38,249 bases of DNA from an uncultured Anaeromyxobacter sp. (lineage in GTDB: Bacteria > Myxococcota > Myxococcia > Myxococcales > Anaeromyxobacteraceae). Of this stretch, positions 1 through 38,249 are shown piece after piece. Both the position numbers and the translations under genes were made by a program. Each line of letters begins with the position of its first letter. Position 1 is the first letter of the stretch. The notes beneath the pieces were generated by a model, which was not told where the DNA came from, ran no database searches, and saw nothing but the letters and a program-made list of their open reading frames with translations. Where the stretch lies: contig CAIQRS010000106.1 of the NCBI GenBank assembly GCA_903874275.1, positions 1 through 38,249 on the forward strand, written 5' to 3'.

Positions 1-657
1 CTGCGAGGAGGGCGCCTCCCAGTTCGCGGTGATGATGGGCCCCGTCGTCAGGTACCAGCCGCTCTCGAAGTTGTAGTTCACGAAGTACTGGAGCAGGAAG
101 GTGTTCGCCTTCGCTCCCGCGACCGACCAGACGTTGTTCGCGAGCACGCCCAGCACCCACGGGGTGGGCGTGGTGAGGAGTACGACCGAGGGGCCGAGCC
201 CCCACGTGGACTGCGAAAACCCGAGAAGCGGCGAGGTGGCGGTCGGGAAGGTGGCCACCGGACCGGCGCCCCAGATCACCGCCCCCGGACTGGCTGGAGA
301 CAGGAAGGCCGTGGCCGTTACGTTTCCGAGTCCCGTCGTGCTCCCGCCGCCGTCGAAGTTGGGCATGGTCACGATGGGCAGGATGGTCCGGGAGATGAGG
401 TTCCAGTCCGCGGTGAGGTGGAACGGGACGACCGGCTGGATGTTGAGGACGTTGGCGACCTCCCTCTGCGGGCCGACGCCGAAGCCGATGATGTCCTGGA
501 AGGGAACGCTGATCAGGTCGGACACCGGGTTCTGGGCCGCCCTGGCGAGACCCTCGTCGGTCGGGTACTCGGGCGGTATCGGGTGCTCGGCCCGTGCGGT
601 CGCTGCCGCGAGGAGCAAGGCGAAGCCGGCACCTGCCCACCGTCCTGTCGTACGCAT
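1..657 (-). CDS. Outer-membrane beta-barrel protein of the 'neuromedin U' family, 3' end missing
   Basis: The reading frame runs off the left edge of the window; 219 codons are visible from an ATG whose last base is at 657, preceded by GGGAGG at a normal distance. Residues 1-23 form a signal peptide (Arg-rich start, Leu/Ala core, Ala-Arg-Ala end). The mature part has features I recognise from proteins labelled 'neuromedin U' in proteobacteria: an early NPVSDLISVPFQ segment, an NIQPVVPF segment, and tryptophan- and glycine-rich alternating strands (WGLGPS, NYNFESGWYLT). The label is historical; the family looks like outer-membrane barrels of unknown substrate. It is divergent from the gene at 795, with 137 bases between them. 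The family call is from memory of its motifs; function is unknown. Confidence 0.75.
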   Translation of the reverse strand, partial: MRTTGRWAGAGFALLLAAATARAEHPIPPEYPTDEGLARAAQNPVSDLISVPFQDIIGFGVGPQREVANVLNIQPVVPFHLTADWNLISRTILPIVTMPNFDGGGSTTGLGNVTATAFLSPASPGAVIWGAGPVATFPTATSPLLGFSQSTWGLGPSVVLLTTPTPWVLGVLANNVWSVAGAKANTFLLQYFVNYNFESGWYLTTGPIITANWEAPSSQ

Positions 658-794
658 CGCTGCCCCCTCCCGAGAGGAACCCCGATCGCCCATGGGGTCC
701 CTGGAAAAGCTAATCCAGAAGACCGGGGGCGTCGAGGGAGATTGCGGTACTCGACCGCGGGGCGCCCATCGTCTAAGAAGACGAGGTGTCCGTC

Positions 795-1565
795 ATGCGG
801 AAGCGAACCTGGTTGATCGTGGGGCTGACGGCCGTGGCGATCGCCGCGGCGTTCCTGCTTCCGGCGATGCCCCAGCCCCCCGCCTACCACGACTTTGCCG
901 ACTCCCGGCGCATGCTCGGGATGGCCAACTTCCTCGACGTGACCTCCAACGCGGCGTTCCTGCTGGTGGGGGTGGCGGGCATCGTGGTCGCGCTCCTCCC
1001 CCGCACCCGGCTCGTCACCGGTGCCGAGCGGTTGCTCTACGTCGTGTTCTTCGTCGGGATGGTGCTGACCGCGGGGGGGTCAGCCTACTATCACCTGGCC
1101 CCGGACAACGAGACGCTGTTCTGGGATCGCGTGCCCATGACCATCTCCTTCATGGCGCTCGTGGCCGCGCAGGTCGCCGAACGGATCAGCCTGAGAGCCG
1201 GGGTGATCCTGGTCGCCCCCATGCTGCTCGTGGGTGTGGGCTCGGTCGTCTACTGGCGAGAGACCGAGCGGGCGGGCGCCGGGAACGTGACTCCGTACGG
1301 CATCCTTCAGGCCTTCTCCGTCCTCGTGATGCTGGTGATGGCGGTGCTGCCGTCGCGATACACCCGCGCCAACGACGTCTACAAGATCTTCGCCGCCTAC
1401 GTGGCGGCGAAGGTCCTCGAAGCGCTGGACTGGCAGGTACTGGAGATGGCCGGGGTGAGCGGCCACACCCTGAAACATCTCGCGGCGGCCCTGGCCGGCT
1501 ACTTCGTCCTGAGCATGATCGCGCTGCGCAGTCCGGTGGAGGACCCGCTCAGAGCGCCGCGATGA
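795..1565 (+). CDS. CREST-superfamily (alkaline ceramidase-like) membrane hydrolase
   Basis: The product is a 256-residue protein with about seven hydrophobic segments. The putative zinc-hydrolase residues of the ceramidase/PAQR (CREST) group are present: Ser96 and His100 in GSAYYHLAPDN, Asp111 in WDRVPM, and His224/His228 in GHTLKH. The spacings (S+4=H, H+11=D, H+4=H) match those I recall for human alkaline ceramidase ACER3. This suggests a metal-dependent amide or ester hydrolase acting on a membrane lipid; the substrate is inferred, not visible. I start at ATG 795 because GAGG lies 8 bases upstream; a GTG at 786 would add three residues. The 3' end overlaps the convergent gene ending at 1549 by 17 bases. 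Confidence 0.72.
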   Translation: MRKRTWLIVGLTAVAIAAAFLLPAMPQPPAYHDFADSRRMLGMANFLDVTSNAAFLLVGVAGIVVALLPRTRLVTGAERLLYVVFFVGMVLTAGGSAYYHLAPDNETLFWDRVPMTISFMALVAAQVAERISLRAGVILVAPMLLVGVGSVVYWRETERAGAGNVTPYGILQAFSVLVMLVMAVLPSRYTRANDVYKIFAAYVAAKVLEALDWQVLEMAGVSGHTLKHLAAALAGYFVLSMIALRSPVEDPLRAPR

Positions 1566-2142
1566 CGGCCAGGATCCACTGCGGATAGGGTGCGGTCAGC
1601 GGATCGGATGCCGAGCCGGTGAAGCGGAAGTTGGTCGCTCCCCCCGCCTGGTTGGCCTGGCGCCAGTTGCCGTCCGCGTCGCGGGTGGCATTGAACCTCC
1701 GGTTGCCGGCCTGCGCGTCGATGGAGGTCTTGGTGGCGACGATCCGCACGCGGGCCCCGCTGGCCGTCCCCTGGACGGAGAGGCGGTCGGCCTCGCGGGC
1801 GACGGTCAGGGTCACTCCAGCCCCCGAGATCCGGGTGGGGGTGACCTGGAGCCGGACCGAGTTGCCGGAGATGGTCCCGGCCCAGCGGCCGTCTGCTGCG
1901 AGGGTCAGGTTGGTGTTGGGGCCCCGCACCCGCGTCGCATCGTAGGACCCGGAGAGGCGGATGCGGACCTCGCCGGCGGGCACGTAATCGGCTTCCGCGG
2001 CCTGCGGTGCCGCGGGGGCCTTCGGCGCCGGTGCTGCGGCGGGGGCAGCGGCGGCATCGGGCTTCGGGGCGGGCGACTGGGCGGTCGAGGGGAGCGCCGA
2101 GGCCGCCAGTGCGAGGGCGAGGATCATCCGGGTCGGATTCAT
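1549..2142 (-). CDS. Secreted protein of a small two-member family (RVRGP/YPQ type)
   Basis: The product is 197 residues. The start at 2142 is set by AAGGAG 6 bases upstream and by a signal peptide (MNPTRM, hydrophobic core, cut near STAQS); a longer frame up to 2229 has no ribosome site. After an Ala/Pro-rich linker (about 22-50), the mature domain has alternating polar and hydrophobic strands. The motifs RVRGPN-x-NLT, RISGAGV, a G-T-x-x-G-x-RVRI stretch and a C-terminal YPQWILAVIAAL recur in the gene at 7949-8485 (RVRGPK, RISGGNL, RVRI, YPQFIFALLAVL). The two are therefore paralogues. I do not recognise a named family. The hydrophobic C-terminal dozen residues may anchor it or be a sorting element. 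Convergent with the CREST gene. Confidence 0.75.
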   Translation of the reverse strand: MNPTRMILALALAASALPSTAQSPAPKPDAAAAPAAAPAPKAPAAPQAAEADYVPAGEVRIRLSGSYDATRVRGPNTNLTLAADGRWAGTISGNSVRLQVTPTRISGAGVTLTVAREADRLSVQGTASGARVRIVATKTSIDAQAGNRRFNATRDADGNWRQANQAGGATNFRFTGSASDPLTAPYPQWILAVIAAL

Positions 2143-2253
2143 CGAGATCTCCTTAGTTTGTCGCGTCGAGTGTGTGTGTGCTCCGAAGTGAAGGGAAGGT
2201 ACGTGGCATGACAAATCCTTCCGCAGCACGAGGCGCGCCAGGCCCCCGTTGGC

Positions 2254-2259
2254 TATAAT
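2254..2259 (+). promoter_or_regulatory. -10 promoter element (TATAAT) for the barrel gene at 2298
   Basis: A perfect TATAAT lies 38 bases before the ATG at 2298, in the divergent region 2143-2297. No good TTGACA is seen 16-18 bases upstream. The implied start near 2266 gives a leader of about 32 bases that contains the GGAGG ribosome site. Confidence 0.5.
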
Positions 2260-2297
2260 CGGTCACCTCGAATTCACCACCATGGAGGGAAGAAACA

Positions 2298-2945
2298 ATG
2301 ATCCGCCTCGCCCGCATCGCCGTCCTCACCTGCGCGCTCGCCGCCGCCGCCCCGGCGAGCGCCCAGTTCACGTTCACGCAGCCAGGGGCGCAGCCCCTGC
2401 CCGTCCAGCCGCTCCAGGTCTGGGACAACGTGGCCCGTATCAACCTCGGCGTCGGCTTCTACAACGCCAGCTGGTACAGCTGCTACTACAGCTGGACGTG
2501 GGGTTGGACTTCCTGCTCGTCGTCCTCCTACACGAGCTACATCCCGTTCGTGTTCGGCCCCCAGATCGACCTCAACGTGGGGGGCATGAACAACATCAGC
2601 GTGGGATTCAACGTCGCCATCGGCACGGTCAGCTCCACGTGGTGGAACGGTTCCCAGACCCTGAGCCACTCGGACAATGTGACGATGTGGGAGCCCACCT
2701 TCGACTACGTCGCCAAGTTCGGCCCGTCGACGCAGGACACGGTCGGCCGCTTCCGGGTCGGGGGCGGCATGTACATCGGACCCGATTCGCACGTCGGCGG
2801 CGCCTTCCGCATCGGCGGCGGCGCATCCTTCCTGAACACGAGCAGGATCGGAGCTGGCGTCGACGTGGTCATCGAGGCCGGAAGCTTCAACGGCTACTGG
2901 ATCGGCGGGCTGCAGCTCCAGGTCTCGCCCGAGTTCCACTTCTAG
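2298..2945 (+). CDS. Outer-membrane beta-barrel protein, paralogue of the gene at 36388
   Basis: The product is 215 residues with a signal peptide ending ASAQ (about residue 22). ATG 2298 follows GGAGGGAAGAAACA. The mature protein is made of short amphipathic strands and ends in Phe (EFHF), as many outer-membrane barrels do. From residue 75 on it closely resembles the protein at 36388-37074. Shared blocks include SYIPF, GPQ-[IV]-DLN, NISVGFNV/NLSVGFNV, WEPT-[FI]-DYVAKFGP, QDTVGRFRVGGGMYIGP and FRIGGGASF. Two Cys about ten residues apart (SC-YYSWTWGWT-SC) have counterparts in the paralogue and may form a disulphide. A strong terminator follows. Function unknown; monocistronic. Confidence 0.75.
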   Translation: MIRLARIAVLTCALAAAAPASAQFTFTQPGAQPLPVQPLQVWDNVARINLGVGFYNASWYSCYYSWTWGWTSCSSSSYTSYIPFVFGPQIDLNVGGMNNISVGFNVAIGTVSSTWWNGSQTLSHSDNVTMWEPTFDYVAKFGPSTQDTVGRFRVGGGMYIGPDSHVGGAFRIGGGASFLNTSRIGAGVDVVIEAGSFNGYWIGGLQLQVSPEFHF

Positions 2946-2965
2946 TCGCGCGGAACCCGTTCTTG

Positions 2966-2996
2966 GGCCGGACCCTGGCCCGGGTCCGGCCTTTTT
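2966..2996 (+). terminator. Rho-independent terminator after the barrel gene
   Basis: A perfect 10-bp stem (GGCCGGACCC, 2966-2975, with GGGTCCGGCC, 2982-2991) and a six-base loop are followed by TTTTT (2992-2996). The T run abuts the stop codon of the minus-strand gene ending at 2996, so the same hairpin may also serve the convergent transcript. Confidence 0.9.
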
Positions 2997-5419
2997 CAGC
3001 GCCGCTGGCCACCCGCCCCAGCGCCTGCCGGAGCGGCCCGAGCCGGTTGCTGCTGGGGTGTGGGTCGCGCCGGCTGGGGTGCGCTTCGCTGGCGGGCGGC
3101 CGCATCCTGGCCAAGGCCGGCCGGTGCTGCCCCGCGCTGGTTCTGCCCCGGGGGTGGCGCCTGGCGGGTCGGCTGTCGGCTCGGCTGGCCGGTCGGCTGG
3201 CCGGGGGCCGGTCTGGGCGTCTGCCCCTGGTTCTGGCCCGGGATCTGCGGCGTTGGCCGCTGACCGGTACCAGGGGGGGGCGTGGGCCGGTTGGTGTTTC
3301 CGGGCGCGGGCTGCGTGGGACGCTGCGGCTCCCAGCCTTGCCTGGTGTTCCGATCCCAGTTGCCCCGGTCGTTCTGGCGGTACACGTTTCCGGACCGGTC
3401 GCCGAAGACGTTGTTGGGCCGGTCCACCGGCTGCGGCGTCGGCCGTGGGGCCTGCGCCACCGGGCGCTCGGCGTTGCGCGGGCGGTTCTGGGGCTGGTTG
3501 TAGATGTTGCTTCCAGGGCGCTGGCCCTGTGGGACGCCGGGACGGGCTCCGGCCGCCGGCGGCCGGGCCACCGGTGCCTGGGGCCGCGGCGGCGGCGGGC
3601 GGCTGACGGGCGGAGGCCGGGCGCCGGGTGGCGGGGCACGAACCATGGGGGGGGGAGGGCGGAAGCCCGGCGGCGGCCGATGCCATCCGTGCCGCGACGG
3701 CGGGACGATGAAAACCGGACGGACGACGACTGGCCCCCACCAGCCCGGTGGGCGGGGGCGGGGTCCGAACGCAGGGTGAAAGTGGATGCCGACCGTGATG
3801 AACGGCGTCGCCGGGCTGACCACGAACCCGAATCCCGTCCACGGGTTGTAGACCACATGGACGCCGAACGTGGTGGGGCGCGCGAAGAAGACGGTGGGGC
3901 CGATCCACGGGCGGTAGACGAATCCGGTGCCGAAGACGACCACGCCGCGGTGGCGGTACACGCCCACGAAACCGGGAGTGTGCCCGACGAACACCACCTG
4001 GGGAGTCGACCGGTAAACGAACACATAACGCGTGTGGTAGATGTGAACGGTGGGCGGCACCTGGTCGATGTGCGGGGGCCGCTGGTCGGCCACCGTGAAC
4101 GGCCCTTCCGCGGCGGGAGCCGCGTACCAGACCCCCTGATCGCACGCCCAGTAACGGCCCGCGTCGAGAACCACCGCGTCGGGCGTGTTGACGGCGTAGG
4201 ACAGTTCCGTCCCCTCGATCCGCTGGAACTGGGGCGGTCCGTCGTACGCCGGCAGGAACTGCTGGTCCCGCCGGATCTCGGCGGTCTGCGGGATGAGCGC
4301 GTCGGCGACCGCGTCGGTGGCCTCCGGGGTGCCGGCCACGAAGGTGCGCACGTCGCCGATGTCCGACTCGGGTGGGATCTCCGCGAAGGGGCCGGGGAGC
4401 TGGTCGGGGGGAACGTTCACCCAGGGTCCGTCGAGGGACGCCGCCTTGAACCAGCGCCCGGAGGCGAGGACGTAGGTCTCGCCCGACTGGACGTCGACGA
4501 GCACGTGGCTCTGGGTGTTCGCGACGTAGAGCAGGTAGGCGTCGTCCCCCACCGGCCGGTACTGCGGAGCCCCGTCGAACACGAAGAGCTCGGTGGGCTC
4601 GGTGGCCACCACGATCCGCGGCGGCGAGGCGGGCTCGAGCAGGGCCTTCTCGGCCGCCTGCTCCTCCGGGTTCCCTTCCAGCTCGATGGGCGGCGGGGGA
4701 TTCCGGGCGAAGAAGGCGCTCACCGCCGGCGAAGGCGCGGCCACCGGGGCGAAAGGTCCCGTGGCGGCGGGCGCCGCGTACCAGAACTTCCCGCCCGACA
4801 GGTAGTAGCTCCGGGTGGCCGGATCGAAGAGCACCAGCATTGGCGTGTTGACCACGCGGCGCAGCTCGGTCGACTCGACCGGTCGCTCGATGGGGGCTCC
4901 GTCGAAGGCGAGCAGCACCGCCGGTTCCTGGGAGAAGACCATCCGCGGCGGCGTGAAATCGAGCGCCTCGGAGGACTGGATCTCCTGCTCGTTGACGGCG
5001 ATGCTCGCCTCCAGCTCGAGGACGGAGAGGTGCAGGTCCCAGGTGGGGATCTCCCTCTCGAGAAGGGCCCGGCCCTGCTGCTCCTGCTCCTTGCTCATGT
5101 TCGCGAAGCGGACGCGCTGGACCTTCACGTCCTGGAGGCCGACGTCGCCGGCGACCTTGTCGATGGAGACCCGGGCCTCCACCCAGACGACTCCGAATGC
5201 GGGAGGACGGCCGGTCGGCGTCCAGGCGACGGCCGCCCTCGCGGCCAGCTGGTCACCCCGGAAACTCTCGATCTGGGGCTGGAAGATCTCGACTGAGCCG
5301 TTCTCCACACCGATGACGCGAGGCCAGGTGTTGGCGAGAGTCGCCGAGGCCGGGGCGGGCGCCTGGGCGAGGGCTGCTCCGGCGGCGAGGACGGCCAGCG
5401 CGATGGGCAGGCGTTTCAT
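2996..5419 (-). CDS. Large secreted protein with threefold repeat and Pro-rich tail
   Basis: The product is 807 residues with a signal peptide (MKRLPIALAV..., cut near ALAQ). An N-terminal domain (about 30-150) contains WPR, FQPQIESFRGDQL and VVWVEARVSID. A module of about 130 residues then appears three times (about 160-225, 285-345, 400-470). Its pattern is a P-P-R-x-V start, L-x-x-FDGAP, R-P-V, E-L, NTP-x-x-VL-x-D, Y-Y-L-x-x-G and W-[YF]-x-A....GP-[FW]. A Val/Tyr/Phe-rich stretch and a Pro/Arg/Gln-rich tail (about 590-807) follow. I recall similar proteins deposited as 'carbohydrate-binding family V/XII', a weak label. Probably a periplasmic or surface protein. No ribosome site precedes ATG 5419; a TAGATT-like hexamer lies about 45 bases upstream. 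Confidence 0.7.
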   Translation of the reverse strand: MKRLPIALAVLAAGAALAQAPAPASATLANTWPRVIGVENGSVEIFQPQIESFRGDQLAARAAVAWTPTGRPPAFGVVWVEARVSIDKVAGDVGLQDVKVQRVRFANMSKEQEQQGRALLEREIPTWDLHLSVLELEASIAVNEQEIQSSEALDFTPPRMVFSQEPAVLLAFDGAPIERPVESTELRRVVNTPMLVLFDPATRSYYLSGGKFWYAAPAATGPFAPVAAPSPAVSAFFARNPPPPIELEGNPEEQAAEKALLEPASPPRIVVATEPTELFVFDGAPQYRPVGDDAYLLYVANTQSHVLVDVQSGETYVLASGRWFKAASLDGPWVNVPPDQLPGPFAEIPPESDIGDVRTFVAGTPEATDAVADALIPQTAEIRRDQQFLPAYDGPPQFQRIEGTELSYAVNTPDAVVLDAGRYWACDQGVWYAAPAAEGPFTVADQRPPHIDQVPPTVHIYHTRYVFVYRSTPQVVFVGHTPGFVGVYRHRGVVVFGTGFVYRPWIGPTVFFARPTTFGVHVVYNPWTGFGFVVSPATPFITVGIHFHPAFGPRPRPPGWWGPVVVRPVFIVPPSRHGWHRPPPGFRPPPPMVRAPPPGARPPPVSRPPPPRPQAPVARPPAAGARPGVPQGQRPGSNIYNQPQNRPRNAERPVAQAPRPTPQPVDRPNNVFGDRSGNVYRQNDRGNWDRNTRQGWEPQRPTQPAPGNTNRPTPPPGTGQRPTPQIPGQNQGQTPRPAPGQPTGQPSRQPTRQAPPPGQNQRGAAPAGLGQDAAARQRSAPQPARPTPQQQPARAAPAGAGAGGQRR

Positions 5420-5534
5420 GGGGCACCCGGAGGCGAGGAGGACGGGGGGCGGAGGCGTCCGTCCAATCTAATCCGGGCATCCGGAACACGGCACCAGGAA
5501 TCGTCATCGGGCGAGCGAAGATCGCCGCCGACGT

Positions 5535-5540
5535 TAGAAT
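5535..5540 (+). promoter_or_regulatory. -10-like element (TAGAAT) 8 bases before ATG; leaderless candidate
   Basis: TAGAAT is separated by only 8 bases from ATG 5549, and no Shine-Dalgarno is present. Transcription would begin at or within a few bases of the start codon. The same arrangement occurs at 14936, 23048, 30835 and 30919. Confidence 0.45.
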
Positions 5541-5548
5541 CACCCGGA

Positions 5549-6538
5549 ATGAGACTCCGCCCCGGTCCACTCCTCGGCGTCCTCCTGCTGGTCGCCGCAC
5601 CCGCGCCGGGCCGTGCCCAGGTGGATCCGGTCCCGGTGCAGGGGACGAGGGGCGAACCGGTCAGCCAGCGCGCCCTCGCCGGTCACCTGTTCGTTCCCTC
5701 CCATCTCGTCCAGGATCCCTTCTCGTACACGGGGGTGGGGCTCTTCTGGGGTGTGGGCGGCGGCAGTGCCACCGGGCCCACGCTCGACCTCGGGCCCCCG
5801 CCCCGGGTCGACTTCGTCAACACCCGGAACTACGGCTTCAACGGGCTCGGGCTGGGCATGGCCCTCGACGTGCGGATCCTGGAGTGGATCTCGGTCCATG
5901 CGTCGGCCGATACCCAGGCCTACCTGGGCACGGGCAACCGCGCACTCCTGGTCCTCGGCACGAGCGCCCGGATCACGGGACTGGTGGGGCTGAAGGGAAG
6001 CCTGCGGATCGGGGAACACGTGCGCCTGGCGGCCATCCTGGACGCCCAGTACGGTCCGGTATTCACGGCGCTCCTCGTGCAGGGGCTCATCAACGCCGTG
6101 AACAGCGGCCAGATCTCCCTCGACCAGTTCTACCAGGAAAACCGGGCACTCACGTGGATCCCCGCCCTCGCCGGCTCGTTCGCGCCGTTTCCTTTCCTGG
6201 GCGTGACCTTGAACCTCCGGCTCCTCTTCCCGGACGGTTCCGGAAACGCGCAGTTCGCCTCGAGCGGGATCGCCTTCGCCGGCATGGTCGATCTGGACCT
6301 CCGGCCCCTCGTGCCCTTCGTGCCCCTCGGGCTGAGCGGCGTCTACTCCATCCTCTCGCCCCTCGGCGGCGCGCTGGCAACGACGCAGAACTACGGTCTC
6401 GGCATCTACTACACTGGCGTCCCGGAACTCGCGGCCGGGATAGAGATCGACTGGCAGCAGGGGCGGCTCGCCAGCGAGCACGTGGCGAGCTTCACGTCCG
6501 CATGGGTAAACCTCCGGTACTACTGGAACGCCAGATGA
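5549..6538 (+). CDS. Predicted outer-membrane beta-barrel protein, coupled to a DUF202 gene
   Basis: The product is 329 residues. An N-terminal signal peptide ends near GRAQ (about residue 24). The rest alternates short amphipathic strands with Gly/Asn/Pro turns (GVGLFWGVGGGS, NYGFNGLGLGMAL, NYGLGIYYTGVPELAAGIEI), consistent with a barrel of a dozen or so strands. No family is recognised with confidence. The ATG has no ribosome site but sits 8 bases after TAGAAT. The stop codon overlaps the start of the next gene (ATGA at 6535-6538), so the two proteins are probably made together. Divergent from the gene at 2996-5419. Confidence 0.65.
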   Translation: MRLRPGPLLGVLLLVAAPAPGRAQVDPVPVQGTRGEPVSQRALAGHLFVPSHLVQDPFSYTGVGLFWGVGGGSATGPTLDLGPPPRVDFVNTRNYGFNGLGLGMALDVRILEWISVHASADTQAYLGTGNRALLVLGTSARITGLVGLKGSLRIGEHVRLAAILDAQYGPVFTALLVQGLINAVNSGQISLDQFYQENRALTWIPALAGSFAPFPFLGVTLNLRLLFPDGSGNAQFASSGIAFAGMVDLDLRPLVPFVPLGLSGVYSILSPLGGALATTQNYGLGIYYTGVPELAAGIEIDWQQGRLASEHVASFTSAWVNLRYYWNAR

Positions 6539-6987
6539 ACTACGACGACCTCGGCGCCAACGAGAAGATGGCCTCCCTGCGGACCAGCCTTTCGGTCCAG
6601 CGGACGCGGATGGCGGCGGAGCGGACCCTCATGGCGACCATGCGGACGTCGCTCTCGCTCATCGGCTTCGGTTTCACGATCTTCAGCTTCTTCCAGGGGG
6701 TGTCGAGCGGCCCGGCCGGGTCCGGGATCATCCCGCCGCGGGCCCCGGCGCGCTTCGGTCTGGCCCTCGTCTTCATCGGCGTACTCGTCCTCCTCCTCGG
6801 GACCGTCTATCACTACAGCTACATGTCGCAGCTCCGCCGGCAGAGGGCCCATTTCATCGAGCGGGGATACCTGCCGGGCACGAGTTCCTTCCCCATTTCC
6901 ATGTCACTCGTCACCTCCTTCCTGCTCCTGCTGCTGGGGCTGGCGGCGATCCTGAGCATCATGCTCCGGGTGGGCCCGCTCAGCTGA
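6535..6987 (+). CDS. DUF202 (YidH-type) small membrane protein
   Basis: The product is 150 residues. The N-terminal 35 residues carry the family's repeated Arg-Thr pattern (QRTRMAAERTLMATMRT), leading into a first membrane segment (SLIGFGFTIFSFF). Two more hydrophobic segments follow (about 82-105 and 122-143), the usual three-helix DUF202 plan. The start overlaps the upstream stop by 4 bases. DUF202 proteins sit in the inner membrane and their biochemical role is unsettled. Pairing with a secreted barrel gene by translational coupling is the only contextual clue here. Confidence 0.8.
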   Translation: MNYDDLGANEKMASLRTSLSVQRTRMAAERTLMATMRTSLSLIGFGFTIFSFFQGVSSGPAGSGIIPPRAPARFGLALVFIGVLVLLLGTVYHYSYMSQLRRQRAHFIERGYLPGTSSFPISMSLVTSFLLLLLGLAAILSIMLRVGPLS

Positions 6988-7041
6988 CCGCTCCGAAGCC
7001 CAGAGCACGCAGGTACATCGGACAACTTCCCGGAGATCGAC

Positions 7042-7917
7042 TTGGATCCTGCCACCATCCTGAAGCTCGTGCTGGTCCTCGGCGTCGTGCTGCTCGTGCT
7101 GGCGATCGGCCTTCGGGCCCGGCCGGGCGATTCGCTGCTGCTCCTGCGGCGGCCGGACCTCGGCGTCCGGGCCCTGGCCGCGATGTTCATCCTGCAGCCG
7201 GCCTTCGTGCTCCTCCTCGTCTGGCTTCTCGATCTCCGGGCGGGCGTGGGCGCCGCGCTGCTGGGATTCGCGGTCGCCCCGGTGCTGCCGCCGTGGGCCA
7301 AGAAGGGGTACGCGCTGGGTGCAGCGTCCGACTACGTCATCGGCCTCGAGGTCATGGCGACGGCGGCGTCGATCCTGGTCGTGCCTGTCATGATCTGGAT
7401 CGTGAACGGGGTGTTCGGAGTGCACACCGCCCGGGGGCCCTGGGCGGTCGAGTTGATGCTGCTCGTCACCATCGGCCTGCCGCTCGCGGTGGGCATGATC
7501 CTCGGGAGGTTCCTGCCGGCGTCCGCCCCGCGCCTCGCCTTCCTCGCCGACCGGGCCGGCACGGTGCTCCTCCTGCTCGGCGGGGTCGCCCTGCTCGTGG
7601 CCCAAGGCAGGAACATCCTCGCCGTCACCGGCCGGGGAACGATCGTCGTCAGCGTGCTGATCATCGGCTTCGGGTTGCTCGTGGGCCACCTCCTCGGTGG
7701 GCCCGACGCCGGCAAGCGCGGTGCGCTCGCGTCGGCGAACGTCTCGCGGCATCCCGGGGTCGCGCTCCTCCTCGCCTCGAGCGCTCTGCCGGAGCACGTT
7801 CCGGCGGTGACTGGTGCGGTGCTGCTCTACCTCGTCGCCAGCATGGTCGTGCCCATTCCGTACGAGCGCTGGCTCAAGCGGGCCATGGCCGGCGGCAACC
7901 CGCAGGCCGCGCCGTAG
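7042..7917 (+). CDS. BASS/SBF-like (bile acid:sodium symporter fold) membrane transporter
   Basis: The product is 291 residues and almost wholly hydrophobic, with about nine or ten transmembrane segments and short loops. The layout resembles the sodium/bile-acid symporter superfamily: AAMFILQPAFVLLLVWLLDL early, a polar stretch with GAASDYVIGLE in the middle, and a late crossover-like segment (ALASANVSRHPGVALLLA). The matching segment in these transporters (NxxRNxGLA-like) helps form the sodium site. The start codon is TTG at 7042, with CGGAG at 7031-7035. The substrate cannot be told; an organic anion is the family norm. It precedes the secreted-family gene at 7949 by 31 bases. Confidence 0.65.
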   Translation: MDPATILKLVLVLGVVLLVLAIGLRARPGDSLLLLRRPDLGVRALAAMFILQPAFVLLLVWLLDLRAGVGAALLGFAVAPVLPPWAKKGYALGAASDYVIGLEVMATAASILVVPVMIWIVNGVFGVHTARGPWAVELMLLVTIGLPLAVGMILGRFLPASAPRLAFLADRAGTVLLLLGGVALLVAQGRNILAVTGRGTIVVSVLIIGFGLLVGHLLGGPDAGKRGALASANVSRHPGVALLLASSALPEHVPAVTGAVLLYLVASMVVPIPYERWLKRAMAGGNPQAAP

Positions 7918-7948
7918 CGCATCAGACCCCACCGATCGGAGGACACCC

Positions 7949-8485
7949 GTGGCCCGAATCCCCCCTTTGCTCGTCGCCCTCGCCCTCGCGGTGCCCATGT
8001 CCGGGCTCGCCGCGGACCCCGCGCCTCCCTCCGCCCCCACGCAGGCCATCGAGGCCATGGTGGGCGAGGTGATCACGCTCCCCGCCAACAACTCGGCGGC
8101 CTACGGCCCGGGGCGTGTGCGTGGGCCCAAGGTGAACCTCACCGACGATGGCAACGGGGAGTGGAAAGGCAACATCAAGGACCTGGACGGTGTCTTCAGG
8201 GTGACCGAGAAGCGCATTTCCGGCGGTAACCTGAACATGGTGATGGACCGGGACGGCGACGGCTGGATCTGCCAGGGCACCGTGGACGGGAAGCGGGTTC
8301 GCATCGCGTTCTCGCCCGACGGGTTCGTGGCCCGCTACGACAACCGGCTCTACGACCTGAAGCGCGTCGCCGCCGACCTCTGGGCGACCCCCTCCGGCGG
8401 GCCGGGCATCCGCATGAAGGGGGACGCCGCGGGGAAGAACCCGTATTACCCACAGTTCATCTTCGCCCTGCTCGCGGTGCTGTGA
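7949..8485 (+). CDS. Secreted protein, paralogue of the gene at 1549-2142
   Basis: The product is 178 residues from GTG 7949, which is preceded by GGAGG at 6-base spacing. The signal peptide (MARIPPLLVALALAVPMSG) ends near LAAD. Shared features with the 1549-2142 protein are RVRGPKVNLT, RISGGNL, D-G-D-G, a G-T-V-D-G-K-RVRI stretch and the terminal YPQFIFALLAVL. A single Cys lies mid-domain (WICQG). Alternating strands suggest a small beta-rich fold. No named family is recognised. The gene is convergent with 8570-9175; no clear terminator is seen in the 84 bases between them. Confidence 0.75.
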   Translation: MARIPPLLVALALAVPMSGLAADPAPPSAPTQAIEAMVGEVITLPANNSAAYGPGRVRGPKVNLTDDGNGEWKGNIKDLDGVFRVTEKRISGGNLNMVMDRDGDGWICQGTVDGKRVRIAFSPDGFVARYDNRLYDLKRVAADLWATPSGGPGIRMKGDAAGKNPYYPQFIFALLAVL

Positions 8486-8569
8486 CGGCGCGTCAGGGCC
8501 CCGAGGGCAACGACTCCCAGTGTGATGCGGGGTCGGTCGAACGCGGGCGGTGGGGCCTTCACGGCGCCG

Positions 8570-9175
8570 TTACTTCTTGGCCTTCTCCAGCTTGATGGCG
8601 ACGGCCTCGACGTAGGTGGCGAGGATCCTGTCGCCGACCTTGAGCTTCTCCATCTGGATCTTGGGTCCGGCCTTCACCTTGAAGACGTTACCGCCCGGTC
8701 CCTGGAGCGAGACCACCCGCGTGGCGGCGTCGATCGCGGTGACGGTCGTGGTGCCCTGGACGCCGGCCGCGGCCACGGCTCCGGGGGCCTGGTCCTTCTC
8801 GGCGCGGCCGCCGGAGGCGATGGCGGTCAGCGGGACGTTCTCGGAGCCGGCCGGCTGGAACTCGAGCGCCAGGGCCTGCTCGTACTCGACCTGGATGACG
8901 TCGCCGACGGCGAACTCGTCGAAGCGCTTCACCTCGGGGCCGACCTTCAGGGTTTCCGTCTCGCCCGCCTTGTTCTTCAGGGTGACGGTGCGGCCGGCCT
9001 TGTCGATGACGGTGATGGTGGCGGTGGCCTGGGCGGAGCGCTTGGCGGTGGCCTTGCCGGGGGTTCCGGAGGCCTGCACCTCGACCGGACCGTCGGCGGC
9101 GGGCTTGGCGGGAGCCTGGGCACTGGAGAAGGTGGCGGCGAGGACTGCGAGGGCGGCAACGATCAGCCTTCTCAT
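8570..9175 (-). CDS. Periplasmic protein with two copies of a small beta domain
   Basis: The product is 201 residues. ATG 9175 is preceded by GGAG at 7-base spacing, and the signal peptide (MRRLIVAALAVLAATFSSAQ) is clear. Two homologous units follow, about 52-110 and 142-197. Each runs T-x-T-[IV]-T-[VA]-ID-x-A-x-R-x-V-[TS]-L, then V-x-x-GP-[EK], then L/F-x-VGD-x-I-x-[VA]-x-Y. This is an internal duplication of a small barrel-like domain resembling short OB/SH3-type modules seen in secreted proteins. An Ala/Gly-rich linker separates the units. The function is not recognisable. Confidence 0.7.
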   Translation of the reverse strand: MRRLIVAALAVLAATFSSAQAPAKPAADGPVEVQASGTPGKATAKRSAQATATITVIDKAGRTVTLKNKAGETETLKVGPEVKRFDEFAVGDVIQVEYEQALALEFQPAGSENVPLTAIASGGRAEKDQAPGAVAAAGVQGTTTVTAIDAATRVVSLQGPGGNVFKVKAGPKIQMEKLKVGDRILATYVEAVAIKLEKAKK

Positions 9176-9422
9176 GTGGAGTCTCCGGTACGAGAAGTCG
9201 AACTTCGGGGATGCGACAGACTACTTGACTCCCGGTACGAAAGGGCGACGCAATCGAGTGTGGCCTCGTCGGGCGCATCGCCTCTCGGACGACCCCTCGA
9301 ATGGGGGTCGGTCGAATGGCGGGCAAGCCACGGGCAGCCCGAATCCCGGGTTGCATCCTTGCTGGATCGGTACCGCGCGCTTCTGCTACTGACCTGCGAT
9401 GACCTGCCCTCGGGGGAGACCC

Positions 9423-11396
9423 GTGAACCCGTCGAAACAGTTCGATCCCGATCCGTTCTCTCTCGCAGCCGGTGCGGCGGTGGTCGCCGCCGCGCTGGTG
9501 ACGCTCTTGCCCGCGCCCGCCCTGGCCTGGATCTGGCCCGAGCACCGGGACATCGCGGCCGCCGCGGTGAACGACCTGCCAGCCGGGGAACGCAAGACCC
9601 TCGACGCCATGTGGGGCGACGCGCAGAAGATCGGTGGCAAGCAGGTCTGCACGAAGCTCGTGGATCCCGGATCCCAGCCGACCACCAGGTACGGCGACTG
9701 GGACGGCGTCTGCGTGGACTTCGCCTCGTTCCCCGCGCTCGCCGCCGACCACTCCTGCTCGGCGGACGAACTCTGGGCCGACGTCTCCAAGGAGCAGTGG
9801 GCGGTCAAGGTGGTCTGGGTCGCCGCCCGCACCAAGGAGCGGCTCGCGAAGTCCGAGAGCCCGGCCCAGCACGAGGACGTCTGGAGCCTTTCCCACCTCG
9901 CCATGCAGTACGTCGATCCCCGCTACCTTACCCGGGCCGAGGGGAACAACGCCCACTTCCTGGTCCCGCGCGGCCCGGTGGAGAAGAGGGAAACCCTGGA
10001 CGGATACCTCGACCGCGTCCTGCTCCCGACCACCGAGATCAACGCCACCGGGCTCTACACCGAGTACCACATGCTGGCGCTCAGGCTCGCGGCGCTCTAC
10101 CACGCGGCGCCGGCGGCCGAGAAGGGCGAGCTGGCGCGCCGGTCGCTCGTGGCGGAAGGGGTCGCGCTCCACTTCCTGGAGGATTCGTTCTCCTCCGGCC
10201 ACTACGCGGCGATCTGGGGCGGCCCGGCCTGGGCCAAGGGCACGCACGACTACTACTCCACCATCGGTCTCACCACGATGACGTGGAGGGGGGACCTCTT
10301 CGCGAGCCACGGCGACGCCAACATGACCGAGCAGGACATGAAGGTGGCCGCGGTGACCGTGAAGCGGAGCCTGGCCCAGATGGCGAGCGCCGCCGAGGGA
10401 CGGATGCCGCTGGCGAGCCGGGAGCTCTCGCCCGCGGAGAAGGAGATCGAGAAGCTCGACTTCTGCAAGGCCGAGTTCCTGCCGGCGCCACCCGCCGATC
10501 TGGTGGCCCGCAGCGCCACGACCATGATCCTCCAGGACACTCCCGTTCCTGCGGGCGGGAAGGACGAGATCCACCCGCCCCGGGCACGCGCCGACATGGG
10601 GCCGTTCATCGGAGCCATCTCCGGATACTCGCTCGGTACGGCGCTCGGCGGCTACGACAGCTGGTCCAACGCCCGCATCCGGTCGGAGTTCGAGATCGGA
10701 GCCCGCGTCGGGCTCGGGCTCGAAGGACTGCTCACGAGGAGCATGGACGGGCAGATCTGGCTGCAAGCGGAGCTGGTGTCGGGGCCGGTGCAGCTCGACC
10801 TCGGGTGTTCGACCTGCACGCCGTACCCCCTGGCATCGGGCAAGCGAACCGACCCGGCGGTACCGCGGGTGAACTCCCGCACCGCCCTGAAGCTCTCGCT
10901 GCGCATGCCGTTCTACGTGGTCCCGTTCGACCTGCTGATCCTGGCCCCGGTCCTGATGTTTGCCGACCCGCAGGCGGCGACGAGCGTCGTCTTCGCCTCG
11001 GCTGCGGGCGGGCTCCTGCCCTTCGAGCGCAAGTGGGAGACCGACCTGGGCACCTTCCAGTTCATGGCCGGGAGGGAGGTCGGATTCACCCTGTGGGGCT
11101 TCACCGGTCACACGAACCAGTTCATCTACACGCCCACCACCAGTTCCGCGGACGTGAAGCTCATCAACTACGATTCGCTGGAGCTCGACTTCCCGGTCTT
11201 CGAGTACATCCCGCCCCGGGTCTTCGCGACCACGCTCTCGCTCGCCGCCCAGTTCCAGCTGGGTTTCAACGTCGAGATCCCGATGAACGTCGCCTACAAC
11301 GACGGCAGCGGCTCCTTCAGCCTCGGACCGAGCTGGAACATCTACCTCCGGTTCCGGCTCGACGCGCGCAAGTACTTCGGCGGGTCCGCGGACTGA
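9423..11396 (+). CDS. Zinc phospholipase C/P1-nuclease-like domain joined to a predicted beta-barrel
   Basis: The product is 657 residues from GTG 9423 (GGGGGAG upstream); ATG 9399 has no ribosome site. The signal peptide is predicted to cut after Ala35, leaving Trp36 as the mature N-terminus, as in zinc phospholipases C where Trp1 binds zinc. His41, a later NNAHF histidine and the motif HFLEDSFSSGH (H+4=D, H+10=H) match the zinc-ligand spacing of Bacillus PLC (His118, Asp122, His128). A following GTHDYYS resembles the next His ligand, but Ser stands where Glu is usual. From about residue 390 the sequence changes to alternating strands (GPFIGAISGYSLGTAL, IGARVGLGLEG, LGPSWNIYLRFRLDARKYF), which suggests an outer-membrane barrel. 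The phospholipase activity and barrel anchoring are inference. Confidence 0.65.
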   Translation: MNPSKQFDPDPFSLAAGAAVVAAALVTLLPAPALAWIWPEHRDIAAAAVNDLPAGERKTLDAMWGDAQKIGGKQVCTKLVDPGSQPTTRYGDWDGVCVDFASFPALAADHSCSADELWADVSKEQWAVKVVWVAARTKERLAKSESPAQHEDVWSLSHLAMQYVDPRYLTRAEGNNAHFLVPRGPVEKRETLDGYLDRVLLPTTEINATGLYTEYHMLALRLAALYHAAPAAEKGELARRSLVAEGVALHFLEDSFSSGHYAAIWGGPAWAKGTHDYYSTIGLTTMTWRGDLFASHGDANMTEQDMKVAAVTVKRSLAQMASAAEGRMPLASRELSPAEKEIEKLDFCKAEFLPAPPADLVARSATTMILQDTPVPAGGKDEIHPPRARADMGPFIGAISGYSLGTALGGYDSWSNARIRSEFEIGARVGLGLEGLLTRSMDGQIWLQAELVSGPVQLDLGCSTCTPYPLASGKRTDPAVPRVNSRTALKLSLRMPFYVVPFDLLILAPVLMFADPQAATSVVFASAAGGLLPFERKWETDLGTFQFMAGREVGFTLWGFTGHTNQFIYTPTTSSADVKLINYDSLELDFPVFEYIPPRVFATTLSLAAQFQLGFNVEIPMNVAYNDGSGSFSLGPSWNIYLRFRLDARKYFGGSAD

Positions 11397-11642
11397 GGCG
11401 GCGGGACGTCCTCCGCGATTCCGGAGGTCTCCTCCTTCGCGGCGACACCCGCGAGCATCGTGTCGGGTGGGTCGGCGACCCTGGCCTGGCTGGAACTGCC
11501 TCGACCCTCCACGCATTCGCGGGCAAGCCCTGGATCGAGAACACGGGGGCGATGGACGGGCAGGGGCTGGTCTGGAACGGCGTGGACGAGACGCTCTCCG
11601 GGCGTCCCAGGCGCAGTTAGAAGGCCCCACCACCGCAAGTGA
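11397..11642 (+). pseudogene. Possible Ig-like domain fragment following a stop codon
   Basis: Directly after the stop of the phospholipase-like gene, the same frame continues open to 11642. Residues encoded at 11406-11489 read like the start of a bacterial Ig-like repeat: a P-E-V-SSFAATPASIVSGG stretch, then SATLAW. Beyond about 11490 the frame becomes Arg-rich and unlike a protein, while another frame (about 11480-11620) looks more coding-like. This pattern fits a decayed or frameshifted gene remnant. A CCTCCG/CGGAGG hairpin with a six-base loop sits at 11410-11427. No complete gene is present between 11397 and 11651. Confidence 0.3.
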
Positions 11643-11651
11643 GGAGCGCGG

Positions 11652-12161
11652 TCAGGCTTCTGCCGACCGTACCTGCTCGATGGCACGCCGGACGTCCGTT
11701 GCGTGGTCGGCCCAGTCGTACACCACCACCGTTCCGGCAACGATGTCATGCAGTGCCCGGCGGCGCGCCGTCAGGGGGATGAGGAAGGACCCGAGCCCGA
11801 GGGTGACGTAGAAGGCCGCGACACGCTTCAGCGCCTGGCGCATGCGCACGCGCCGGCCGTCCTCGCGCAGCAGGCGGAGCCCCATGACCCCCATCCCGAG
11901 CGTCTGCCCGGCGATGACGAAGAAGATGATGCGGTACAGCGGCGGGATGATCACTCCTGCCACCGGGACCACGTAGGGGAAGTACCGGCACACACGCGCC
12001 CGCAGGTGCCACCACCCGGTGTCGGGAGAGCAATGCTCGGGATCGATGCCGAAGAACTGCCGGACGAGCCAGCTTCCTCCGGCGATGAGCAGCGCGAGCA
12101 GGACCATGTCCAGGGCGCGGGCGACTCCCCGGCTCACCAGGCCTGCGTAGCGCCGACTCAT
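11652..12161 (-). CDS. RDD-family membrane protein
   Basis: The product is 169 residues. It opens with the RDD pattern (YAGLVSRGVARALDMVLLALL), with the Arg/Asp pair just before and within the first membrane segment. Two further hydrophobic stretches follow (YVVPVAGVIIPPLYRIIFFVI and FYVTLGLGSFLIPL), and the protein ends with the usual RRALHDIVAGTVVV block. Start ATG 12161 overlaps the stop of the upstream gene by 4 bases (12158-12161); a longer frame to 12188 lies inside that gene. RDD proteins are small inner-membrane proteins, some linked to ion transport; no role can be assigned here beyond the partner gene. Confidence 0.85.
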   Translation of the reverse strand: MSRRYAGLVSRGVARALDMVLLALLIAGGSWLVRQFFGIDPEHCSPDTGWWHLRARVCRYFPYVVPVAGVIIPPLYRIIFFVIAGQTLGMGVMGLRLLREDGRRVRMRQALKRVAAFYVTLGLGSFLIPLTARRRALHDIVAGTVVVYDWADHATDVRRAIEQVRSAEA

Positions 12162-12715
12162 GAACGCCCCAGCACGCGGCCGATCCATTCGTCCACCGCG
12201 TCGTCGGCCACGAAGGCCCGTGCCCGTACGGTCGCCTGGACGTCGCGCAGCATCCCGCGACTCTGATCCTGGATGAGCTGGCGAATGGGCTCCGGATTCT
12301 CGGTGAGGTGCTGCAGATAGAGATCGACCTGGGCGCGGACGACCTGCTGGACGGTTTCCGGGTGCGCGGCGATGTGCTGGAGGTAGAGGTCGACCTGTTC
12401 GCGCACCAGCTCCCGGACCGCCTCGCTATCCGCCAGCCCCGGGAGAACCCGCTCCAGCTGCTGGTCGACGAGCTCGTCGACGGTTCCGTTGACGTCGGGC
12501 TGCCGCAGCAGGTGGATCACCAGCCGCTCGACGTCTCGACTCTCGGTCAGCGCGGCGAGGATCTGCTCCATGAGCGCCTCGGAGAACCGGGATTCCACGA
12601 GGCGCGTCACCAGCGCATCGGCGAGCCTCGCTTCGAGGCCAGCGGGCCGCCGAACGGGGCCGTCGCCGCTGTGTCCACCTGTCCCGGAGGAGCGCACGGG
12701 GCCAAACGTTAGCAC
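12158..12715 (-). CDS. Helical-repeat partner of the RDD protein
   Basis: The product is 185 residues, without signal peptide or membrane segment. The start is GTG 12715, with GGAG 9 bases upstream. The protein is all-helical in character, with short repeated units in which S/E-x-V-x-x-L/V is followed by a polar turn. Two consecutive units are near copies, both containing QVDLYLQH (about 109-131 and 132-154). It ends VRARAFVADDAVDEWIGRVLGR. I recall proteins of this style preceding, or fused to, RDD domains in actinobacteria, with the same VR-x-R...DD ending. The 4-base overlap with the RDD gene points to one complex. Function unknown. Confidence 0.7.
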   Translation of the reverse strand: MLTFGPVRSSGTGGHSGDGPVRRPAGLEARLADALVTRLVESRFSEALMEQILAALTESRDVERLVIHLLRQPDVNGTVDELVDQQLERVLPGLADSEAVRELVREQVDLYLQHIAAHPETVQQVVRAQVDLYLQHLTENPEPIRQLIQDQSRGMLRDVQATVRARAFVADDAVDEWIGRVLGRS

Positions 12716-12726
12716 GGGTCCGATCT

Positions 12727-12755
12727 CCGGCCCGTCCAGCCCTTGAACGGGCCGG
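12727..12755. repeat. Perfect 9-bp inverted repeat abutting the ribosome site of the RDD operon
   Basis: CCGGCCCGT (12727-12735) and ACGGGCCGG (12747-12755) are exact complements with an 11-base loop. On the minus strand the second arm ends in the GG of the GGAG ribosome site (12728-12725) for GTG 12715, so an RNA hairpin could cover it, or the DNA dyad could bind a protein. A weaker hairpin (CCGTCAC/GTGACGG, 12767-12791) followed by a T-rich stretch lies next to it. I see no gene from 12716 to about 12837. Confidence 0.5.
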
Positions 12756-12837
12756 AGGTTGCCGCTCCGTCACAAAAGGGTGTGGTGACGGCTCTTCTTT
12801 TCGCCCAGCCCTGGCGTGTTCTCGCGCTGCACGTCGC

Positions 12838-13110
12838 TGGCTCACCTTCAGGGGGAGTGGCATCCGAGGCAACTGCGGCTCCGGGAAGTACTGGACCGCG
12901 GACCTCGTGCGGCTCGGCATGAGCCACCAGCGCCACTACGAGAGCCGTTCGACCTTCCGGTCGCTCGCGCTGGCCGGCGGCGCCGACGAGAAGGACCTCG
13001 ACCGCTTGACGCACCCGAGCCCGAAGACGGCGTCGGAGATGTACACGCGCACCGGCATCATCTGGCCTCGGTCGTGCCGGGCGGTGCTCGCCATCGAGTT
13101 CCCACACCGG
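12838..13110 (+). pseudogene. Tyrosine recombinase (integrase) C-terminal remnant
   Basis: One frame across this stretch reads as the catalytic end of a phage-type tyrosine recombinase. It shows RHYESRSTF (box II Arg region), SLALAGGADEKDL, LTHPSPKTAS with the second-box His at 13012, and EMYTR with the candidate nucleophile Tyr at 13042, then IIWPRSCRAVLAIEF. The N-terminal two thirds are missing, no start or ribosome site is evident, and the frame runs on without a stop into the tRNA gene. It is a decayed fragment, pointing at the 3' end of selC about 100 bases away, as integrases of tRNA-borne islands do. The 100 bases after it contain two copies of TGTGCCCACC (13118, 13131). Confidence 0.7.
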
Positions 13111-13211
13111 GAGTCCGTGTGCCCACCCCATGTGCCCACCTCCGGGCTCCGCATGGTGGTGAACGGCCCCATCCTCTCGGACTCACACGAGAAAGAGGGA
13201 CCAGCGAAAGA

Positions 13212-13307
13212 CGGCGGGACAGGGGAATCGAACCCCCCAGGAGCGCCTCTCGACACCCCTCACCGGTTTTGAAGACCGGGCCCGGCACCAGCCTGGGACG
13301 TCCCGCC
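13212..13307 (-). tRNA. selC: tRNA-Sec (anticodon TCA)
   Basis: This is selenocysteine tRNA, 96 bases on the minus strand. It shows the bacterial hallmarks: an 8-bp acceptor stem (GGCGGGAC at 13307-13300 with GTCCCGCC at 13220-13213), G as discriminator (13212), and a long D stem with a TGGT loop. The anticodon stem is CCGGT/ACCGG with loop CTTCAAA, giving TCA at 13272-13270. There is a long variable arm (about 9 bp with a GAGA loop) and a T arm with TTCGATT. CCA is not encoded. The gene lies 32 bases downstream of the 5'-nucleotidase gene in the same orientation. Its presence implies selenoprotein synthesis with SelA, SelB and SelD encoded elsewhere. Confidence 0.95.
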
Positions 13308-13339
13308 GCCGACGGGTGTATCGACCCCTTGCCGGCTGG

Positions 13340-14926
13340 TCAAGCCGACGAGTTGCCCCACGGTGCGAGCCGCAGCGCCGAGGCCTCGTGCGGCATGGCC
13401 CGGCGCAGCACGCGGAGGTACTGCATGGGGGAGTAGAAGACGAAGTTGGAGGCCCGGCTGGTGTACACGCAGGCGTAGTCCTCGATCTGCTCGCCGATGC
13501 GGGAGTTCTCGCTCCCCTCCTTGAAGGTGAGCCCCCAGTAGCGGTTGTAGCCGCTCTCGACGGCGGCCTGCAGCCCGGCCACGCGGGCGTTGGCGTCGCG
13601 CAGCGCGGCGCGGAGCGACTCGAGTTCCCGCTTCAGCCGCACCCGCTCGGCCTCCATCAGGGGGAGGGACGGGTCCCCCGCGGCCAGGCGATCGACCCGC
13701 CGCTCCACGGCGTTCAGCGCCGCCCGGTGCGCGGCCGACTCGTCGTCGATCCGGAGGCGAAGCTCCTCCAGCCCGGCCACCTCCTCGAGCTCGGTGCGGT
13801 GCTGGTCGAGCCAGTCGATCTCCCGCTCCAGTTCCTCGATGACGAGGCAGGTGCGCCACTGCGAGCTCTTCTTCGAGCGCAGGATGTCGCCGTAGATGTG
13901 GTCGCCGACGTAGAGGACGCGATCCCCCCCGGCCCCGAGCAACTTCTCCAGCTCTCCCCGGTTGCCTCCCGAGTAGGTGTGCCCGCGCTCGAAGCCGCGG
14001 ACCTCCCCGGGGACCGGCGCCTCCGTCTCGTCGAGCTCGACGAAGGGGGCGCTCGAGGAGAAGAAACCGGGCTTCCCCGAGGCCGTGATCACCGCGTCGA
14101 AGTAGTTGCGCCAGCTCGGGTACTCGGGGAGCACGCCGTCGAGCACGTGGCGCATCACCGCCTCGGTGTAGTCGAGGTGGGAGTTGGTGAGAAGGAAGAG
14201 CCTCTTGCCGGAGGAGCGCAGCTTGTGGAGCGCCGGCCCCAGCTCGGGGTCGCGGACGATGAAGCGGGCCAGGTCGGCCTTCACGCGGGTCTTCAAGGTC
14301 CCGTCGGCGTGGATCTGGTCCATCGACTCCCGGATGTCGGTGAAGAGCCGATCGTAGTCGAGCCTCTTCCCGGCGGTCTCCTCGAGGTCGATGACCTGCG
14401 CGAAGATCGCGGCCTCCGGGAGCGCGAAGAGGGTGTCGATCCAGGCGAAGCGGGGCGTCGAGAAGGCGACCCGCTCGTCGCGGTAGAGCCGGTAGCGCTC
14501 CTCGCGCGGCACGGCGGCGAGGCCGTGGTAGGCCCGGCCCACGTGGTCGTGCCGGTCCATCTTGCAGATGTTCCCGGTGAGCTTGTCCACGACCAGGCCG
14601 CGGATGACGAAGGCCGACAGGTAGCGGAGCCCGCGCAGCCGCTCCGGCCAGCCGCGCCGCTCGACCATCCGCTCGACCGTCATGTCGTAGGCCAGCTCCT
14701 CGAGCTGGAGCAGGTGGTAGATGGCCAGCGTGTAGTCCATGTCGAAGCCGACCACCTCGACCTTGTCCATCCGGAGGTTCCGGTTGACGAAGAGCTGGCG
14801 GGAGGCGGGGACGTCCCGGCCCCCCGCCCGCGGGCCGTCCAGGATGGCCCGGATCACCGGGTCGAGGTAGGCGGCGCCGGGGCCGGGCAGGGGCTCGTTT
14901 CCGGCCAGATCGTCGCGTCCGGGCAT
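13340..14926 (-). CDS. HAD-family purine 5'-nucleotidase (cN-II-like)
   Basis: The product is 528 residues. HAD motif I is DMDYTL, with Asp62 (nucleophile) and Asp64; motif II is FLLTNS; motif IV is YVGDHIYGDI. Other cN-II family blocks are present: VGFDMDYTLAIY, NICKMDRHDHVGRAYHG and the late NSRIGEQIEDYACVYTSRASNF. A coiled-coil-like insert (about 385-460) is Glu/Arg/Leu-rich. Family members dephosphorylate IMP and GMP in the cytosol. Start ATG 14926 has no ribosome site but a GCTACT hexamer 9 bases before it. It is divergent from the zinc-ribbon gene and directly upstream of selC, which may share its transcript. Confidence 0.85.
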   Translation of the reverse strand: MPGRDDLAGNEPLPGPGAAYLDPVIRAILDGPRAGGRDVPASRQLFVNRNLRMDKVEVVGFDMDYTLAIYHLLQLEELAYDMTVERMVERRGWPERLRGLRYLSAFVIRGLVVDKLTGNICKMDRHDHVGRAYHGLAAVPREERYRLYRDERVAFSTPRFAWIDTLFALPEAAIFAQVIDLEETAGKRLDYDRLFTDIRESMDQIHADGTLKTRVKADLARFIVRDPELGPALHKLRSSGKRLFLLTNSHLDYTEAVMRHVLDGVLPEYPSWRNYFDAVITASGKPGFFSSSAPFVELDETEAPVPGEVRGFERGHTYSGGNRGELEKLLGAGGDRVLYVGDHIYGDILRSKKSSQWRTCLVIEELEREIDWLDQHRTELEEVAGLEELRLRIDDESAAHRAALNAVERRVDRLAAGDPSLPLMEAERVRLKRELESLRAALRDANARVAGLQAAVESGYNRYWGLTFKEGSENSRIGEQIEDYACVYTSRASNFVFYSPMQYLRVLRRAMPHEASALRLAPWGNSSA

Positions 14927-14935
14927 CCCGAGGGA

Positions 14936-14941
14936 AGTAGC
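14936..14941 (-). promoter_or_regulatory. -10-like element (GCTACT) 9 bases before ATG; leaderless candidate
   Basis: On the minus strand GCTACT is followed by 9 bases and then ATG 14926. There is no Shine-Dalgarno in that gap. The geometry equals that at 30835 and 30919, though the hexamer is a poorer match. Confidence 0.3.
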
Positions 14942-15062
14942 ACGGGGGGGCCCCGGGGCGAAGGATCCTTGCACCCCATCCTGGGTGTGGCAGGCTCCAT
15001 GGGTGCCGGTTTCCACGCGATCCCCGCGCCCCCCGGGGCGCCGCCGAAAGGTCGGCCCCAGC

Positions 15063-15254
15063 GTGGGCGAGCTGGTCGAGCGGCTGGTCGCGCTCGAGGA
15101 GCGGCTGACCCGCGTCGAGGAGGGCAAGGCGCCCCCCGGCGATGGGCGGAGCAGCGCGAAGCTGGTGCCGCGCCCCCCGCACCGGTGCATCGGGTGCGGG
15201 CTGCCGCTGCGCAAGCAGGCCGGGCGCTGCCGGTGGTGCGGACGGCCGCTGTGA
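15063..15254 (+). CDS. Small zinc-ribbon protein with N-terminal coiled coil
   Basis: The product is 63 residues. Residues 1-20 form a Leu/Val-Glu heptad helix (VGELVERLVALEERLTRVEE). A Pro-rich linker follows, then a zinc ribbon with Cys42/Cys45 (CIGC) and Cys56/Cys59 (CRWC), ending GRPL. The start is taken as GTG 15063 because the coding-like part begins there (AAAGG about 10 bases upstream); the frame is open further upstream. The stop overlaps the start of the M16 gene (GTGA, 15251-15254), which supports it being a real gene. Function unknown. Confidence 0.5.
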   Translation: MGELVERLVALEERLTRVEEGKAPPGDGRSSAKLVPRPPHRCIGCGLPLRKQAGRCRWCGRPL

Positions 15255-16516
15255 ACCCGATGGATCTCGGTCCGGTCGTCGCCCACACCCTGGCGAACGG
15301 CCTGCGCGTCCGCGTGCTCCCCGACCGGCTCGTCCCGGCTGTGAGCTACTACACCTTCTTCGGAGTGGGCTCCCGCAACGAGCGCCCCGGCATCACCGGG
15401 ATCAGCCACCTCTTCGAGCACATGATGTTCAACGGCTCGGAGCGGTACGGACCGAAGGAGTTCGACCGGGTCCTCGAGGCCCACGGCGGTGCCTCCAACG
15501 CCTACACCTCCAACGACGTCACCGCCTACCACGACGATTTCGCGACCGACGCGCTCCCGGTGGTGATCGATCTGGAGAGCGACCGGATGCGGGCGCTGCG
15601 CATCACGGTGGAGGCGCTCGACCAGGAGCGCTCGGTGGTCATGGAGGAGCGGCGGCTGCGGACCGAGAACTCCCACTTCGGCCTGCTCGAGGAGCAGCTC
15701 GAGTCGCTGGTCTTCCAGGCCCACCCGTACCGCTGGCCGGTCATCGGCTGGATGGACGACATCGCGCGCATCGGGCGCGAGGACTGCCTCGACTTCTTCC
15801 GGACCTACTACGCGCCGGGAAACGCCTCGATCTACGTCTGCGGCGACGTGGAGCCCGACGATCTGCTGCGCCGGATCGAGGCGGCCTACGGTCCGATTCC
15901 CGCCGGCCCCCCGGTGCCGGCTCCGATCGGCGGGGAGCCGCCCCAGCGCGGGGAGCGGCGGGCCAGCATCCGCCACCCGGCCCACGCCTCGGCGATGCTG
16001 GCCGGCTTCCGGGCGCCCGCCGCGCGGGAGCCGGACACCGCGGTGCTCGACGTCCTCCAGACCTGCCTGGCCAGCGGGGAGGGTTCCCGGCTGCGCCGGA
16101 GCCTCGTCCAGGAGCAGGAGGTGGCGGTCTCGGTCGGCGTGGGCTTCACCTGGCGTGCAGACCCGGGCGTGTTCCTCCTCTCGATGGAGCTCGCTCCGGG
16201 CGCCTCGCAGCGGAAGGCCGAGGGGGCCCTCTGGGCGGAGATCGACCGGGTCGCGTCGCGCGGGGTGGCGGAGCGCGAGCTCGGGAGGGCCCGGGCCCTG
16301 CTTCGCAGCAGCACGCTCCACGAGTTCTCCACCCGCAGCGGGGTGGCCCACGCGCTCGGGCAGGCCGAGGCGCTGCTCGGCGACTGGCGCGAGGCGGGGA
16401 GGTCGCTCGAGCGCTACCAGGCCGTCACGCGGGAGGACGTGCGCCGGGCGGCCCGGGAGTGGCTCGCGCCTTCGCACCGGAACGTGGTCTGGCTCGATCC
16501 GGAGGACGTGTCGTGA
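15251..16516 (+). CDS. M16 (pitrilysin-type) zinc metallopeptidase, catalytic subunit
   Basis: The product is 421 residues. The inverted zinc motif HxxEH is intact: His53, Glu56, His57 in HLFEHMM, with Glu133 (VVMEERR) exactly 76 residues on as third ligand. Other family blocks are GSRNERPG before the motif, NAYTSNDVTAYH after it, and the C-terminal GEGSRLRRSLVQEQEVA. No signal peptide is apparent. It starts with GTG 15251, overlapping the upstream stop by 4 bases; ATG 15260 is an alternative. Its own stop overlaps the next gene, an inactive homologue, and such pairs usually form a heterodimer. In bacteria these pairs degrade or process peptides. Confidence 0.9.
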   Translation: MNPMDLGPVVAHTLANGLRVRVLPDRLVPAVSYYTFFGVGSRNERPGITGISHLFEHMMFNGSERYGPKEFDRVLEAHGGASNAYTSNDVTAYHDDFATDALPVVIDLESDRMRALRITVEALDQERSVVMEERRLRTENSHFGLLEEQLESLVFQAHPYRWPVIGWMDDIARIGREDCLDFFRTYYAPGNASIYVCGDVEPDDLLRRIEAAYGPIPAGPPVPAPIGGEPPQRGERRASIRHPAHASAMLAGFRAPAAREPDTAVLDVLQTCLASGEGSRLRRSLVQEQEVAVSVGVGFTWRADPGVFLLSMELAPGASQRKAEGALWAEIDRVASRGVAERELGRARALLRSSTLHEFSTRSGVAHALGQAEALLGDWREAGRSLERYQAVTREDVRRAAREWLAPSHRNVVWLDPEDVS

Positions 16517-17829
16517 GCGGCGTCGTCCTTCCCGAGATGCGCGAGGCGCGGCTCGGGAACGGCCTGCGCGTGGTGGTGGCGCGTCGCCCCGGCGTTCCGC
16601 TGGCCGCTGCACGCCTCGCGGTCCGGGCGGGGTCCGCGCTCGATCCCCAGGGCGCCTTCGGCCTCGCCCACCTCGTCGCCATCTCGGCGCGTCGCGGCGC
16701 AGGTCGCCGGAGCGGCCGGGCCATCGACGACCTGGTCGAGTCGCTCGGCGCGAACCTGGCCGGTGGGGCCGAGGAGGACGCCTCGGTCCACGGGCTCTCG
16801 GCGCCGGTAGAGGTGCTCCCGCGCCTCCTCGAGGTCCTGGCGGCGGTGGTCGCGCGCCCCACCTTCCCCGTGGCCGAGTTCGAGAGGCTGCGGCGCAGCG
16901 AGCGGGCCGAACTGGCCCACGACGCCGACGAGGCCTCCACGGTCGCCGACCGGGCGCTCCTCGAGGCGGTCTACGCCGGCCATCCCTACGGCCATCCCGT
17001 GGAGGGGCGCGGTCAGGACCTGGGCAAGATCCGGCGCAGGGACGCGGAGGCGTTCCACGGTCGCTGGTTCGGTCCGGGGGCGGCGCTCCTGGTGGTGTCC
17101 GGGCCGGTCGATCCCGGCGCCACGGTCGAGGAGGCCGAGCGGCGCCTGGGCGCATGGAAGCCCGCGCCGGCCAAACCCGCCGAGATCCCCTCCGCGACCC
17201 GCCGGCCGCGAAGTGTGGTGATCGTGGACAAGCCGGACGCCTCGCAGGTCCAGATCCGCATCGCCGGGGTGGCCATCCCGCGCCGGAGCCCCGATTACTT
17301 TCCCGCGCTGGTCGGCAACACCGTCCTCGGCGGCGGCTTCACCTCCCGTCTCGTCGAGGCCATCCGGGTGAACCGTGGCCTCACCTACGGGGTTCGCTCC
17401 CGCTTCGCCGTGGGGCGGTGCACCGGCATCTTCTCCATCTCCAGCTTCACCAAGAACGAGACCGCCGGGGAACTCATCGAGGTGGCGCTCGAGGAGATGG
17501 CACGCTTCGCCACCTCCGGCCCCACCGGCGAGGAGATCTCCCGCGGCGCGAGCTACCTGGCGGGACTCTTCCCGCTCTCGCTCGAGACCCACGACCAGTG
17601 GGCCGACCGGATCGCCGACGCCTGGATCTACGGCTACGAGGTGGACGAGGTCCGCGGGTACCAGGAGCGCATCCGGGCGGTCACTCCGGAGCAGGCGCAG
17701 GCGGCCACGGCGCGCCACCTCCCCATCGAAGACGGTGTGGTCCTCGCCGTGGGGCCGGCCGGGCCGCTGGAGCAGCAGCTCTCCCGCTTCGGGCCGGTCG
17801 AGGTCTGGCCGGTCCGGCGGGTCATGTGA
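16513..17829 (+). CDS. M16 peptidase family, non-catalytic subunit
   Basis: The product is 438 residues, homologous in layout to its upstream neighbour. Here the zinc motif is destroyed: His53-Leu-Val-Ala-Ile57 replaces HxxEH, so Glu and the second His are lost. The C-terminal half keeps the Arg/Tyr substrate-binding block (SRLVEAIRVNRGLTYGVRS) preceded by NTVLGGGFT, typical of the inactive subunit of M16B pairs. Start GTG 16513 overlaps the upstream stop by 4 bases. The equal position of the motif (residue 53) in both proteins shows they arose by duplication. Confidence 0.9.
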   Translation: MSGVVLPEMREARLGNGLRVVVARRPGVPLAAARLAVRAGSALDPQGAFGLAHLVAISARRGAGRRSGRAIDDLVESLGANLAGGAEEDASVHGLSAPVEVLPRLLEVLAAVVARPTFPVAEFERLRRSERAELAHDADEASTVADRALLEAVYAGHPYGHPVEGRGQDLGKIRRRDAEAFHGRWFGPGAALLVVSGPVDPGATVEEAERRLGAWKPAPAKPAEIPSATRRPRSVVIVDKPDASQVQIRIAGVAIPRRSPDYFPALVGNTVLGGGFTSRLVEAIRVNRGLTYGVRSRFAVGRCTGIFSISSFTKNETAGELIEVALEEMARFATSGPTGEEISRGASYLAGLFPLSLETHDQWADRIADAWIYGYEVDEVRGYQERIRAVTPEQAQAATARHLPIEDGVVLAVGPAGPLEQQLSRFGPVEVWPVRRVM

Positions 17830-18509
17830 ACCTCCCGGTCCTGCTCGAGGACCCGCACCTCGTCGCGGTGGCCAAGCCGCCGGGGAGCATCGTCGTCCCG
17901 GGGCGGGGAGCGCCGGAGAGGACGGTCCGCGAGGAGGCCGAGGCGATCCTCGGTCCGCTCTGGGTGGTCCACCGGCTCGACCGGGGCACGAGCGGCGTGC
18001 TGCTCCTGGCCCGAAGCGCCGACGTCCACCGCAGCCTCTGCTCCCTCTTCGAGCGGCACCAGGTGTCGAAGCGCTACCTCGCGCTGGTCCGCGGAGCGGT
18101 GACCGGCGACCTGCGCGTGGACGTCCCGGTCGCCCCGGGCCGGAAGGGGAAGATGCGGGCCGGGGAGGGGCTGCCGGGGGCGCGCCCCTCGACGACCTTC
18201 GTCCGCCCGGTGCTCTCCTTCGGCGCCGCGGCCACCCTGGTGGAGGCCTATCCGGCCTCGGGTCGGACCCACCAGGTGCGCGTCCACCTCGCCCACGCCG
18301 GCCACCCCCTGCTGGTGGACCCGGACTACGGGGAGCCCGCTCCGTGGCGCGCGCCAGGCGGGGGCGCCACGCTCGACCGGACTCCGCTCCACGCCGCCTC
18401 GCTCGAGTTCCTCCACCCGGTCACGGGCCAGGCGATCCGCGTGGACGCGCCGTTGCCGGCCGACATGCAGTCGGCGCTCGAGGCCCTTCAGGCGTCGAAG
18501 AGCGGCTGA
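17826..18509 (+). CDS. RluA-family pseudouridine synthase
   Basis: The product is 227 residues. The RluA catalytic motif is present as HRLDRGTSGVLL, with the nucleophile Asp52. The usual supporting blocks follow: KRYLALVRG, the RTHQVRVHLAHAGHPLLVD segment and a LHAASLEF block. There is no N-terminal S4 domain. It would isomerise uridine to pseudouridine in rRNA or tRNA; the target cannot be told. The start is GTG 17826, overlapping the upstream stop by 4 bases, so the gene is the last of a four-gene operon. Its 3' end overlaps the convergent ABC permease gene by 22 bases. Confidence 0.9.
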   Translation: MNLPVLLEDPHLVAVAKPPGSIVVPGRGAPERTVREEAEAILGPLWVVHRLDRGTSGVLLLARSADVHRSLCSLFERHQVSKRYLALVRGAVTGDLRVDVPVAPGRKGKMRAGEGLPGARPSTTFVRPVLSFGAAATLVEAYPASGRTHQVRVHLAHAGHPLLVDPDYGEPAPWRAPGGGATLDRTPLHAASLEFLHPVTGQAIRVDAPLPADMQSALEALQASKSG

Positions 18510-19666
18510 CCACGCTCGAAGGTCCGGATGGCGAAGGCGCAGACCACGAGCGCCAGGACCAGGGACGATCCGGTGGCGAGGAGCGCCTGGGACTGGACGA
18601 GCGGCGTCCCGCGCACCAGCTCGTTCACGATCATCTGCTGGCCCAGGAAGGGCACCGCGTAGAGCCAGGCGGGCGGGCGCGCCGACTGGAAGGCCAGCGC
18701 CATTCCGGGCAGCGAGGGGACCAGCATGAGCAGGGAGAGCGACGTCTGAGCGGCGCGGAAGGTGCGGGCCCGGGCGGCGAAGATCACCATCAGCGCGGCG
18801 GCCACCAGGACGATGGGCAGGCAGAGCAGGAAGGTGGTGACGAGCATCTCCGGGTCGAGCTGGACCGAGAATCCGATGCGGGTGGACGGGACCGCCAGCG
18901 GGACGATGCCGAAGCCGATCAGGGTCTCGGCCAGGGTGGCCATCCCGAAGAACCCCGAGGCGCCGATCTTGGCGAGGACCAGCGACGAGCGCGGGACCGG
19001 CGCGGCGAAGAGCGGCTCGAGCGACTGGCGTTCCCGTTCACCAGCGGTCACGTCGATGGCGATGGGCATTCCCCCGGTGAACATGGCCATGACCAGGAAG
19101 AACGGGATGGTGGCGAGCAGCATGGCGGCGCGGCTGGCCGGGGTGGAGACGTCCTCCCGCTCGACGGCCAGGGGCTCGATCACCGCGGGGTGGATGCCCC
19201 GGACCACCAGCCGCTGCGCGGCCACCTGCTGCGACCATGCGGCGAGGAGCCGCTCGGCGGTGGCGGCGGCCGGGCGCGCCTGGTGGCGCGACTCGTCGAG
19301 GATGAGCCGGACCGGCGCGGGCTGGCCGGCGCGGAGCTTCTCGCCGAAGTCGGGCGGGATGACGATGACCACCGGCACGTCTCCCCGGCGCACCGCCTCG
19401 ACCGGATCGGCGGGGGCGTCCACCACCCGCGCCCCCTGCTCGAGCAGGGCGACCAGGTTGGGGGCGTTCTCGCGGCCGGCCACCGGGATGGCGACCCCCT
19501 TCTCGTCGGCCTGACGGGAGGAGTCGGAGACCAGGAACAGCATGACGATGACCAGGACTGGGCCCAGCACCGGGAAGAAGAGGGCGGTGATGAGCGCCTT
19601 GCGGTCGCGAACCCCCTCGCGGAGTTCCTTGGCGAGGACGACCCAGAAGGAGGAGAGCCAGTTCAC
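18488..19666 (-). CDS. ABC-2 type transporter permease (NatB-like)
   Basis: The product is 392 residues. One N-terminal transmembrane helix (about 24-46) precedes a soluble extracytoplasmic domain (about 50-185). Five or six helices follow in the C-terminal half, the typical ABC-2/NatB plan. The segment IDVTAGERERQSLEPLFAAP is the conserved cytoplasmic element of NatB-type permeases. Start ATG 19666 overlaps the ATPase gene's stop by 4 bases. Together they form an exporter; NatAB exports sodium in Bacillus, but the substrate here is unknown. It is the last gene of a five-gene minus-strand operon. Confidence 0.88.
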   Translation of the reverse strand: MNWLSSFWVVLAKELREGVRDRKALITALFFPVLGPVLVIVMLFLVSDSSRQADEKGVAIPVAGRENAPNLVALLEQGARVVDAPADPVEAVRRGDVPVVIVIPPDFGEKLRAGQPAPVRLILDESRHQARPAAATAERLLAAWSQQVAAQRLVVRGIHPAVIEPLAVEREDVSTPASRAAMLLATIPFFLVMAMFTGGMPIAIDVTAGERERQSLEPLFAAPVPRSSLVLAKIGASGFFGMATLAETLIGFGIVPLAVPSTRIGFSVQLDPEMLVTTFLLCLPIVLVAAALMVIFAARARTFRAAQTSLSLLMLVPSLPGMALAFQSARPPAWLYAVPFLGQQMIVNELVRGTPLVQSQALLATGSSLVLALVVCAFAIRTFERGQPLFDA

Positions 19667-20394
19667 GCGAGCCCCTCCTCGGAGCCGATGGCCGCCACGA
19701 AGGCGTCCTCCAGGCTCTCCTTCCCGGTCTGCCGGCGGAGGTCGTCGGGCGTTCCCTCCGCCACCACGGCGCCGCGGGCGATCACCACCACCCGGTCGCA
19801 GAGGGCCGAGACCTCCTGCATGACGTGGGATGAGAAGAGGATGCAGCGCCCCTGCTCGCGCAGCTGCCGGAGCAACGTCCGCACCTGCCGGGTGGCGGCG
19901 ACGTCGAGGCCGTTGGTGGGCTCGTCGAGGACCACGTTGCGCGGGTCGTGGACCAGCGACCGGGCCAGCGCCACCTTCACCCGCTGTCCCTGCGAGAAGC
20001 CCTCGGTCCTCCGGTCGGCGATGTCCTCCATCCCGAGGGCGGAGATGAGCTCGGCGGCGCGGGCCTTCAGCGCCTCCCCGGAGAGGCCGTGCATCTGGCC
20101 GAAGTAGAGGATGTGCTCGCGCGCCGTGAGCCGGGTGTAGAGCCCCTGCGCGTGCGGGAAGACGCCGAGCCGCCTCTGGGCGCCGATCCGGTCGGCCGAC
20201 AGGTCGATCCCGTCGACCGAGGCCACGCCCGAGTCGGGGCGGAGCACCCCGTAGACGATGCGCAGCGCCGTGGTCTTGCCAGCGCCGTTGGGGCCGAGGA
20301 GGCCGGTGACCTGCCCGTCGGGGACCTCGAAGGAGATGCCCTCGAGAGCATGGACGTCCCCGAAGGACTTGGAGACCGCGTCGAGGCGGATCAC
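19663..20394 (-). CDS. ABC transporter ATP-binding protein (NatA-like)
   Basis: The product is 243 residues. Walker A is GPNGAGKTT (about 34-42). The signature reads FSQGQRVKVALARSL, with a Q in place of the first G of LSGGQ, as is common in NatA/CcmA-type ATPases. Walker B is NVVLDEPTNGLD, followed by the D-loop and the switch His (FSSHVMQE). GTG 20394 is preceded by GGGAGG, and the start overlaps the hydrolase stop by 4 bases (GTGA, 20391-20394). It energises the NatB-like permease encoded next. Confidence 0.92.
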   Translation of the reverse strand: MIRLDAVSKSFGDVHALEGISFEVPDGQVTGLLGPNGAGKTTALRIVYGVLRPDSGVASVDGIDLSADRIGAQRRLGVFPHAQGLYTRLTAREHILYFGQMHGLSGEALKARAAELISALGMEDIADRRTEGFSQGQRVKVALARSLVHDPRNVVLDEPTNGLDVAATRQVRTLLRQLREQGRCILFSSHVMQEVSALCDRVVVIARGAVVAEGTPDDLRRQTGKESLEDAFVAAIGSEEGLA

Positions 20395-21851
20395 GGGGAT
20401 CCTCCCTGGAGGTCGAGGAAGATGGGGGAGGGGCGCAGCCGGTCCACGCAGGAGACGTCGAGCCCGTCGGCGCTGCCGCGCTTCACGAACTCGGCGACGA
20501 CGCGGGGCATGCAGCCCCGGGCGAAGACGCCGTGCCCCTGCCCGGGGACGGTGATGCGCCGGGAGGCGGGGAGGCTCGCCGCGGCCAGGTCGGCCCAGCG
20601 GGGCGGGGTGACCGGGTCGGCCTCGCCGGAGAGCAGGAGCGCCGGCACCTCCATGCGCGGGGACTCGTGGAACGCGGGGTCGAGCGGCGCGCGCGGCCAC
20701 TCGGCGCACAGGCCGCGGAAGGCTTCGCGGGCTCCGTTGCCGAGGAACGTGGGCGCCGCGCCGGGGGCCGGATCGGCGAAGAGGGGGACGTCCTCCGAGC
20801 AGAGCACCGAGAGCTGCAGCGGCCGGGACATGCCGGCCTGGATGTCGGTGACTGCGAGGATTCCCTGTGCCGCGAGCGGGGCGAGGTCGCCCTGCCGGGC
20901 CTGCCGGATGAGGGGAGGCAGCAGGGCGGTGGTCTCCGGCGCGTAGAGGAAGGCGAGCGTCACCTGCCTGAGCGCGTCGCCGTCCACCGTGAGGTCCACC
21001 GGCTCGCCGGTGACCGGGTGGCGGGCCCGGACCTTCTCCGGCTTCGCGTCGAGGCGCGCGACGAGGTCCCGGAAGTCCTTCTCGAGGTCGGGATAGCGCT
21101 CCCGGCAGGCGGGCTCGTCGGTGCAGCGGGCGAAGAGGCGCCGGAGGGCCGCCTCCGAGTCCACGTCGACGTCGGCCCCCACGTTCATCTGGAACGGGGC
21201 CACCCCGTCGAGGACCAGCGTGCGGGCCCGGTCAGGGTGGGCCCGGGCGTAGGCGAGCGCCGCCCGGGTCCCGTAGCTGAATCCGACCAGGTTCAGCTTG
21301 TCGTAGCCGAGCGCGGCGCGTACGGCGTCGAGGTCCCGCACGAAGTCGCCGGTGCCGTACCGGGTGAGGTCGGCCTGGAGCGATCGTGCGCACTGCCCGG
21401 CGACGCGACCGGCCTCGGCGGGGAGCAGTTCGACGTCACGGTCGGCCCTCCCGATCTTCGGGCAGGAGAGGAGGCCCGACCCGCCCGTGCCCCGCTGGTC
21501 CACGAGGACGATGTCCCGCTCCCGGTGGAGCCGGTCGAAGGCGGCGGCGATGCGCGGGTAGACCTCGGTGATGGACTGCCCGGGGCCGCCGGCCAGGACG
21601 AAGACCGGGTCGGGCCTCGAGGAAGGGTTCTCGGAGGGGAGGACCGCAACGCGCAGCGCGATCTTCCTGCCCTCCGGCTTGCCCGGGTCCTCCGGGACGT
21701 CGAGGGTCCCGCAGCGCGCAGGGATGCGGACCGCGGCGATCGGGTGGGCGAGCTGGCAGGCGGCGAGCGAGATGCCCTTGCCGGGGGGCGCGGCGGCGGC
21801 TGGGCTTCCGGCGAGGAGCATCAGGGCGGCCAGGGCGGCGTGTCGGTTCAT
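20391..21851 (-). CDS. Secreted alpha/beta hydrolase, tripeptidyl/prolyl aminopeptidase type
   Basis: The product is 486 residues with a signal peptide (MNRHAALAALMLLAGSPAAA). The predicted triad is Ser192 in GFSYGT, Asp412 in GEADPVTPP and His440 in GQGHG. The oxyanion region is LAGGPGQS, and DQRGTGGSG follows. This is the layout of the peptidase S33 / TAP-like C-terminal group, which removes N-terminal residues or short peptides. Several Cys (32, 47, 130, 154 and others) suit a periplasmic protein with disulphides. The start overlaps the lipoprotein gene stop (ATGA, 21848-21851). Co-transcription with the ABC exporter is likely; the substrate is unknown. Confidence 0.88.
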   Translation of the reverse strand: MNRHAALAALMLLAGSPAAAAPPGKGISLAACQLAHPIAAVRIPARCGTLDVPEDPGKPEGRKIALRVAVLPSENPSSRPDPVFVLAGGPGQSITEVYPRIAAAFDRLHRERDIVLVDQRGTGGSGLLSCPKIGRADRDVELLPAEAGRVAGQCARSLQADLTRYGTGDFVRDLDAVRAALGYDKLNLVGFSYGTRAALAYARAHPDRARTLVLDGVAPFQMNVGADVDVDSEAALRRLFARCTDEPACRERYPDLEKDFRDLVARLDAKPEKVRARHPVTGEPVDLTVDGDALRQVTLAFLYAPETTALLPPLIRQARQGDLAPLAAQGILAVTDIQAGMSRPLQLSVLCSEDVPLFADPAPGAAPTFLGNGAREAFRGLCAEWPRAPLDPAFHESPRMEVPALLLSGEADPVTPPRWADLAAASLPASRRITVPGQGHGVFARGCMPRVVAEFVKRGSADGLDVSCVDRLRPSPIFLDLQGGSP

Positions 21852-22645
21852 GGCGGCCTCGGCGGAGTGCCGTCGGGCGCCGGGGGTCCGGAAGGGCCGG
21901 TGGGCCCGGTGGTCCCCTCGGGCGGCCCGCCGTCCGGAGGGGTCTCGCCCAGCTCTGCGGCGAGGACGGCGACGAGAGGGGAGTCGGGGGAGCGGGAGCG
22001 GAGGAGGGCGAGCAACTCGCGCGCCTCGTCGGGCCTGTCGTTCCTCCGGAGGAAGCGGGCCTTCTCGACGAGCTTGGCCGCGGCCACGTCGGCGGGCAGC
22101 GCCGTCACCCGGTCGGTGAGGATCCAGGTGCTCGCCCCGGGGCCGGCGTCCACCTCCGTGAAGAGGTCCTTGGTCTTCCGGATGAAGAGGAGCGTTCCCG
22201 GGTCGAGCTTGCGGCGCGCGTTTGCCGCCAGGAGGTCGGGGCGGTCGAAGGCCCAGGCAACTGCCAGCACGGTTCCCTCCTGGACCTGGGAGGCGGGGAG
22301 GAGGGAGGCGCTCTTCAACCAGCCCTCCTCTCCGTCCGAGGCGCGGACCCGGGACCAGTCGTCTCGCGCCTCGACGAGCGTGACGCGCTCGCCGCGGTGA
22401 AGGGTGGCGATGGCATTGGCCACCGGGGCCCTGGCCCCGTCGGCGGCCTTCACCTTGCCCTGGTCGCTGGGCTCGCGCCTGAGGGTGGCGAGCACGGTGA
22501 CGAAGCGGGATGCCGGGTCGGCGGGTGGTTCGACCACGGCGCCGCCGGTGGGGAGGTTCAGCTTGCCGGGGCGGCCATCGCGGCTGCAGCCCGGAAGGAG
22601 GGACGCCAGCGCCGCGGCGACGAGGATCGTTCTCCAGGGGGACAT
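21848..22645 (-). CDS. SH3-domain lipoprotein
   Basis: The product is 265 residues. The signal peptide ends in a lipobox-like SLLPGC with Cys20. A bacterial SH3 domain follows (about 45-112): LRREPSDQG, then HRGERVTLVEARDDWSRV and EEGWLKSASL. A second beta region contains ILTDRVTALPADV; a helical stretch (about 195-240) and a Pro/Gly-rich tail end the protein. ATG 22645 is chosen with GGGAAG 8 bases upstream; GTG 22651, which would overlap the upstream stop as GTGA, is an alternative. Such lipoproteins often bind peptidoglycan, but the ligand here is not shown. Confidence 0.8.
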   Translation of the reverse strand: MSPWRTILVAAALASLLPGCSRDGRPGKLNLPTGGAVVEPPADPASRFVTVLATLRREPSDQGKVKAADGARAPVANAIATLHRGERVTLVEARDDWSRVRASDGEEGWLKSASLLPASQVQEGTVLAVAWAFDRPDLLAANARRKLDPGTLLFIRKTKDLFTEVDAGPGASTWILTDRVTALPADVAAAKLVEKARFLRRNDRPDEARELLALLRSRSPDSPLVAVLAAELGETPPDGGPPEGTTGPTGPSGPPAPDGTPPRPP

Positions 22646-22647
22646 CG

Positions 22648-23037
22648 TCACCGCTTCCCGTGGACGAGCGTCTTCACCCCGGTCCGGAAGGTCACCTCGA
22701 CCTTCCCGGGCGACTTCACCCCGGAGACGAAGCCCCGGCCGAAGGTGGCGTGGTCGAGAACGTCGCCCGCCGCGAAGAGGACCGCGGGGGCGTAGCGGCG
22801 TGGCTCGCCGGTCTGGCCGGCCAGCAGTTCGTCGAAGGAGACGGCGGGGGCGCGCTTGCCGGTGCGCCCGGCCGTGCTCTTCGCCGCGGTCGAGGCGCCG
22901 CGGAAGCGGTGCACGTTCCGGCAGGTGTTGCACTCGACCTTCACCGGGACGGCGCCGACCATGGCGATCACCGTATGTGCGAGGAGCAGCTGGCACCTCG
23001 TGCAGAACGCATCCACCTCACCGCCGACCTTTGCCAT
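22648..23037 (-). CDS. Zinc-ribbon protein with a UvrD/PcrA-type Tudor-like C-terminus
   Basis: The product is 129 residues. Cys12/Cys15 (CTRC) and Cys36/Cys39 (CNTC) form a zinc ribbon. A basic Ala/Lys/Arg linker follows, then a small beta domain: F-x-x-GDVLDHATFGRGFV, followed by K-V-EVTFRTGVKTLVH. This resembles the Tudor-like C-terminal module of UvrD/PcrA helicases that contacts RNA polymerase. It could therefore be a transcription- or repair-associated adaptor; this is inference. It heads the five-gene minus-strand operon. ATG 23037 has no ribosome site but a TATACT 10 bases upstream. Confidence 0.7.
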   Translation of the reverse strand: MAKVGGEVDAFCTRCQLLLAHTVIAMVGAVPVKVECNTCRNVHRFRGASTAAKSTAGRTGKRAPAVSFDELLAGQTGEPRRYAPAVLFAAGDVLDHATFGRGFVSGVKSPGKVEVTFRTGVKTLVHGKR

Positions 23038-23047
23038 GTGGGAGCGG

Positions 23048-23053
23048 AGTATA
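23048..23053 (-). promoter_or_regulatory. -10 element (TATACT) 10 bases before ATG; leaderless candidate
   Basis: On the minus strand TATACT (23053-23048) is followed by 10 bases and ATG 23037. The gap (CCGCTCCCAC) contains no Shine-Dalgarno. No TTGACA-like -35 is seen at normal spacing. Confidence 0.5.
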
Positions 23054-23141
23054 GCCGCAACCGGATGCAGGGCGCAGGGCGCCGTTCGATGCTAGTGTGC
23101 GGGCTTCGCGCGAGGGGCCGGGGACGGCCGGGGGAGGAGGC

Positions 23142-23891
23142 GTGGGGCGCATCCGGGCGGTCTTCGAGGACTTCGGCGGGCAGGTGCTCTTCGCCGGCGA
23201 GACCCTGGCCTGGGCGGTCCGCCCCCCGTTTCGCCTCGAGCTGCTCCTCCACCAGGCCGCCGCCATCGGCGTGGGCTCCACCTTCATCGTCGCCGTGACC
23301 GGCCTCTTCTCCGGGATGGTGCTGGCCCTCCAGGGCAACTACGCCATGCGCCAGTTCGGAGCCGAGGGCTACGTGGGCGGCTTCGTGGCCATCAGCCTGG
23401 TGCGCGAGCTGGGGCCGGTCTTCACGGCCCTCATGGTCACCGGGCGGTCGGGCAGCGCCATCACCACCGAGCTCGGGACCATGCGGGTCACCGAGCAGAT
23501 CGACGCCATGGAGTCGATGGCGGTGAACCCCGTCCACTACCTGGTCGTCCCCCGCGTGGTGGCGGCCACCCTGATGATGCCCATCCTGTCGGTGGTCTTC
23601 AGCGCCATGGGATACCTGGGCGGCTACCTCATCGGCGTCTACGTCTCGCTCATCCCGCCCGGCCCCTACCTCGACCACACCAAGTCGATGCTCGACGTGC
23701 CCGACATGACCCACGGCCTCTCCAAGGCGGTCATGTTCGGGGCGGTGGTCTCCCTCATCGCCACCTACCGGGGCTACAGCGCCTCGGGCGGCGCCCGGGG
23801 CGTGGGGGACGCCACCACCCAGGCGGTGGTCTGGAGCTCGGTCGCCATCCTGGTCGTGGACTACCTGCTCACCTTCATCTCCATCGGCTGA
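23142..23891 (+). CDS. mlaE: MlaE-family ABC lipid transporter permease
   Basis: The product is 249 residues with about five or six hydrophobic segments. It carries MlaE hallmarks: GMVLALQGNYAMRQFGAEGYVGG, RELGPVFTALMVTGRSGSA and EQIDAMESMAVNPVHYLVVPR (written here as separate pieces of one conserved core), then GGYLIGVY and a final Y-R-G-Y-S-A-S-GGA-x-GVGDATT block. It starts at GTG 23142 with GGGGAGGAGG just upstream. It is the first gene of an mlaE, mlaF, MCE operon that moves phospholipids between the inner and outer membranes. The direction of transport cannot be told from sequence. Confidence 0.92.
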   Translation: MGRIRAVFEDFGGQVLFAGETLAWAVRPPFRLELLLHQAAAIGVGSTFIVAVTGLFSGMVLALQGNYAMRQFGAEGYVGGFVAISLVRELGPVFTALMVTGRSGSAITTELGTMRVTEQIDAMESMAVNPVHYLVVPRVVAATLMMPILSVVFSAMGYLGGYLIGVYVSLIPPGPYLDHTKSMLDVPDMTHGLSKAVMFGAVVSLIATYRGYSASGGARGVGDATTQAVVWSSVAILVVDYLLTFISIG

Positions 23892-23895
23892 CCGC

Positions 23896-24642
23896 GTGGC
23901 GATGATCCGGATCAGCGGCCTCTCCAAGGCCTTCGGCGACAAGGAGGTCCTCCGGGGGATCAGCCTCGACGTCGAGGAGGGCACCACCTTCGTGGTCCTG
24001 GGGGCGTCGGGGTCGGGCAAGACCGTGCTCCTGAAGCACGTCATCGGCCTCCTCAAGCCGGACGCCGGCACGGTCCACGTGGACGGGATGGAGATCTCGG
24101 CCCTCTCCGGGCGCGCGCTCACCGAGGCGCGGCGGGTCTTCGGGATGGTCTTCCAGGGGGCGGCCCTCTTCGACTCGATGACGGTCTTCGACAACGTGGC
24201 CTTCCCGGTGCGGGAGCGGGAGCGGCGCATCCCCCATGACGAGCTGCTGGCCCGGGTCATCGAGAGCCTCAGGGTCGTGGACCTGGGCGAGGACGTGCTC
24301 GACGAGTGGCCGTCCCAGCTCTCCGGGGGCATGCGCAAGCGGGTTTCCCTGGCGCGGGCGCTGGTGGCCAATCCCAAGATCGTCCTCTACGACGAGCCCA
24401 CCACCGGCCTCGACCCCATCACCACCAACTCGGTGGACTCGATGATCGACCAGGCCAAGCACCGGCGCGGGGTGACCAGCATGGTCATCTCGCACGACAT
24501 CGCCAGCGCATTCCGTGTGGCCGATCGGCTGGCCGTGCTCTACGATGGACGGATCGCCGCCCAGGGGACGCCGGAGGAGGTCCGGCGGAGCGACGACCCC
24601 TACGTGCAGCGCTTCCTCTCCCTCTGGTTCGAGAAGCAGTGA
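23896..24642 (+). CDS. mlaF: MlaF-family ABC lipid transporter ATPase
   Basis: The product is 248 residues. Walker A is GASGSGKT (36-43), the signature LSGGMRKRVSLARAL, Walker B IVLYDEPTTGLDPIT, and the switch His lies in VISHDIASA. The LSGGM-x-KR variant and the LDPIT ending of Walker B are characteristic of MlaF. GTG 23896 lies 4 bases after the mlaE stop; ATG 23902 is possible, and no ribosome site is seen for either, so re-initiation is likely. It powers the MlaE permease. Confidence 0.93.
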   Translation: MAMIRISGLSKAFGDKEVLRGISLDVEEGTTFVVLGASGSGKTVLLKHVIGLLKPDAGTVHVDGMEISALSGRALTEARRVFGMVFQGAALFDSMTVFDNVAFPVRERERRIPHDELLARVIESLRVVDLGEDVLDEWPSQLSGGMRKRVSLARALVANPKIVLYDEPTTGLDPITTNSVDSMIDQAKHRRGVTSMVISHDIASAFRVADRLAVLYDGRIAAQGTPEEVRRSDDPYVQRFLSLWFEKQ

Positions 24643-24658
24643 CCCGCGCCCGACGACC

Positions 24659-26236
24659 ATGCCCGCCGCATCGAACACGCCCACGCTGAACCGCGCCCTC
24701 GCGGTGGGGATGCTCGTCGCCATCGCCGGCGCCGTCTTCCTGGTGGCGTTCACCTTCTTCCGCAAGGGTGGGCTGGCGGCCCGCGACAGCTACGCGATCA
24801 CGGCGGTCTTCGACGACGTGACCGGCCTCTCCTGGAAGAGCCGGGTCCAGGTGGCCGGGATCCAGGTCGGCGAGGTCACCGAGATCGAGCTCTCGGGGGA
24901 GCGGGCCCGGGTGACCATCCGGGTGAAGAACGACATCCCGCTGCGGGCCAACTCCTGCCTGACCAAGCGCTTCCCGTCGGCGCTCCTGCCCGACGCACTG
25001 CTCGAGGCCAGCGTGGGGTCCGCACCCGCGCCGCTGCTTCGCGACCTTCCGGAGGGGGAGCGGCAGATCACCTGCGTCCGCGAGGCGGCCAACGTCGCCA
25101 AGCTCATGGAGTCGCTCTCCAAGATCGCCGGCGACATCCAGGTCGTGTCGGCCGACCTGGCCAAGACGGTCGGCGGCACCCAGGGGAGCGTGCGGGAGAT
25201 CATCGAGAACCTGACCCACGTCACCCGATCGGTGGACCGTCTCCTCGAGGACAACTCCGACAAGGTGGCAGGCATCCTGGACAACACCGAGGCCCTGACC
25301 GGCGAGCTTCGCGCCGTGGCCGCCCAGGACGCCGGCCGCTACTCGTCCATCGCCAGGAACGTCGACGAGGCCAGCCAGCGGTTGAACCGCATCCTGGCCT
25401 CGGTGGAGGACATCGTCGGCCCGAGCCAGACTCCCGAGCTGAAGGAGTCGGTGCAGGGCGCGCGGCAGGCCCTCCTGAAGCTCAACAAGACCCTGGACGA
25501 CGTGCAGTCGGTCACCTCCAAGGTGGCGGCGGGGCAGGGCGTGGCCGGGAAGCTGCTCGTGGACGAGCAACTCGGCGAGAAGGTCGGCATGGCCGCCGAG
25601 AGCCTCTCCGACTACGTGAACCGCATCTCCGCCTGGCAGCTCTTCGTGAACATCCGCTCGGAGTACCTGGTCAACTACGGGGGCACGCGGGCCTACTTCG
25701 GCGTCACGCTGATGCCCAAGCCGGACAAGTACTACATCCTGGAGCTGATGACCGACCCGCGCGGCTACAACACGGTGATCACCGAGACGGCCACCACGCT
25801 CAACGAGTCCACCGGTTCCTCGGTCACCACGACGACCGTCCGGTCCATCAACGAGCAGCGGCTCGCCATCTCGGCGATGTTCGGCAAGCGCTGGGGAGAC
25901 CTGGTGGGGCGCGTGGGGCTCATCGAGAGCTCCGGCGGCATCGGCGTGGACTACCTGCTCTTCCAGGACAGGCTCAAGCTGTCCCTCAACGTCTACGGCT
26001 GGACCCGTCCCACGGTGGACACCTTCCCCCGCACCAAGCTCTGGTTCGACTGGCGCTTCATCCCCAACGTCTACGTCACCGGCGGGATGGAGAACCTCCT
26101 GAACGCCTACAACTACGGGTCGGGGCGCGACTTCTTCATCGGCGCGGGGGTCTACTTCAACGACCAGGACCTCCGGGCGCTCCTCGTGGGAGGCGGCGGT
26201 GCAGCGGCGGGAGCCGCCGCCGGCGCGGCGAAGTAG
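24659..26236 (+). CDS. MCE-domain (MlaD-type) lipid transport protein with a predicted C-terminal beta-barrel
   Basis: The product is 525 residues, much longer than the roughly 180 of E. coli MlaD. An N-terminal transmembrane helix (about 13-35) anchors it in the inner membrane. One MCE domain follows (about 45-120), with VTGLSWKSRVQVAGIQVGEV and a DALLEAS end. A long helical region (about 135-325) is rich in N-x-x-x-L/I heptads. From about 330 to 515 the sequence consists of amphipathic strands and turns (YFGVTLMPKPDKYYILELM, GRVGLIESSGGIGVDYLLF, FFIGAGVYFNDQDLRALL), as in an outer-membrane barrel. The tail is Gly/Ala-rich. I infer a single chain spanning the periplasm. It is third in the operon after mlaF. 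Confidence 0.85.
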   Translation: MPAASNTPTLNRALAVGMLVAIAGAVFLVAFTFFRKGGLAARDSYAITAVFDDVTGLSWKSRVQVAGIQVGEVTEIELSGERARVTIRVKNDIPLRANSCLTKRFPSALLPDALLEASVGSAPAPLLRDLPEGERQITCVREAANVAKLMESLSKIAGDIQVVSADLAKTVGGTQGSVREIIENLTHVTRSVDRLLEDNSDKVAGILDNTEALTGELRAVAAQDAGRYSSIARNVDEASQRLNRILASVEDIVGPSQTPELKESVQGARQALLKLNKTLDDVQSVTSKVAAGQGVAGKLLVDEQLGEKVGMAAESLSDYVNRISAWQLFVNIRSEYLVNYGGTRAYFGVTLMPKPDKYYILELMTDPRGYNTVITETATTLNESTGSSVTTTTVRSINEQRLAISAMFGKRWGDLVGRVGLIESSGGIGVDYLLFQDRLKLSLNVYGWTRPTVDTFPRTKLWFDWRFIPNVYVTGGMENLLNAYNYGSGRDFFIGAGVYFNDQDLRALLVGGGGAAAGAAAGAAK

Positions 26237-26262
26237 GACGCCCTTGCGGGCCCCGATGGAAG

Positions 26263-27555
26263 CTACCTCCCGATGGCGAACTGCAGCTGGGCCCAGGCCG
26301 AGGCGAGGTCGAAGGCCGTCTTCACCTCCTGGGCCTGCGCCGAGGTGAAGGAGGTCTGCGAGATGGTCACGTCGATGATGGTGCCGATCCCGGCCTGGTA
26401 GCGCCCCTCGGCGAGCTCGAGGTTCTCCTTCGCCTGGCTCACCAGCCTCCGGGCCACGGTGCGGAGGGCCCGGGCCTCCTTGACCGTGGTCACCGCCTGC
26501 TCGACGTCGGTGCGAACTTGAAGGAGCAGGAGATCGCGGGAAGCTCCCGCGGAGGCCAGCACGCCCGACTGGACCTCCACCCGCCCCATGTCGGCGCCGC
26601 CGTTCAGGAAGGGCCAGGTGATGGTCCCGAGGACGTTCCAGGAGTTCGAGTCGGGGGCGGGGAGCCCCCCGGCGACGGGATAGCGCGAGTTGTTCCAGAG
26701 GTAGCTCGCGCTCACCCCGAGAATCGGATACCAGGCAGATTTCGCGGCCGAGAGGTTCTGGTCGGCGGCCGAGATCTGGAGCTCGGCGGCCATGAGATCG
26801 GGGCGGGACGCCGTCGCCTCGGCCATGAGGCGAGGCACGTCGAGGTCGATGTCCTGGGGCACCGTGGGCAACTGCAGGGTGCGCTTCGACACGTCCTGCC
26901 CGACCGCCTGGGACAGCGCGATGCGGGTGAGCAGCACGTCGTCGTGCGCGGTGATCTGGGACATGAGCGATTGCTGGAGGTTCACGTCCGCGGTGGTCAC
27001 GTCGAAGCGGGGGCGCTGGCCCACCTCGAACTTGCCGCGGGCGAGATCGAGCTGCCGCTGGTACGACGCCACCGTCTGGTCGGCGACGGCCACGAGCGCC
27101 TCGGTGGCGAGCACGGTGTAGTAGGCGGTCCGGACGTTCAGCTCCACCGCGTTCCAGGCGGCGTCCACACCGGCCCGGGCCGCCCGCTCCTGGTCCCGGG
27201 CGGCCATGTAGGCCCCCAGCGTCCGGCCGAAGTCCCAGAGCGTCTGGTTGAGCGTGATGGATGCGTTGTAGGTGTCGTAGAGCACCGACGACGGGCGTGC
27301 GCCCAGGGTGCTGGCCGTCCAGCCGGCCTTGGCGCCCGCCGATCCGGCGGGGAGGAAGCCGGAGCGGGCGATCCCCACCTGCCCCCGGGCCTGCATCACC
27401 GAGGCCTGGGCCTGAGCCAGCCGGGGATTGGCACGCGCCAGATCCAGCGCCTGCTCGAGCGCGAGCGGGGCGGTGGCCGCGGGCTCCGCCTGGGCCGCCG
27501 CCGGGGGCGGGGCTCCCGCGGCCGCGACGGCGAGTGCGAGGAACAGCGCGTTCAT
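26263..27555 (-). CDS. TolC-family outer-membrane efflux protein
   Basis: The product is 430 residues with a signal peptide (MNALFLALAVAAAG..., cut near AAAQ). Two repeats of the OEP family are visible. The first opens with ALEQALDLARANPRLAQAQASV, the second with SRPDLMAAELQISAADQNLSAAKSAWYP. Long coiled helices and short strands (VSASYLWNNSRY, WNVLGTITWPFLNGG) complete the TolC plan. Start ATG 27555 overlaps the permease stop by 4 bases. It would be the outer-membrane exit duct for the MacA/MacB-like proteins of the same operon. It is convergent with the MCE gene, with 26 bases between stops and no terminator seen. Confidence 0.92.
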   Translation of the reverse strand: MNALFLALAVAAAGAPPPAAAQAEPAATAPLALEQALDLARANPRLAQAQASVMQARGQVGIARSGFLPAGSAGAKAGWTASTLGARPSSVLYDTYNASITLNQTLWDFGRTLGAYMAARDQERAARAGVDAAWNAVELNVRTAYYTVLATEALVAVADQTVASYQRQLDLARGKFEVGQRPRFDVTTADVNLQQSLMSQITAHDDVLLTRIALSQAVGQDVSKRTLQLPTVPQDIDLDVPRLMAEATASRPDLMAAELQISAADQNLSAAKSAWYPILGVSASYLWNNSRYPVAGGLPAPDSNSWNVLGTITWPFLNGGADMGRVEVQSGVLASAGASRDLLLLQVRTDVEQAVTTVKEARALRTVARRLVSQAKENLELAEGRYQAGIGTIIDVTISQTSFTSAQAQEVKTAFDLASAWAQLQFAIGR

Positions 27556-28777
27556 TCGAACCTCAGGGCGGTGATGGGGTCGAGCCGGGAGGCCTTGTGG
27601 GCCGGGTAGAGGCCGAACACCACCCCCACGAGCCCGCTGAAGCAAACGGCGATGGCGATGACGTCGGGACGGTAGAGGACCTGCCATCCGAAGCTGGTGG
27701 CGAGCCACCAGGCGCCGAACACCCCCAGACCGACCCCGATGAGCCCACCGGTGATGGCGAGGGCGAGCGCCTCGACCAGGAACTGGAGGCGGATGTCGGC
27801 GGGCTTGGCGCCCACCGCCATGCGCAGGCCGATCTCGCGGGTCCGCTCGGTGACCGACACCAGCATGATGTTCATGATCCCGATGCCGCCCACCAGCAGC
27901 GAGACGGCGGCGATGGCGGCGAGCAGGGTGGTGAGCGTCCGCGTCCCCTCCTGCTGCGCGCTGGCCACCTCGGAGAGGTTGCGGATGGAGAAGTCGTCGT
28001 CGGCGCCCAGCGGCAGGCGGTGGCGATCGCGGAGCAGGGCGCGGATCTGGCTCTCGGCCCGGGAGGTGGTGTCGGCGCTGGTCGCGCTCACCGTGAGGCT
28101 GCCCTCCACGAAGTTCTTCAGCGCCCCCTTGATCTTCTGCTGGTAGGTGGTCACCGGGACGATGACGATGTCGTCGTAGTCCTGCCCCCACTGCGACTGC
28201 CCCTTCTTGTTGAGGACGGCCACCACCACGAAGGGCACGTTCTTGATCCGGAGGTTCTGGCCGACGGGGTTGGCGTTCTGGCCGAAGAGCTTGTCGGCCA
28301 CGGTCTGCCCGATCACCACCACCTTGGTCCCGGTCTCCACGTCACCTTGGGTGAATAGGGTGCCGAGAGCGGGTGCCCAGGTCCGGATCTGGAAGTACTC
28401 GGGGGAGGTCCCGAGGATCTGCGTGCCCCAGTTCTGGTCCTCCGACATGACCTGGCCGTTGGTGCGGAGCTGCGCGGCCGCGGCGCGGACGGTGGGGATC
28501 TCGGTCTGGATGGCGCGGAGGTCGTCCCAGGTCAGGGTGGGCATGGAGCCGAACCCGCCCATGGCGCCCCCGCCGGTGCTCGTGCCGGGGATGACGATGA
28601 GCATGTTCGACCCCATGGCCGCGAAGGTGGCCTCGACGCGGGCCTTGGCGCCGTCGCCGATGGCCACCATGGCGATGACCGCCGAGACCCCGATGACCAC
28701 GCCGAGCGTGGTCAGGAAGGAACGCATCTTGTTGCGGGTGAGGGCGCGAAGCGCCACCCGGAGCGTCTGGAGGGGAT

Positions 28778-28781
<4 letters not shown>
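27552..28781 (-). CDS. MacB/FtsX-type ABC transporter permease
   Basis: The product is 409 residues. One N-terminal helix (RSFLTTLGVVIGVSAVIAMVAIG) is followed by a large periplasmic domain (about 45-280). Three C-terminal helices end the protein, with the typical VGGIGIMNIMLVSVTERTR and GLRMAVGAK blocks and a final YPAHKASRLDPITALR. It corresponds to the membrane half of MacB with the ATPase as a separate gene. Start GTG 28781 overlaps the ATPase stop by 4 bases. MacAB-TolC systems move macrolides, peptides or lipoproteins by a mechanotransmission cycle; the substrate here is unknown. Confidence 0.93.
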
Positions 28782-29524
<743 letters not shown>

Positions 29525-29535
29525 GGTGCCCGGTC

Positions 29536-30825
29536 CTACAGTCCGCGGCGGAGGTTCTGGAGGTTGGGCGAGCCCGCGCCGAGCGCGTCGGTGATGACGA
29601 CGTCGCCCGCCTTCAGCTCTCCCTCGATCACCTCGGTGAAGGTCCCGTCGGTGATGCCGGTCTTCACCTTCACGGGAGCGGGCTTCTCGTCGGTGAGGGT
29701 CCAGACCGTCCGACCGGAGGCGTCGCCGGGACGACCGCCTCCCGCGCCCGACCGCGGGCCGGCGCCGCCGCCGCCAGTGGAACCTGCAGCGCCGCCGCCC
29801 GTTGCGCCTCCCGCGCCGGCAGCCCTCGCACCCGGCGCTCCTCCCTTGCCGTCCCCCAGCATGGAGGGAGGGGGCCGGAATCGCAGCGCCGCGTTCGGCA
29901 CCTTGAGCACGTCCTCCTTCTCGGCGTAGACGAAGGTCACGTTGGCGGTCATGCCCGGCTTGAGCTTGTGGTCGGGGTTGTCCACGTCGATCACCGCGTC
30001 GTAGGTGACGACGTTCTGCACGGTCTGCGGGGCGTTGCGGACCTGGCGGATCTTCCCCCGGAAGGTCTCTCCCGGGTAGGCGTCCACCGTGAACGATGCC
30101 GCCATCCCCGCCTTGAGGCGACCCACGTCGGCCTCGGCGACGCTGGTGTCCACCTGCATCTTGGCGAGGTCCTCGGCGATGACGAAGATGGTCGGGGCCG
30201 AGAGCGAGGCGGCCACGGTCTGGCCCACGTCCACGTTGCGGGAGATCACCGTCCCGTTCGTGGGCGACACGATGTTGGTGTAGGCCAGGTTCACCTCGGC
30301 CGACTGCAGCGCGGCCCGGGTCTGGGCCACGTTGCCCTCGGTGGCCGCCACCTGGGCGTCGGCGGCATCGGCGTTGGCCAGGGCGGTGTCGAGGTCGGCC
30401 TGGGCGTTGAGCTTGCGGGCGGCGAGCTCCTTCTGTCGCTCGGCCTGGCGGCGGGCGTCCACCGCTTGCACCTTGGCCTTGACCAGGTTCCCTTGCGCGG
30501 CGGCCAGGTTGGCCCGGGCCTGGTCCACCGAGGCCTGGAAGAGGGCGGGGTCGATCTTGGCGATGAGCTGCCCCTTCTTGACCGGGGAGTTCCAGTCGGC
30601 GTGGAGCGACGCGATGCGCCCGGAGACCTGGCTGCCGACCTGCACGGTGACGATGGCCGAGAGCAGCCCGGAGGCCGTCACCTTGGCGACGACCCGGCCC
30701 TTCTCCGCCTTGCCCGTCTCGAACTGCAGCTTCTGCTTCCCGTCTCCCGGGTTGAGGAGCCAGAAGGCGAGGGCGGCGACCACGAGGACGGCGGCCAGGG
30801 CGATGAAGACGCGACGCTTGGTCAT
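29536..30825 (-). CDS. macA: MacA-like periplasmic adaptor (HlyD/RND-type fusion protein)
   Basis: The product is 429 residues. An N-terminal membrane anchor (VFIALAAVLVVAALAFWLL) is followed by a lipoyl half-motif (GQVSGRIASL equivalent QVSGRIASLHADWNSPVKKG). A helical hairpin spans about 85-170, and the second lipoyl half (YTNIVSPTNGTVISRNVDVGQ) and beta-barrel domain come next. An unusual Gly/Ala-rich insertion (about 325-372) interrupts the C-terminal domain before RTVWTL. It heads the adaptor, ATPase, permease, TolC operon. ATG 30825 has no ribosome site; TAATAT lies 9 bases upstream. It should link the permease to the TolC-like duct. Confidence 0.92.
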   Translation of the reverse strand: MTKRRVFIALAAVLVVAALAFWLLNPGDGKQKLQFETGKAEKGRVVAKVTASGLLSAIVTVQVGSQVSGRIASLHADWNSPVKKGQLIAKIDPALFQASVDQARANLAAAQGNLVKAKVQAVDARRQAERQKELAARKLNAQADLDTALANADAADAQVAATEGNVAQTRAALQSAEVNLAYTNIVSPTNGTVISRNVDVGQTVAASLSAPTIFVIAEDLAKMQVDTSVAEADVGRLKAGMAASFTVDAYPGETFRGKIRQVRNAPQTVQNVVTYDAVIDVDNPDHKLKPGMTANVTFVYAEKEDVLKVPNAALRFRPPPSMLGDGKGGAPGARAAGAGGATGGGAAGSTGGGGAGPRSGAGGGRPGDASGRTVWTLTDEKPAPVKVKTGITDGTFTEVIEGELKAGDVVITDALGAGSPNLQNLRRGL

Positions 30826-30834
30826 GGGGGCGGG

Positions 30835-30840
30835 ATATTA
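30835..30840 (-). promoter_or_regulatory. -10 element (TAATAT) 9 bases before ATG of the adaptor gene
   Basis: On the minus strand TAATAT (30840-30835) is followed by CCCGCCCCC and ATG 30825. No Shine-Dalgarno is present. The arrangement mirrors the divergent promoter at 30919, with the same 9-base gap. Confidence 0.5.
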
Positions 30841-30918
30841 GGCGGGCTGTGCGCAACCGATGACAAATTCTCGTGAAGATTCGTGAAGTCCCGGGAGTGC
30901 CAACCGCCCCGGGGTCGG

Positions 30919-30924
30919 TATACT
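30919..30924 (+). promoter_or_regulatory. -10 element (TATACT) 9 bases before ATG of the thioredoxin-like gene
   Basis: TATACT is followed by CCCGCCGCG and ATG 30934 with no ribosome site. With the element at 30835 it defines a divergent promoter region of 108 bases. No good -35 is seen for either. Confidence 0.5.
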
Positions 30925-30933
30925 CCCGCCGCG

Positions 30934-31458
30934 ATGCGCCACTGGACGAAGGTAGGACTCCTCGTGCTGCTCGCCGGGGTGGGGGCCCTCTGGCTGGCTC
31001 CCGATCCCGGGCAGGGTGACTCCCTCGTCGGGGAGCCCGCGCCCCCGATGGTCCTCCGGGACCTTTCGGGTCGCGAGTTCTCCCTTGCCTCCCTCCGGGG
31101 CCGGGCCGTGGCGCTCAACTTCTGGGCCACCTGGTGCCCACCCTGCAAGGAGGAGTTGCCCGCCTTCTCCGGAGCATGGCGGGCGTCCCGGGGACGGTGC
31201 CTCGAGATCGTCGCGATCACCGAGGAGTCCTCGCAGGAGGACGCGGCCACCGAGACGAGGCGGATGGAGGTCCCCTTCCCGGTCGTGATGGACCCGGAGG
31301 GGGCCGTGGCCCGGGCGTACCGGGTGACCGGCTACCCGCGCACCTACATCATCGACGCGGAGGGGAAGGTCCGGAAGATCTTCACCGGGAAGGTCTCTCG
31401 CGAGCGGCTCGAGGCTGCGCTCGAACCGCACGTTCCGGCCTCCTGCACGGGGTCCTGA
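30934..31458 (+). CDS. TlpA/ResA-like membrane-anchored thioredoxin
   Basis: The product is 174 residues. An uncleaved-type N-terminal anchor (VGLLVLLAGVGALWLA) leads to a periplasmic thioredoxin fold of the AhpC/TSA-Redoxin type: L-x-DLSGREFSLASLRGRAV, then LNFWATWCPPC with Cys68 and Cys71. The cis-Pro lies in GYPRTYIID. Such proteins reduce disulphides, often for cytochrome c maturation. No ribosome site; TATACT is 9 bases before the ATG. The stop overlaps the yacG start (TGATG). Its place in an operon with YacG and a dehydrogenase gives no clear pathway. Confidence 0.9.
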   Translation: MRHWTKVGLLVLLAGVGALWLAPDPGQGDSLVGEPAPPMVLRDLSGREFSLASLRGRAVALNFWATWCPPCKEELPAFSGAWRASRGRCLEIVAITEESSQEDAATETRRMEVPFPVVMDPEGAVARAYRVTGYPRTYIIDAEGKVRKIFTGKVSRERLEAALEPHVPASCTGS

Positions 31459-31661
31459 TGGCGAAACACGGACGACGCTGCCCCACCTGCGGAAATGTCC
31501 CCGCGCCCCGAGCGGAGAACGGCGCCTGGCCGTTCTGCTCCGACCGCTGCCGCCTGGCCGACCTGGGGCGCTGGCTCGGGGAGTCCTATCGCATCCCCGG
31601 CGAGCGGATCGGGGATGGGGCGGCGGTCCTGTCGGAAGGTGATGAGGAGGATCTCACGTGA
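31458..31661 (+). CDS. yacG: YacG zinc-ribbon protein (DNA gyrase inhibitor family)
   Basis: The product is 67 residues, full length for the family. The zinc ligands are Cys8, Cys11 (CPTCG), Cys27 and Cys31 (FCSDRC). The diagnostic segment RLADLGRWLGESYRIPGE follows. E. coli YacG binds GyrB and inhibits gyrase. The tail is acidic (SEGDEEDLT). The start overlaps the upstream stop by one base (TGATG), and its stop overlaps the next start (GTGA), so the gene is translationally coupled on both sides. Confidence 0.95.
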   Translation: MAKHGRRCPTCGNVPAPRAENGAWPFCSDRCRLADLGRWLGESYRIPGERIGDGAAVLSEGDEEDLT

Positions 31662-32602
31662 AGAAGATCGTCTATGCCGTCCGGGCGCTGCCTGGCGGGG
31701 TTCCCCCCGAGGTGGCCTCCGTCGTCGATCTCCGCGGAGGGGAGGGGCGGCCTCCGCCGCGTGAGCGCATCCACGCCGAGGGGCGGGAGGCCGAGGTCCT
31801 GGTGGTCACCTACCTCGACCGGGTGGACGACGCCCTGCTCGAGGGGCTGCCCTCGGTCCGCCAGGTCAGTTCGTACGGCGTCGGGGTGAACCACGTGGAC
31901 CTGCCTGCCATGGAGCGGCGGGGGGTCGTCGTCACCAACACGCCCGACGTCCTCACCGACGCCACCGCCGACATGGCGATGGCGCTGCTCCTCGCCGCCG
32001 CGCGGCGGGTCTGCGAGGGGGACCGGCTCATCCGGGCCGGGGGGTGGCGGGACGCCGGACCTGAGTTCCTGCTGGGGCGCGAGGTCACCGGCAAGACCCT
32101 GGGGATCGTGGGGTTCGGGAGGATCGGGCAGGCCATGGCCCGGCGCGCCTCCGGGTTCGGGATGCGCATCCTCTATTCCAGCCCGCGCGATGCCGGCGTC
32201 CCCGGGACCACCCGGACCGACCTCGACCTCCTCCTGGCCACGAGCGACTTCGTCTCCCTTCACTGTCCGCTCACCGACGCCACCCGCGACCTCCTCTCCC
32301 GCGAGCGCATCGCGGGGATGAAGCCGGGCGCCATCCTGGTCAACACCTCCCGCGGGCCGGTGGTGGACGAGGAGGCCCTGGCCGACGCGCTGGAGGACGG
32401 CCGGCTCTTCGCCGCCGGGCTCGACGTCTTCCGGGACGAGCCGCGGGTCCCGGATCGGCTGCGCGCCGCCGGGAACGCCGTCCTCACGCCCCACGTGGGT
32501 TCCGGGACGGTCGAGACCCGCACCGCCATGGCCCGGATGGTGTGGGACGAGGTCCTGCGCCGCGCCACCGGACGACCACCGGCCCATCGCGTCGTGGTAT
32601 GA
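31658..32602 (+). CDS. D-2-hydroxyacid dehydrogenase (glyoxylate/hydroxypyruvate reductase-like)
   Basis: The product is 314 residues. The Rossmann motif is GFGRIG (152-157). The catalytic set of the family is present: Arg232 in NTSRGPVVDE, Glu261 in FRDEP and His279 in TPHVGSGT. At the end of the second Rossmann strand the sequence is LYSSPR rather than an Asp, which suggests NADPH over NADH. It would reduce a 2-keto acid such as glyoxylate or hydroxypyruvate. Start GTG 31658 overlaps the yacG stop by 4 bases. Confidence 0.9.
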   Translation: MKKIVYAVRALPGGVPPEVASVVDLRGGEGRPPPRERIHAEGREAEVLVVTYLDRVDDALLEGLPSVRQVSSYGVGVNHVDLPAMERRGVVVTNTPDVLTDATADMAMALLLAAARRVCEGDRLIRAGGWRDAGPEFLLGREVTGKTLGIVGFGRIGQAMARRASGFGMRILYSSPRDAGVPGTTRTDLDLLLATSDFVSLHCPLTDATRDLLSRERIAGMKPGAILVNTSRGPVVDEEALADALEDGRLFAAGLDVFRDEPRVPDRLRAAGNAVLTPHVGSGTVETRTAMARMVWDEVLRRATGRPPAHRVVV

Positions 32603-32609
32603 CGCGCCA

Positions 32610-33692
32610 GTGAAGCGCTTCCTCCAGATCGCGGGCGGCCTCGCCGTCTCCGGGCTCGCGCTCTGGCTCACGCTGCGTGGAAAGAACCTGGGGGCGATCT
32701 GGTCGGCCGTGCAGGGAGCCAACTACCTCTGGCTCGCGCCCTACGTCGGGATCCTCGCGGTCATCCACGTGACCCGAACGCTTCGCTGGGGCATCCTGCT
32801 CGAGCCGGTGGCCAGGGTCCCGTTCTCGCGCCTCAACGCGGTGTCGGCGGTCGGCTTCATGGCGCTCATGATCCTGCCCTTCCGCATCGGCGAGTTCGCC
32901 CGGCCCTACCTCATCGCCGAGCGTCCGAAGATCCGGGTCTCGGCCACGCTCTCCAGCGTGGTGGTCGAGCGGGTCGCCGACGGCCTGTTCACCGCGCTCC
33001 TGCTCGTGCTCACCCTGCTCGCGGTGCCCGAGGGCACGCCGGGGCTGCACCTGCTGCGCATGGCGGGGCTGGTGGTCTTCACCGTGTTCGGCGCCCTGCT
33101 GGCCTTCCTCGTGGTGGCCTACCGCAACCGCGCCCTGGCCGTTCGTTTCACCCACCGTGTACTGGACCCGCTCTCCCCGCGGATCGCCGGGCGGGCCTCG
33201 GCGATGATGGACGCCTTCATCCACGGCCTTCGGCTCGTACCCTCCCGTTCCAAGGTGGCCGCCTTCTTCCTGCTCACCGCCGGCTACTGGTGCCTGAACG
33301 CCTGGGGGATGAGCATCCTCGCCCGGGCCTTCGACCTGCGCCTCTCGCTCGTACAGGCCTTCACCGTCCTCGGGGTGCTGGTGGTGGGGGTGATGATCCC
33401 GGCCGGTCCCGGGATGGTCGGGACCTTCCAGGCCGCCACGGTGCTCGGCGTCTCCCTCTTCGTCCCAAAGGAGGTCCTCGACACGCGGGGCACGGCCTAC
33501 GCGAACGTGCTCTGGGCGGTGCAGCTGGCCTTCACCACCGCCCTCGGCCTCTTCTTCCTCTTCTCCAGGCACATCCGGATCGCGCAGATCTTCTCGGCGC
33601 CGGCGGAGGTGGAGGAGGGGCTCGAGGAGGAGGAGAAGGAGTACGTGGCGGAGGGGGACGGGGCCCCTCCAGCGGGGGGCTCGTCGCGTTGA
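32610..33692 (+). CDS. LPG-synthase-type flippase domain membrane protein (UPF0104/AglD-like)
   Basis: The product is 360 residues with about eight transmembrane segments. The conserved LPFRIGEFARPYLI, SVVVERVADGL and IPAGPGMVGTFQAA blocks identify the lysylphosphatidylglycerol synthase transmembrane family. The catalytic aminoacyltransferase domain is absent, as in the stand-alone members thought to move or bind lipids. The C-terminus is strongly acidic (EVEEGLEEEEKEY). The start is GTG 32610, 7 bases after the dehydrogenase stop. Probably in the same operon. Confidence 0.85.
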   Translation: MKRFLQIAGGLAVSGLALWLTLRGKNLGAIWSAVQGANYLWLAPYVGILAVIHVTRTLRWGILLEPVARVPFSRLNAVSAVGFMALMILPFRIGEFARPYLIAERPKIRVSATLSSVVVERVADGLFTALLLVLTLLAVPEGTPGLHLLRMAGLVVFTVFGALLAFLVVAYRNRALAVRFTHRVLDPLSPRIAGRASAMMDAFIHGLRLVPSRSKVAAFFLLTAGYWCLNAWGMSILARAFDLRLSLVQAFTVLGVLVVGVMIPAGPGMVGTFQAATVLGVSLFVPKEVLDTRGTAYANVLWAVQLAFTTALGLFFLFSRHIRIAQIFSAPAEVEEGLEEEEKEYVAEGDGAPPAGGSSR

Positions 33693-33708
33693 CCGGGCGC
33701 GGCAGCCC

Positions 33709-36243
33709 ATGAGGGCACGCGCCTGGCCGGGAAGTGGTAACTTTCTAAAGCTGGGGGATGGGCCAACGTCCCGGGAGAATGACCTGGCGAGGAAGTCCAT
33801 CACGGACGACCGCAAGGAGTTGCGTGCGGAAGCGGAGGCGCGGCTCGCGCGCACTCCCCCGGAATCGAGATCGGCCCGGTCCACGTCGGCACTCCTGCAC
33901 GAGCTCCAGGTCCACCAGATCGAGCTGGAGATGCAGAACGAGGAGCTGCGCCGGGATCAGCTCGAGCTCGAGGAGGTCCACGCGCGCCAGGTGGACCTGT
34001 ACGACTTTGCCCCGGTCGGCTACCTCACCCTCGACGACGAGGGGGTCGTCACCGGCGCGAACCTGACCGCGGCCGGGCTCCTCGGCCAGGATCGCAGGAG
34101 CCTGGTGGGGCGTCGGTTCCCCGGCATCGTCGCCAGCCGGGACGCCGACCGCTGGCACCGCGCCTTCGTGGCGCTGCTCCAGCGCGGCGAGCGAGCCGCC
34201 TGCGAGCTGGCGCTCACCAGGGGCGACGGAACGGTCTTCGATGCACACCTCTCCTGCGAACGAAGGTCCGTGGAGGCCAGGCCCCAGGTCCGCATCGTCC
34301 TCACCGACGTCACCGAATTCGCACGGGTCGAGGAGGCGCTCCGGACCACGAAGGCGCGCCTCTCGCTGGTCATCGACAGCACCGGCGATGGCTTCACCGA
34401 CTGGGACATCCCCGGTGGGCGCGTGACGTACAGCAGGCGCTTCGCCGCCATGCTCGGGTACGACCTCGACGAACTGGAGCCCACCGTCGCCACCAGGCAG
34501 AGGCTGGTCCATCCAGACGACCGGCAGAGGGCGTGGGACTCCGCCCAGCCCCACCTGCGCGGGGAGACCGAACAGTACGAGTGCGAGGAGCGCCTCCGGC
34601 ACGCGGACGGGCGATGGGTGTGGACCCTGCTCCGGGGCAAGGTCGTGGAGCGCGATGCCGGAGGGGCCCCCCTTCGCTTCGTGGGGACCCATTCGGACAT
34701 CACGGCGCGCAAGCAGGCGGAGGAATCCCGGCGCTCCGCGCTCGCCGAGCTGAAGCGTCACGTCACCAATACCCCGCTCGCGCTCGTCGAATGGGACGGG
34801 GATTTCCGTGTGACGAGGTTCAGCGCCCGTGCCCAGGAGATGTTCGGCTGGAGCCCGGACGAGGTCGTGGGCAAGCGCATCGACGAGGTGCCCTGGGTTC
34901 CGGAGGAGGACTGGCCCCTCGTCCGTTCCGTGATGAGGCAGATGGACACGGGTCTCCAGCCCAACACCGTCGGCCAGAACCGCAACCGGAGGAAGGACGG
35001 CTCCGTCATCCACTGCGAGTGGTACAGTTCGTCGCTCCGCGATCCGGACGGGAAGCTCGCCTCGGTGTTCTCCCTGGTCCAGGACGTGACGACCAGGGTG
35101 CGCGCCGAGACCGCGCTGAAGGAGAGCGAGAACCGGTTCCGCCTCCTCGCCAGGGTGGCCGCCATCGGGATCTTCCAGACCGGGGCGCAGGGGCAGATCC
35201 TCTTCGTGAACCCGACCTACCTGGCCCTGACGGGCCTCTCCGAGACCGAGGCCTTCGGTCCCGAGGGAAGGATGGCCATCCATCCGGATGACCGGGAGCG
35301 CGTGGTCCGGGAGTGGCAGGCTGCCGTTTCCGCAGGGGCTCCCTTCGCCGCCGAGTATCGACACCTGCTGCCGAACGGATCCGTGAACTGGGTTCGCATG
35401 GTCGGAGCCCCGTTCCGCGGCGGCGATGGCGCGATGGCCGGCCACGTCGGAGCGATGGTGGACATCACGCAGCCACGCGCCCTCCAGGCCCAGCTCGCCC
35501 TGGCGTCACGGCTGGCGGCGCTGGGGACGCTCGTCACCGGGGTGGCGCACGAGATCAACAACCCCCTCGCGGCCGATCTCGCGGACCAGGGGCTGGCGCT
35601 GGAGATCGTCCGGGAGGTCCGGGGACGTCTGGAGGAGGGCGCCCCTCTCGACCGGCAGGCCGAGGCGAAGCTGCTCGGCGACGTGGTCGAGGCCCTGGAG
35701 GACGCCCAGGGAAGCGGCCTGCGGATTGCGCGCATCGTCAAGGACCTGACGACCTTCGGGCGACCCGACTCGAGGCGCACCCGCGTCCGGGTGATCGACG
35801 TCGTGAAGGGAGCCATGCGGTGGATGCCCACCGAGGTCGCCCGGACCTCCAGCATCACGGTGGAGGACGGCGAGGCTCCCGATGTCGTGGCGTCCTCCGG
35901 TCAGGTGGAGCAGGTGTTGCTGAACTTGCTGACCAACGCGGCGCGGGCCACGGCCGGAGAGCGGCGCGAACCGATCATCGTCCGGATCGGACCGGGGAAG
36001 CCGGGGATGGCCCGCCTGGACGTCGTCGATCGTGGAACCGGCATCGAACCCGCGCTCCTGGAACGGATCTTCGAGCCCTTCTTCACGACCCACCCCATCA
36101 GCGAGGGGAGGGGCACGGGACTCGGACTCGCCATCAGCCACGCCATCGTGACGGCCCACGGCGGGACGCTCACGGTCCAGACCGTCGTCGGCAAGGGTTC
36201 GACCTTCCGGGTGGAGCTGCCGGCCGCGCCCGACGAAGCTTGA
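33709..36243 (+). CDS. Soluble PAS-domain sensor histidine kinase
   Basis: The product is up to 844 residues, with no transmembrane segments. A coiled N-terminus (LLHELQVHQIELEMQNEEL) leads to four PAS domains (about 95-205, 215-335, 345-465, 475-595), two of them with the HPDDR motif. The kinase core has an H-box AHEINNPLAADLA with His614, an N-box LLNLLTNAARAT (Asn743), DRGTGIEP, IFEPFFTTHP and GRGTGLGLA. No receiver domain or response regulator lies nearby, so it is an orphan kinase that probably senses a cytosolic signal. ATG 33709 lacks a ribosome site and the true start may be later (for example TTG 33820); the gene is 16 bases after the upstream stop. Confidence 0.9.
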   Translation: MRARAWPGSGNFLKLGDGPTSRENDLARKSITDDRKELRAEAEARLARTPPESRSARSTSALLHELQVHQIELEMQNEELRRDQLELEEVHARQVDLYDFAPVGYLTLDDEGVVTGANLTAAGLLGQDRRSLVGRRFPGIVASRDADRWHRAFVALLQRGERAACELALTRGDGTVFDAHLSCERRSVEARPQVRIVLTDVTEFARVEEALRTTKARLSLVIDSTGDGFTDWDIPGGRVTYSRRFAAMLGYDLDELEPTVATRQRLVHPDDRQRAWDSAQPHLRGETEQYECEERLRHADGRWVWTLLRGKVVERDAGGAPLRFVGTHSDITARKQAEESRRSALAELKRHVTNTPLALVEWDGDFRVTRFSARAQEMFGWSPDEVVGKRIDEVPWVPEEDWPLVRSVMRQMDTGLQPNTVGQNRNRRKDGSVIHCEWYSSSLRDPDGKLASVFSLVQDVTTRVRAETALKESENRFRLLARVAAIGIFQTGAQGQILFVNPTYLALTGLSETEAFGPEGRMAIHPDDRERVVREWQAAVSAGAPFAAEYRHLLPNGSVNWVRMVGAPFRGGDGAMAGHVGAMVDITQPRALQAQLALASRLAALGTLVTGVAHEINNPLAADLADQGLALEIVREVRGRLEEGAPLDRQAEAKLLGDVVEALEDAQGSGLRIARIVKDLTTFGRPDSRRTRVRVIDVVKGAMRWMPTEVARTSSITVEDGEAPDVVASSGQVEQVLLNLLTNAARATAGERREPIIVRIGPGKPGMARLDVVDRGTGIEPALLERIFEPFFTTHPISEGRGTGLGLAISHAIVTAHGGTLTVQTVVGKGSTFRVELPAAPDEA

Positions 36244-36295
36244 CGGCCTTCTAGACTGGTGGGGGAACCGGTGGTAGCTTGCGCCCCCTTCGGAG

Positions 36296-36372
36296 GGTGA
36301 GGTAGCTCAGTCGGCTAGAGCGAGGGTCTCATAATCCCTAGGTCGGGAGTTCGATTCTCCCCCTCACCACCA
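36296..36372 (+). tRNA. tRNA with CAT anticodon (Met elongator, or Ile2)
   Basis: The 77 bases include an encoded CCA. Acceptor GGTGAGG pairs with CCTCACC, discriminator A. D stem GCTC/GAGC, anticodon loop CTCATAA with CAT at 36330-36332, variable loop AGGTC, T arm GGGAG/CTCCC with TTCGATT. The G1-C72 pair rules out initiator tRNA. The base 31-39 pair of the anticodon stem is a T-T mismatch. CAT tRNAs may be elongator Met or lysidine-modified Ile; sequence alone does not settle it. An ATG follows 15 bases after the CCA. Confidence 0.93.
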
Positions 36373-36387
36373 CAAGTGGCCCATCGA

Positions 36388-37074
36388 ATGCGACATCTCC
36401 TCAAGGTACTGGTGGCCTCGTTCGCCCTCGCGGTCGCCGCGCCGGCCATGGCGCAGTACGTCTTCCAGGAGGAGTGGCAGAAGCAGAAGGAGAAGGAGGC
36501 GCTGGCGCGGATGCCCCCGCAGCCCGTGCTGCAGCACCCGCTCTGGAACAACGTGGTGCGCGTGAACCTGGGCGTGAGCTTCTTTTACTCGGAGTACTAC
36601 GCCTGCTCCTTCTGGGGCGGGTTCTACCCCACCGTCACCTGTGGCGGCGGCGCCTGGGTGAGCTACATCCCGTTCACGGTGGGTCCACAGGTGGACCTCA
36701 ACCTGCAGGGGATGCACAACCTCAGCGTCGGCTTCAACGTCTTCCTGGGCAGCGCCACGGGAACCATCTTCACGTCGGGCTTGAGCGCCCAGAGCGTGAC
36801 GAGGAGCGTGACCATCTGGGAGCCGACCATCGACTACGTCGCCAAGTTCGGTCCCGCGTCGCAGGACACGGTCGGCCGGTTCCGCGTGGGCGGCGGCATG
36901 TACATCGGCCCGAGCGCGGAGCTGGGCGCGGCCTTCCGGATCGGCGGCGGTGCCTCGTTCTTCAACTCGAACCGGCTCGGCATGGGCGTCGACCTGGTCC
37001 TCGAGGCCGGAGCCTACAGGGGCTACTGGATGGGCGGCCTGCAGCTGGTGGTGTCGCCCGAGTTCCACTTCTAG
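36388..37074 (+). CDS. Outer-membrane beta-barrel protein, paralogue of the gene at 2298
   Basis: The product is 228 residues from ATG 36388; the frame is open to GTG 36376, which would spoil the signal peptide (MRHLLKVLVASFALAVAAPAMAQ). An inserted helical stretch (about 25-45, rich in Lys/Glu/Gln) is absent from the paralogue. After residue 95 the two proteins are nearly parallel (SYIPFTVGPQVDLN, WEPTIDYVAKFGP, QDTVGRFRVGGGMYIGP), and both end in EFHF. Two Cys (YAC...VTC) match the pair in the other copy. No ribosome site: the gene starts 15 bases after the tRNA and may be expressed from the tRNA transcript. Confidence 0.75.
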   Translation: MRHLLKVLVASFALAVAAPAMAQYVFQEEWQKQKEKEALARMPPQPVLQHPLWNNVVRVNLGVSFFYSEYYACSFWGGFYPTVTCGGGAWVSYIPFTVGPQVDLNLQGMHNLSVGFNVFLGSATGTIFTSGLSAQSVTRSVTIWEPTIDYVAKFGPASQDTVGRFRVGGGMYIGPSAELGAAFRIGGGASFFNSNRLGMGVDLVLEAGAYRGYWMGGLQLVVSPEFHF

Positions 37075-37087
37075 CCGCTTCTAGCCG
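37068..37087 (+). repeat. Tandem 10-bp duplication spanning the stop codon
   Basis: CTTCTAGCCG occurs twice back to back (37068-37077 and 37078-37087). The first copy contains the TAG stop of the barrel gene; the second repeats it out of use. A T-rich stretch (CCTTTCCTTTTTCG) follows, but no stem is present, so this is not a clear terminator. Confidence 0.8.
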
Positions 37088-37161
37088 TCGCCCCTTTCCT
37101 TTTTCGTTTCGGTGCGATACCCACGATCTCCGCTCGAGGATGCACCGATCTGGAGGTCGTC

Positions 37162-38249
<1,088 letters not shown>

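Follow-up and report, generated by a model that had tools for sequence, protein, structure and literature searches.

Grasekamp et al. (2023) described the MlaD protein of Veillonella parvula as a 419-residue polypeptide comprising a transmembrane domain (TMD), an MCE domain, a helix of ~150 residues and a ten-stranded β-barrel (PMC10665443). The protein belongs to an MlaEFD system without MlaA or MlaC. Fractionation assigned the TMD-MCE part to the inner membrane and the barrel to the outer membrane, and lipid and genetic data linked mlaEFD to retrograde phospholipid traffic: the mutants have the phenotype of retrograde mutants, which loss of tamB suppresses (PMC10665443). The same study counted 103 MlaD sequences that have the barrel; most of the long MlaD proteins surveyed are without one. 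It also reported that barrel-bearing MlaD tends to accompany the absence of MlaA and MlaC, and described the barrel as too narrow to take a phospholipid. Myxobacteria are not named in the main text of that paper.

The proteobacterial six-component Mla system includes an outer-membrane MlaA lipoprotein and an MlaC shuttle. In Escherichia coli (MlaFEDB), MlaC and MlaA are the working partners of a 183-residue MlaD in which both the long helix and the barrel are missing. The mycobacterial Mce1 heterohexamer is built from six different subunits, each of which carries a single strand at the tip of its long tunnel helices. In PqiABC and in the Mla-Pqi chimeric (Mpc) system of Brucella, MpcEFDA, MCE helices span the periplasm and reach the outer membrane, which is contacted by a separate PqiC-type lipoprotein (PMC12436622).

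Here, we analyzed a 38,249-nucleotide stretch (the window) from an uncultured Anaeromyxobacter sp. (assembly GCA_903874275.1, contig CAIQRS010000106.1) that contains an mlaE-mlaF-mlaD operon. The initial annotation had read the third gene of this operon as encoding an inner-membrane helix, one MCE domain, about 190 residues of helix and about 190 residues of barrel-like strands, a distinct architecture in which one polypeptide would bridge both membranes and replace MlaC and MlaA.

Results

Organization of the mlaEFD operon

Profile matches (Table 1) and conserved gene order upheld the assignment of the long mlaD as the third gene of an mlaE-mlaF-mlaD cluster. Its reading frame translates without interruption, and the cluster genes are separated by 4 bases (mlaE/mlaF) and 16 bases (mlaF/mlaD). 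In the reading of mlaE from the first GTG, homology to MlaE starts at approximately residue 16, and translation may in fact begin a little downstream of that codon.

The operon was compared with 12 loci from species genomes of relatives, ranging from Anaeromyxobacter-like organisms to Myxococcaceae and other 'Deltaproteobacteria' MAGs. The mlaE gene lies 5' of mlaF/mlaD in all 12, and the order mlaE-mlaF-mlaD is kept in 11. No extra gene conserved in the operon was seen among these loci. At one locus (L013:3491-5843), a barrel-type mlaD lies directly 3' of mlaE, the intervening mlaF being missing, and the 6.9-kb contig gave no match to an ABC ATPase. Downstream in the window, a TolC-MacB-MacA-type efflux cluster (26263-30825, minus strand) is convergent with the mlaEFD operon. 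This cluster directly adjoins the operon in the nearest relatives only.

Table 1. Genes of the mlaEFD operon and predicted domains of its long MlaD, with positions in the window.
Feature	Position	Strand	Evidence
mlaE, MlaE-family ABC permease, 264 aa from first GTG	23097..23891	+	PF02405 E 2e-83; TIGR00056 above cut-off
mlaF, ABC ATPase, 248 aa	23896..24642	+	PF00005 E 2.2e-34; NF008809 MlaF E 1.3e-55, below the equivalog cut-off
mlaD, long form with predicted C-terminal β-barrel, 525 aa	24659..26236	+	Translation; PF02470; AlphaFold2 model
Inner-membrane helix, residues 10-35	24686..24763	+	Hydropathy window; H10-35 in AlphaFold2 model
MCE domain, residues 44-142	24788..25084	+	PF02470; fold match 5uw8
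Long helical region, residues 146-324, presumed periplasmic tunnel or stalk	25094..25630	+	AlphaFold2 helices; length conservation
Predicted ten-stranded outer-membrane-type β-barrel, residues 326-500, extended hairpin ~366-401	25634..26158	+	Model, fold matches, alternation test
C-terminal helix, residues 502-523, F-x-D-x-D motif at start	26162..26227	+	H502-523 in AlphaFold2 model

Inner-membrane helix, MCE domain and helical region

The domain order proposed in the initial annotation was borne out by the translation, the PF02470 match, hydropathy and a full-length AlphaFold2 model, which was built for the monomer using a 40-member alignment. The lengths estimated for the helical and barrel parts were right to within ~10-15 residues. 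Hydropathy located a hydrophobic segment at approximately residues 10-37. The PF02470 match covered residues 44-101 (E 3.5e-13; 50 bits versus a cut-off of 25.1), and all 40 relatives match this profile. The MCE β-domain (residues 44-142) was modeled with a pLDDT of ~95 and aligned with the MCE core of E. coli MlaD (5uw8) with Z 16.1 and rmsd 1.8 over 97 residues.

The helical region was modeled with low to medium confidence (pLDDT ~40-85). Its hydrophobic period is 3.56, and a profile comparison matched it to the Mce1 tunnel proteins and to a solved MCE protein, 13hr. The region measures ~180 residues in most of the 40 relatives and up to 221 in the longest. In two Anaeromyxobacter-type relatives (L064 and L065) it exceeds 200 residues, the extra residues lying near 255-262; these may point to a flexible joint or to a periplasm of greater width.

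Predicted C-terminal β-barrel

Based on structural modeling, residues 326-500 are predicted with confidence to form an outer-membrane barrel. The strands at 327-500 form an antiparallel β-barrel in the full-length model, and residues 321-525 predicted alone likewise gave a confident barrel (pLDDT 86.9, pTM 0.75), in agreement with the barrel-like strands noted initially. Chains were compared using Foldseek and then VIA-align. Among the chains compared, the closest solved fold was OpcA (Z 16.4, with 138 residues aligned at rmsd 2.5), followed by a Legionella porin, Pla/OmpT (Z 14.5 for Pla) and the designed ten-strand barrel TMB10 (Z 13.9). A fold search using the full-length model likewise pointed to ten-stranded outer-membrane barrels. 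The OpcA and OmpT-type proteins have this barrel fold in common with the C-terminal domain of MlaD but are free-standing, with no MCE fusion, and share ~7-12% identity with the MlaD barrel in structural alignments.

DSSP lists 12 strands in the barrel region. A 12-stranded barrel was rejected as the best folds are ten-stranded and strands 370-381 and 388-399 were taken to form a hairpin prolonging strands 3 and 4 past the DPRG kink. Because these two strands continue strands 3 and 4, ten is the better count of membrane strands.

The hydrophobic-polar alternation of the ten strands, scored using alignment-averaged hydropathy, was 1.63, versus 0.73 ± 0.17 for shuffled strands; none of 5000 shuffles reached the observed value. 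The hydrophobic strand face is 4% charged and 62% I/L/V/M/F, and the opposite face is 34% charged, a contrast that is partly built in because the faces were assigned from hydropathy. With faces so assigned, the polar face was only marginally more conserved than the hydrophobic one (p = 0.06). Conserved charges, several of them near-invariant, occupy the presumed lumen face: R411, R418, R458, K/R460, K/R344, K357, D/E478 and D491. Very short turns of 2-4 residues, at 355, 413, 435 and 469, mostly alternate with longer loops at 366-401, 447-457 and 479-490, as in outer-membrane proteins.

The barrel measures 166-204 residues in relatives, and the region is conserved in the 40 relatives together with its motifs (DPRG/FAKRY/IESTGG/GRDFF-GxGxxF-TDDDL). 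F500, D502 and D504 are invariant in this set. The final strand closes on F500, with G495 and G497 conserved, an ending that we take to be compatible with a BAM recognition signal.

Distribution in the phylum

A match to the long MlaD was found in 180 of 195 genomes of the phylum, and at least 130 of these matches, among those listed, extend to the barrel end. The closest named relatives occur in uncultured Anaeromyxobacter MAGs (85-87% identity). A chance open reading frame was rejected based on conservation across the 40 aligned sequences and on Pfam support. An assembly fusion artefact was similarly rejected, the same architecture being present in independent genomes. A literature search for MlaD in Myxococcus returned no relevant paper.

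MlaA, MlaC and other MCE systems

The Anaeromyxobacter assembly (5.07 Mb, 98.9% complete, 285 contigs) contained no MlaA, and no MlaC was found in it using either the Pfam profile or the MlaC of a sister genome as query. The E. coli and Caulobacter controls were positive for both families. The two proteins, initially reported as not seen near the operon, were accordingly found neither there nor elsewhere in the assembly. MlaA was also absent from all 195 phylum genomes. MlaC-family genes were detected in 147 of the 195; of the other three genomes in the same genus, two (G045 and G046) have one, so the statement that there is no MlaC is true of this genome and false of the phylum.

In the four loci read (L069-L072), the neighbor of the MlaC-family gene is a TolC-type OEP gene; L071 also has an MMPL exporter gene ~3 kb away. 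No mlaE, mlaF or mlaD match was found beside the MlaC-family gene in these loci. MlaC as a partner of the mlaEFD operon was rejected as the MlaC genes of relatives, in the loci read, sit with OEP/MMPL genes. The MlaC-family and OEP/MMPL genes of L069-L072 possibly represent a separate lipid or hopanoid export module. As for the proposed replacement of MlaC and MlaA, the Anaeromyxobacter genome and the phylum-wide absence of MlaA support it; the presence of MlaC-family genes in most of the phylum, albeit outside the operon in the loci read, calls for caution over the replacement of MlaC.

Three MCE proteins are encoded in the Anaeromyxobacter genome, as are LolA and TamB. A second MCE operon (L066, G000:C147:14000-30000, positions 7007-10458) encodes an MlaE with an N-terminal extension (373 aa), an MlaF, a 316-aa MlaD and a PqiC-type lipoprotein (PF03886), and resembles the Brucella Mpc system. 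A third (L067, G000:C249:12500-23603, positions 7581-11065) encodes MlaE-like and MlaF-like proteins, and its 318-aa MlaD has no extension large enough for a barrel. These two operons could share or take over the role of the long MlaD.

Discussion

The assignment of the Anaeromyxobacter MlaD to the already described barrel-bearing architecture is well supported. The description of V. parvula MlaD in 2023 means that this architecture is not new (PMC10665443), contrary to the initial annotation. Both proteins have an inner-membrane helix, a single MCE domain, a long helix and a ten-stranded barrel (as predicted for the Anaeromyxobacter protein), and both belong to a three-gene mlaEFD operon in a genome without MlaA and MlaC. 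The Anaeromyxobacter protein differs in its length (525 versus 419 residues), its longer helical region (~180 versus ~150 residues), the extended hairpin that follows strand 3 and the helix at its C terminus, and its genome differs in having two further MCE operons and LolA. The TMD, the MCE domain and the partners MlaE and MlaF are common to the E. coli system, whose MlaA and MlaC have no counterpart found in the Anaeromyxobacter genome. Similarly, a TMD, one MCE domain and long helices, presumed to form a periplasmic tunnel in the long MlaD, are shared with Mce1, the long MlaD ending in a predicted whole barrel instead of a single strand. MCE helices that would span the periplasm as far as the outer membrane are a feature in common with PqiABC and Mpc, relative to which the outer-membrane contact would be a fused barrel rather than a separate lipoprotein.

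We consider it highly likely that MlaE, MlaF and the long MlaD constitute a minimal MlaEFD transporter in which an MlaD hexamer tunnel and outer-membrane barrels remove the need for MlaA and MlaC, and lipid passes beside the barrels. In this three-component MCE system of permease, ATPase and long MlaD, six MlaD chains would, by homology, sit on an inner-membrane MlaE2F2 core. Their MCE domains would form a ring and their ~180-residue helices a hydrophobic-lined periplasmic tunnel. Every chain would end in its own ten-stranded barrel, predicted from its fold and presumably inserted in the outer membrane. As the barrels, up to six in number, would fix the tunnel mouth at that membrane, neither MlaA nor an MlaC shuttle would be needed. 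The models, which give one polypeptide domains for both membranes as initially proposed, indicate that a single MlaD chain probably bridges the two. The presence of TamB, the genetic antagonist in V. parvula (PMC10665443), was counted in favor of this bridge.

The MCE ring would exchange phospholipids with the outer membrane, the movement most likely being inwards, in line with the proposal for V. parvula. The narrow barrel and the conserved charges on its presumed lumen face suggest that the barrels act as anchors and gates round the tunnel mouth, with lipid moving between or beside them and not through them. This route agrees with the published remark on the narrowness of the barrel (PMC10665443). 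A closed, salt-bridged lumen is favored. A more specific arrangement, in which six plugged barrels with charged lumens form an outer-membrane collar round the tunnel mouth and admit phospholipid laterally through the gaps between them, is rather doubtful. We know of no lipid transporter for which such an outer-membrane gate has been described.

The C-terminal domain might instead be a soluble, ten-stranded periplasmic barrel of the lipocalin/nitrobindin type that binds or hands over lipid outside the outer membrane. Nitrobindin-type folds do align (Z ~11.5, rmsd 3.3-3.9), but outer-membrane folds fit better (OpcA, Pla and TMB10, above). Further, the alternation of short turns with longer loops, a strand face almost without charge and the invariant aromatic residue that closes the last strand all argue for an outer-membrane location, as does the finding of the same-position domain of V. 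parvula MlaD in the outer membrane (PMC10665443). A soluble barrel is thus very unlikely. We regard as similarly improbable that a soluble MlaC-family carrier encoded elsewhere serves the long MlaD, the bridge then not being the lipid route. The occurrence of MlaC-family genes in most of the phylum, G045 and G046 included, makes a shuttle link elsewhere possible in relatives. However, no such gene was found in the Anaeromyxobacter genome, MlaA is absent from every genome searched, and in the four loci read the MlaC-family genes lie beside an OEP gene, in one of them also near an MMPL gene, without mlaE, mlaF or mlaD alongside.

A stronger contender, which we judge plausible if less probable than not, is that the barrel is an outer-membrane anchor only, and that extraction and release of lipid depend on a separate partner, for example a porin. 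In E. coli, MlaA functions together with porins, and the predicted lumen of the MlaD barrel is narrow and charged. Moreover, most surveyed long MlaD proteins are without a barrel, the role of which was left unsettled in V. parvula (PMC10665443). Nevertheless, the phenotypes in that organism are linked to the mlaEFD genes only (PMC10665443), and the mlaEFD operon contains no additional conserved gene. Finally, transport by MlaEFD may be anterograde, carrying phospholipid outwards instead of returning it to the inner membrane. The direction of transport is debated for MCE systems generally, but an outward direction appears unlikely given that the V. parvula mutants are retrograde-like and suppressed by tamB loss (PMC10665443).

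Overall, the myxobacterial long MlaD is a conserved version of the barrel-bearing protein that is widespread in the phylum. It supports the view that one-chain membrane bridges are widespread for phospholipids and that the MlaA/MlaC route of E. coli is the exception. Its occurrence in apparent relatives of the genetically tractable Myxococcus would make the role of the barrel and the path of the lipid testable outside Firmicutes.
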